This document shows positions 1-64,000 of a stretch of DNA of 64,000 bases, piece by piece. The stretch comes from Odiellus spinosus (taxonomy: Eukaryota; Arthropoda; Arachnida; Opiliones; Phalangiidae). Both the position numbers and the translations under genes were made by a program. The notes beneath the pieces were generated by a model, which saw only the letters and a program-made list of their open reading frames with translations, was not told the origin of the DNA and did no database searches. The DNA is taken from the NCBI GenBank assembly GCA_963920705.1, contig OY987227.1, positions 17,323,434 to 17,387,433 of the forward strand. Reading direction: 5' to 3'. The number at the start of each line of letters is the position of its first letter. Within the stretch, counting starts at the first letter, position 1.

Positions 1-1490
1 AATGAAATATCAAGTTCGGAAAAGAATTAGGCTTAGCGTCTTACAAGTAAACGTTTTGAGATTATGTCAGGATGGTCAAGATCTGGACATTTACAATGGC
101 GGCGCTAAGAATAGGCTAAAGCTATAGCCTACGTGCAATTTTGAAAGGGCCACAAACATTTTTAAAGATATACGTTATTCATACAAGAGGAAAGAGCCAA
201 CGCACGAAAAAACTTCATCAAACTAGATATAAGCATTGACAAGAACTCATTTATTTATCTTGGAACATGGGAAGAAAAATATTCTAAGTCCATCCTCGCA
301 TATAAAAAAAAAAACAAAATTCTTATACCTTCGAAGAATAATGACATTGCATACTTTGATTAACCTTTCCTTTCAGACAATGAAAGATTCAAAAATCCAC
401 GTCCACTTAAAAACTTAAGTTTTCCTAACAACGTATAAGGACTTTTAAACATATTTTCGGAAGTAACAAAAATGAATCTTTGTGTCAAGATTTTCAAAAT
501 TAACTCCTAGAAAATTTTTGATAATATGAAAGGGGGCACAAACTTTTAATATAAAATATGAAAGTCAGAAATTTAACTGCATCAAGTTTAATTGTGGGGA
601 AAAGCCACGAAAAACGTTTTCTTGACAAGAATGACATCTCATTATAAAGCGGTGGGAATTTCTCTTGTGCCTTCAGAGCAGCCCAACTCGGGAATTGCAT
701 GACAAAAGCTCCCTTAGAGTTTCGAAAAGACTCGCGTCAAGTCAAAATTTACTTCCATTATTAGTATTTTGAAAGGGAGAATGAAGTCTGATAAGTTATT
801 TTATTCAATTTCTTATCTCAAAGATGGGCTAATTAGTCCTAAAAACCCTCCCTATTAAAAGTAAAGATCTCAGCCACAAGCTCGAACCGACGGAAATTAC
901 TTTCACACTTTTGGGGCTATCATAGGCACCCTCTAGGAAACTAGCGATGCAAGCGAGAGCGTAGTATTGGCTCGGCGACCCAAAATGCCTTATTGAGAGA
1001 CAGCTATATTTCTCCCACCCAGCCCCAGCGTTGATCTGTCACGAATGCCTGTTGCATCACATATCATGTATGTTCTTAACCATGGAAAATACTACCGAGA
1101 TCCAGGGCTATGTGAAAACGTTACAAATTAGGCCCAAGTGCATTATACCTTCCATATTTTACATAATATAGGATAGGAAATCATTCTCGACAAACTTAAT
1201 TCTCACTTTAACGCCGTTGCAAATCTGAACAAAAATAAAATGGACACAGAGAGGCTGTAGATCTATATGTACTGGTCAGCCCTTAACTGGGATCGAAAAG
1301 ACGGGAAAGGAACTTGCCCAAATTGAATGGATCAATAAGTAAGCTTCGAGATTAAGCACCATGCGCGTTGAACACGAAGAACAATCGCGATAAGTTAAAT
1401 AATTAAATTTATAATCCGCCCTGGGATAGAAAATTTTCAAAACATTAGGGAATCAATGGTCAGATTAAAAGTCAATTATCAAGTGGCTTT
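1..1490. other. non-coding AT-rich sequence
   Basis: No open frame here has coding character or recognisable splice-bounded structure. The short open frames are interrupted by AT-rich runs and share nothing with known families. I see no tRNA-like or rRNA-like segment. Confidence 0.5.
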
Positions 1491-2467
1491 AAAGGGAGAA
1501 TTAAGTGATTTTTAATATAATCCTTATCGTTTAAACCTAGGCCTACAAAGAAATATTAATTTATATACAAACATTTAACTTTTGGGGGCATTTTCTCGCG
1601 CTTATGCTCGCTAATTCCACTGGACCTGCTCTTTCTCGATTTGAACCGTTCCAAAACGTTTCACTAGAGTCGTGTGAACCGGAAGCCATATCTTCTCTAA
1701 TCGATTTCATTCGACTTTTCGAAACGGCTTCAGGTTTCAACAACCGATAGATGAAGCTACAATAAATCGATTTATAAAGATAATTCGTAAACACGTGACG
1801 CTTAAAACGATTCTTGGCGATTTGAATGTCGGTTTGATTTTACCGATTCAAATCGATTAATGCTCGCGTGACCGTATCGTCAGAGTGCTCTGAATCTCGC
1901 TGTAAACCTAACGCTAAAGAGCATCTACCAGTTGAACGTAAAATTTGAAAAAGATTGCATCCTCCATAAAATCCGTGGCATCAATAATTGAGTCTTTTGA
2001 AATAAACCTGAAATTTCCTCGAGCCAAATTTCGCAACTTTGATCATTAACCGCGAATTACTACGAAACCTTTAGCGAATTTTGATATAACAATTTAAACC
2101 GATTTAAAATAAGTGTTTCTAGGGGCTTTAGCTACGATCATTCATACTAGCATTTCTTAATCTCTTTTGAAACGGTATAATCAAACCGACATTTAAATCG
2201 GCAGAAATCGTTTGAAGCGTCATGTGTTCACACATTATCAATCAATTTATTGTAGCTTCATCTATCGGTATTAAACTGGTTCCTGAAGCAGTTTCAAGAA
2301 ATCGAATCAAAATCAATTTGATAAAAGACGGTTTCCTGTTCATACGACACTAGCGAAACGTTTTGAAACGTTTAAATCGATTCCAAGGCCTAATATGAAC
2401 GCATCTTATGCATTTAAACGATAAGGAATATACAGAAAATCACTTGTCGGATTGCATTCGGCCTTTA
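1491..2467. mobile_element. inverted-repeat element, family A (divergent, ~980 bp)
   Basis: The left end reads AAAGGGAGAATTAAGTG and then carries CCTTATCGTTTAAA; the right end carries the inverse, TTTAAACGATAAGG, followed by CACTTGTCGGATTGCATTCGG. These are the same terminal blocks as in the copies at 7.4, 55.9 and 57.0 kb. The interior is unlike those copies: it contains a second inverted-repeat element (family B, about 1610-2405). No transposase frame is visible, so it is non-autonomous. Exact ends are uncertain by a few bases because the termini are AT-rich. Confidence 0.65.
1610..2405. mobile_element. long inverted-repeat element, family B, nested in family A
   Basis: Two arms of about 250 bp face each other. 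The left arm includes ACGTTTCACTAGAGTCGTGTG and CGATAGATGAAGCTACAATA; the right arm carries the inverse of both (TATTGTAGCTTCATCTATCG at about 2249-2268). Related sequence recurs at 20.4-21.0 kb and 22.0-22.3 kb. The open frame at 1561-1794 on the - strand falls inside the left arm and is not a gene. Family identity is unknown; the foldback shape suggests a MITE. Confidence 0.65.
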
Positions 2468-4900
2468 ACTCGTAGCGTCTCGAGTCGAAGTCACTCATCC
2501 AGTGACATTTAAAGCCTATACTGAAAATTCTGGTCTAATTACGTACAGGGTGAGCCTTCTTAACCTCGCGATTATATTCATGAAGTTCAAGAGAAGATGA
2601 CAAAAGAGTGAAAGCTGGCGTGGATGAATACTGATGAATGTAAAGTAATCATAATAGGAATAAAATAGTCCCAAACTAGTCTTTAACAAGATCGTATTAA
2701 GAGGGAAAGCGTATATTATTTAGGTACAAGTTTACCATATATACCTATTGAATGCCTATGACATAATGACTAAGTCATTAGCATATCTAGATAAGGAGAG
2801 GCCAGAGCTTCAGACGCGAGAGATCAGGCATTCAGATAGATTCCATCCATGCAGCAACGTACACGCCTTAAGTTAATGTAGTTTCAGATATTCAATATAG
2901 CGCGGCAATAGGAAGGCCTTATTGTGTAAATATATTATTATATTTAGCCCTTGTATACGCGTCCTCATTATTAGGGTTGAAATATTACGCGTACAAAATA
3001 TTTGCATAATTAAATTAGCAGGGATCAAAAGTTAATTAATAGTCGGATGTATTCAATTAATAAAATAAAATTACCCGGTATATATTTCTTATCATCTTGG
3101 ATTTAATTATACTGTTTTTGTCTAGGCCCTTAATTGATAATTTGTAATTAATAGATTCAGTGTGAATAAAAAAAAAAGGGAGGTTTTGTTTTGAAAATGG
3201 GGCGTGACGATTTTTAGATTATAGGCTTAGGGAATTTTCCGCTTCCTTTTTATCAAAAGGACTTTTACGACTTTTTACGATAAATACTAGTGAATCATTT
3301 TTCATTCGCTACCATTTTCGGTGGCCCTTAATTCGTCTTAAGAGGAGGGATCTTTAGGACTTATATAATATTTTTAAGTTTCTTTTAGAAGCGCCATTTG
3401 GAGTGGAAAGTTTTACAAGTTAAGCCTAATTTCAGTTTCGATTTCATCGATTTTTTTATATCTTTAACCTAAAATCTATATTTTTAATAACTCATCTCGT
3501 TCGCTTCGAAGCGCGTTTTCTGAATCCAAACTCTTTCTAACTCTAGTTCACGACGAGGCTAAATAACAATAATCTATTTGTACTAGAAGCTGATAATAGC
3601 TACCGTATTTTTTATGAACGCGAACGCATAAACGGTGGATAACCGAACTAAAGTGTAAACCGTCACAAAGTGACGCCAACCTTTCCTTCTCATTTTTTTA
3701 TAATTGCAATTGAAACGCCCACAATCAGGTCTGTGTGCATCCGCCTATACCCTCTCTTCCGGGACTATTTTCGGTGTTGCTATTAGGAGACTTCGACACG
3801 CTTGTCTCGTGACGGTTAAGCCTTTTTAACTTACGATTAGAAGTAAAAACAAAAAAAACAAGAAAAAAAACTCTTATTTTTAAGCATATCTTATATATGA
3901 AAGAAAATGATTTAATATATGGAGCATCAAGCACGCCACGCAGCGTGTGACCCGAGAGAAACTGTTCGAGGGGCAGACACTCTTATTCGGCGTACACCCG
4001 AGTTGGACTTTGACAGAGCAATGAGTTCAAACTCTGGAACTCTTAATATTTGTACACCTGAGTGTCTAACCCCTCTAGCCCCATGCAAGGCTTAAAAAAA
4101 TGAATATGCTTTATAAACCAAATTGCCCTCTAACCTATTAAACAAGGTCAAAAAATAAGTTGTACTTTAATTAAGCTGAATTTATCTAAGAATCAACTTT
4201 TACTTGATAATTGTTTTCAAACACAGGATATCTGTAATCTTTCAGAGCAAATGACAAAGTACGATCTTTAAAAGACAATTTTTATCATATTTTGGGAATG
4301 CTTAAAAATAATATTTTTTAGGTTTTCGGCTAGGTAATTGGTAACGTAGATTCAGAAAAAACCCGCAAAATGAAGAATATGACGTGAAAACGTGTTAGGC
4401 CTAATTTTAACCTTTAAATGACACCATGCACTTAGGCACCGGATAAATAGGACACAATTTAAAAAAACATAACCCCAATTTTTAAACCAAGTTCAAAAGG
4501 TTAAAGTTCACGCTTCAATTTCTAAGCAAACACCTCTAACACAACTCTTCCGAAGCTTTAGAATAAATTTCTCTTTCATAAAAAGCCAAATACTTTACCT
4601 TCGCGAAACTTTTGTTTGACTCATTTTAAACCCAAATTTCCTTACAAACCATGCAACGGAAAATTATACTTTCAAATCAGGAAATGAAAAATTCCTTTTC
4701 ATGACCGTGAATTTGATAAATGTTGACCCTACGACCTATCTACGACTTTCCAGAAATTAAATAACACTAGCAACGGTAACCAAAATCTTAAAATTAAAAT
4801 TAAATCCACAAATTTGGTAGATTATACTCAACATGTACCACTGCAGAAAACAAAATTAAATTAAACGTTTCTTACCTTGTTGAAACGATGAATGAAACTT
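2468..4900. other. non-coding sequence with one small foldback
   Basis: No supportable gene. The only structure I see is an imperfect foldback at 3968-4075: GAGGGGCAGACACTC on the left matches the inverse of GAGTGTCTAACCCCTC on the right, with the direct pair GTACACCCGAG / GTACACCTGAG inside. Confidence 0.45.
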
Positions 4901-4919
4901 TTAAGTTTCGAAGAAATTG

Positions 4920-5640
4920 AAGAAGTGCGAGAAGTAGGCGGAAGCGAACGAATTCGGGGGGGATCAAGAAAATCCAACCGTAAAAATATTAGTTCGCGGA
5001 CCTTCAAAAGTTCCGATAATTGGTTATGATATTGTTATTAGTTTTCTTGGGGAATATTTCCGCGCGTACGGGTCCGAGGCCCGCGGAAATTCGGTTCAAA
5101 TGTCAAACCACGACTTTACTCCGCCGCTCGCGAGTAGAAGCGAAAACCCAAAGTCAATCGCGGGAATACGGGAAGCAACAAGTCCTTCCCCTTTATATCT
5201 TCTATCGCGGCGTCAGACGAGCTTCTGCTTTAGCGATTCTTGTTAGAGTTTATTCAAAATGTTAAAAACTGCGCCGCGATAACGAGTTCCGATGGCGTCG
5301 GGATCAAAATTTTCCTAAAACAACGCTTTGAAGACGAGAAAAATAGAGAAGGGGGCTTCGATTAAACCCCGGGGCATAGGCGGCCCCCGCGCAAAAATTT
5401 TCCCGTTTTCCTCCGGGTAACTTCTCTCCTCCGATATCGTTCCTAAACTAAAGGGAGAGAATCCACCTCAGCGCGACACCTGAGTGACGTCACGGGGTTG
5501 GTTGCCTAAAATCCACGGTGGTGCTAGCGACCCCTGTCGTTCTGGAACGAAGTTGCGGGGAGAGCGAAGATCCGAGAGAGAGACTGTTGGAGTCTGGTCC
5601 AGTTTTCGAAAATACAGAGATAGCTAGAAGAGAGTAGGGA
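4920..5640 (+). promoter_or_regulatory. GC-rich, CpG-rich promoter-like patch with a CRE
   Basis: Base composition switches sharply from the AT-rich surroundings to CpG-rich sequence. A perfect palindromic cAMP-response element TGACGTCA lies at 5485-5492. This could be a promoter or 5' untranslated exon of a + strand gene whose candidate exons follow from 6.7 kb. The open frame at 5020-5265 does not resemble a protein I know. Promoter assignment is inference. Confidence 0.35.
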
Positions 5641-5932
5641 TAAGATTAGCGGCGTGGCTTTATTGCGAAATGGATGTAAATGTATAGTGAAATACAATTT
5701 TTATTTGGTCAAAACAAATGGGTAGGATATTGGGGTGAATCCACGATTATTATTGCAGGAAGTGACGACAAAGGGTATAGCCTATTAAGTATTTGAATTT
5801 GACTTCACTTCCTAGCCATGCTATACTATATTCTACGGGAGGTTGGGAAACTACGGCTATAGGAGTTGACGTCACTGTGGATATTTAATATATCGCTTCT
5901 AGTGGTAACGTGATTTGGTTAATCCGGGTCAA

Positions 5933-6115
5933 ACAACAAGTGTTTTTTATCGATTCCTTATCGTTTAAATAGGCCTGTCCACCAGTACAAAAAATTCAAA
6001 CAAATATCAAACTAGAAATAAATTTAAAACATGCCCGGAAAATAGGCTTAGCTAGATTCATGGAGATCTTGCATTCCCCTTATAAGGGCCATCGATCAAT
6101 GTCATATCACAGTTT
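5933..6115. mobile_element. truncated family A copy
   Basis: This is one half of a family A element: CAACAAGTG, then ATCGATTCCTTATCGTTTAAA, the GGCCTG(A)TCCACCAGT block and the inner AAAATAGGCTTAGCT...TTCATGGAGAT block. No matching right half follows, so the copy is truncated. Confidence 0.65.
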
Positions 6116-6692
6116 CTATAAGGCCAAATATAAAATAATTTTCTGTGAAACGAAAAACTTGTTTTTAACACCCGAAAAACAAATAAAAAAAATGGGCGGC
6201 CGCGTGTTTATAAGGAAGGGATAAACCAAGAGGTCACGTGATTAGAAGAACAAACTGCAGTGCCATCTAGAGAAGGGTTAAGGAGTATGAGATAGTTCGA
6301 TTATTTTATTGGCTAGATTATATAGTCTGCTAATTTTTCTAAAACTACGTAAACTAGACCTAGACGATATCTAAGACGCTAATATATTAAATAAATAATC
6401 TTAAAAAATTAAATTAAGGTTTCTTTTATCAACTTAAGATAAGTGTTAAAGGAGGTTCTGTTTGTTGTGTTAATAAATGCAAAAGTTTTACGCGAATACG
6501 TTGGGATTTGATAAAATAAAATTGATATTACCGAAATCGCCATAGAACTTATTACAGACCAGCTACATATTTTTTTTTTTTTTTCTAACTCAAAAATCAG
6601 TCTTTGCGCAAGACAAAAATCAATCAATCCTCATATATTTCCGGCAAACTAGACTGAGGCCATTAGAATACTTCAAAGGATTTGTTTTTCAG

Positions 6693-6750
6693 GTGTGGTT
6701 TAAATTTTGTCGCTATGAAAATTCAAGCCCGGAATCCGAACAGTCACATG
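6693..6750 (+). CDS. candidate internal coding exon, gene unknown
   Basis: A good acceptor (TTTGTTTTTCAG) precedes an open 58-bp stretch coding VWFKFCRYENSSPESEQSH plus one base, followed by GTATTG as a possible donor. The peptide is hydrophilic and protein-like, but I do not recognise it. It may belong with the similar pieces at 11.1, 15.4 and 19.0 kb, although the reading phases do not join directly, so other exons would be needed. It could be chance. Confidence 0.2.
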
Positions 6751-7403
6751 GTATTGTGATTGACGTCAAATCCTGCTTACCTAGCCTTTCCTCCCGGCCA
6801 AATCTAGACCTTAGTCAATATTCTATAGGTCTGTTTATTCCTGTTGTTCCTGCCCAATTGCATAGCTGTCTCCTACACTAGCTTTATTTTAGGGTTATAA
6901 CCCTAAGCACCAAAGAAACCGAATCTCTAACTTTATTTTTTTAAGAAAATAAAAAAAATAACCTCGATCGGTGTAGACCGGATAAAAAGTCTTCTCGAGA
7001 AAAGAAATTACAAAAACTCTTCACGTAAAAGTATTTTACTCCCTTTTTAGGAGAGTATTTTCAGTATTAGATCTTATCGAAAAAGACCCAGAAGTTAAAA
7101 GAGGTTTTATATTTCAAATATTTCACGTGTGCAACAGAGTCAAAACTATGTAGGAGCTGGGCGCGATGCTTATCGAATTGATGCTGTTATTTTTTTTTAT
7201 TATTGACAAAGGAAAGAAGAAACTGATTATTAGACATATCCATTATTTTATAAGACAATTTAAGAAAAGAAAACACGCTCGTCAAATTTTAAAGAAGTGG
7301 AAAGGTTTCGGTTTCATTTTTCTTAATGGAAAGGATCAAGATAAAAAATATTGGATTTCATAAGAATGACCTTTAAGGTCGCCTTTCAAAACGTAGCTGT
7401 GTT

Positions 7404-7813
7404 TAAAGCGAGAATGCAAAATAACAACCAGTGATTTTTAATGGATTCCTTATCATTTAAATAGGCCTAATCCAACAGTAAAAAAATTACAAACAAAACT
7501 TACAGGGAAAATAGGTTTAGCTGGATTCATGGAGATTACCTGAACTCCCAATATAAGGACTAGCGATCAATGACATTGATCGATTCCTCTTAAATGGGGA
7601 ATGCAGGATCTCCATGATCAATGTCATTGGTCATGTTCTTATACGGGAAGTTCCGGATATCTTCGTGAATCCAGCTAAGCCTATTTTGATGAAAAGTTTT
7701 AAATTTATTTCTAGTTTAATATTTGTTTGTAATTTTTTTTTTTTTTTTTTTCTAATGGAAGATTAGGACTATATTTAAACGATAAGGAATCACTTAAGAT
7801 GCATTCTCCCTTA
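7404..7813. mobile_element. family A foldback MITE, complete copy
   Basis: The left end carries GCGAGAATGCAAAATAACAA and CCTTATCATTTAAATAGGCC; the right end carries the inverse, ATTTAAACGATAAGGAATCAC, then GATGCATTCTCCCTTAA. The inner halves also pair (GGCTTAGCT/CTGGATTCATGGAGAT against ATCTTCGTGAATCCAGCTAAGCC), so nearly the whole element can fold on itself. A further family A end follows directly at about 7814-7880. There is no coding capacity. Confidence 0.8.
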
Positions 7814-7885
7814 AACAACAAGTGATTTTTAATCGATTTCTTATCGTTTAAATCAAAATAGGCTTAAGTGGATTCATGGAAATCA
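7814..7885. mobile_element. family A fragment abutting the complete copy
   Basis: AACAACAAGTGATTTTTAATC followed by GATTTCTTATCGTTTAAAT, then AAAATAGGCTTAAGTGGATTC, repeats the outer and inner blocks of family A but with the middle missing. It directly follows the right end of the copy at 7404-7813. Confidence 0.6.
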
Positions 7886-10800
7886 CTATACGTTCAGACT
7901 TGTTCTTGTTTTCATGTTTCGTTGGGCAGATTCTATAAGTTTTACTTTACTTTTTCTGTTCTCTTTATAATATACTCTCGAGAAAAGATCAATATCAAAA
8001 AGAAGTGAAATAGCAACGGTAAAAAAAGGAATTCATATACATTCAACCGTTCGAGATTAGCCAGGGTTAATAAATACGTAACGTAACAAGAAATATCGAT
8101 CGCTAGCTCCCCAAAGAAAGAGCTTTTCTCCATAAAATCAAAAGAGCGGCCGGAAGGTTTCAAAAAAATTTGAAATTGTAGTGAGCACACAGTACATTTT
8201 TCTTTAAAAGGAAAGGGATCAATATTAAAGATCAAACCTAAGCCTGTGAGTTATAACTCGCAATATAATGTCAATAAAGAGTGAAAAACTAGCTTGTTCA
8301 GTGTTGGGTATAAAGACACATTTTAAAAGTATTCCGAGTTGAAAAAATAAAAACAAGAGTGTAGCTTTATCTGAAGTTAAGATGTACCATAAGTAGCGTA
8401 TAATTTCCATAAGTATGCCACTGACCACTGTCTTAAAGTGAGACTGTCATGGATTTTTTCAACTACAAAAGGAAATTGAATAGATATACATGCATATGTC
8501 AAAGATAAAATTACCATGACAGTAAAAAATATATATTTTACTATAATATCGCGTTCCTGTGTCACGCGAGTAACGTATAATTTCAAAAATATTTGGGTTT
8601 TAATATTTGGGTTAATTTTAACTATAAACACAGGTAAATCATGCCTCAAGTTTACAACAAGGCATATGATTGGTACGTGGTTCTGAAAGTTTTGTCGTCA
8701 GAGCTTTCGCCCGACGAGAGAGGAAAAAATCCAAAAACCAATCGAGATTCAGAATTCGAAATTGCCCTCTCTAGCGGATGAGATTGGAACTAAGTAGGCG
8801 GTGCTAATATTGCGGTGAACTTTCTAGACGTTTACGGGGGGGGGGGTGAAAATGTATCGACGGAAAACAACTCTCCCCTCTTTCTCGCGAAACGAAGGAG
8901 CGTGTCTCGCCCGGCCGTCGCGATTTCGAGTCTGATTTACTCTAGAAAGAATATACTGGGCCTGGCCGCCTTTCTGTACAAATTTCGGAATACTTGGGTG
9001 AAACCATGGACTGAGAAAATCGAACTCACTTCCTTGTCACCCGCAGTATGTCGTCTTATAAACTTGAAGGATGATTTACTTGTGATATAAAGAATAAATA
9101 GAATAGGAATAAATCATTTGTCACGCTTCATTATTCCTTTAACTTCGTATACGATTATGGGGTCTTGCCAGAGCAATGGCGTGTAAAGATGGGTCAGCGG
9201 GTCCTAAATATAATTCTTTCCATTTGTTTTATTAGGCATCTTCAGAATATACATATTTATAAGTTGGGGAATGATTTGTTGCTACGCCACTGTAGCAGAC
9301 ATTCGTCTCTTGATTAAATCAAAATCAAGAGTCATCTGTTTAGTCTTTCCAAGAGATATGAATTATTAATAAGTAGACAATAGCTTACCCTCATTTCAAT
9401 TTCAACTGACATTATAACAAGTCGCATGGAGAAGGAAAAGAAAAACGCCTTTTTTGTTAAACGAGTGTTGTGGAAAAAAAAATTATGATTCAAGATGAAA
9501 AAAATAACTTTGTCCCGATTTCGGGCTACAAAGTCTGTCCACGACATCATCAATAAGCCTATTGGATGAAGTATAGGGGGTCGTTAACAAAGAAACGTAC
9601 GTCTATTAATAATAAAAGAAAAAGCATCCGCATTCTAGAAGAATAGAAATAAAAACTTCGCGTGCTGTTTCTACTTTAACGTGGGCAAATCCAAACGCCT
9701 GAAAAAGTCACGTTCAATCATTGGACGAGCTAGAAAATGGTGACCATGATATAGACTTATGTCTAGATTTCTTTTCTGGCTTATATTCTTTCTTATAGAC
9801 AACCTTCAAAAGACGGCCACACTCTTTCAAAATGATTAATGACCACGTTAAGAAAGAAAAGAAAAAAAATTCAGCGTTAGGCCTAATTCCTCCTTGCAAT
9901 TGTATACAAGCAGCCTTCCTAGCTGGTCTAATACTTTGTATCCAGGTATAAGTAGGGAATTCTCTAACGTAATGAAAACGAAAGCGGGAAGGAGATATAA
10001 GAGGGTTTGGAATGTCGTTAAATTAAACCTTTTGCGCTTTTAAACTCAATTATTTTCTTATTTTCAAATAAAATATTCGCGTAGTGTCTATTAGTAAATA
10101 ACGAATTAAAAACGAGATATATTAGGCAAAGAAATAGTAAAATGATACCCCTTTCTCCCGCCATTAGCTTTATTCATCAAGAACACCCGGAAAAAATTTT
10201 ATACCAGAAAAAAAAAATTAGATGAGAGATGGTGGCCAAGATCATTTACCCTCCCCTCAATGTTTACCTTGATTTTTTTCTTTAGGTTAACATAGTGTTC
10301 TAATAACGCTTGATCGAAAGGAGAAAAAAAAGCTTCCAAACCCATTAATGGCTGTGGGAGAAAATGGCTATACATAGAACCAGGCCAACATTTCAACACG
10401 TTGTAAGTTAGGCTACCTTGGGTCCCTCATATTTTTATTCGAAGCCCAACCGACATCGAATCGTTAATATCACGAGAGTTCAAACTGTTTAACGCAAGGG
10501 TTCCGTCTGTTCAGATTCTCACGTGTAGAAGACAGTTACGGAGTAGTTTGCAACAACGAAAAAATAATAAAAAAAAAAAAAAATTCACCCATGAATGAAT
10601 AGGGAAATTAAATGACTCTTTAATTAGGCCCGAATTTAAATAGGGTGAATCATATTTTATCAAATAGAGGCTTCACTTTCTAGTTGTTGACTTTGAAAGT
10701 ACCTCAAAAAAATGGTCTAAAAAGGAAAATTCAACTAAATAGATCAAATGAAAAAAAAAAAAAAAAAATCTGAAGTCCCAAAATCGAGTCAGTTTGGGTG

Positions 10801-11137
10801 TCTACTTTAAGAATTAACTAGCTTGATAAATTTGACATAATCAACTTGATTATTTTGATGAAAATTAAAATAGAACACCGTTTAAGGATTCCAAAAAAAA
10901 ACATTTAAATTTATTTTACCTCTTTTTTAGTATAATTAAATTCTAAATTAACTAAGCCCCACTGTTATTTATTTGGAAAAACTTGATTATATCCCTTTAA
11001 ATTATATGAGAACGGACCTTGGTCAAAAGTTCAAAACTTTAAACCTAAATACTGATATTTCAGCCTAATTCTGTCTGCAGATGAGGATAGTTCTCAAAAG
11101 CCTTTTTGGACGACGCCATTTTTTATTTCCTTTTCAG

Positions 11138-11200
11138 TTTGAACCAATCCCAGAAGAGATGAAAGATTTTTTTCTGCGCGAGCAGACGCCAAAGAAAAAT
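11138..11200 (+). CDS. candidate internal coding exon, gene unknown
   Basis: The acceptor TTTATTTCCTTTTCAG is followed by 63 bases, an exact 21 codons, reading FEPIPEEMKDFFLREQTPKK then N, and a GTACTT donor. The frame is also open upstream to an alternative acceptor at about 11080 (CTGTCTGCAG). The peptide is acidic/basic and protein-like; I do not recognise it. Confidence 0.25.
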
Positions 11201-11429
11201 GTACTTTTTTTATTTTGCCTACTTTTTCCTTCGAGAATTCCAAATAATCCTTTTACTATATAAAGAATTTTGGTTTGGATCCCCAAAATTTTTCTTTCGT
11301 CCTAGATTCGTTTACGAGGTTATACGAAACGAGCAGAAATGAATCAAGGGGCTAGCTGCTTCATTTCCGTTGGTCTATATTATATACTCAGTTGCAACCT
11401 TAAAAAGTAACAAATATTACATAGAAAAC

Positions 11430-11670
11430 AGGTTTACCAAAGGTAATTTAGATCTTTCCTAGGCTCCGTTCTATATGAAATAGTGTAGGTAGTTAAGACT
11501 GCAGTGCGCCTCAAGATCCACTTAAAAAAGGTCTCAAAATCCGAGTGGTTAACCACTTCCGAAGAAGTTGTACACCCACAGATTACGTAACTGATTACAG
11601 CCTTTAATTGGTAATGATAAATACGTAGTCTCTTTAGTACAGTCAAAGCTACAATCTTGTATATTGATCT
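11430..11670. repeat. family F repeat, copy 1
   Basis: It contains GATTACGTAACTGATTACA, then a GTAATGATAAATACGTAGTC block and AGTACAGTCAAAGCTAC. The same ordered blocks occur at 60.8-60.92 kb, where they form the right arm of an inverted repeat. The - strand open frame at 11434-11712 is inside this repeat and is not supported as a gene. Confidence 0.55.
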
Positions 11671-14600
11671 TCCATGTCCCTCGTCAAAAGTTTTTCCAAC
11701 AGCAAAGGTCACGAGATTTGGAGCCCACGCTAGGAACCTATAATAGGCCGCTAAGTAATCAGCCTACGCTGGAAAAATTTGATCACGACGCCTCTTGTAC
11801 ATGAAAGATTTTGGTATAGGAAAATTAGTTCTATATATTTGAATGATACTAGAACTGCAAGTCTAATTATTTTATATTAATTAAACGATGAAACTACTAT
11901 GAAAAATGAAGAACAAAAAAAGATTTACTACCCCAGGCTTTATAGTTAAAATGGCCTTATTCTTAACTTACAAACAATTAATAAGCTAGTAATCAGTTTT
12001 AAACTTATTCGGAAAACGGGCTTAACAAGGATCCACAAGGTGTGTAGCAACGTTTCGGGTGTACAGCATAAATTTGATTGCGGCGCCCCATTTCATTTAC
12101 AGGCTCTTGAGGCCCCTTTTAAAAAGATTTGGCGCCCTTCCACGTTCCTAAGCCACTGGGATTAACAGATTTGAAACTAGGCCTTGGCAACTTTTATGCA
12201 GTTAGAGATCTTCTTTAGACTACTTTCAGCGGTTTTATAAAGAACACCGATAACGTTAAGACAATTTAAAGAGTAGTGATTTATGATTAGCCAAATTTAC
12301 CGTATTGGAGGATACATTATATCATAGGTTCAGAGTAAGAAAAAATACAGTTATAAGAAAAGAGAAAAAGTTTAAAAATAATATTTTGTAGCAAAATAAA
12401 TGGGCAAGCTATAAACCTCGGTACAGATCAATTTACAAATAGTTTTTTTGGAGCGCGTGCTAGGGAATGTTTCCGATATCGGTATATCCCCCTGAATATT
12501 ACGTAGAAAAATCTTTCTGTTGATTTTTTTTTTTTTTTTTTTTTTCCAAACAGGAACGAGGGAAGGCTTGCTATTGGATCTATTTATTGGAGATTCAAGA
12601 AACTCCATCTTGTACAAACATTTGAGACATGTACAATTCGTGTCTTAGGCGCGTTTTCTAGAAATCTCATAACAGAACAAACGCAAATATAGAAAAATAG
12701 GCTTAAAATCGGGTTATACTCCAAAAAAAAAGAGAGTGGATTTAAAAACCGAGTAAAGCTCGTTTATGGCGTTCGTGTCAGAAGAAAGGTCGTTTATTAG
12801 GCCTTAAAAAATAACCTTTAAAAAAGAGAATTACATTCTCAACCAGGCGAAGAAAGGAATACGTGGAAAGAGAAAAATCCACTTTTTTCGTATTAAAGCT
12901 TCTTATACGCCATCTTATTATAAGACAAAAACAATTATTTGAGTTAAAGCAGGTGTAACATAATAAACATCCCTTAAAGGTATGATAAATGCAAGGTTTT
13001 TCAAATAAAATGCTCGCAATGCTGCGCCGTATTGCAGTAAACCACAAATAATATTTTTATTTTTAGAAACCGAGCAATTTTGAAAATAATTTATAGTAAG
13101 AATGCGATGTTAAATTTAGGGCTGAAATAAAATACATATTTTGAGATTTTTACTTCGAGCGACTTTTCTGGGAAGTTTTATTTCTGGGAGGGGCCAAATA
13201 GGGGTCTGGGAATTGTGTGAAGTTTTGGGTCTGAACTTGGGAGAGTCGGCAAGGAAGACATTGAAACGTCATAAGCTTCTATCTCTCACATCAGTGTCAT
13301 CCCCATTAGTGAGGGAGTTAGTATTCTTTCTTACAAACGCTTCCTGAGTAAGATGTCAGGCTTCCTTTCCCCCTTGGATGTATGCTGTCTCCCTACAGGC
13401 AACACTAATCAACCATGGATTAATCCATGGATCAACGAAACCAGGGTTTCGATGTGGTAAATATCTTTATGTTATAAAATTCCAAAAGTGGTAAATAAGG
13501 TTAAATAATGGTAATTTGTTTTTAAAAAATATGATCAAATATTTTGTTCCAAATAATAATGGAAATGTAAGTTTATCGAATTGAAAAGTCTACTGTGTTA
13601 TAGAACATTGTTACATTTTCTAAGTTATATTTCGTATGGTTTATGGGTTAACAATACCTTGAGCGTGATTTTTTTTAAATATTCGAACAATTAATCTAAT
13701 GTCATCATATAGCCTCGGCCTCGGCCTCAGCACTTATACCAGAAAACTTAGAATGGAGTTCGGAGTATTGCAAACAAAAGGTGAAGTTTAATAGCGAGCT
13801 TGCCAGCGTGTGTTATGTGGGAAGGTCCATTCAGGGAGCTGCTAAAACCAAAAATCCCTTAGTTATAATCCGCTTATAGGGATTGGGTAAAAGAGGGAGT
13901 CAGTGAGGATGGGGTGAACCGCCTAGCTGCTTGGGGGTCCTACGCGCGTTTTGGGGGTTAGAAAATCACCAAACTCTATAACGTGCTTTCTCTCTCGAGT
14001 CACACACACATTCTCTTCCCACATCTAATCCAATTTTCTAGCCATCACATCTATTTTCGACCCTTTTCATTACTCGTTTTACACAAAAATGACGAAATAT
14101 TTGGGAAGAATATATCGAGCCCATAGCGTAATAAATAAATTTTATCGAAATTAAAAGAATATATTTAAATGATTAATTCAATTTAAATCAAATACGGGTT
14201 TTAAATGACAAGAATCGGACAGGCTTGGATATTTAGTTCAAAATGGCGATAACGAAATAAGCCTTTTAAAGGGACTCGAGATCATCGGCAAGCCTATAGT
14301 TTCAAAAATGTCACTTTGACGTCATTTAACAATGAACTTTATGTATAATTTGCAGTTTGATTATAAGTTATGAACTTTTGATATACTAAAAAAATCGTTA
14401 AGCCTATAAAAGTTTAATATAATACATTTATTAAAACAGTTAAGAATAAAATTTAAGGTTGAAACCAAATCAATTGGGCCTATTTTTAGATTTTGGAAAA
14501 CCAAGAGCAAGCCAGGAATATTATAAAATTATATCAACTGTCCCAATAGACATGTAAATACTTTTCTAAGCCCAAAATTGAATACAGTTTGGACTGCGCG

Positions 14601-15396
14601 TGTAGGAAATAAAAATAAAACAAGTTTGAATTTTCCTTTGATTTGGAAACAAAAATAAAAAATAAGGTATATAGTCGAGGCAACTGGTGATACAAAGTTG
14701 TAAACTATTCTGAGCTAGTTTCTCCATCTGAGAAACAAGAGCCAGGCAGAGCTGCGAATAAAATACAGAAAGAAAACTCCATCTCTCGTTTTCTCACTTC
14801 TCTGTTCTCTCTCGAGCTTCCATAAAGAGAGGGTTAAATGGAAAACTAAATTCAAACTATTCGATACTCAAACGACCACATCGACTAGTTAATTTCTAGA
14901 CATTTAATAATAAATAAACAAGTGCATTTTGGTTAATATATACTGTCTATCATTTAAAAATAAACTAGTCTTTTGTAGGAGTCCAATTTAAAGGAATATA
15001 AGCACAGTTTCTGAAATGAAAACTTAACTACTTTATCTTCGTTCGTTTATTCCTTTCGTAACATTTTTCAAAGCACAAGTCTTTCTTTACAAAGATTCCA
15101 TCATTTTTGGTATGATCCCTAAAATTATCGACTAAACACCGCTAAAATTCACAGCTCGAGACGAAAAGAGGGGCAAATATTAATTTAAACCAGAGGGCGA
15201 GAAAACAGAAGAGTTCAATTCCCTCTTAGGCGTTCCCAAATATATTTAACTGATAGAAGAAAGAAAGAAAAAAAATTAAAATGAGTAATATTAGTTGGGT
15301 TGTATGATTTTCAAAATGTGAATATATTTCTGTTGCAAGGTTTTTTTAATCCTTAATTTCCTTTTTCGGTATATTTATTTTGTTGATTTTCTATAG
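11671..15396. other. non-coding interval
   Basis: No gene supported. It contains homopolymer T runs (12521-12545), a short GGCCTC microrepeat near 13713-13728, and AT-rich sequence throughout. The open frames at 12372-12617, 12778-13047 and 13141-13347 have no recognisable features. Confidence 0.4.
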
Positions 15397-15457
15397 CTAT
15401 AAGATTTTATTTGTAAAATCGGCTGTGTTGATTCAGACTGACGAAGGCCTATACGAG
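15397..15457 (+). CDS. candidate internal coding exon, gene unknown
   Basis: The acceptor TTGATTTTCTATAG is followed by one base plus 20 codons, YKILFVKSAVLIQTDEGLYE, and a GTAAAA donor. Codons are mixed rather than low-complexity. I do not recognise the peptide. It is the same kind of short exon-like piece as those at 11.1 and 19.0 kb, and they may be one gene with introns of about 4 kb. Confidence 0.27.
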
Positions 15458-18400
15458 GTAAAAAGATTTCTTGCACAGTTACTGAACTTTTCAACAGTAA
15501 AAACTAAACTCCTTAAATCTCCATGCGTTTCTTCCTTAGATAATAAATTTTCAAAACAATTCACTACCATGAATTCTAATTATAGAAATTTCAACGTTAA
15601 TGGCTTTTTAAAACCAAAGCAATTAGACACAAGCTCCTCCCCCTTCAAATGGATTATAACCTTCAAGGTAATATAATAATTAGGGAAGGCTCCATTAAAA
15701 ATCACTAACTATAAGGGGCTGGAAAACACTGAAACATATATGGTTACATCCTTCTAATTATTAGGAATCGAAAAATGTATTTTTCTTTTTATCCTCCCTT
15801 TCATCCCCAGCTACCCTAACTACGATAAGAACCGCTCGGTGGCGCTACGTACGTGGGGAAAACATCGCGGGAATCCCGGGAGATTTTAAGCGGCTTTTAG
15901 AGACAGCCAAGCTCCAACCTACGCAGTTCTCGCGATGGTACGATCTATAAGCTAGGCAACTCCTATCGAATGAAAATGGAGGCTAAGAACTGTAGCTGGT
16001 CTATACCCTTTATCCATTCGTCTACACTGTACCTAAAAACTGCTTCAATAAAGTGAAACACATTTATATTGTATAGAATACTTTATGTCTAGTAACGGTG
16101 CACCCGGGCCTTGCTTTTCTATATTGATCAGTTGGACAATGAGTGGAAATAGAGAAAAGGCCTTGTGGTAAATTATACTTTGCTTTTTTGCCGAATGGCT
16201 ACAATATATAAAATTTTAGAACTATAACAGACGGCCGTGTACTAATTTCCTAAAATTTATCAGCCAATTTCAAGCTTGCAATGTTCGCACAAATAGTATA
16301 GCTAGAGACTTTAAACTTGGGGTTATTTAGCCAGAATACAAGTTAGAAAAAGTCGGACGTTTCAAGTGACCTTGTTACAATCATGGTCGAAGATGGTATG
16401 AATTATACTTGTTTCTTTTTCATGCCATAACCAAAAAAGAATATATATAATATTAAATTTCTCAACCATGATGAGTTAGGTATTTAAGTTGAAGAGGAGT
16501 GTGTGTTTGAAAGACTCCCCGAAAATTTAAAAAACAATTTGAGGTTTAGATTAATAAGAATCAATCTTATTAATTAAATAAGTTTAAATATGTTAGTTAT
16601 ACATATATTTCATACGCGATCTTGGTAATGGCATAGAAAGTCTCAAGAATATTCACAAGGAGAACCCATTGAGTTTCGAATATTTGAAATTTATATTCCT
16701 TTTTCATTTGCGAACCTTTGATTAACTATAGCTGGGGTCTTTGTTGATTTTGATCTATACTAAAAGTGCATATTTTATACCGCGAATATAGTCTATCTTC
16801 ATTTAATTAAAAAGTTCAGAAGTGGACACACGTACCTAATTTAAATAACGATTATACAACTTCTCCGTTTTCACTTCATCTTAAATAATTTTAATGATCG
16901 AACAAACATCTTGTTAGGTTCAAATTGAGAGTTAAGACTCATTTCAAATTAAATGGGGTTCTCAATAATTGGGTGCTTGGAAATGTTTTTTTTTATAAAA
17001 TGTATAAATCTGATGAAAAAAATCGATATTTCCAGATGCGGGTCAAACTAAAAGAAAAGAACAAGCAGTGAAGAGGAAAAAATGTGAAGTTGGTAACGAG
17101 TTCTTCGCCCACTTTCCTTTTTAGATACTCTAAAACCTATTTTTTGTCACTAAAGCGATCATGCTAATATGTCCGACGTCAAAAGACAGGGGATAAGATG
17201 TCGTTTGTCGTTAAACACGCTTTCGTTGGTTTTCGTGTATCCATCCCTACTAAATTTTCAAATTCGATGGACCCACCCTGTTGGCTTTTCGTGTGTTTAT
17301 CTCTATTAGATTTTGTCCATCCTACTTCGACCACGAAGACCAGTTCCAAAACTACCGTGGTACTACAAACCATCTTGTTTTTCTGTCTCGGTCTGTTCCG
17401 GCATTTTTTTTTTTTTTTTTCTTTTTTTTTCCCCACTGCTCCCCATTTTTAAATGCGAATTGTTTTTAAAGAGGTACTTATTAATTGGAAAAACTTTGTT
17501 ACCGGTATTGAATGGGACAGAATAAACCATTTTGACCAAGAGCTATCGAGTACGACGCCTTTGATATTGTTATAACCTCTACAAGGGCCAAAGAAATGCA
17601 AAACTTGCTCTCAGAGTGATTTTCTTCTGGCTCGAAAGCAACCATTGGAATTCGCTATAATACTCTATATATGATTTAACCATGTCCCGAGTGCTACAAG
17701 TATGGAAGACAGGGAGTTACACGATTGGTTAGAGGGAGAGATCAGTGATATGTGGATCTATTTTGATTTTAAAATCATTGGGATATATTTACCGAATGCT
17801 TAGATAGATCTTAGAATTAGTAGAAGAATCGATACTAAAAATCACTTTATTTTCCTCTTCATCCTCCCTTTAAGATACAGAGAGGGAGAAAAAAGGCTAT
17901 AGGGTGATCGGTAGCTAACCCAGTGACCTATATTCCGGAGATGGAGATATAGGGATGAGAGCGAGAGAGAAAGAGCGAGGGAGGTTTGGTATGGAAATTT
18001 CCTATACAGTACCTTTGTTTGATAGGATTGGGATGTGGGGATATTCTCATCCCTCGCATCGCGTCTCAGTCCCCACTCTCTATCCCATATTGTTGATCTT
18101 TTACGGTTATAGCAACTATACTACCATACGCTACTATACAGGTAGTTCCTTTTACCTCTGTTAGGGTTTGAAGGGTGAGGTGTTTTGCAAATCCCCTTTT
18201 ACAATATTCAAATTGCCTCGAAGGGAACGCTTTCTACTTATAAACCTTTTCCTATCGGCCATTTTCCACGGCTATTGAGGCTGCTATTTACCATGAACTT
18301 TAAATACTACACCCCCACTCAAATCCAGTCTTCCTCCCCACGTATTTTTGCGGGAAAAGGTTTATATTAGAGTTTTTTTGATAAATTTCTTCGAAATATC

Positions 18401-18477
18401 ATTTTCTTATTTTTCTTGAGCTCAAAAAATAATTTTGTTTATCTTGTTAAATTACCAATTTTTTTCGATTCAAGTCG

Positions 18478-18513
<36 letters not shown>

Positions 18514-19028
18514 GAAAATCAAAGCGCTGATCCCGAGATGATCAAATATTCTGATTGATTAAAAGTATATTCTGATGGTAAGATATCGTTAAAAAAACAG
18601 TATGATAGTGATAATAAATTTAACAGAACTAATTTGTGGGTTCCAAAATAATGGAAGAGTTTTAAGGCGCTCATTGGTTAGCTGATATTTTTGTCAGTCT
18701 GAAAATGCAGTTCAGGTAGGCTTAGCGGACTATTTTTTTTAATCAACTAATTAATTAATGAGAAGTATTTGGTGAGTTTTAACGAGGTTTTTATGATAAA
18801 GTTCCAACTCAGGTTTACGTCGCCTTTCCAGTTCAATTGTTAATGGCTTAAATTCTTGTTAATTAGGTTTAAAGTCGGTTTACGTAACACGTTTAGTCTG
18901 AAAATGTAAGGAGTAAAACACGTTTAAAAAGAATAGTTTTAACAAGTATCATTGAACGAACTAATTTTGGTTAATTTTTTTAAGAGAAAAAATAAGACGC
19001 CTACTCATATGCTATACTGAGTATACAG
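15458..19028. other. non-coding interval with long poly(A) and a GC-rich patch
   Basis: A short GC-rich patch lies at about 15830-15960. A run of about 35 A residues is at 18478-18512. The open frames at 17179-17525 overlap one another on both strands around a poly(T) tract and are shadows of low-complexity sequence. A family-E-like end (AAAATCACTT...CATCCTCCCTTTAAG) is at about 17838-17874. Confidence 0.4.
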
Positions 19029-19116
19029 ACCCTTGCTGTCTGAAGAGGAATATGGAGAAAGGACAGACCAGAAGCGCGCCTCCGAAGAGAACTTCCATAT
19101 TGATCGGATGATTCAG
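19029..19116 (+). CDS. candidate internal coding exon, gene unknown
   Basis: An acceptor (TGAGTATACAG) precedes one base plus 29 codons. The peptide begins PLLSEEEYGERTDQKRASEE and continues NFHIDRMIQ, followed by a GTATTG donor. The strongly charged composition and balanced codon use are more protein-like than neighbouring open frames. I cannot assign a family. Phase does not join directly to the exon-like piece at 15.4 kb. Confidence 0.32.
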
Positions 19117-20209
19117 GTATTGAACGTGGGAAGTTCATCCCAGAGTGGAGATCAGCGCCCAATTTTTTTAGGCTCTCATACTTTCAAGATGGTTTTATTT
19201 TATTTTTGTCTGTTCTTAAAGTGGGAAACCGTAAGGCCACGTAGTTTCTACTTTGTAGAGAAAGAATAGTTTTGTTATTTTGGGAATCGAGAGTGCGGAG
19301 GGGGTAAAAAGGCTAGTTTGAAAAATTCTTCAGCTATAATCAGCTCGCCCTAATAGCACCTTTCCCCCCAAATTTTAGTCCCCTGATTCTTTAACGGACG
19401 ACTAGCGTTCTCGCTGGTCCCGCTAGAACTATCAACAAAATTCGAGTCCAGGGGCACGTAGTTAAATTGTCCTTGGTGTTATATAATCTAATGGCACCTT
19501 TTCTTATTACCCCCGAAAATCACTTCATTGCTTCGAAAAGGTCGAACGAATTAAGCGTAGCATCATCTCACTAGCGGTTTTAGGATATTTCCCAGTTTCC
19601 TGAAGGCTAAGACTTGGATGTGGGAGCGAATGGGAGAGAGAGCGATTGAAGCGAAGTCTGATGCGGTTTACCTACGTCGTTATATGTTCAGCCAACTGTA
19701 GGAGTCTAGAAAGTGTGCCGCTATGGTTCATTCGCCTTTGAATTTGCACCACGTTCGAAACCAAACTTCTCAATATCTCAAAGAAACCAAATTAAGACAT
19801 TGAGAGAAGCCTTTCGATAAGGGCAAGTTGCAAACTTTAGCTAAACTATATAAAGGATAAGAGAGAAAAGAGAGCGTCAGTTACCATTCTTTTCCTTCCA
19901 GAGAATCAGTTTGAGTTTCCAGGAAGGATAAAGCTTCAAGTTCTTACTTATCTCTAAGATTTGGTTTCTTCGAGAACGAAGGAATCCTATATACATCCGA
20001 CTGTTCTTCAGACTCTATACTTATTAGAACAGAGAAGAATATCTTCCGTATTACTCGCGAGAAAGAGTGTCCAACAGGCTGATGAACTTTATCTCAATCC
20101 TAACGGATATTTACCACTAGGCGTATATGCGCTATCTTTGTGATTATTGTACAAGGTGTGAGTGTGACGGATAAACTGACAACAAGTGTGGACTCTCGTC
20201 TTATTCCAG

Positions 20210-20363
20210 AATTTTAACAAATATTGATGATCATGGTAAATTATTTCAGAGCATAGATACGGTTAAATCTGAAGTGTTACTATCGCAAGGACGAGATTAT
20301 GATGGGCTACAAATTAAAAAAGGTCTAAACTTTGAGGCGAATCAAACTGTTATTATTTTTTGA
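20210..20363 (+). CDS. candidate terminal coding exon, gene unknown
   Basis: The acceptor CTCGTCTTATTCCAG is followed by one base and 50 codons ending at TGA. The frame begins ILTNIDDHGKLFQSIDTVKS and ends ANQTVIIF. It is charged and mixed in composition, which is unusual for intergenic sequence here. No AATAAA signal is obvious just downstream. It could be a chance frame or a remnant of an old element. Confidence 0.2.
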
Positions 20364-20429
20364 AATTAAACCGGAACATAGTTTTCCCCACGCGTCTCTT
20401 ACTAGCTACCGTCACACTAGTGTATGCAA

Positions 20430-21041
20430 ATAGATTTTAAATGGTAAAACCAAACTAATATTTAAATCCTTCGGAATCGTTTTGAGCTCCAACTGTTCAC
20501 AACTTCACATGATCAGTGATCCTCATAAACCGATTTTTTATAGTTATAGGTTGAAGCAGAAGCCGATGAAACCCTCCTTTGAAGTCTACTACTCTAATGT
20601 TCCATATAGCGCGCCTCTCTGTATGGGTAAAATTCACGATTTTACGAGATAGGAGGGGTCCTACTTCATACCCCCCTATCTACGGAAAATTGGTAATTCT
20701 CTCTCTCCATAAACGACGACGTTTTTATGACGAACTCCAAGGCTGCTAGAGATATTCGTTGGATGAACTCCCGCTCCGAAAATATCTACCGTTAGGAGGC
20801 GTACGAATCGCGCTTTTTGAAACTAACCCATACAGAGAGGGGTAGACAAGACCCGGGAGTAATAGACTTCAAAGGAGGGTTTCATCGGCTTCTGGTTGAA
20901 GCCGCATCGGTTTGAATCTGGTTCCCGAAGCAGTTTCGAGAAAACGATTCAAATAGATTCAAGAAAAGTGCTTTCCCGTTCATCAGACTGCAGTGAAACA
21001 TTTTCAAATGGTTTGAATCGTCTCTAAGGCGTAGTATGAAC
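20430..21041 (-). mobile_element. family B copy, interrupted by a family C element
   Basis: The segment from about 20903 to 21041 (TCTGGTTCCCGAAGCAGTTT, then CTTTCCCGTTCATCAGACTG, ending near GGCGTAGTATGAAC) matches the right arm of the family B element at 2270-2400. The left portion before 20557 is more diverged. A 338-bp family C element is inserted between them with a target duplication, so family B is the older insertion. Confidence 0.6.
20557..20894. mobile_element. family C inverted-repeat element, copy 1, 7-bp TSD
   Basis: It starts CAGAAGCCGATGAAACCCTC and ends with the inverse, GAGGGTTTCATCGGCTTCTG. The arms pair over about 37 bp at the tip and again at CTCTCTGTATGGGT further in. 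It is flanked by the perfect 7-bp duplication GTTGAAG (20550-20556 and 20895-20901); a G before both copies also allows an 8-bp reading. It is exactly 338 bp, like the copy at 26.3 kb. No coding capacity beyond the fold. Confidence 0.85.
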
Positions 21042-22029
21042 AATATATTGTGAAAATTTTAGGTATTTCATTTGTTCATTTTTACTAAATTGTACAGGCG
21101 AGTTACTGTCATGGTCTAGGGTAAAAACTTACGATCTTAATGTGAAGAGTCTTTGACTTTTCAGTTAATATGAAATTGACCAAAAATCTAAACTCAATGA
21201 AATAAAGTAAAGTATTTACGTTTAGGCGTAAGTTATCGAGAATGCATCATCTTTTCCCTTTTGTCTAAAGTCCTGTGTGTAAACCATAAAACCAATATTT
21301 TTAGTTTATGGGTTCAATTGAGATTGGTCTCTTAGAGCTGAAAAGACACTCCTTGTATCAAAATAGTAATAATTTAAGTATGCCGGGAAGGATACATCTA
21401 CGTGTCATGTTTTTCTCAAAAAAATTAAGGTTTTATTACCGTGGATAGTGCATTTTTAAAATTCAAGAACACACCTTGTATATTACCGGGTTAACCCTTA
21501 GTACAAATTATACGCGTACGTATAGCGTCGAAAGTCTTATTATGGGCCTTGGGGCGAAACTTCTCGGTTACTTAACGCCACCGATTAACCACTCGCTTTT
21601 CGGAGATTTAAACTTCAAAGAAAAGGGACTTAGTTTGCCTCAAACTCCGCGATTTGGGGATGAAAACTCCTTTTGGCGTATAATTTTCCACCAGTTCGTC
21701 CCATTTTAGCTTTTCAGCAGAAATTTTATTAAAAGATCTTAACGGCATTGAGTCTCATTTTTAATTACAGCAGGTTCCGCGAGATTTCTAATTAAAAATG
21801 AAACGAAAATAGAATTGACGTTAAGATTTATTAAACGTCTTCAAAGGTAAATATTAAACACCCAGTTTAAAATATATACGGCGAATATATTCACCATTTC
21901 AAGTCTAAGCAGAAAATATCCTGGGCGATTTTAGGTTTTCCAACGAATATTAATAATAAATAAATTCATTAAGTTCATTAAAAACGAGTCAATTATGGCA
22001 GCATCACTTTAAAGATAAGGGGGAGCTCC
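21042..22029. other. non-coding interval
   Basis: One open frame at 21476-21709 (+, no ATG start) has mixed composition but no splice context or family resemblance that I can see. Nothing else stands out. Confidence 0.35.
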
Positions 22030-22275
22030 AAACAATAACCGCGTTCATACTAGGCCTTGGAATCGATTTAAACAGTTTCAAAACGTTCCACTAGAGTCGT
22101 GTGAACAGGAAACCGTCTTTTCTCGAATCGATTTGATTTCTCGAAACTGTTCGAGAACCAGTTCATATTTCGATTTCAACAGATAGATGAAGTTACGATA
22201 AATCGTGACGCTTAAAACGATTTCTGGCGATTTGAATATCGGTTTGATTTAACCGTTTCAAACCGATTACGAAAT
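22030..22275 (+). mobile_element. family B half-copy
   Basis: It begins at GTTCATACTAGGCCTTGGAA and continues through TTCCACTAGAGTCGTGTGAA, ATAGATGAAGTTACGATAAA and CGACTTAAAACG-like blocks to CGGTTTGATTTAACCG. This matches the left arm of the family B element at 1.6-1.9 kb and the inverse of its right arm. No opposing arm follows, so only one half is present. Confidence 0.65.
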
Positions 22276-25200
22276 CTAATAAATCATATTGAGAGAAATT
22301 TATAGCCTTGAATATTTTTCGATAAGTCCGGTTTGTCATTCGAAATGCACTTTTGGAGTGAAATGGATTAAATTGGGTTCCCAGAATAGCACACCTGCAC
22401 CTTATTCGTACTTTTCACGCTTTTCTTAACAAATTAGATGAGTATCTTAAATTAAAAGGTTCATTTTCGGTTACTAAGATGTACGGAGTTAACGTGTTAA
22501 GTGAGTCTGGTACGTAAAATATCTCCCAAATTAATTACGCCTCAAAAGGTTTCTATATAGAGTATATATAATATATAGATTAAAATATGATAACGATACC
22601 CGAGAAGGTGATATTATAATTAGGCGTCCATGAGAGGAGTTATTTCGCACTCAATATTACTACATCTACCTCGTTTTTAATTAAAACCCGATTAGTTTTT
22701 TCTTTTCACGACCTGCAGACTAAAATTTTCAAGTCGCAGTGGGTATTTTACGATCCCGTCGTTATTTTAGAACTGGCTTTATCTCCCACCCATTTTTCTA
22801 GGGGTTGAACTAACAATGTAAGCTATTAATTCGGCTGGCTTTACGTAAAACCGTAAAGGGCAAATGAAACGCGATGATTTTATAGAATTTAAAGTGAAAC
22901 TGTCACCATTTCTTTGCCTATATACTATACTATTAAAACGTCATATTCTAAATTGTATAACGCTCTTGGTTGATTCGTTTTTAAGAAACTTCTAACTAGA
23001 ATCTATATATTTTTTTCGATTGAGGACGTAATTTGAGTTAGAAACGTAGTAAACTATCTAATTCTTTTCTCAAAAAAAATCCAAACCATATAACGCACGT
23101 TTTGTTTTTGTATTAATTGTTAATTTGTTCCATTATATATAAAACTTGAGATGTTGATGATTTTTACTGTTCTTTAATTTAGCTTTAAAGTTTAAATTAA
23201 TCTCTAGTAAAATACCGATATCTTTTTTAAAGGATTTGGTTTCTTCAACGTTTCATTTCCCCTTTACAAACGTAGAATTTCCAGAGTTTGAAAAGAAATT
23301 GGCTAGTAAAAAAAGTAAACGGGTTTGCAAATATAAGGGAAGCGAACGACATTCAATAAAATCATGAAGTTTCTTATATAACATTTCCACGAAGAGATAG
23401 AAGCATATTATTTGGCGGTAAAATAAAAAATAAATAGAAAAGCATTGTATATTAGCAAATCAGTAAAGCTCCATTAGAAACTTCGGCAATACTATGCAAT
23501 GAATTAAAACGATACATTCTTATATTTAAACTTAGACATTATAAGCCCATTATGTCCCCAATAACTAAGTTTTGCCTTCATTGCAGCGTTATCAGAACCT
23601 CTGTGAATCGTGTTCTGTTCGGATCAGTTCAATATGGCAAGCACCTGTCTTACTCTCGACTAATCTCATTCATGCTTGACACACAAAAGTACTGGCAACA
23701 CTGAAGGAAAGCCAATATCCCTCTTCAGCGCGCGAATATTATTTATCCGAATTTTAAGAATCGTCCCAACTTCAAGAATTAGCAGCTTTTTGATAATTCC
23801 TGGTCCACTACACATAATTTAAATTATGAGGTTCCAAGGTCAATTATACGCTAAGCTAAACGGCTTTAAAAAATCGCGAGATCACAAGACAGTTCCAAAT
23901 GCAATGACAACATACAGAATTAACTGGGTATGTTCAGCAGTAGCTGGTGGCTTACTAATGGTCCCCAAGGCAATGACGTGTTTCTTATAACCTCAGCCAT
24001 TCTGAGAGTGTCGGAAACCGGGCTTTTAGCCCTTAGCGGAGGGAAATGACCAAGGAGTCTTCTCGATCGCGAAACTAATTGGCCTAAAGATAACGCCACA
24101 TCTATCGGAGCAATAAAATTTCGCGCGTATGTCCTAATAGGTGTTAAATTATCAATTCTGTATTCATTTCACACTCCCTTTTAAAAGATAAAATGTATCA
24201 AGTGAAGCGATAAGAATGAATTGATTTCGCGAAAGAGTATATTTCTCTCGAGTATCAAAACGATTAGGGTTCCTACTCTTGCATTTTTTTGGCTCCCAGC
24301 TTTCGGCATCCCACGCTCGCGTCCCTTATTTTGGATGTATTTAAATTCTAGAATATAAGTTAGGATTTTTTGGGGAGCTAAGCCTCAATCCGGGCAAAAA
24401 TAATCTTACAATAAAGTTTTTTTTAATACGCTTGGTTTGTTTCTCGGGCCGAGATATACGGTCGAGCCGTGCCTATATCCAATTTAGAGTCAATTCTCAA
24501 TGGAATTTCTTACTAAAGAAGGAAAAAAATGAAATTGCTGAGCCTCGACTCGGATCGCTTTACGCGAGGTACTAGACTTTACAGTAATGTTGCAGAGAAC
24601 CAAATGGGATTTAAGGTATTTTTGGGTGAAAAAAACAAAAAAAAAAAAAAAAATTCCGAGAAGGAATTGAGTATATGGATTTAGTTTTAATGTAAAATCA
24701 ATGATGCCAATTTTATTTTTTTACTGTGGGAAAATTTTTGAAAATAAAGGGTCGTTGAGAGTATAAAAAGGAAGATTGGAAAAAAGTTAGAAAGCAAAGT
24801 TTGAAGTCAACATGGTATAACTTTGATCTTCAATTTTAAATGCCAGAGCAAAAAGCAAAGTTATCCAGACCAAGTCCCGATGGAGAAGCTATGGTGGTCA
24901 TATTTTTCGAGTATATTAAGGATTGTCTAAGTGACGCATCTATTTATAACTCAAACTGAATTTAAGAAGCATTTATAGAAAGGGCTTTTAAAAAACAGAA
25001 ATAAACAATTATCAGTAAGATAGTTTTCACTTAAGGGGGGAAATCTCTTTCTCCCAGTGTTGCCAATTACTTGTGAGCGCAGAAATTAAGTAGGTAGAAC
25101 ATATTTGCCACTATCGTTCTGAGAAACATAACATTGCGTTCCAACGTTTCTAAGAGACAATAAATTATTCTATTTTAGGGCGACGTCAGTTCGCAATATC

Positions 25201-26337
25201 TAGCCTCGAGGGAACATAATTTCTCTCGCATTGCGTATTCCAAGTATATTTCCAAGTCATTCAATTAAAAAGCTTTTTTTGATTAATCAAACAACTATGA
25301 GATTCATAATAATGATAAAAATGCATATTAAAATATGTAAATGCATTCTATAGACGGACAAAGTCAGACGATCATGTGTAGGCTAGTATTTAACTGGTTT
25401 TCGAAGTTTTACGAATAATTAAGCCTTTGCACATTAATTGAACAGGACTATACGAAGGAGTGATTTATTTGCATGGTCAATTAAACGACATAAACTAGGG
25501 ACTTTGACGTCACACTTCGTCAAACGGTGCTGTTCAGCCTACAACTACTAGCCCAAATTAATGGGTTGTAGATATTCTAGCACTTGTAAGTCAAAAATTC
25601 GCAATAAACGAACTTTTCCGTATTTTAAAGTACATAGAGCTGATTCCATTAAAAATGGTAGTATGCAAATTAAATTACACGAGAATAAAATGTTCAAACT
25701 TTAAAACCGATTTTAAATAAATTAAAAAAACAATTCGTAAAAACAAAAATCAAAATATATTTATGATGAAAAATGGTAAAAACATCTGACTCGTATTCGT
25801 GAAACTCTTTCTGCACGGAAATTCTATGCTAAAGAATCTCAGCTGTTCCCAAATTAAAGATTATCATTGCAGGCCAACGTTTTCAAAAATCGAGAATATA
25901 ATATTCAAATAAGGGGATATTTTTTGTACTTTCTTAAAGAAACCCTATACATACTGTACTAGAAATTATAATACAACCTTGAGGGTCTCTCATGGCCATC
26001 ATAAATTGTTTTTGTTGTAGTTAATCGTGACTAATTTGAACCGGCTAGCCCTTAGATATACGCTTTATTATAACAAAACTTTAAAACAATTCCACGTGTT
26101 ATTAATATTTTGAAAAGTTTGTGGAGAGTCAGGGAGCGGATATGACTGAGGGCACGCGTGAATAAAACGCAGCTGCTGATACGAAGTAATTGAGAATCTT
26201 AATAAAGGGCAAGTGTAGCGTGGAATGGGAGGCTTTCATGATTAGCTTTCGTTTCTGCTCACCAGAGGCGCGAAAGTTGAGTAGTGGAAGTTGGAAACTT
26301 GTCATGCGAGTGAAATATCATTCCCTATAGATATTTG
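22276..26337. other. non-coding interval
   Basis: No gene supported. The sequence is AT-rich with several homopolymers (for example A-run near 24636-24652). A weakly similar pair (CCTTCATTGCAG ... CGGATCAGTTC) is shared between about 23577 and 63720 and may be an old repeat. Confidence 0.4.
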
Positions 26338-26675
26338 CAGAAGCCGATGAAACCCTCCTTTGAAGTCTACTACTCTAATGTTCGATATAGCGCTCCTCTC
26401 TGTATGGGTAAAATTCCCAATTTTACGAGATCGGAGGGGGTCCTACTTCATCCCCCCTGTCTACGGAAAATTGGAAATTCTCTCTCTCCACAAACGACGA
26501 CGTTTTTTGGACGAACTCCAAGGCTGCTAGAGATATTCGCTCGACGAGCTCTCGCTCCGAAAACATCTACCGTTAGGAGGCGTACGAATCGCGCCTTTTC
26601 AGAATAACCCATACAGAGAGCGGTAGACAAGACCCGGGAGTAATAGACTTCAAAGGAGGGTTTCATCGTCTTCTG
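26338..26675. mobile_element. family C inverted-repeat element, copy 2, 7-bp TSD
   Basis: Again exactly 338 bp, starting CAGAAGCCGATGAAACCCTC and ending GAGGGTTTCATCGTCTTCTG, with the 7-bp duplication ATATTTG at 26331-26337 and 26676-26682. It is highly similar along its length to the copy at 20557-20894, which suggests fairly recent movement. The overlapping open frames at 26335-26607 and 26448-26759 read the two arms of the fold and are not genes. Confidence 0.87.
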
Positions 26676-26682
26676 ATATTTG

Positions 26683-27785
26683 TGATATTTTTCCTGAAAA
26701 TACGTAGGTCTAGGTCTCCTTCCACGTTTTACTTGACCTTTAAAATGGCTCGGAATCAAATCGATAAGTAAACTAACAATTACAATGGAATATCTTTAAA
26801 CTTTACAATTTTAAATCTCACTATCCAAGGACTTAAAAGTTGCGTGTGTGAGTAAATATTAAAGAATAAATATAAAATGTGTTTTTATCCAAGTTAGTTA
26901 AAGTTTAAGCGAGGATAAATTTTGATAAAGCGATTATTTGCAGACAACAATGAGAGCTAAGCAATACTCCAACAAGATGTTTACGTCATATTCAATTTTT
27001 AGTTTTTAGTTTTCAGAAGAAACCAAGTTTGGGTTCTTTCGAACGAAATGAAGAAGACAACCAGTTGGGAAAAGTATAATATATTACCACTGATCGTACT
27101 TAATGATCTAACCTAATTTATGGCATTAGTTTAATGTTCGATTGTCAATGACAATAAAATTGGATTTTTTATGCAGGGATGGAGGGCTTCGCCGGAGGAT
27201 TTAAAAATTATCTTTAAAAGCAGTTTTCAACTAATTTATTATTATGAAGTTTATCATTTTGTGTTATAAAAGCACACCAGTTATATAGACTCAAATAAAG
27301 GGATCCTCAAATTAAGTATTGATAAAATATACAAGAAACGAGAATAAAAAAATTTGAAAAACTTTATATTATCTTTAATTAACGCATTAAAAATATTAAC
27401 CTATACAAAAACAAAAGTCACGAAAAAAACTAGTTCTCAAAATTTCCGTTAGAAACCTATAAGTTATATTACGGAACACCTTAAATTTTCGTTGAATTAA
27501 AAACCCGGAAAAGAACAAAAAAAATTGCTTAACGATCTTATCGCCACAAACAAAAAATAAAAAACCCATAGATCTAAGATTAGGGATTTTTACTCCCTGT
27601 AAAATAAAGGCTCGTTCACACTTGTGAAATTATGTTGAAATTTACTTTGAAGACCGAAGTTCAATGGGAGTCCGAAGCTAAAAACTGCTTTATGTGAAAG
27701 CTCATTTTTATGCTAAGCCAAAATCATAGAAAAAAATGGTTACAGATCCAAGCTTCAATGGCTTAATTGGGTTCATCAATTGATA
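26683..27785. other. non-coding interval, 3' flank of the ankyrin gene
   Basis: AT-rich sequence with no coding frame. The part nearest the ankyrin stop codon would hold its 3' untranslated region, which is on the - strand. Confidence 0.4.
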
Positions 27786-29586
27786 TCATATCACCGTTTC
27801 GTCCAACTTATCCCACTCCTTGCGCTGATGTTTCAAGGCGTCGATTATCATGGTTATAATTTCGGAATTGATGGAGCCACGACCCCGAGCCCTTTGGGCC
27901 ACCTCCAGAGCCGTCCATTCGTCCTCCTCGCTGGTCCGAATGTGAATATTACCCTTACCGGCTTGCAAAAGAGCTCTTACGACCCTAGTAGACCCCGTTT
28001 CGATAGCGATATGAAGAGGGGTCTTTCCTCTGGCGTTTCGACAATTGGCATCGGTATCAGGGTGTAAAATTAGGGCCCTAACGATTACCGGGTAATTTTT
28101 ACTGGCGGCTAAGTGCAACGGGGTGTCCAAGTACGAGTCGGCGGCGTTAACGTTGGGTCGACGTTCCAATAGTTCGGAAACTAAATCGCTCATACCCTTC
28201 CTGGCTGCGTAATGTAAGGCGGTTTGGCCGTAACGGTCCGCCAGGTTCAAGTTGGCGCCTCGAGAAATGAGAAGGATCGCGACCGGAACGTTGCCCTTTT
28301 CGATGGCGCACAATAAAGGAGTTAACCCGCAAACGTTTTGAAGGTCAAGATCAGCCCCGGCTTCCAAGAGAATTTCAGCCGCTTTGACGCAAGATTTTTG
28401 ACCTTGACATACTCGGTGCAAGGGTGTTTCCCTGTTACGGATTAACACGTTAAAAATGAATTAGAGCGCGCGGCTAAATTCATTCGCGATTTGGGTTTCA
28501 AACAATAGATTCGAAAAACAACACCTATATGCAGACGTTTGAACTTGCCGCCCTGAAGTTCAAACGCGAATAAATTTAACCAATTTGATTTAAGCAGTTT
28601 TCGTGCAAAAATTAATAAGCGTAATATAATAAATTCTGTTGTTTACTTTAAATAATTTCATCAAGCTCTAGTCATTACGTAACATTAAATATTTAATTAT
28701 TACGAACTAGTTTAGCCATCGCGAGACCAGGCTAAGGCCGAAAGGAATAATATTAGGTTTCTAATGGTGTCATAATAAATATGTCATGCGCAATTAGTTC
28801 TTAATATCGATCTACCTTCTAACCCGATTTCGTTACATTTCAGGTTCGGTGTCTAAACTCGTGTTCATGAGGATTTGGCATCGGCTACTTTCTTCTTTAT
28901 GAAGATTAACAAAATGTATTAATCCTTTTCACCTTTTCCCATTTTGAGAACAACCCTTGAACCTATATATATATTCTGTCCGCTTACTCAGAATGGAATA
29001 TTAGATTTGACGTCACAACATAGTCTGAAGAGAATGGCGTCTAAGCTTTTGTCTCTAAGAGAATGGGCGGATTACAGACAGCCCTGATTAAACCAATAAC
29101 TGCAAAATAAAGTCCGTTCATATCTCACTTTTGATGATTTGTAGAATCAACTATCGCTTTGATTGCCAGATCTTCTAGTAATGGAAACAGAAACTTTTCG
29201 GCTTGTCCAGCTGATGGAGTGACGCAAGCTTTGGCCAAAATATGCAACGGTGATTGTCCACTTAAGTTATCTCTTATATTTGGGTCCAAACTCTTGTCGT
29301 CTAACAGAAGGCGCACGATATCATAGTGGCCTAATCGAAGGGCGATATGCAATGGTCCTTCTCCTTGGGCGCTACTGACATTGACGTTGACTCCTTTGCC
29401 CAAAAATATTCTTACAGCGGCGATATTGCCGAGTTGACAAGCTTCCAATAAGGGGGCCCAACCTTTACGGTTCCAATCGGGTTCATCGGGATTGACCCCC
29501 GAATCCAAAAGGCGTTTTAAAGTGTCCATATCACCTCGAGCGATGGCGTAATGTAAGCTGTTACTGACAGCCACCGTGTAATCCAT
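27786..29586 (-). CDS. ankyrin-repeat protein (two coding exons)
   Basis: Coding exons are 29586-29129 and 27786-28431; the AA|G codon split across the intron (donor GTGAGA, acceptor AACAG) restores a continuous frame of 367 residues. The product is almost entirely ankyrin repeats, about nine or ten, with clear TPLH-type starts (GPLHIAL, TPLHRVC, TALHYAA, TPLHLAA, TPLHIAI) and GA-N/D loop motifs. There is no second domain, signal peptide or membrane segment. Ankyrin repeats are protein-binding scaffolds, so the partner cannot be inferred. The ATG at 29586 is the first in the frame after a plausible acceptor at 29637-29638 (TTATTTTCAG); the frame stays open upstream to that acceptor, so a further 5' exon is possible. 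Specific orthology is not recognised. Confidence 0.85.
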
Positions 29587-29639
29587 ATTTATCGTTAATA
29601 ATTGTACTTTGCTTTTATAGAAAGCCTTAATATTTTCTG

Positions 29640-32579
29640 AAAATAATATGAAGAATTTTAGAATGACTTGATACCAAGAATATTACACTCTCAACTGACT
29701 CATGGTTAAACTGTTTTCTCTCTTATCGTTAAAGCTAAGACGTCCTCATTTTTAGTTTACGATAATTTTTTTTCTTAAAGCGATAGTGACACGCCTTCCC
29801 TAAATAAAACTACGCCAAGGTTTAGTGATTGTTTGCCTACGATAACTTAATGGCATAAATGTCTGATCCTAGGCATGTGGATTGTGGAATTAGCCACTGT
29901 TTAGTTATATTTAATTAATTTTCTGCAGAAAACAAATAATTTTAATTAAAGGCTTGATGACATCTGTCATACTTTTGAATGTTGGGCCTAACTTCACTTT
30001 AACGTTTTCTAATAATTTCTCAAACTATTAACGGTGTTAAATCACCCATATAATGGTAACCGTTAAATATAACAATCTTTATTAAGTTCATACAACACTT
30101 TCAGCATGAAATTACAGATGAACTGGACAAATAGAATGCTTGGCATTATTTTACAAAATTAAATATCACGCCAATAAATCTTTATAATTTAAAATCTAAA
30201 ACATGTCACCATCCCTTTAGTATTATTTTTAATAAAAAGCTTTCGAAAACAAAATGACATAAACAAAAACAAACTTACATTTAATTTATATTTTGTATTC
30301 CAGGGGCACAAATTCTTTCGTGGTTAATCGAATTCTTAAATTTTCACATGACCCGGTTGATACATGTCGACGATATCGAGACCTCCGAATGGAATTGACA
30401 TAATCAAGTCCGATCACCGATAAAACAAGAAATCGAACACACTTTTCGCGAGGCGAGAGAGACGCGATTGAACGATTCACTCATCGAATAAAGGTTCGAG
30501 AGCGTGAAAGAGTTGTACCTCAGGTTATACCACGAGGCAGAATGACCGGGGGAGCGTAAAAAAAAATAGCCAAACCTCGTCTTCAGAGAAGGAAGGAAGG
30601 TCGAATAAGATTCGCTAGCAAAGATACAAGCAAAAACCTGCTTTTTCTAAAGTCAAGTACAGAAACGCATCCGAACCCCCTTATTTTCCAAAAAACACTT
30701 TTCGAAAAACTTTTTTCTATTTTTAATACTTCTAGCAAATGTTATACTGGCTATACAACAAGTTGTACAACTTTCGCGGCGGGCTATAACTGTTATTAAG
30801 AAACAAATATTAAATGCATAACTTGGCCTAAGTTTGAAAAAGAGCCTACGAAGGATGGACTGATTACGACCCACAACCGCGTGCAATATTGAAACCCCTA
30901 TGTGGTCCCTATAATCATTCCCGTACATTCCCCTTCAATTTGAGAGGCGTTATATTTTTATCCATCTCTAACTCTTCATCCGTTTTTGAATGTTTCCTAC
31001 TTCCGCCCTGGGGTGGTACAGGTTGTTGTTTTTAGAAATGCCGGTACCTTTAAAACATTTGGACTATTTCGACAATGTCCGGAACGACAAAATATAATAA
31101 TTGTAAGCGCATTTTTAAAATTTCCCCTCTTTATAACAACCGTGAAAAATATTAACGATATGCCTTAACGACATTTAATGATAATTTGATGATACTTGGA
31201 ATTACGTGACAATTTTTAAGTCATTATATTATTCGTAGGGTTAACAAGAAGGTATAATATTACTTGTAATAACGAGTCTAAATACTGAAATGATGGTGTC
31301 AATTTTGCACGGTCGCGTATAACGCCATCCTCAATTTAAAAGTTCTGTACGTAGAAAACAAGTCTACGGTCTATCTCTCGGTCTATCTCCAAGAGGGTTT
31401 TTAAATGAGAAGTCTAGCTTTTATCACTCTAACAGACGCTTAAAGGGAGAATGCAACACATGCAATGTAGTTTAGACTACGTTTGACGTAGAAATACGTC
31501 ACAAAAATAAAACAGTGGTAAATAGCGTCTCTTTTAACCACTTCTTTCTTATCCAAAAGAAGCAACTCATATTTATAATAGAATAACGTTAAAAGTCTGT
31601 AAAGGCGGTAATTTATTTCATATGAACAAAAACTCGCGTAATTTTAGAATACCCCGAGAAGCGCGGGGCCAAACTATTAAGAACTGACAATAATTACCCT
31701 TCCCAAAAAAAACTTAAAAGGCACCCCGCGTACTAATTTGTGAAACGGAGAGGGGAATATATAATACGAAATAGACTTAATTCGTTCAACCCGATGGCTG
31801 TTTTCCTTTAAAAAGAAAATCCATGATCGCGTAGGTTTGAAACAGTAGGGGGTTGAACGAGGATGAATGAGAAAATGATATAATTACACGAAAAAACTCC
31901 CCAAAAAGATAAGTTTGGGGCTTGGAATCATTTCGAAGAACCAGTTTATTTTACTTATCAACTATCTACTTTTGCGGTCTTTTTTTATACCATGAGTGAC
32001 TCTTCACCCCTTTAGGGTTTTATCTCATTAACAAGCTAAAAAAAATTAAAACTCTTATGAATAAAATTTCGTATCCCTTTATTATTTAAAACAAGGCAAC
32101 GGAGCTTTAAGTCCAAATTAATGGTCGCTAATTTTTTTATATATAGGTTTTTTTAAAGCAACGCTTTTTCATTATTATTATTATTATTATTATTTTAAAG
32201 GCAAGATGAAGCTATAGTTAATAGGTCTCGTTGAAATTAGCCTATGGAATTTTGGGGTATTAAGGAGGAGAAAAGAGCTGATGCTTTTTCTTAGGGCCGA
32301 GACTAGCGGGTAGAAAATTTTAGTGGATAAACAATCGAGTGATATAAAAAAATGAAGAAGAGACACCAATATGTTTTCGAAGAAACGCGGATATCAAATA
32401 TACAGATTTGTCCACCCTCGCTTGTTAGTACCAAAAGTTTTAAATAAGTTTTGTTAGTACTTAAATCTGTACCACCTGTTCTATGATTTCATTACACAAA
32501 GACCAAGAGAGTAGCTTTGGCCATATTGACAAATATTTGTGAAATAGGGTAACCCATCATTACAATTAACTTCATGGCT
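29640..32579. other. non-coding interval upstream of the ankyrin gene
   Basis: No supportable gene. A somewhat GC-richer, CpG-bearing patch at about 30300-30560 could include the ankyrin gene's promoter. An ATT trinucleotide run lies at 32171-32196. Open frames at 30286-30480 and 30653-30928 show no family features. Confidence 0.4.
32171..32196. repeat. (ATT)n microsatellite
   Basis: About eight tandem ATT units are directly visible. Confidence 0.95.
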
Positions 32580-32705
32580 TTTCCGGAATTTCCAATGACC
32601 ATCTATCACCATTTTCTTACACCAAATGACTAAACAATATTCTATAATTTTTCCCTGACCTTTTATCGAAATTATTAAATTCACTGACTTTTCCCTGATC
32701 CGGGG
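32580..32705. repeat. TTTTTCCCTGAC-type repeat fragment
   Basis: It contains TTTTTCCCTGACCTTTTATCG and CACTGACTTTTCCCTGATCC. The same words occur at 57.69-58.03 kb (TTTTCCCTGACCATTTC, CCCTGACTTTTCCAGG). This is a dispersed repeat of unknown class. Confidence 0.5.
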
Positions 32706-32974
32706 CGTTACGGCGTATCAAGAGGGTTTGACGCTCGGGGCGGTCCATGAATTTCGCAGCCCCCTACGGAAAATTTTTCGACTGTGCAGGAAAAAAAAAA
32801 TAAAAAAAGGTCGGCTTGAGGAAAATGCCGCCCCCAAAGAGATGCCGCCCGGACCTGAACTTTAGAGGTCCAATAGTCAAATATAGTAGTGGAGTTTCCA
32901 CGTAACAAGACGTCACTAGTCTCGTTTCCCATCCGGGCAGTGTCTGGGAGCTCCCTGTTAAAACGCTTCCAGAC

Positions 32975-33211
32975 CAGGGACGGAAATAAGAAATTTTTCT
33001 TATTGGACAAATGTCCAGTAACCACCCTTAAAAATTCAAAAGTTATCGGACATTTAACAAAATTACCGGACAATGCTACATTTCTTGTATTGAAAAGTAC
33101 TTTTTTTATCGGACATTTGTCCAGTGACCCCCTCTTAAAAATAAAAAGTTATCGGACATTTGGAAAATTTATCGGACAATGACCAGTGACTTGTGCTTAT
33201 TTCCGTCCCTG
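32975..33211. mobile_element. hAT-like MITE with 8-bp TSD
   Basis: Termini are CAGGGACGGAAATAAG and its inverse CTTATTTCCGTCCCTG, flanked by the perfect 8-bp duplication TTCCAGAC (32967-32974 and 33212-33219). A CAGGG start and an 8-bp duplication are typical of hAT transposons. The 237-bp body contains two diverged tandem copies of a block with GTCCAGTRACC and AAAGTTATCGGACATTT. No transposase is present. The open frames at 32708-33073 (-) and 32889-33182 (+) overlap it and are not genes. Confidence 0.87.
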
Positions 33212-33556
33212 TTCCAGACAGGGGCCAAAAATACGATTATGGAGGGTTAGCAAAGCCCTGACTTTAAAAGGTTTTGTCCTTGGACAATTATTTTTTCCCC
33301 ACAATTGTTCCCAAGACTATATTATCACTATTTTTTCCGCAATTACTGTTTCCATGAGTAACATAATAAACCTTACTATGCTTTTTATATTTTCCCCACT
33401 ATTATAACTTCGTCATTGTGTCCATATTTTCACACAATTCGCGAACTCCCGAGGTTTGGTTATATATGGAACTCCTTACATTTAGCAACGAGTTAAGTAT
33501 TGATAAAGTATCCCTTAAAAATACAAAATATCAGTAGCAATTAAAAGCTCACTTAC

Positions 33557-33601
33557 TGTGATATCGGGGACGTGGGCGATCATAGCGGCAAAAAGTTCCA
33601 T
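33557..33601 (-). CDS. candidate first coding exon, gene unknown
   Basis: On the - strand an ATG is followed by 15 codons, MELFAAMIAHVPDIT, ending at a strong GTAAGT donor. The obvious downstream gene is the ankyrin gene, but joining to its acceptor at 29636 in the frame of the known ATG fails by phase. It may therefore be a 5' leader with a short upstream frame, or the start of another transcript. Confidence 0.25.
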
Positions 33602-36005
33602 GGGCCGAGGCTTGGCTTGACGAAAGTAATAAATCGGAACTCCGACCGCAATGCGCAATTCACAAAACACATCGTTACGACTTCAAATCCACTTAGGGCT
33701 GGCTTCTCACGGGTCGTTATTTTAATTTAAAGTTGAAAGTTCTGATTTAATTCCGTATAAACTCCGATTCCATTTCGTTTCCATTATATTACTTATATTA
33801 CACTATCTTTACATGGTCCCGGGTGGGGATGGGGGAACTTGACTCGAGTAGCCGGTGGAAATTATAACGCGTTTTCGTATACGTTTACGTCAGAGCGAAA
33901 ATTAGCGATTAAAAAATTGATAATTCCAACATGGTTTATTTTGTTGTTTTTTGAAAACGAGAAAAGAAAAAATCACTAGTCCACGCTTCCAAAAAGGGGT
34001 AAAAATCTCACTACAAGGCTTGTTGGGTTTCGCTGACAACGTGCTCTGCTGATAATGAAGTCTGGAGTCTGCTACACATTACTCGGACTGGAAATAAACA
34101 TTCGATGCTGCGCAAGCGTTTCTGGCAACTTCCCAAATGATATAAATTTAAATACCATGACATTGATTTGTCCTGAACACGAATAATTATTCATCATAGT
34201 TCTGCTAATTTAGGTGGAACTTTAAGCGGCTCCTATTTAGATCATAGCAGTGGTCATTAATGAAAATTTTATGCTTGACAATAATGTTCGCCTCCTTCCC
34301 CCCCCCCCCTTGGAATTTACACGTAGGATAGCCTACTCAGCCTATTCCGAGACGCCGCCACTGTGTTGAATACACTAAATCAAGCGCCAGGCGGTTTCCC
34401 GCCAAGAGCGCAAAAATTAACAGCCCAAAAAAAAAAAAAAAAAAAAAAATCGAAAAAGTGACGTCTCCTCAAAAAGGCTAGGATACCTAATTCCTCGTAT
34501 TTTCTTCTGCTACTTTCAGAAGCGCATGGAAACTATAGTTTCCATCTCCACTATCCCTTTAAAGGGAGCATAAATGTCTGGCCCATGGACATTACTTCCG
34601 CTACGTCTAACAAATATTCTCTGCAATTTGATACTTTCGGACCGCCTCCGTTTTTTAAAAGTTTTTAATCGTTCCTGGCAATAAATGGGGTGGGGAAAAT
34701 ATGATACCGTCAAATGTTTTCGCCGCATATTCTCCACCCCATTTGCTACCAGATACGACTAAAAATATTTAAAAATCGAAGGAGGTCCCAAACTAACAAA
34801 TATCCATGTTCTCCAAAGTTACGTCAGAAAACAAGAAGTTTTATACTCCCTTTAAACTCAAAATTGAGTTTTTTTTGTTTTTTTTTTAGTGAAAGATGAA
34901 AAACGCGTCTACCTGTTGCATCTTTAACCCTAATAAACATCCTACGTTTTATTTTAAACCAAAATATAAAACTTATTCAACAAAGGGAAAAGAGGGGAGT
35001 TACAGTTATAAAAGGGGTGGGAATTTTTATTTTTCTTAATCTTTTGGGCTACCAAAGGGGCCATGGCATTTACTATGTTTTCACGTTTCAGGGTGGGGTA
35101 CTACAAGGAGCAAAATTAGAGGCGGTAGAGTATTGAAAGATATTTCATGGTGTTTTTATATAAATTGTCTCTATCTCTCTCTCTCGTACCCTCTATCCGA
35201 GATATGAAAAGCATTATACGTATTATTTGCTATAGGCCAATCCAGACTGCTTATCAAAATCTTTTCACGACTTGGTAAAAAAAAAATCTGACCTCTTAAC
35301 CTTCAAAATTTAAACTTATTGTAAAAACAGGTTCCCTCTTTATAGTGTCTATAAACTGGTTGAGTTTCGGGGTGAAGTAGAAACATAGTGTCAACGACTT
35401 AAAATACTTTAAAAGGCGTTTGTTTAAATGATCTTATATAGCTTCGATTAAGATTTTTTAATAGGAAAAAACTGGTTTTCAATATAAGATAATCCTCTAA
35501 CTTTCCCCCCATTTCATTGTTAAAATATTTAAAACTCTAAAACGTTATGGTTATAATATCATGGATTAATTAAGAAACTAACGCTTCATGGATATATCAC
35601 TCGTACCTTTCCCAATGCTAGTCAGTACGACCATCAACTTAAGTTGAGCAACGTTCTTGCAGAGAAAATTTTCGAAACATGTGCCAAGAAAATATCACTC
35701 CCAAGAGCAAATTTTCTAATTTTAATTTAGTCGTAATCTCATTCAAAACTTTAAAACCTGATCGCCTGACTTAATATATTTTTCCAGGGTTCGCCTTTTT
35801 GAACGAGTGATATATCCATGAAACCTTATATTCTTTATTAATCCACGGTTAAATTGTGTTATTTTTAAGCCCACGACTTATTTTTTCCTCTATATTTTAC
35901 GTAGATTAATAAAATTTAATAAATTTTCTTTTTCTTTAAATATTTTTTTGTTCTCTTTTATTATTTAAAAAAAAAAAAACTGTACACGCGTGAACCTGTA
36001 CTTTA
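33602..36005. other. non-coding interval
   Basis: No gene supported. It includes a poly(A) run at about 34424-34449, a poly(C) run near 34301-34310 and an imperfect inverted pair around AAACTATAGTTTCC at 34530-34545. The open frames at 34516-34737 and 34714-34899 are paired across an inverted GTTTTT-AAAAAC region and look like repeat sequence. Confidence 0.4.
35957..35962 (-). terminator. likely poly(A) signal of NF-YC
   Basis: AATAAA on the - strand, 44 bp beyond the NF-YC stop codon. Position fits a short 3' untranslated region. Confidence 0.4.
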
Positions 36006-37515
36006 TCACGACTGCTCATCCTCCACTTGCTCGGTTTGAGCTTGCAACGTTTGGATTTGAACCGAAGTTGATCCTGGAACTGTGGAGGTTAAAAAGACTG
36101 GGGTGGGATTTGATTGAGCGCCTTGCGCAATTTGTTGAATTTGATAGACCGCCTAGAAGTTTATAAAGCAGAAAAAGGTTTAAATTATACAATATAGGGG
36201 TGGGGAGTGATTAATAATATTTCCGAGAGGTTTACTTGGGGCTGTTGTTGTTGAACTTGTACTTGAGGGGCTGCTGAAGCTTGAATAATGACGGGTTGTT
36301 GGGTCGTGGCTGGTTGCGGCGTTTGACCTTGCAATTGCATACGAATAAGTTGAAGCTGAGCTGCGTTTAGTTGGATCTGCCGAGTAAATTTGTAATTATT
36401 TAATCGGTTTTCCTAAACCCAATAAAGGGGGTCTTGAAATCTTACGGGAATGTGCTGGATTTCTCCATTACTATTTATAACTTGTTGAAGTATTTGAATT
36501 CCGCCTGTTTGAGCCAACTGACCCGAAGGCAACTGAACCATTTGAGGCGCCGCTTGTTGTTGCTGTTGAACTTGAACTTGTTGAACCTGCACTTGAGCGC
36601 CTTGCGAGTTTTGCGACGTTCCATCCGCAGCCACCTAAACATTATACTTCGTTAAACTAATAGCCTAATTCCCACTAAAACTATTAATTGAAGCCTATTA
36701 TAAAAATGGGCTTACAGCTTGAAGCTGCAACATGGAAGGAACGGATAACGTTGGGCTGGCTGTTTGAACTGACACTGGTTGGGTAGTGGCAGCCTGTATG
36801 ATTTGAATCTGGGGTTGATTGTTTGATTGCGCCGTCTGTTGTTGGTTGTTTTGTTGGGTCTGTTGTTGCTGTTGAGATTGTTGGACAGTTTGTTGGGTCG
36901 TCACCGTAGTTCCCGGAGATTGTTGTTGAAGAGCGGCCTGATGTTGTTGGGCCAGCTGGAAATAATACTGAACTTGATCAGGATTCATCGTTGTAGTCGT
37001 AGTAGCAGTATTAGCGCTTCCGCTGTTTGAAGATCTGCTATTTTCATCCGGTCTTTTGGCTGGTTTGAGTTCATCTCTCGGTACAATGTCAATTAAGAAA
37101 TCAAACTGATCATATTTGGTTATGGCCATGGCAATATCGTTTCTCTGCAAGGTTCTTCTTTTGTTATCTTCAGTATGAATCCAAGCTCGCAAAGATAACT
37201 CTGTGATGAAAATTTCGGCGGCTTTCGCAAACAATACTGGTGCCTCAGCACTGATCATTTTAACATCTTCGTCTAACTTCATAATTTTCTTTATTCGAGC
37301 CAATGGTAACTCTTGATTTTTAAAATCATTCTAGAATAGAAAACCAATCATATTAATAGTCTTGTGTATTTAGTTGTAGAATTAACAGTAAGAGGGCTTA
37401 CTTGATTAAGATTCCTTATATCTTCCATACTCCGTGTCCAAAATGAATCTAACAATTGGTGGGCTTCGGTCATATTGTTAACCGCATTAACGTACGTAAC
37501 GTCAGTTTGAGACAT
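36006..37515 (-). CDS. NFYC: nuclear transcription factor Y subunit gamma (NF-YC)
   Basis: NF-YC pairs with NF-YB through a histone fold, and the pair recruits NF-YA to bind CCAAT boxes in the nucleus. Five coding exons: 37515-37402, 37330-36716, 36634-36446, 36376-36236 and 36152-36006; all start and end in phase 0 and total 1,206 bp (401 residues). Exon 1 gives the N-terminal helix region ([14 protein letters not shown]). Exon 2 carries the histone fold at residues ~45-125, with [36 protein letters not shown] and [10 protein letters not shown], all hallmark NF-YC strings. The remainder is a Gln-rich activation region (many QQ runs) as in animal NF-YC. It lies head-to-head with NIPP1, 623 bp apart. 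The open frames on the opposite strand at 36434-36655 and 36827-37030 are shadows. Confidence 0.96.
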
Positions 37516-38138
37516 GGCTCCGATATTTACAACTTAGAAGCTGAAATTTTGCAGACTGAATTTAACAATGAACTGGTATTAATTGTAAAAAATAAATCAC
37601 CACGATGAGTGCCAACCTTAAAACAGTACTTAGTTTAAAAATTAAGCTAAAGTGCTAAACCACTGGCCTCGGGTCCGGCTAAAAAACCTATTCAAATAAC
37701 AAAACAAGCTAAGCCTCTGTCATAATGTATTCTTTCACCAAAGCCAAACTCATTGAATAAAAAAATTCTTATTTAATTCTTTTGGTAAAATCAAAGATGG
37801 TATTACGGTTGAGAACAATTATATTTACCTTATATTATAACATGTAGTATTTAAATGTAAAAATTAGTTTATACCATCAGGCGAGTTTAAAAATACGATT
37901 AACCTAGTATGACGGGGTCAAAGGAAGAAGTCGCTACTGAGATAACCTATGACCCCTCGTTTTCGCTTTTCCGCTCAAGAGAAAAGTGACAAAAGTCATA
38001 ATTTTCTTGATTAATTTGAATTATCTTTGAAAATCAGCAACTGGTGTAATGAAACTTTTAACTATGTTATTTACTTAAGTAACGCAGTAATTTTTACTTT
38101 TTTTGTTTGATTTATATCTCTTGTTAATAAATCTGATC
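37516..38138. promoter_or_regulatory. shared intergenic promoter region, NF-YC / NIPP1
   Basis: Only 623 bp separate the two divergent start codons, so both promoters and 5' leaders must lie here unless an unseen upstream exon exists. No CCAAT or TATA element can be assigned with confidence. Bidirectional use is inferred from geometry. Confidence 0.5.
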
Positions 38139-39722
38139 ATGGCAAATCACTACGAAATTCCTTCATGGTAAAAAGTGTAATTATAAACAAGAGTGTACCA
38201 ACTCTTGTTATAACTTTTATAACGTGTTAATCAAAATTGTGCTTTGTACAGGGCCGGAAAACCACCGATTGGTTTGCATCTGGATGTATTAAAGGGCGAT
38301 AGATTGATTCAGGTGCGTGTCCTCATTGGCTTAAATGAGAAAATGATTTCAGAAATAGAAGCACTTTAAGATCATAAAAGGCTCATTTCAATGGTTTTTT
38401 GAGTTTCAAATGAAGTGCAAGATTAATACAAAGAAGGTTTTAGGCATCCAAGAATACAGCATTTTCTTCAAGATGTTATGAGCTTTCTAACAGTTGCCAC
38501 CCCCCATTATAGAAACTGATGATTGACGAGAAGAAATGTTACTTGTTTGGACGAAACGCCCAACTGAATGACTTTATTATTGACCACGCTTCTTGTTCCC
38601 GAGTTCATTCGGCTCTCGTATATCACAAACACCTCAACCGTGCATTTTTGGTTGACTTGGGAAGCAGTACGTATTTCTCTAGAGTGAGCTTAAGGTAAAA
38701 TCTTAGAGATAATCAATAAATATTGATAAACAGTTTAAATTTTAAGTTCTAAAAGCCACTTCTAGTTTCGTGTTAGCTTATAGAATGTAAAACTATAGAA
38801 GTATCCTGTTAAATTTCATTTTAGCTCACGGAACATTCATTGGAAGTGTTAGATTGGAGAAGCATAAACCTACTCAACTTCCGGTTGACAGTAACTTCCA
38901 TTTTGGAGCTTCCACTCGCAACTATATTTTGAGAGAGAGACCTCACAAAGGAACTCGAACGACAGATGAAATGGGGGAAGAGATTGAAGGAGGTTTGCTG
39001 GGTTTACCAGAAACTGAAACCGAGCTTGATGTAATCAACTATTAAAAAAATCTCCCGTCATTCTCTCTAAAAAAACTAAAGCACATTTTGATTTTATAGA
39101 ACTTAACAGAATTTAACACGGCTCATAATAGGAGAATCAGTATGCTTGGTATTCCTGATGAAGAAATTAGGCCGGCAAATAGAAAAAGGAAAGGTATTAA
39201 CGTGAAATTTAGAGACGAAGAAGACATAATCAACCCGGAAGATGTTGACCCTTCAGTGGGGAAGTTTAGAAATCTCGTTCACACTGCCGTCATACCGACT
39301 AAAGTAAATCTCAAAGTGACGAGAATCTTAACAAATGTCAAGAAATCAATTCTTACAATGGTTTTCTATATTCCACCCAGAAATTAAAAACCGAAGGATC
39401 ACTAATGGGAGTCATGAACAATGAAAGAAGGCCAGATCCTTACAGTTCTTTCCATTCGCAACATTTTGGAAGAGAGAATGACAATCAATCCCACATAAGT
39501 CCTTTATTCTCACCAACATTATCCGTTAAACTGGGTATTCACCTTCCAAATCCGGCTCCGGATGTTGAATTAGCACCGATCGAGGAAGAAGTACAACCCG
39601 TTTCGATGGTTCCCACCTCAGTTCGATTACAAGAGTCAAATTTACCTCCTGAACCCAAGAAAAAGAAATACGCCAAAGAGGCTTGGCCTGGAAAAAAGCC
39701 TTTACCATCATTGTTGGTTTGA
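38139..39722 (+). CDS. PPP1R8: nuclear inhibitor of protein phosphatase 1 (NIPP1)
   Basis: NIPP1 is a nuclear PP1 regulatory subunit that also binds splicing factors through its FHA domain. Six exons: 38139-38167, 38252-38312, 38513-38666, 38825-39030, 39100-39303 and 39381-39722; phases join and total 996 bp (331 residues; human about 351). The start MANHYEIPSW continues AGKPPIGLHLDVLKGDRLIQ as in animal NIPP1. The FHA domain (~residues 30-105) shows the FGRN, SCSRVHSALVYHKH and THGTFIG motifs. LLGLPETETELD and LTEFNTAHNRRIS follow. The PP1-docking site at about 181-187 reads KGINVKF, keeping V and F but with Asn where Arg is usual. The conserved C-terminus KKKKYAKEAWPGKKP is present. The end is convergent with TMEM14. 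Confidence 0.97.
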
Positions 39723-40744
39723 TGATTAATATTAAATATTAATGAACTCTCGAACCGAAAAAGAGCCACAAGTCAGAAACTGTTCAATTCGGGTTTTATT
39801 TTTTAAAAAACGATGCCTAATTATTACTACAAGAGATGCAAATGTGTTAAGATGGAATAATACCCAAGTAGGTTTAGCATTGTAATATTAATTAGGCATC
39901 CTTAGAAATAAAGTATCCTTGACACTCGATGTAACTTGATAAAAATTAGAAGTAACTGTATCTAAAAATGACTGTCAATAAGATTTCTAGACCCATGTTA
40001 CGAACATTTACTTAGTTATTAAAACCCGCAGCATGACCAGTCTTCCCACATTCTTTTTTTTCAATGCCTTCTAAATTTTTCTATCATTTCACTTGGTTTC
40101 ATTGACACCACTGCATATTTATCTATTCTTTCAAATTCACCCACAGATCAATGAACCCCTCTCCCAAAAAATAAGTTGGGCAAACTAAATTGGTATCGAT
40201 GATACAAGAAAATTATTAAAAAACTTACTGGAAAATAATAATATACATTCAAATGTAATTCTGTTTTTGTAGAACCATTACTAAAATTTAGTCTAATTAG
40301 CATTAAATTCATAGTTTCTGATTTATCCTATAATTTGAATAGATTAAACTCAAAAATTTTCCTAGATTCCCTATAAATCACATCCACAAATTTGCCATTT
40401 CATTGTGCAAATAAGTGTTTGCAGTTATTTAAATTTCTACAAGAGTATAAAGGGACGAAGAATCTATATTGGTTTCATTTTTCTCGATATAAAACGAGCT
40501 ATTCTAATTTAACCATCATTATATATATGTTTCATTGTTACTGTTGATACCTTCATCGCTAATGTCTCATTAAAGTATACTTTGTATATTTGAAAAATCA
40601 ACGAAGTCTCTTTTAATTCGTATCAATTATAGAAAAATTTCAGATTTACCGACACTTAACATTTAGAAATAAGTATAGAAAATAAAAAACTGTAATAAAT
40701 TTGGCAAAGAGAAACGTATTATGTACGTTGGAATGTCACGCAAT
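39723..40744. other. convergent intergenic interval, NIPP1 and TMEM14 3' flanks
   Basis: About 1 kb of AT-rich sequence with no coding frame. It must hold both 3' untranslated regions. Confidence 0.5.
39907..39912 (+). terminator. possible poly(A) signal of NIPP1
   Basis: AATAAA about 185 bp beyond the NIPP1 stop codon on the same strand; other candidates exist further on. Confidence 0.35.
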
Positions 40745-41248
40745 TTACTTTCGATAAGCTCCCGGAGTAGTCAACGCTCTTATAGCGAATCTTGTGACAA
40801 TGGCCAAACTCAGAATGGAAATCAGCCCCGCAGGCATGAATTTACCAGAATTGTAAAATCTAAAGCCCATGATACCCCCCAGAATCGTTGATGCTCCTAA
40901 AACAAATAGTTAAGTTTCAAATTTTTAGGGGATTGTATACAACTTGCGAAAATCTCACCAAACGCTACGTAATAATTGTCAGGGTTTTGAGAAGTTTGAT
41001 AAGCGCCGTAACCCAATATAGAACCAAATAGCAATCCAGCGGCTAGGGATCCAGTACTTCCTAATCAGAAGAGACAATCAATGTTACAATTAAAATGCCT
41101 TTAATTTCAAAAATATTTAAATCAAAAGCTAAGCCTTGGCTAACTTTTTTTTTTTTTGTATTTACCACTTACCAGCTTTAACAAATCCCATTATTCCACC
41201 TAGGGCAACAGTTGCGGCGTAACCAGCGGTAATAAAATCGATTCCCAT
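40745..41248 (-). CDS. TMEM14C: transmembrane protein 14 family (TMEM14C-like)
   Basis: TMEM14 proteins are small multi-pass membrane proteins; TMEM14C is a mitochondrial inner-membrane protein linked to porphyrin import in vertebrate red cells. Three exons: 41248-41173, 41060-40959 and 40896-40745, total 330 bp (109 residues; human TMEM14C 112). The sequence is Gly/Ala-rich with several hydrophobic helices: [18 protein letters not shown], then [38 protein letters not shown] and [16 protein letters not shown]. The [11 protein letters not shown] and SGKFMPAGL strings are family hallmarks. Which of TMEM14A/B/C it corresponds to is not certain, since invertebrates often have one copy. No leader peptide is apparent. 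Confidence 0.93.
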
Positions 41249-41974
41249 TTTAATTTTATCAATTGATACTTAAACTAATTGAACTTCTCAGGAAAATGTA
41301 AAATAGCAACAACGAATGGAAAAGAACACAACCAACTTGAACCAAGTACCCCGGGCCTTTTTTTATTATTGACGTGTTATTGAACTTATTGATGAAAGTA
41401 AAATAAACAGCTCACCAGAGGGAGCACTGCACTGTGGCAGATACAAGCCTATATAATCATATGCTCCGGGTTCGTTTGGAACTTTGGAACCATGTTGGGA
41501 CATGTCACATGATGGGGCTGCCATAAAACTAGGCGACATTATATTAATATATTTGCTTTCACTGCACCCCCTTTTTTACAGAGGCTGTTGTTTTGTAATC
41601 CTACTATCTCTTCTTTCCAATTCTGAGTAAACGGCCCCTGAGTAAAGCCGCATTCAAACTACAGACTTTAACTGTTTAACTATTTTTTAAAAGTGAAAAT
41701 GGAAAGTTTTGAGATCAGTTGTGGAAGTTATTTGTCAAAAAAAGGAATTATTAGCATGAAAAGTCGATTTGAACATTCGAAACTGTTTGAAAATGGTTGA
41801 CAGTGTCTAGTGTGAATGTAGCTCTAGAGTTAAGGCACTTCCAGCAACCAAAAAATGTGGACAAACGCTGATTGGACGATTTTAAACTTCAACCTACTTC
41901 CACTCTGAATAAAAATACATCATTACGCATATATTTACGTAGTTATTAAAAATCTGTTTAATGGCCTTCAACAA
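41249..41974. other. intergenic interval between TMEM14 and PAK1IP1
   Basis: It holds the TMEM14 promoter and the PAK1IP1 3' flank. The part at about 41645-41835 begins GCCGCATTCAAACTACAGAC and ends GTCTAGTGTGAATGTAGC, an imperfect inverted pair that may be a small decayed MITE. Confidence 0.45.
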
Positions 41975-43573
41975 TTACTTCTTTCTCTTTTTACTGGAAG
42001 GTTCATCTTCCTTATTAGATTCTTCTTCACCTAATATAATTGTCTTAACGATTGTCTTTCTGGTTCCATACACTGAGAGACAAGTTGGACGACACTGTGT
42101 GTTGATTTCCGTGATTAATTTCGGTTCCTTTTTTAACTAAAAATTAAAGAAGCATATTAAGTATTATTTCAATTTGATTTGATTTCAAAATAACATTTGA
42201 CACTCACCGCTTTGGGCTTCATTTTAATTCTAAATATTTTTATGAAACCATCGTTAGAAACGGAAACCAGCCACCTAACATTTTCTTTTACTTCAAAACT
42301 CTCCAAAGCTTTAACCCTAATTAAAATCAGAAATACAAGTTTTAATAAAACTGTTAAACCTCCAAAGCGAAATAAAAAATGTTTCAAACCTCTTTTCGTG
42401 AGCCTTGAATTTATTTAAACAAGATTTGTTCTCTACATCGTGAATTTGAATTTCTTCATTTTCCCCACCAATAGCCACAATACTTTCCTGCGTGCGAAGA
42501 AAAATACTTAATTTAACAATGACATATTTTTTCAAATAAAAATGGTATCAATTTTCTTACACTTAGAAAGTCGACAGTTGCAATACGACTTCCAAAATTA
42601 ATTTTGTATTTAACTCCAAAATCCTAAAAAAATATATATATATAAGCGTTACATGAAGGTTCTAAAGCTTTGACATATAAACAATATAAAAACTAAAGGT
42701 TACTGCGGTACTGTAAACGTCTAACTCTTTATCAATCGTGCAAATAAAACAAGAAGCCTCTGGACTCCATTTTACTAACTCCGAAACTGTGAATATAAAA
42801 ATAAAATATAGGTTGTAAAGTCAAACTTAACGAAATTGTTGATAAAACTTACCAAATTTAAGATTTGTAATGTAAGCCGAACGACCTTTCACTAGATTCC
42901 ACGATCGCAAGGTTTTATCTTTTGAAGTTGAAAGAAGTAATTTGTGACTGGGATGAACTGATACGCTATTGATTGATTTCCTGATCAAAACAAATAGTTA
43001 AATAAATATAAAAAGACGTTACTAATAATTCGTATAGAACCGTACTTATGGCCCCTCAACGTTTTTTGACATTGCCAGTTATTTGTGGAAAATATGCATA
43101 TGTTTCCATCATCGCTGGAGCTAACCAAGTGAGAATCTCCGATGAATTTGACATCGGTGACAGTTCCTAAAATATAAAAATATTGGTACAGATGAAGTCA
43201 AACAATCAGATCTAAGTAGCTTACCGTTATGCTGTAATAATGTTCCAAATTCACTTCCAGTTTTCATATTAACTATTTTAACACTCTCGTCGATACCTCC
43301 CGATGAAAGGTACTTTGAACAAGAATCAAGACAGCGAACTGATCCAATATGGCTGTGATTCGCGAAGCACTGCTTTAAAGAATATCCCTAATGATGATAA
43401 AAAACGACAATTGGCATATTATAATATATTATCTTCTAAAAATTAATTGTTATAATTTGTAAGCCTCGGTTTTAAACACTCACGTCGTCATCTTTTATTA
43501 ATTGATAACCCAATACGTATTCTTCATAGGTTCCAATTACGATCCTAAGATTTAATAACGCTTCTTCGTCCAT
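41975..43573 (-). CDS. PAK1IP1: p21-activated kinase-interacting protein 1-like (PAK1IP1/Mak11)
   Basis: PAK1IP1/Mak11 is a nucleolar WD40 protein needed for 60S ribosomal subunit maturation; the human protein was first reported as a PAK1 inhibitor. Nine exons: 43573-43484, 43387-43225, 43166-43046, 42980-42853, 42786-42704, 42623-42561, 42487-42390, 42316-42208 and 42136-41975; phases join, total 1,017 bp (338 residues; human about 392). WD-type repeats are visible: YLSSGGIDESVKIVNMKTG, HLVSSSDDGNICIF, GHKKSINSVSVHPSHKLLLS and STSKDKTLRSWNLVKGRSAY, the last being the strongest family match. The tail is basic (SSKKRKK), as expected of a nucleolar protein. All eight introns are 58-96 bp. It diverges from the LRR gene, 600 bp away. 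Confidence 0.94.
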
Positions 43574-44173
43574 TTAATTCGAGTAGTTTAATACAATATA
43601 ATTAATATTTAAAATTATCTAGGAACAGAAATGTGTCACCGTCACCGTACGTAACCACGTTTGACTCCGAGGCCGGAGCAGACGACAAAAATTTAATGGT
43701 CATGTCACGTGATCCCTTGATAGTGTCGCCCTCGTTGGTGAATTTTAAAAACTACAATTGTATTGTATCAACTACAAACTTTACTGTAGCTAAAAGCAAA
43801 GTAAAGGATTTTAAACTTAACTTACTCTTCGTTGATAAAAGGTTCTTAACTCAATACAGGCTTAAGTTGGAACAAAACAATATTAAATAAAAATATAAGA
43901 AACAGTCTGTAAATTGTTTGGACTCGGGAGATAATTCATTACTGAGACTCTGAGAGAAGCCAATTTAAATTGTAGGGGCTATGCTTCTCTGATTATTTAA
44001 TTTAAATGTAACAAATTAAGATATTTTCAGATATTTAATATAGTTTTAATTTAGAAGTCTATAAAATTGGCGGCGGTCGAGTTTCATTTCTGAATATTTA
44101 AATAAGCTGGGAGTATTACTTGAAGTTGATTGTATTTGTAAGCCCTTTGCACCATCAAAAAGCTTTAGTTATT
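43574..44173. promoter_or_regulatory. shared intergenic promoter region, PAK1IP1 / LRR gene
   Basis: A 600-bp gap between two divergent start codons. The open frame at 43633-43890 lacks an ATG and has no family features, so I do not call it. Bidirectional promoter use is inferred from geometry. Confidence 0.45.
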
Positions 44174-46017
44174 ATGTCCCCAGCTGTTTTTCATTCCTAC
44201 GAATATTTGCTTTTGAAAAATCTTGACAATGATCCTGCTAATTGGCAAGAAATTCAAGAATTCCTATCAAAAGACAAACCACCACAGGTTCGGATAAATT
44301 CCATCAGTTGACACTTTATTAATCAACCCTTAATCTCTTATTATCAATTATAATAATTGCAGATTAATTCAAATCTATGGTTCCTACCAATCACACTTGA
44401 AAAAACGAAAGATCGATTTCCATCGTTTATTCGAAGCCTCATAGCTTCCAAGTACTTTAGTACCATCGCTTCAACACATGCTGATTCTCTATTAACGAGA
44501 TATCTAAATCATTTTGAGTTTGTTGAATTTCACCTGGATAGTATTTTTAAGTATCGTTATATGGAAGAGACTATTTTACCTAAAGAAGTAATTAATTTCT
44601 AAAATATAGTGTCAAAATATTTACCGCATTTAATACATGATCCTTTATTCTATCTTAAAGCTATTCAACTGCCCAAATTTGAAGGTGTTGTCGTTGAAAT
44701 ACAACTTCTTAGAGTCTTTACCTGCCTGCATCGGCAGATTACAGAAATTAGAATATCTAGGTCTGACAGGAAATCGGCTACAGAACTACGCTATTCCTCG
44801 ATCTCTAGTTTTCTGTCGAAATCTGAGAGTGTTATTACTAGATGACAATTTGTTAGACGCCCTTCCGGGATTTTTGCTTCAAATGCCATCGCTACAAACA
44901 GTTCACCGCCATGGGAATCACAACTACTTTAAAGCCACCTTCATGTGGTTAGTGCTATTCTCGTTGTATCCAGAATACACTCCAAAAAATCCTTGGTTTA
45001 ACATTATTTTCAACCTCTACAGGTACCATACAGATTTCAACGATCGCATTTTAGCCATAAGTGGTTCTCATTCGGATCAATCTATTAACCAAGAAGAAGT
45101 GGTGTCAGTGGCGGGAATTGAATGCGAACAACCCATCCTTAGATCACCGCATAGCCTCCAATTTCTTAGTGCTCAAACGGTTATTGGAACCAAAATGAAC
45201 ATTTTTTATAACTGGTCTTACGCGTACACCCCTCGTTGCAAATCAAAAATTCGTTTACCCGATGTTTTAGTCGACTACGTGTCAGATATTTACCCAATGT
45301 TTAATGTTTGTGGGAATTGCAATACCGCCAAACTTCAAGATTACGCCGGTTACAAAGTATTCACCTTCAAAAACCCTTACTTGGGGAATACTTGCGTTCC
45401 TTTCCAACACTGGGCTTGTTCCCTAAGATGTGCCGAGGCCATTGAAATTCCTGCCAGAGTTGAGCAAATGTTATCAGCGATGCAAATGGTGCTTAACCTT
45501 AAAATAACTTTAGCTAAGGTGGAGGACTCAGTTTGAAAAATGTTACCTCACAATGAATGAAGTAACTTCAATCTGGTTTATGTAGTCACATTGACGTTTT
45601 TCAAGCTCAAGTCCCTTGAATACAATCATGGCTGAAGAATCAATTAACCCAGGGCATGGATTTAGTTCCCTCAAACTGAGATTTAACAATTCTTCGTCCA
45701 TGATACAATTTATACTAATGATGGGTCGATAACAATGTTTAAGATAGATGGGGCTCGTGACGTCAGATTTTTGTTGCAAAAATTAATTTCGCACCAAAAA
45801 TCTTGGTTAAATCTTGATATAGATATCAATACATTATCAACTAATAAACGCTAATCTCATTATTTTTCTTTAGGACTTGGAATACAAACGATACATTCAA
45901 GCGGCGCAAGAAGGTTGCCCGTCTTGCGGCAGGCCTTACAAAGGAGGCAAACACTATAACTTAAACACTAGGCATTCTAGGACGAATCAAAGAAACAAAA
46001 ATTGCGTCATACTTTAG
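44174..46017 (+). CDS. leucine-rich-repeat protein, LRRC58-like
   Basis: Four exons: 44174-44287, 44363-44587, 44661-45518 and 45874-46017, all phase 0, total 1,341 bp (446 residues). The middle holds a few LRRs (LKVLSLKYNFLESLPACIGR, LEYLGLTGNRL, LRVLLLDDNLLDALPGFLLQ). The C-terminal part has SLQFLSAQTV and a CGNC ... CSLRC pair at about 330-370, then a second CPSCGRPY in the last exon; these look like zinc-binding cysteines. The layout (short LRR block plus a Cys-pair tail) resembles LRRC58, a recently described ubiquitin-ligase substrate adaptor, but identity is uncertain. The N-terminal ~110 residues are not recognised. A 75-bp piece at 44948-45022 has GTTAGT and CCTCTACAG ends, contains no stop and is in frame: it is either a short intron (421 residues) or coding. 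Confidence 0.82.
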
Positions 46018-46790
46018 AAAATAATAACTAAAGTGTGAAATAAAATTTGTAAATGATAAAGAGGCAAAAACGGTTTTTATATAAAAAAGTTGAGTGTTGT
46101 AGGCCCAGCGCTAAAAAATTTTAAAAATCTATTTCATGTAAGAAAGTGTATTATATTTTAAACCTATCTTGATATTACGCTTGCAAAAAAATAATCTACG
46201 AACCTTTTAGGGTCAAAGATGAACCCTTTTTAACTATCGTGTACCAAGGAGAAAGATTTGTACTATATAACAGATTTTGTAAGACTAAATATAACCCTGA
46301 ATGATAACGAGGCTTGATTATACACACCTTAATAGGAACATTTTAATTGTATAGTTTTGATCTGTGATACTTCAAAAAAATTGTACGCTTAAAGAGTGTG
46401 GTGCCAAAGATGATGCAAATAAAGTTTTTTATTTCCCTAATGCTGATTCGTAACTCAAAGAGACTCGACAGACCTGGTTTGAAAACTTCACTTAACAATG
46501 AATGTAATTTCATTCTGGTTTTCAAGTCACAAAAAATCTGCCCCTATAGATTGAGTCACTTTAAAAGGAGGAAAGAAAATTACGCTAATTTGAAACTACT
46601 CCTATAAAAATTCTATAGTCTATTCTATTCCACCTAGGGTTGGTACAGCCGATAAAATATAATGAAAACCCTAGTTTTTGCTTCCTGCAAACTTCAGGTT
46701 ATAAAATGGGATGTTTAAATTTTATAATTGATGATTTTAAATTAATAATTCTGTGCTCTTGTTCAAGAGGAAAGAATTAATAATTCTTTA
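46018..46790. other. convergent 3' flank of the LRR gene
   Basis: AATAAA at 46039-46044, 22 bp after the stop codon, is a plausible poly(A) signal. The remainder is AT-rich; the paired open frames at 46343-46607 are antisense shadows of each other. Confidence 0.45.
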
Positions 46791-47730
46791 GTTCAGTGAT
46801 GGTTTTAAACTTATGATATCAAATTTTCGAAAATAAATTGAACTTATGATGTTACACTTTGAAAATAAGTTATAAACTTATAACAAATGAGAAAAAAAAC
46901 TTCTGTAATTTCTTTGAAAATAACAAAAGTTGTAGACTTATGATATCACTTCTTTCGAAAAATATGTAATAAGCTTATTTCGAAAAGTTATAATCTTATG
47001 ATATCTTCTTTCGAAAAAGTTATAATCTTATGATATCTTTCGAAAAAGTTATACTCATGATATCAGAAATAGATGAACCGAAATTATCAACGAGAGCTTA
47101 GATTGGGAAATGCATTTTATTTGGAGTGAATGGGGAGGGTAAGCACTGGGGGAATGGGCTTCCTCGGCCTCAATGAAATACCGAGGAGGATCTTGGGAAA
47201 CTGATCGCCCCACGTAGCGACGGCTGCAAACCAAACCAGGTGGCGCATTCAACGTTTCTCGGCTAGGTGAAATTCCGCGGGGGAGGGGGCTACAACTGTC
47301 GTCTAAGAGAGGGGAAACGGAGAACTTGCCTGTGGCGTTAGAGGAATAGCTCGTTGATAATTTCGGTTCATCTATTTCTGATGATATCACTTCTTTCGAA
47401 AAAGTTATACTCATAATATCACTTCTTTCGAAAAAGTTATACTCATGATATCACTTCTTTCGAAAAAGTTAACTTTGTAACATCTGAATATAATTAAGCT
47501 ATAAACTGAAATCATTCACATCACATTCAAAAATAAGTTATAAGTATGTCATATCTTCGAAAATAAATCATAAGATTATGACGATCACATCTTTGAAGAT
47601 AAGATAAACTTCTGATGTCACACCATCGAAAATAACTTACGATGTCATCTTTAAAGAGAAGTTATAAGCTTATAAGGATGCTACATCTTACAAAATAACA
47701 TAAGCTTATGATGACGCAAGCTTATAATTA
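46791..47730. repeat. 32-bp satellite array, interrupted by an element
   Basis: The clearest unit is ACTTCTTTCGAAAAAGTTAT followed by ACTCATGATATC, 32 bp, with good copies on both sides of the element at 47064-47380 (about 46965-47063 and 47387-47475). Toward both ends the units decay into related TTATAAGCTTATGATATC and CGAAAATAAGTTATAA pieces. Roughly 0.6 kb of array remains once the insertion is removed. Confidence 0.85.
47064..47380. mobile_element. family D inverted-repeat element, 7-bp TSD, inside the satellite
   Basis: The 317-bp element has 31-bp perfect terminal repeats starting CAGAAATAGATGAACCGAAA and ending with the exact inverse. It is flanked by ATGATAT at 47057-47063 and 47381-47387. 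Removing the element and one duplication restores CTCATGATATCACTTC, the intact satellite unit, which proves the boundaries. The interior is GC-richer than its surroundings. The open frame at 47055-47414 (-) merely reads through it. Confidence 0.92.
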
Positions 47731-48061
47731 TTAATATTATAAATGGGTTCGAACTTCTTGGTCATGACGCACTGTTTCAAATGGATTGCAATGAAATAGG
47801 ATTGAAAATATTTTTTGTTTTATATTAAATTAATAAGATTACATACTTTTTGGTCAATTATACATAGTTTTTTTTTTTTTTTTAGATTAAAGATGTAAAA
47901 CTTCTCGTTAAAATAAGTATATTTAATGTATATCAAAAAGGATGGATTATATTAATTAGTTTTTAAAATAAATCACGAATTTTTAAAGCACCTAATTATA
48001 GAGAAGCTTTACATCTTTATATTATACTTACGTCACAACTCGGTCCCACAAACACTAACAT
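47731..48061. other. 3' flank of GMAP-210
   Basis: AT-rich with a poly(T) run at 47867-47883; no coding signal. It should hold the GMAP-210 3' untranslated region on the - strand. Confidence 0.4.
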
Positions 48062-51000
48062 TTATTTGAGAACTTCTTCGAGAAAAGTAGAGTTTTTATT
48101 ACTAGGTGCGCTTTCGCTGCTTATTATAGGCGTGAATGTAGGCAACGCAGTCGAAAGTGGCCTCATAAGAGGATGATCATTCGCGTTCGTAACCGGGCCA
48201 GTCAAACTTCCTTTCGGGGGAGAGAAAAAGTCTAATTTAACCCCCGCCTTCGATGTACTGGACAAAGGTTTCCTCGAAGACATAAGAGAAGAGTTGGTTG
48301 GAGTAGAGCTGGCCATTGTTTCCAAAGGCATACGAGCCGGAACATTTGGGTTTGACTCGTTCTTTAAAAATTCCACGAATAATGTTGAGAATGACTATTT
48401 AGGATTAAAAAAAAAAAAAAAGTTTATAATTATGATTTAGAAAATTAGAAGACATCGTTTGCTAAAAACGTATTTGGCCAATATTTTTCTTGTGACTAAA
48501 AATCAATTGGCTGACAATTTAAAACTCTCCCTACAAAACTTCAGTATGTTTAAAATCAAATATACTTGATTGGGACTGGAAAAAACAGGTGTGGAAGTTC
48601 GAGGCATTGGTGCTGGAGGTTGAGGAGGAGTAGCTGGAACAACCTTCCCAATGATGGAAGAAATCCAACCACTTCTACTAGCGGATGTCGATAAGTGACC
48701 TGGATTTAATTCTCGTCCAATTTTCACCCCAGCCTTCTCCATCTCTAGTTGATTGAAATCTAAGATCCTCGCTAATAACCTAACGACTTCTGGTTTTTGA
48801 CTGGTCGGTGAAGAAAAGTAGCCAAGAACCAAGCTCTTCATGATTTGTCTAAGGAATTATATTGGATTTTCAGTAAATATTCCTCGTACTAAGGGGGTCA
48901 TCGCTTAAGTTATAATTACTTGTCAACTTTTCCTTCAGTTGTTGATTCGAGTTGTTGAATTTCGTCATGGGATTTTTGTAATAGACGCTGTTTTTCCAAT
49001 ACTAAGTTTAAAATAAAACTGAAATTAGTGTTTACGGAACAAAATATCAAACTATAGAAGTATTAAATTACATTAATTAACAAAATTTAAAAATTTCATC
49101 AGGCAGAAAACAAGTTGCCAGCGGCTGAATATCACACAAGTACTGGTGACTCAAAAATAAACCAGTACCTGATGTAATACTCAGATACGAACAACCATGC
49201 AAAATCATAAATCTAATACAAGTTTATAACAATAAAATAAAAACGAAAAAACTTGGAACTGAAAATAATATTAAAAATTATCATGCTGTAACGTATAATT
49301 AATATTTAATAAAAATTAAAAATTCACAATCGGATATCATCTGGAATCGGCGATATAAAAATACTAGTTTGAAATCAAAAATTATCGAGTATCCTAAAAT
49401 ATTAGAAAAAAAAAAAAAAAAAAACTAATCTCATGCGTCAATGCTTCTACCGTTTCTCTATAATTAATTAAAAAAACCGAACCACAATGCAGGTGCAGGA
49501 TATCCCGTATGTAAGAAGAAAATGAATAATAACCATGTTTCAAGTGGTGCAACCGTGAACTGTGTTAGTACAATCTCGCCTGGCACTATGGGGATCTTTC
49601 TGATTTCTCCCACAGTTACCAAGTGAGATTAGACCAAACGACAGTCAGACAGCCAATGCTTTTCTCCAAGTATCCAACCATATAAGGAATCATTTTGCAG
49701 TACATATATGTAAAACCAACCACATTTTTAATAACCATCCACTAATCTTCTTAAATTTAAGTATAACGATGCAATTTTTAAAAAGTGCGTGGTAGAACGA
49801 ACTTATCCAAACCATAGCTTAAAGACATGCGAACGAATGAACAGTTGAGATATTTACCTTCGTTTCTTAGCTCGTTTATGAGCTGCTCTTTCCTATCAAG
49901 TTGTTCACTTAGCCTAGACGCGGCGTCAAGGGCTTCCACAGTTTCTTTAAGACGAGCTTCTCGCTCAGTGATTCGAGCCTTCAAGGCTTCGATGTCCTTT
50001 TCTCTCTGGCGTAATTTTTCTTGGGTTGCCTTTGAAGCTTCGATTAGTTCTCTTCTATGTTCTCCTTGGATACATTCGAGAGCGGATTGTAGATTCGTGA
50101 TGGCGGCTTTTAGTTGCTGGATTTGATCTTCCAAACGGGAACACTGATCCAAAGCTGAATCGCGTTGCCTCAATACTTGGCTGAGTTGTTGCTGAAGACT
50201 GTCCACTCTGAACTGAGACTCTGTACTAGCGTTGGCTATGGCGTTTGAAGAAAGACTCGCTCTGTCTTCGGCGCTGGCTAGTTTTATTCTTAAAGCTTTT
50301 TCCCTATCTTCAGCCGACATAATTTCTTGAGTATAATTATCCTGAATCTAAATAAAAGGCCGCTTAGGTTTTTAATAGTATTTAATTTAAATAATATTTA
50401 CCTCTAATAAATGATTTCGAAGCCTATCCAATTCACTATGAAGCTTATCATTTTGTTCCTGAATCTTTTTTTGCTGGAGTGAAAAAAAAGGAAAGATATT
50501 TAAGAATGTATATGCAATTCAATTCTATAAGCGATCAAATCTTACTTCTCTTTGCTGATTCTTATTTTCTTGCTGTTGCTGACTTAGAGCCAACAATGCC
50601 TGGTCTCTTTCTAGAGTAATGGCTCCCATTTTTTCTTCAAGGACCGAAAAATCTTGCAACAACTGAGCCGACGAACCAGATCGTCCGCTCTCGTTGCTTT
50701 TCGCATCTTTCTCTTGGACCAACTGAACCAAAGTCGCCATCTTCTCCTTCATGGAATCCTTCTCGAATTGAGACTGTTTCACCGTCATGGACAAACTCTT
50801 GTTTTCCTCTTGCAGAGCTTCGTTTTCCATCCTCAATCTTTCTAAATCGTCGTTGCTACTAGCCCCTTCTTCCACAGTTTCTTTCAGCTTCATCTCGGCT
50901 TCGGATAACTTGAAAGAAACTTCGTCTAACCGATGCTGTAGAGTTTTAATCGTCTCTTCCTTGCGAGACAAAATTAAACCAGTTTCTTCCAAGGAATGGT

Positions 51001-54000
51001 TCAGTTGGTAAATCATTCGGTCCTTTTCGTTGATTAATTCTTCGTATTGTTTCAATTTTCCCCGGGAATCGTCCAGAGCTTTTTCTTTGCTCATCCATTC
51101 CTCTCGATTGACTTGAATGGTTTCGGAATTTTTATCAATTAGATCAGAATATTTGTGAGACAAATCCACTTGGTGCCTCTCCAGTTCAGTAACTCTTTGC
51201 TTTAGGGAGACAACTTCATTTTGAGTGTTGATTAGGGACTTTTGCTTTTCTTCAAACATCAAAGAAACCGACTGGTGTTGCTCTTTCAATGACATATAGT
51301 TTTGTTTCTCAGTCATCAACTGAGCATTCAAATTTTGCATTTCAGCGTGGTACATCAAGCTTTCCTGGTGTTTTTGATTCAGAAGTTTCGTGATCTGTTC
51401 CCTGTCACTCTGATACATTTGAAGTTGTTTCGTCAAATCGTCCTTTTCCGACATGAGTTTCTCCAGTTGAATATTTTCTGTAAAACTGAATTAGTATCCT
51501 TTCTCAAATTAGAGCTCAAAATAAACTTACCATCTTTTCCAGGGCTAGTTTGATGCATGACAGCCAACAAAGTTTCGTTCTTTTGCTTTAAGGCGTCAAT
51601 TTCCAAATCCTTGTCTTTAATAATTCTGGCTAGATTTTGAACAGCTTCTTTGGACATTTCATTTTCACTTTCAATCGACTTTTGTTGACTCAAATCACGA
51701 TTGTCCTTTGAAACAAATCTATTGTTAGCTTTAAACTAATAATATTGGGTCCACGTTTAACAATGCCTCACCTGTTGAAGCTTCGAAAAAGCTTGTTTCT
51801 CGGCCGAGACAACACCGAAAAGTCTATGAACTTCGGCTTTCAAGCCGCTACATTCCCTCGATTTTTCATTCAACACTGTCAATAACCTTTCCTTTTCACC
51901 TTCCAAAGATTTAATCAGCTCCATATTTTTATCTTGCCGAGCATCATCTTCGAAATTCATATCAGTACCGGCTGTGGACGATTGTAGAGCTTCAATCTTG
52001 GAATTTAGAGAAGCTATTTCGGCATCTTTCTGCCTTAAAACGTTTCTTAAATCGTTTACTCCCTTTTCTGACTCATCCCGCTCCTGTTTCTCCTCGACAG
52101 ACTTCGAAACCTCTTCCAACGCTAGAATTTGAGATTGCAAACTATCACGATTTGTCTGGACCTCCTTGAAAAGTTTTTCATTTTCATTAGCTTTATCCAT
52201 CCATTTAAGCAACTGCTGGGACATTTCTTCCCGGCTTCTTTCAAAGTCCACTCTTCTCTTATCTAGTTCACGTATTGTATCATCTTTTCGCGAGACTTCT
52301 TTCGAGATAGCGCTATTATTCTCGATAAGTTCCTTTATTTGACTCTCCAAGCTTTGTATAACATATTGCATCTCCAAAATCTTTTTCTCATTAGTTCTCG
52401 TCGTGTCTAGAGCCTCCTCGGACTGATCTTGGTCAGTTTCCATTTCTTCAATCCTATTCCTAAGTTCGTTAATAAGTCTTTCCTGTTGAATTATAATTTG
52501 CTCCATCTCTTCACTATTGGCTACGTTCGATACGCAAACCGTATCAGTGTTGTTCGTATCTAGATTTTCTTTTTCAGTTTGGGAAGAGAGGGTGTTCCGT
52601 TGTTCAATCTCAGTTTGAGTGTTCGAATCGATGGCTATTGTTTTAACCCGAGTTTCTTCTACTTTGGAAAGTATTTCCAATTTTTCTTTCAACTCGAGAA
52701 ATTTCTCTTCATTCTCCGCGATTTTCTTGGCGTGATTTTTCTCGGATTTTTCCAGGGAATCTTCTAAACCTTCCACTACGGCATTTCTTTGGTCTAATTG
52801 TTCTCTCATGTTCGAAGTTTCCATTTTTAACGATTCGATTTCACTTTTCAATTGATCCATTTCGCGAGCGTTTCCCCTAAGTTTGGTTCTTAAATCATCA
52901 GCTTCGTTTTGAAGATTCTCATTCTCCGAAGATATTTGTTGTATCATGGTGTTGGCGTCGGTATTCCCGCTGATAAACTCAGCAGTGTTGGTCGCGCCCA
53001 TTGGAGGATCCTTTTCTAAAACCATAGATTCCAATTCCTTCACTCTAACTTTCATTTCTCCCAATTCCTGTTCTAAGTTCGCGGAATCTCTCCTTTCATC
53101 ATTCGCCTCGTTATCCCTAATCTGAGAATTATTCTCGATCTGTTCTCTTAGCTTTTGAATTTCAATTCTCGAGACTTCGTTAGTCTTATTGGCTTCGTTC
53201 AAGAGAGCTGTCAACCGTTTATTATTGATCGTTAATTCTTCTTTGACAGTGAGAACGGCGTTAATTTCTTCTTGATGTTGACAATCAAGCTCTACCAAGC
53301 TACTGTCCAAACTCTCCTTCTCGCTCGACAATTCAGATATCTCCTCATCTTTTAATAATAACCTTGTTTCTGTTTTAAAAGTATCATTTTAACAATAATA
53401 TATAACGATGGCTGAGGGTTCAAATATTGTATCAGTAAATGGTCATCCATAAATGTTGAGACATTTAACCATACTTTTAAAGGGATCCTTAAACGTATCT
53501 TCCTGTGGATTCTTTTTGCAAAAGTTTCGAAATATTCGCTAGTTTCTAGGTACAAAGCTCATAATTTAAAATACTTGTTGGACGTTTAAATATCCCTTTT
53601 AAGGGATGGTAAAGAAGAAAATGAAGCGTTTTTTTATTGATGCTAATCAGAAAGTGTCTGAATTAAGTGCACAAAAAATCGTAAAACTTTTAATTTTTAA
53701 ATTAAATTAAAATTATAGATTTTTCTCCACCATTCTGATACATCATTTTTAATAGCAGATTCGATAAAAAACACTTAATTTTCATCTTCATCCTCCCCTT
53801 AAGACCAAAATTCTAACAATTTCGAGCTAAAAACCATGTCATCATTTATGGACGCCTCTATACTTGTAAAAAACAAACTATACCCAAATTTTTAATTTTA
53901 TCGTGTAACTTCTCATTTTCGTTATTGAGTGCTAGAATTTCTTCATTTTTTTCGTCAACAATATTTTCCGAGAAGTTTTCGGTTTGCGTATGAGAATCGT

Positions 54001-57000
54001 TTAATAATGGCAATGTTTTTAATAAATTAGTTTCTTCCTCTTTACGTCTTTCAACTTTCTAGTAAAAAAAAAAAAAAAAATATCTAACTTAAAATACTGG
54101 AAAATAGGTGTTAGATTCCTAAAGCACCAAAAAAATATATTGGTAATAAGAAAATTTATGCGCGGGACGAAACCAGAAACGTTTGTAATATAAACAACTC
54201 GAACATTCCAGGTCAAAATGGGGTCAAAAGTGAATATTTAAGTTTATAATTTACGGTAATTGGGATGATAATTTTTAAATAAAGAGGATCCGTTGAAAGG
54301 CGTTATTACTTCCTTAAACAATATATTATTGGGAAAAAAGGGTCCGCGGATAAAAAAAAACCCAATAAAATTAGAATCCAATAAATAAACCTCCGAAATT
54401 TCTCGAGTACAGACTAGAACATTTTATAATTAGTAATTTGATATAAAAAGTCGTAATATTCCTTAAAAGGGAGAATACGACCTAAAAAACATGTGATTAC
54501 AATCAAATATTAAAATATAAATAAATTTAAAACTTACCATCAAAATAGGCTTAGCTGGATTCATGGAGATATCTTTTAACTCGCCGTATAATGACTATCG
54601 ACCAATGGCATTGATCATGGAGATCCTGCATTCCCCATATAATAGCCATCGATCAATGTCATTGGTCGCTACTCCTTATATATGGGGAGTTCAGGTGATT
54701 TCCATGAATACAGCTAAGCCTATTTTCCTGGTAAGTTTTAAATTTATTTCTACTTTAATATTTGTTTTTAAAAAATTATTGTTAGATTAGGCCTATTTAA
54801 ACTATTTGGAATCGATAAAAAAATAACTTATTTTTAGGTTGCATTCTCCCTTTATGTAGTTACTGGAAAATTATAACACTACGATTTGTTTTAAAAAAAA
54901 TGAATATCTAGTGTATTTATACAGATATAGTTTGGATAGAAATATAATTATTCCAAGTAATATTTAGTTAAAAATAGGCAATTTTCCTGAACTGGAATCT
55001 CATGTTCTATATAAATCTAGTGAAGGTTGAAATATTTTGATTATCCCGAATTTACACTGCAATTCAAATCTAAACCAATTAGCTTCAGAGTTCAAAGGTA
55101 CAGTTTTCCTTTCAAATGTAATGTTTATTATTAAATTAGCATAATTTGAAACTAAAATCATAACGCGAATATTTTTGTTTGTTTGTTGAATTAAATGTTT
55201 TCAATATAAAAATAATAATTTATATATATTTGAATCGTCTAATCTCCCTGTTTACTGGTATTATTCAAAAGTTTTAAACTGTACGAAAAACAAGTTATAG
55301 GTATACTCTTCTAAATTTTAATATTTCATAAGGTATATACCGACTGGGAGGAGGTTGCGACGAATTTATTTACATTTATGCCTCGTCAACGCTGTACTGG
55401 TAAAAAACGTGTCGGCTTAATATTATAGGCCTCTCTTCGAAAAGTAATATACGCTCAAATATATACCCAACTCTCTTCAGCAGTCACGTAACACGATAGA
55501 AAAGAAAAGAAAAAAAAATATGGAAGGTATGGCGCATTAAATATGTTACTGTCAAGTCGGCTCTTTATTCCAAAGCACGTTCCTATAACGACCACCACCA
55601 AAGTCTCATTTGCCCTCTTTCAAAGTGGGTCAGAAACATAACATTCTTAGCTGTAGCTTCGTCTTCGTCTGTCTATTTAACATCGACATAACTCTTACAG
55701 AGTGTTAATTTTTTGTGTATAATCTTAAATGAATTACCGGTGTTAAAACTAAAACTAAAAAGGGGGTCAAAATCAAGTCTAGCCAATAAAGTAGCAAAAA
55801 TAAGCTTCGAACCAATCACCGGAGCGCCAAATTTAAAGCCGGGTTTTCACTGAGCATGGAAAAATCGGGCTAAAAAGGGAGAATGCAATAATAAGAGATT
55901 TTTTATCGATTCCTTATCGTTTAAATAGGCTTAATCCACCAGGAAAAAAAATTACAAACAAATATTGAATTAAAATAAATGGAGATTCTGAATTTCTTCG
56001 CGTTGAAAGGTCAGCGACTAATCGAATGTTGTTGGTAGTCTTATAGAGATCTCGCCTTAACGACTGGCCTTTGCTCATTGGTCGCTGACCCTTCAATGCG
56101 AATCTAACTAAGCCTATTTTCCGGTAAGTTTTAAATTTATTTCTAGTTTAATATTTGTTTGTAATTACTGGTGGATTAGGCTTATTTAAACGATAAGGAA
56201 TAGATAAAAAACCACGTGTTGTTCGGTTGCATTCTCTCTTATTTTAACATTCTACATTGATTTAAATTAACTTGTTATATAAGTCTATTATCCCTTAAAG
56301 TCAAAACTCACCTTCGGATAAGACCTTTTGGCCTACTTTTCAAGAAAATATCTTAGTGCGAACGTAGGTAATTATGTAAAGTCTAAATATCAATCGTATT
56401 TCATATCCTATCTCACCCCTCAACAAATATTTCGCTAAGCCTAAAAGGTAATATAAACTCAGGCGTCATAAACATTTCATCAGATATTTATGATTCAAAG
56501 TATTATGGCTAGGCATGCGAGAATTAAATGGTCCCTCTTCTCTCTCTTTCTTCTATAGCTTTTTTTATCAAATCTAGCGGTGTCATCTAGTCTTTTTTGG
56601 ATACTCCTAACCCTCCCTCTCTTATTACTTCTCCTATTTCCATAATTATCTAAACTCGTAAGAATCAGAACTGGAGATTCTTAAGCGGATAATATTTCAC
56701 GAAAAACTTCGTAAAGAAAAAGTAGTCATGACTATTTCCAATTCGCTTCGAATATAGTTCGGGGCTTTTAAAAGGTAGGCAATTCAAAAACGCTTCGAGT
56801 CTATTTAGAAAACAGACTTTCAACTTTGCTCCCATTTAACGTGAAAGAAAAATTTATTTTTATAAGCAATCGATGTAATAAAAAACCGTAACGGAAGAAC
56901 GTCTACGATTTACTGAAAAAAACGTTTAACACGCGTAGGAAATAGTCCCGTTCTCATTGAGAACAAATTTAAGGGAGAATGCAACCTAACAACAAGTGTT

Positions 57001-58133
57001 TTTTTTTATCGATTCCTTATCGTTTAAATAGGCCTAATCCAACAGTTTGAAAATTTACAAATTAAACTAGAAATAAATTTAGAACTTACAACCAAAATAG
57101 GCTTAGTTGGATTAATGGAGATATCCTGAACTCTCCATATAAGGACTCGCTTTTATGATCCTGGATTCCCCATATAAGAGCCATCGATCAATGTCATTGG
57201 TCGCTAGTTCGTATATGGGGAGTTCAGGTGATCTCCATGAATCCAGCTAAGCCGATTTTCCGGGTAAATTTTAAATTAATTTTAATATTTGTTTTTAATT
57301 TCTTTTACTCGTGGATTAGGCCTATTTAAACCACTTGTTTTTAGGTTGCATTCTCCATTTAAAGATTGGTATTCACCTGTAACCTTTCCGTTTGTAATTT
57401 CTCCAGTTGACGATTTAGTAGTTGAATTTGTTTCTCCTTTTCGCGTAATTGAGAAGTAAATTCTTCGTGCCTTTGCTGGTTGGCTGTTAACTCCGATTCC
57501 AATGTGGCCAGTCGATGACGTAAAGTTTGGTCATCGTCTTTGTCATTTCCTTCAACTGAAATAGCCGAAAGAAACCAAACAAAACAAATTTAAAATAAAT
57601 TGGATTTTTAAAATCTAAAATAATTTTCTCTGACGAAATTACCCCACTATTTCGCTTTTTTACGATGAAATTATTCGGTATACCAGGGTTCCCAAGTTTT
57701 CCCTGACCATTTCTAAACAATTTCCCAGATCAACATTTAATATTTTACATCAATCTACTCATATTCGCGAGATATTGGCAATGTACATTCTTCTTTGGGT
57801 GATTTGACACAGTCTACCAATCAGGGTCGATACTCGATAAGTTTGCTCAGAATATGAATAAATAATAAAAAATTTGGCGAATATTTTCAGCTTAAAAAAC
57901 TTATTTTCCTTTTATTACAGTTAAAAGGCAAACTTATCATTAATATTTCCTTAACCTGTATCGAAACTTTTTATTTCCCTGACCTTTTGGGTCAATTTTC
58001 AAATTCCCTGACTTTTCCAGGTTTTACAGGTCGTGTACGAACAGTGTCTTTTATTGGAACGTTTTCGCTAAGCTTTAGAATAATTCTACGTCATGAACCG
58101 AAAAAAATCAAACCAATATTACGCATATGCCTT

Positions 58134-58170
<37 letters not shown>

Positions 58171-59854
58171 CAGTCTCACTTTAAAATCAGTAAGGCTAAT
58201 TTTGGAGTGTAAGGAACATAATCTCATATTTTTTTTTTTATTTTATCACCCCTTTGGAGGAAAAAAGCCTCTGAAACTTTACTTTTATTCTTATACCACC
58301 TTGCTGATAACGTGGATAAGAGGATAAGGGTATATTGGGAGAGGCAACTTGAAGCCCCTATATATCTCTGTAAAGGAGGCTTGGGTGCCTCGCGCCAAAA
58401 TGACCTAACGTTCGTTATAACGGGTGAATGTTCTCGATTGGAAGAGTAAAATTGATGAGGGAAAGGTAAGGGTATAGGAAATTGTATAAACGAAAATAAT
58501 AATGGAAAGTAAAGTGTATATACTATACTCGGTATACAGATAGGAATAATTTTATGTCACACCGCGACAACGGCGCGCATTTACCATTTTCGGCTTGTTG
58601 AAATATCCGCAGCTGCTTCTCGAGGGTTTGCAAGCGTCCCTGATAAGAATTTTGCAGCTGAGACAGCCTCTCGTCGTGATGGTCTTGCAAAGCGGACATC
58701 TGTTGATGGTGCTGTTCCGACGTCTCTTGTAATTGACGGGACAATTCCTATTAAATAGGAAAAAAAAAAAAAAAAAACGCATCCCACAGGATATTTAATT
58801 ACTACGTTTACTAATAATGGAAAAGAGATTATAAAACTTTAACAATTAGAAAATGTTTAGTGTTTATAGACGGTCACCCGTCAAGTTTTATTTCTTAATA
58901 ATTCACCTTGAACTTTATTGAATTAGATGCGATGGTACTTATATTTTGAGATTTTCGACCCCGAAAGGTCTTTCTTTAATCCCTCTATCCATAATCTAAA
59001 TGCGCTTTATCATAAAATATATTCATTTCGAATAATTGTAAATGCGCATTATGCAGAAGTTGTCTAAAATATTCAGTGGATCATGATTTTTATGACTTTA
59101 CAGAGAACATTATCAATACTAAGTTAATTAGACTTAAACGTAATTCAATCTAATCAGAATCTAAAATTTTGAGATGCGTTCTGACTTCGCTTCTGAACAA
59201 TCAAATTGAATTTAAAAAATACTTCAAATATCAAACTTGTAATCAGCCTATCGTTAGTTTTATTATTATTATTATAATTTTTTTAACTAGCAAGGTTTGA
59301 ATATTTTCCAAGTTGGACAGTTAACCTTCTAATTATAATTAGAAGCGAAAAACGCATTTTGCCACGTGATCTCCGAGTTCTACGCATTTTGATAAAAAGA
59401 CAATAAAGAACTGAAGTTTGTGACTTTTGATATTATCAGAAGTATATAATAGGAAGTAGTATCAGATAGCCTTTTTTGGCAAGACGTCACTTCTTCAATT
59501 CTCGCGCTCTTGGCAGGAAACCGCGGATGAATACACAAAAAGTAGCACGCGAGACTTTGACAATAGAGTAAAGGGAGACTGAAACAGCCTGGCGCGCGAT
59601 TTCCCGCCAAATTTTAAGGTGCGAGCTAGTTTTTAAGAGACGTCTCCAACTACTAGTTAAAGGGGCTTTACCAACTTCCTTCTATTAACGTCTGATATTA
59701 TTAAAAACCTTTCAATATCCCTTTAAAATTACAAATACAGACATAATTAAAAAATGAACCTTACATCGTTTAGCGCCTGAAGTTTCTGTACGAGATTTTG
59801 TTCTCCGGTTTCTTGGGAATCAGAAACGAAAGGAATAGTTTCATCCGTCGATTG
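48062..59854 (-). CDS. TRIP11: GMAP-210 golgin (TRIP11), 3' part; N-terminus missing
   Basis: GMAP-210 is a long coiled-coil tether at the cis-Golgi: its N-terminus captures small vesicles and its C-terminal GRAB domain binds Arf1. Twelve exons: 59854-59765, 58747-58585, 57555-57377, 54058-53884, 53369-51772, 51705-51531, 51477-50546, 50473-50402, 50347-49858, 49001-48920, 48848-48566 and 48394-48062; phases join throughout, 4,572 bp (1,523 residues; human about 1,979). It is nearly all heptad coiled coil. Diagnostic strings: VQNLARIIKDKDLEIDAL, LDRLRNHLLE then TQEIMSAEDREKALRIK, EGKVDK, the GRAB region MKSLVLGYFSSPTSQKPEVV then RLLARILDFN, FSTLFVEFLKNES, and the tail LSTALPTFTPI. The first exon begins in mid-frame, so the ALPS-containing N-terminus lies upstream, probably beyond the window. 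The intron 54059-57376 contains three family A elements. Confidence 0.95.
49002..49857. other. GMAP-210 intron, 856 bp
   Basis: The intron between the exons ending ELRNEV and starting LEKQRLLQK. It is AT-rich with an A-run near 49409-49426; I see nothing else in it. Confidence 0.6.
54465..54854. mobile_element. family A foldback MITE in a GMAP-210 intron, copy 1
   Basis: Ends are AAAGGGAGAATACGACC and the inverse GGTTGCATTCTCCCTTT. The inner halves carry AAAATAGGCTTAGCTGGATT / CATGGAGAT and their inverse AATACAGCTAAGCCTATTTT. The left CCTTATCGTTTAAA block is degraded. No coding capacity. Confidence 0.8.
55874..56241. mobile_element. family A foldback MITE in a GMAP-210 intron, copy 2
   Basis: Left end AAAGGGAGAATGCAATAA with ATCGATTCCTTATCGTTTAA; right end TTAAACGATAAGGAATAGAT and CGGTTGCATTCTCTCTT. 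The inner part differs from the other copies (GGTCAGCGACTAATCG and its partner ATTGGTCGCTGACC), so the loop has been replaced or has diverged while staying palindromic. Confidence 0.82.
56970..57361. mobile_element. family A foldback MITE, copy 3, beside a splice donor
   Basis: Left end AAGGGAGAATGCAACCTAAC with ATCGATTCCTTATCGTTTAA; right end GTGGATTAGGCCTATTTAAA then AGGTTGCATTCTCCATTT. Inner halves TTCCCCATATAAGAGCCATC / CGTATATGGGGAGTTCAGG pair. The right end lies 15 bp from the GT donor (57376) of the GMAP-210 exon 57377-57555. Confidence 0.85.
57685..58030. repeat. CCCTGACTTTTCC-type repeat
   Basis: The left part has CAGGGTTCCCAAGTTTTCCC then TGACCATTTC; the right part has TTTCCCTGACCTTTTGGGTC and CCCTGACTTTTCCAGG. 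The same vocabulary appears at 32.6-32.7 kb. It lies in the GMAP-210 intron 57556-58584. The termini are not resolved. Confidence 0.5.
58137..58168. repeat. (AT)n microsatellite
   Basis: About 16 uninterrupted AT units within a GMAP-210 intron. Confidence 0.95.
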
Positions 59855-60559
59855 CTAATGAAAGAATCAAGAAAAAAAAAAAAAAGTCTACTTAGTTTTC
59901 TTTTGTATCTTTCCTCTGTAGCAAACACTTAAGATATAAGAATTAAAGAACAAAGGTGTTTCCGACGACGCGTTACGTAAAAATCTTACGAAAAATCCCT
60001 GCTGCACCCCTTATAAAGAAAGAAAAGAAAAAGAAAAAAAACTTCTTTTATTTCCGCGTTCTATTGCGAAATTGGAAACAATTTATGGCTTGATAGACAG
60101 GCCCAAAACGCGAGCTTTCGCTCGAATCTCAACTATAACATCGACAAAACCAAAAAATTGCCTTAAAGAAAATGATATCAGGTCGTAATTCAATTATACC
60201 GGTATATAAAAGATAAAACTAAATCTATAGACCTTTTTTTACATTCTAATAATCCACGATAGACGATAAATTTATCTAAAATTCTAAATTATAACGAAAT
60301 AAATATACAATTCCATATTGTACGTGTATGTCAAAAATTAATATATACATTTAACAATGGATTGCCGTCAAAGAAGGTGAATTTGTTATACATAACCTTT
60401 AGCTTGGAATAAGATTAAAATTAGCAAGGTTAAATGAAAGAGAGGGTGAAACGTAAAACCATTATATTAATTCTGACCATAAAGATAGTCAGAAACCAAT
60501 CACAAAACCGTTAGGGAGAGTTAGAGGTGAGAAAGTGGGGTGATTTTAAGGGGTTGATC

Positions 60560-60918
60560 AGTCCAAGTAATCGGTGTACAAGTCTATAGTTTTGACTGTA
60601 CTAAAGTGACTACTTAATTGAAGTAATCGCGATGTCAGTGTACAGATTTTACGGAAGTGGCAAAACTTAATTTTTAGCTCTGCCGCCGTCGAGATAATAA
60701 CTTTAAGCAGACGGCATAAGTCAATGGTAACGTAAAATTACTCCACGAACGACAGAAAGTCAAAACTAGGACTCGATCATTGACATGTCTGCTTCCGTTA
60801 AATCTGCACACCGATTACGTGTTTACGTAACTGATTACACGGCCTTTGGTAATATAAAGTACGTACTCAGTTGAGAAATAGCTATTTTTTTAATATAGTC
60901 AAAGCTACTAAATACCTC
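60560..60918. repeat. family F inverted-repeat element, copy 2
   Basis: The left arm (GTAATCGGTGTACAAGTC, ATAGTTTTGACTGTACTAAA) is inverse to the right arm (CACACCGATTACGTGTTTAC, TATAGTCAAAGCTACTAAA). The right arm matches the repeat at 11.57-11.66 kb (GATTACGTAACTGATTACA). It is a foldback of about 360 bp without coding capacity; the exact ends are unclear. Confidence 0.6.
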
Positions 60919-63622
60919 ATTTTAACCGTGGAGAGGTCCAAGAGGTTATATAAATAATAGAATGGAAATTAAAGGGAAGGTAAATTAAAACATTAGGGAA
61001 ATGTCTCTAAATTGTACAACAAAAAAAATCGGAAACGATTAAGATTTTGGCATTCAATTAAAAGGAGAATCTTCGACTAATCAAAAGATTCCCCACCTTG
61101 GGCTGTTGTACGCACGATTGTGTACGTGAAAATAATCACGAACGAGATTTAGCGCGATTCTGAGAGTGCCCCAAAGGTGAAGCGTACTGGGAGGTTCACC
61201 TTTTAATTGAATGCCATATTAAGATGGCTTCCGATTTTTTGTACAATTCAATGACACTTTTACGACGAAGTCATGTTTTATTTTTTAATACAGAATTAAT
61301 AAAAAACACAATGATTTTTCCCTTCACCCTCCCTTTAAAATGTTATTTTGCATCGTTCCCTATGAAATTTATTCCGTCCAATTATTATACTCAATAAAAG
61401 GTGATCATTTTCTAAAAATTAATGTATATGAATATCGATATAACGATTTTTTGGTATCCTTTATTTTCAAACACATTTCTCCTAAAGATCGAAGGCTTAG
61501 CTTTCGTTCCCCTTCAAGTTATTCGCGACCGAAATGTCGTCTGCTAAGGTGTTATCCCTATGGAAAAAAAAAAATACTAGGAACTATCTGGAGTTGAACT
61601 GTATAACCAATTAGGTAGGCCTAAGACTCAGTATATAGAAAATATCATTAATATAGCTCAATTTAGGAATTTTCGGTTAAAAGAATAAAATTTAACATTT
61701 CACGGAATTTCCAAATTTAAAAATCAATTTAAGGGATATTTATAAGTATCTATAAATCTTGTAATTTTAAGATTTCGTTTCGTATTCCCTTTTAGAGATA
61801 TGCAAATTAAATAAAAAACAAAGAGAACACGAGGGATGGGGAAGTCGGAGAGTACGCGGAAAAACAATAATACCAAATTAAAAGTAATTGGTCTGTCCCC
61901 GGTGTGTTTGGCGATTGTATAGAAAAAAGTAATCGTATATTTTTTTATTATTATTATTATAGTTTTGCCGAATAGAATAATGGGTAGAAGCTTCTCGTAG
62001 TCGTTAATTAGAAATCGTGGCATATGGAACGACTCGTACAACGGGGAACAGGTGGTGCGGGGGAGCCCAACAGATGGGGGCAGATAAAGAAAGACCTCGT
62101 TGCCATAACAACAACACTTGAACTCTTCGTTAAATTTATACACGTCACTTTAGGTTTTAGACTACTTGTAAAAGCGGGAAGAATAATTCTACATCCGCGT
62201 TGCTAATCCCGAGTGACGTTGACATAAAGTGTAGTATTTGTGTGGCATATTCTTCGTAAGGGGCGAGTACGTGTAAGACGAAATATGAGGGTTTTGCTAT
62301 AATAACTTCGGAAATAAATGTTAATAGCGTATACTTCCCATATTTTTCGTATGATAGTATAATAGTTCACTATACTCTTGATTTAAATTATAAAAAAAAA
62401 AAAAATATGTGTTTGTCAATTGAAAATAAAGAAAAATAGACAAAACACCAGCAGTTAACAAAATTTTGACCTTAGGGTGGCTGTTAGAGTATATCATAGT
62501 TGCATTATACAAAACATTACCTTACTTTATGAAACAATTATAATTACAATTATTACAAAATCAAACGTAAGAGACCTTAAATATAAAGTTAAAGCTACAT
62601 ACGGGAAGGGAAGATTTTTACAACAAAACGTCAGTATAAAACACCTTTTGTGGGAAATTAGGGTACTTTAAATTTTGACCTCAGGATATGGATATAATAA
62701 TGAACCGTTAGTTGTGTTTCTTGCAGTGTAACCAACTTCGCAAGATTGTTCGCAAGATTTAAAAACAATTTTCATGATGCTTTCAGGTTTTCCACCCTTC
62801 AACGGATATCAGAACTTTATTGAATGACAAAAAACCTATTTGGTTGTTCTGATTAAGACGCTGATTCTTTTCATTTGAATGCGCTTCCACAAAATAACGA
62901 AAGAAATCGGCTTTCCCTATGAGGAAAAATCTTCGAATTTGGTCAAATATTGTCCAAATAGGAAAATTTCCAACAGAATTGGACCAAATAGATTCAACAA
63001 AAGTGAAACAAAATTTAAAATGCCTTTGATCCGCTTTTGTTGAGTTCTGTTTTTGACCAAATTAGATTTTTTCTCATTAGGTAAACCGATTTGTTTCGTT
63101 ATTCTATTGGAGCATATTTAAATGAAAAGTAAAACTGACGTCACGCGTATATGTGAAAACAGAATCGAGATTTTTTTCAATTTAATAAGATAAAATTCGC
63201 GAATTTGGCGCGAGATCAACTTGACAAGGCCCGAATTGAGTCAGGTTGCGTGCCTACTTTAAAAAATGGGCGCTAATTCAATTTATTGCAATCTGCTAAC
63301 TTTCCCGATTATAAACTTTTGCTTATACTCTGTATACCCTTGCTAGGGACTAAATTCTAGTCCATGGAAGCTTCACTTGTTGGGTGACAGTGTAGTAATG
63401 TAGGTTTTTCAAGCTACCATGAGATGAGAAGTAGCCTAGTTTACAAACTGGTGTAAACAAAAAAAAACCCAAGTACCTGCACCTTCGCAGTTCAACACCT
63501 AGCTTGGTTGAAAAGGGGGTGAACACAGTTTCGTATCAAGGATAGAAAGTGTGAATTAGAGGAGTTGAGAAAAACTACTTGTTATCCTATGACGCTTTAC
63601 ACTGTGTATTAAAACGCGTAAC

Positions 63623-63643
63623 CTTTTCCTGTTTTGCCAACTC
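63623..63643 (-). CDS. candidate 21-bp micro-exon of GMAP-210
   Basis: On the - strand TTATTATTCTGTTCAG precedes 21 bases, ELAKQEK, followed by GTTACG. Phase 0 at both ends would join directly to the phase-0 exon at 59854 (QSTDETIPF...). The peptide suits a coiled coil. At 21 bp this could easily be chance. Confidence 0.15.
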
Positions 63644-64000
63644 CTGAACAGAATAATAAATATAATTCTTTCTCGCTAAAGGGGAAAAATAAAATTAAGC
63701 CCAGCTTATCCAGCTTCCCCTTCATTGCAGGATTGTCAGGAGCTTGTGAGCGCAGTTAAGAACGGATCAGTTCCAAAAACAGAACTGCTAGCCATTCTGT
63801 AGGTTTCAGTTTGCGTTGGCAAGACTGGGTGAGAACTATGTATCGATAGTCTTTATAGAGATAGAAGAAAGCCTAGTTTTCTACGTGCTGCAAAACTCTC
63901 GAGTGTTTTTGACTAAAGCTTCATTCACACTAGACACTTTTCGACCCAAAAATTGTACAATATGACCTTTCCAAAAAGGTTAAAAACTGTTTCAAAGTCT

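Follow-up and report, generated by a model that had tools for sequence, protein, structure and literature searches.

How many bases are duplicated when element D inserts, and what type of enzyme would move it? These questions are raised by a 317-bp insertion in a 64,000-nucleotide stretch of the Odiellus spinosus genome (hereafter the window), where the element went into a single unit of a short array of 32-bp repeats, so that neighboring units still show the empty site. The element has perfect 31-bp terminal inverted repeats (TIRs) at its two ends, which read CAG..CTG, and its G+C content is 50%, compared with 35% for the window. At up to three mismatches, the TIR had only two matches in the window, with none expected from 100 shuffles. 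A 131-aa frame in the element had no Pfam match. Positions and related segments are collected in Table 1.

Element D is flanked on both sides by exact direct repeats of ATGATAT, and the array allows the site to be restored. A sequence-only reading of the window had claimed that deleting the 317 bp plus one ATGATAT regenerates the array unit perfectly, and that this proves a 7-bp duplication. Joining the flanks with one ATGATAT did rebuild a 32-bp unit, which aligned with the neighboring unit at 47413 at 31 of 32 positions; we note that 31/32 is the informative figure, as the comparison unit was itself derived from the restored site. The bases preceding the two repeats differ as had been described, with C on the left and G, the final base of the element, on the right, so the target-site duplication (TSD) here is 7 bp, not 8. 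The repeated stretch can also be read as nine bases (ATGATATCA), because the array unit and the element both continue with CA, and the boundary of the duplication is therefore set at 7 by the symmetric TIRs and by the other copies of the element. What the same reading called a satellite is only a short array, with about six recognizable units (46940–47056 and 47381–47476).

Table 1. Features at and around element D, with positions in the window.
Feature	Position	Strand	Basis
Array units left of the insertion, 25–27/32 matches to unit	46940..47056	+	
Left 7-bp TSD ATGATAT	47057..47063	.	sequence reading
Non-autonomous transposon (MITE), element D, 317 bp	47064..47380	+	TIRs, TSD, genome copies
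Left 31-bp TIR CAGAAATAGATGAACCGAAATTATCAACGAG	47064..47094	+	TIR search
Segment of ~160 bp in common with the ORF2-side end of L110, L112, L113, L114, L115 and L120 (87–94%)	47064..47223	+	
Segment of ~145 bp (D 173–317) in common with the opposite end of L110, L112, L113 and L114 (81–88%)	47236..47380	+	
Opposite end, L115 part: D 199–317, 90% identity			
Right 31-bp TIR, identical to left	47350..47380	-	TIR search
Right 7-bp TSD ATGATAT	47381..47387	.	sequence reading
Array right of the insertion: remainder of the interrupted unit followed by two more (31/32, 28/32)	47388..47476	+	

Copies of element D elsewhere in the genome showed the same duplication length. In the window's own assembly (443 Mb, 286 contigs), the TIR had 327 forward and 317 reverse matches at up to three mismatches, compared with 0 for the reversed control, which corresponds to approximately 320 copies. 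A similarity search with the element and its flanks returned 367 first-look candidates, of which the best 40 were scored, the window copy included; all were 317 bp long, identical to the query at 313–317 of 317 positions, and flanked by exact 7-bp TSDs. This set is biased, as it was chosen by similarity and the query held the ATGATAT flanks, and for that reason we took a second, positional set of 46 copies, made up of every TIR pair that was complete within the first 100 of 644 listed places. These copies lie on contigs C1 and C2 and have exact TIRs throughout, eight unpaired places were left out of the count, and seven of the copies had been examined earlier. Most were 317 bp (38 copies) or 316 bp (three copies) long, and the remainder measured 312, 305, 299, 803, and 909 bp. 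The TSD was an exact 7-bp repeat in 44 of the 46 and mismatched in two, and an 8-bp TSD was found in neither set, which bears out the length read at the window site. Element D had no match in plasmid records, and its TIR had none in viral or prokaryote contigs.

Element D is a miniature non-autonomous transposon (MITE): it is short, non-coding, homogeneous, and high in copy number, and its ends are common to longer elements. The family expanded in a very recent burst. Among the 44 near-full-length copies in the positional set (299–317 bp), 20 equal the family consensus, and divergence from the consensus was low (median 0.32%, mean 0.56%, maximum 3.3%, with gaps uncounted). The 20 do not include the window copy, which carries two private changes (0.63%). 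Recent movement had previously been suggested from the identical TIRs of the window copy; the movement is supported by the family divergence, but identical TIRs carry little information on age, and within the positional copies TIR identity is uninformative because exact-TIR sites were chosen. Two positional copies 0.87 Mb apart (L053 at C1:14.18 Mb and L054 at C1:15.04 Mb) have identical TSDs, and the next five bases outward also agree at both ends; the pair perhaps reflects a segmental duplication or a stretch duplicated in the assembly. Both were kept among the 46 copies used for TSD length, and one was dropped from the motif count because of the shared flanks.

Insertion sites of element D were dispersed and AT-rich, with a short palindromic motif. 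An initial motif derived from the TSDs of the 40 top-scored copies was set aside, since the query contained the ATGATAT flanks, and the analysis was redone on 43 of the 44 exact TSDs in the positional set. The palindromic pattern NTNNNAN (T at position 2 and A at position 6) was present in 31 of 43 TSDs, compared with 10.6% of 25,089 flanking 7-mers, and none of 20,000 background draws reached 31 (largest 15). Published target motifs are GTTNAAC for 1360 (PMC3276498) and, in the text of PMC4168063, GTANTAC or GTATTAC for Galileo. T2 and A6 are common to the element D motif, GTTNAAC, and GTANTAC, and a full GTANTAC or GTTNAAC was found at none of the 43 sites.

The window contains other repeats and non-coding features. 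A 338-bp MITE, the A/B family, is present in two copies (20557–20894 and 26338–26675) that agree in 315 of 339 aligned columns. Its TIRs are ~38 bp long, with ends CAGAAGCCGATGAAACC; the two insertions have 7-bp TSDs, GTTGAAG in one and ATATTTG in the other, and in our own reading the element contains a subterminal inverted repeat CTCTCTGTATGGGT. The A/B family resembles element D in its 7-bp TSD and in ends that share CAGAAnnnGATGAA, but internal matches between the two are short and chance-like. A first-look genome search gave 1,943 candidates for it, the 40 scored ones being 96%–100% identical to the query, and it is probably older and larger than the element D family; its TIR had no match in viral contigs. 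A 237-bp element at 32975–33211, which we take to be hAT-like, has 16-bp perfect TIRs CAGGGACGGAAATAAG, an 8-bp TSD TTCCAGAC, and an internal 106-bp tandem repeat. Precursors of the mir-12 and mir-216 families lie on the minus strand (49120–49189 and 49563–49639), mir-12 being an arthropod microRNA family, in keeping with an arthropod host, and adjoin frames that in our own reading resemble a long coiled-coil gene. A dispersed repeat family occurs in both orientations around TTTTTTATCGATTCCTTATCGTTTAAATAGGCCTAATCC at 5931–7883 and 54484–57361, with arms that face each other.

Longer relatives of element D share its ends and carry a coding-like core. The copies of 803 and 909 bp resemble element D over ~160 bp at one end and ~145 bp at the other, with the core between them. 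Four loci are of this ~800-bp kind (L110, L112, L113, and L114; L112 is the 803-bp copy and L110 a second 909-bp copy), and element D ends together with part of a frame that we call ORF2 were found in L110, L112–L115, and L120. In L120, on contig C1, the element D end is 94% identical over 160 bp with an exact TIR and runs into ORF2, with a stop interrupting the frame. The first piece of ORF2 had matches at 10 places in the genome, and the second piece, from L131, at 42. The frame has an AT-hook-like stretch and an LGGGCLGEI motif, and had no convincing Pfam match. The end of L131 (CAGAAATAGATGAAGC) differs from that of element D by one mismatch in 16, and its open frame starts 181 bp inside. 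Its ORF2 pieces are 47% and 58% identical in amino acids to L120, with 61% in the cross-family comparison, and identity of L131 to three other ORF2 loci (L132, L134, and L135) is low (27%–36%).

Several candidates for a master element with element D ends were considered and rejected. In the continuation of L120 (L133), every stretch over the next 5.3 kb differed from the element D TIR at 10 or more of 31 positions, and the interval held no clear transposase, with a single weak match of 29 residues (E = 0.007). A frame at the opposite end of these ~800-bp forms was examined as a transposase start, and its match to L134 and L135 was no better than to shuffles. L115 was considered as a THAP-bearing master, and its THAP domain was discounted because it lies inside a different, nested element, in our own reading with TTAA on both sides. 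The insert in L118/L116, examined as a 6-kb master, reads as a non-LTR retrotransposon (our own reading of the frames). The nested element in L115 (L115:1831–2879) is ~1 kb long, contains a THAP-domain frame (PF05485, 22.2 bits versus a cut-off of 23.9), and recurs widely, with over 130 of the 150 places scored reaching ≥95% identity; it may be Kolobok-like.

Gene order around ORF2 links the longer relatives to P-type transposases. Using PF21787, the RNase H domain of P-type transposases (curated cut-off 24.6 bits), we scored 150 places of 386 candidates in the genome, many with long open frames. Within this listed set, only five of the 42 ORF2 places were at most 8 kb from a PF21787 place; four of these pairs were convergent and one was divergent, and three of the four convergent pairs look like one family. 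In a shift control, convergent pairs had a mean of 0.27 and a maximum of three in 1,000 trials. L131 has a convergent PF21787 fragment downstream of ORF2 (E = 7e-5, 23.5 bits, just below the cut-off), and L132 has a convergent PF21787 transposase above the cut-off (E = 9e-14). Two further loci, chosen among the ORF2 places that lay more than 8 kb from any listed PF21787 place, also contained convergent transposases with long frames, of 801 aa in L134 (PF21787, 31.7 bits) and 980 aa in L135 (39.7 bits). Within this one genome, ORF2 with a convergent P-type transposase is seen in several families that have diverged from each other, represented by L131, L132, L134, and L135. Transposase residues invariant across the four loci include FD.V and CDGA motifs, and the L134 and L135 transposase frames had no THAP match at E ≤ 1. 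The 150 scored PF21787 places among 386 candidates also indicate a rich load of P-superfamily elements in the genome as a whole.

One of these relatives is a complete element. The L135 element spans 5,496 bp (C5:15718016–15723511), with ends CATAACTCTATAATACC that form a perfect 32-bp inverted repeat and read CATAAC..GTTATG (CA..TG type), and its TSD, GTCATAT, is 7 bp, not 8. We found no single copy with both the element D TIR and a P transposase, L120/L133 included, and we infer the link between PF21787 and element D via the ORF2-bearing relatives, not via a copy with the exact TIRs of element D.

The 7-bp repeat at the window site has to be weighed against a coincidence of the array, with element D placed between units by recombination or by a mechanism that makes no TSD. 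ATGATAT is not rare there, occurring at seven places in ~1 kb (46701 to 47760, both TSD copies counted), and such recurrence in units without the element is what the sequence-only reading had proposed as its own refutation. The recurrence is real, and the informative part is the phase of the two junctions together with the 7-bp overlap in other copies. As 44 of 46 positional copies are flanked by exact 7-bp overlaps of differing sequences, coincidence is refuted, and we assign this explanation practically no probability. For one site inside a repeat, the word "proves" was too strong, but the genome copies supply the missing test.

Membership in another superfamily could also account for some features of the element. 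A hAT-superfamily MITE, with an 8-bp TSD of which one base is invisible at this site, is suggested by the CAG start, which hobo MITE ends share (CAGAGAACTG), and by the presumed hAT-like element at 32975–33211 of the window, whose ends are CAGGGACGG and whose TSD is 8 bp long. However, an 8-bp TSD was seen in 0/46 positional and 0/40 top copies, whereas hobo has an 8-bp TSD in 1,196 of 1,198 insertions (PMC3276498), and ORF2 is tied to PF21787, which together make hAT membership very improbable. Another superfamily with TSDs of 6–7 bp, whether Dada, an unclassified group, or one that is Mutator/Foldback-like, would fit the length of the duplication, as Dada TSDs are 6–7 bp (PMC3706591), and we found no intact master with the exact TIRs of element D. 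However, the Dada families described in the text of that source are without TIRs and lie in small RNA genes, whereas the TIRs of element D are 31 bp long and its insertion sites are AT-rich and dispersed, and we consider this group of alternatives unlikely. KolobokP was dropped, as its source describes long direct terminal repeats and 3–5 bp TSDs (PMC9587614).

Element D is most likely a P-superfamily MITE of the 7-bp-TSD type, which includes 1360/Hoppel and Galileo, and was likely moved in trans by a putative P-type transposase. Within the superfamily, the TSD is 7 bp in 274 of 279 insertions of 1360 and 8 bp in 1,207 of 1,226 insertions of the P element (PMC3276498). The Drosophila element 1360/Hoppel/ProtoP resembles element D in its 7-bp TSD, its TIRs, and the T2/A6 palindromic motif, and the source texts mention for 1360 a P-like transposase alone. 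Galileo, also from Drosophila, similarly has a 7-bp TSD and abundant non-autonomous copies, but differs in its long TIRs, which in some copies exceed 1 kb compared with 31 bp in element D, and in the full GTANTAC motif. The P element shares 31-bp TIRs and CA..TG ends with element D, and the P-MITEs of Anopheles are likewise short forms in which the ends of P masters are retained (PMC1562414), but both have 8-bp TSDs.

Movement of element D could proceed as in known P systems, with a different spacing of the joined ends. A longer element whose ends match those of element D would provide a P-superfamily transposase in trans. The MITE form itself resembles that of the Anopheles P-MITEs, which consist of P-master ends around other DNA (PMC1562414). 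After binding the CAGAAATAG..CTATTTCTG ends, the putative enzyme would attach them to opposite strands of a palindromic, AT-rich NTNNNAN target with an offset of 7 bp, and host repair of the two 7-base gaps would then yield the 7-bp duplication. P transposase works by such end joining and gap repair, with 8 bp (PMC7776569). We infer that the transposase moving element D is P-type from its relatives, because ORF2 in these is convergent to PF21787 and the complete relative combines CA..TG ends with a 7-bp TSD.

The master lineage could be a two-gene P branch, in which a P-type transposase is accompanied by a convergent ORF2 accessory factor that would act in transposition or in escape from silencing, with CA..TG ends and a 7-bp TSD, and of which element D would be a recent product. 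We propose this tentatively and regard it as a good possibility that falls somewhat short of probable. The two-gene architecture of this lineage may be new. In the literature searched, which did not include Repbase, we found nothing like two-gene P elements, which is not proof of their absence, and nothing on point about hemipteran P MITEs that duplicate 7 bp.

These results bear on how P-type transposases cut their targets and on what P elements carry. With ~320 copies, many of them near-identical, the element D family allows TSD length to be read unambiguously and a target motif to be derived for a 7-bp P-type element. The spacing of the cut made by P-type transposases, 7 versus 8 bp, differs between branches of the superfamily. 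If ORF2 does partner the transposase, the P elements of this host carry an accessory protein that can be tested.
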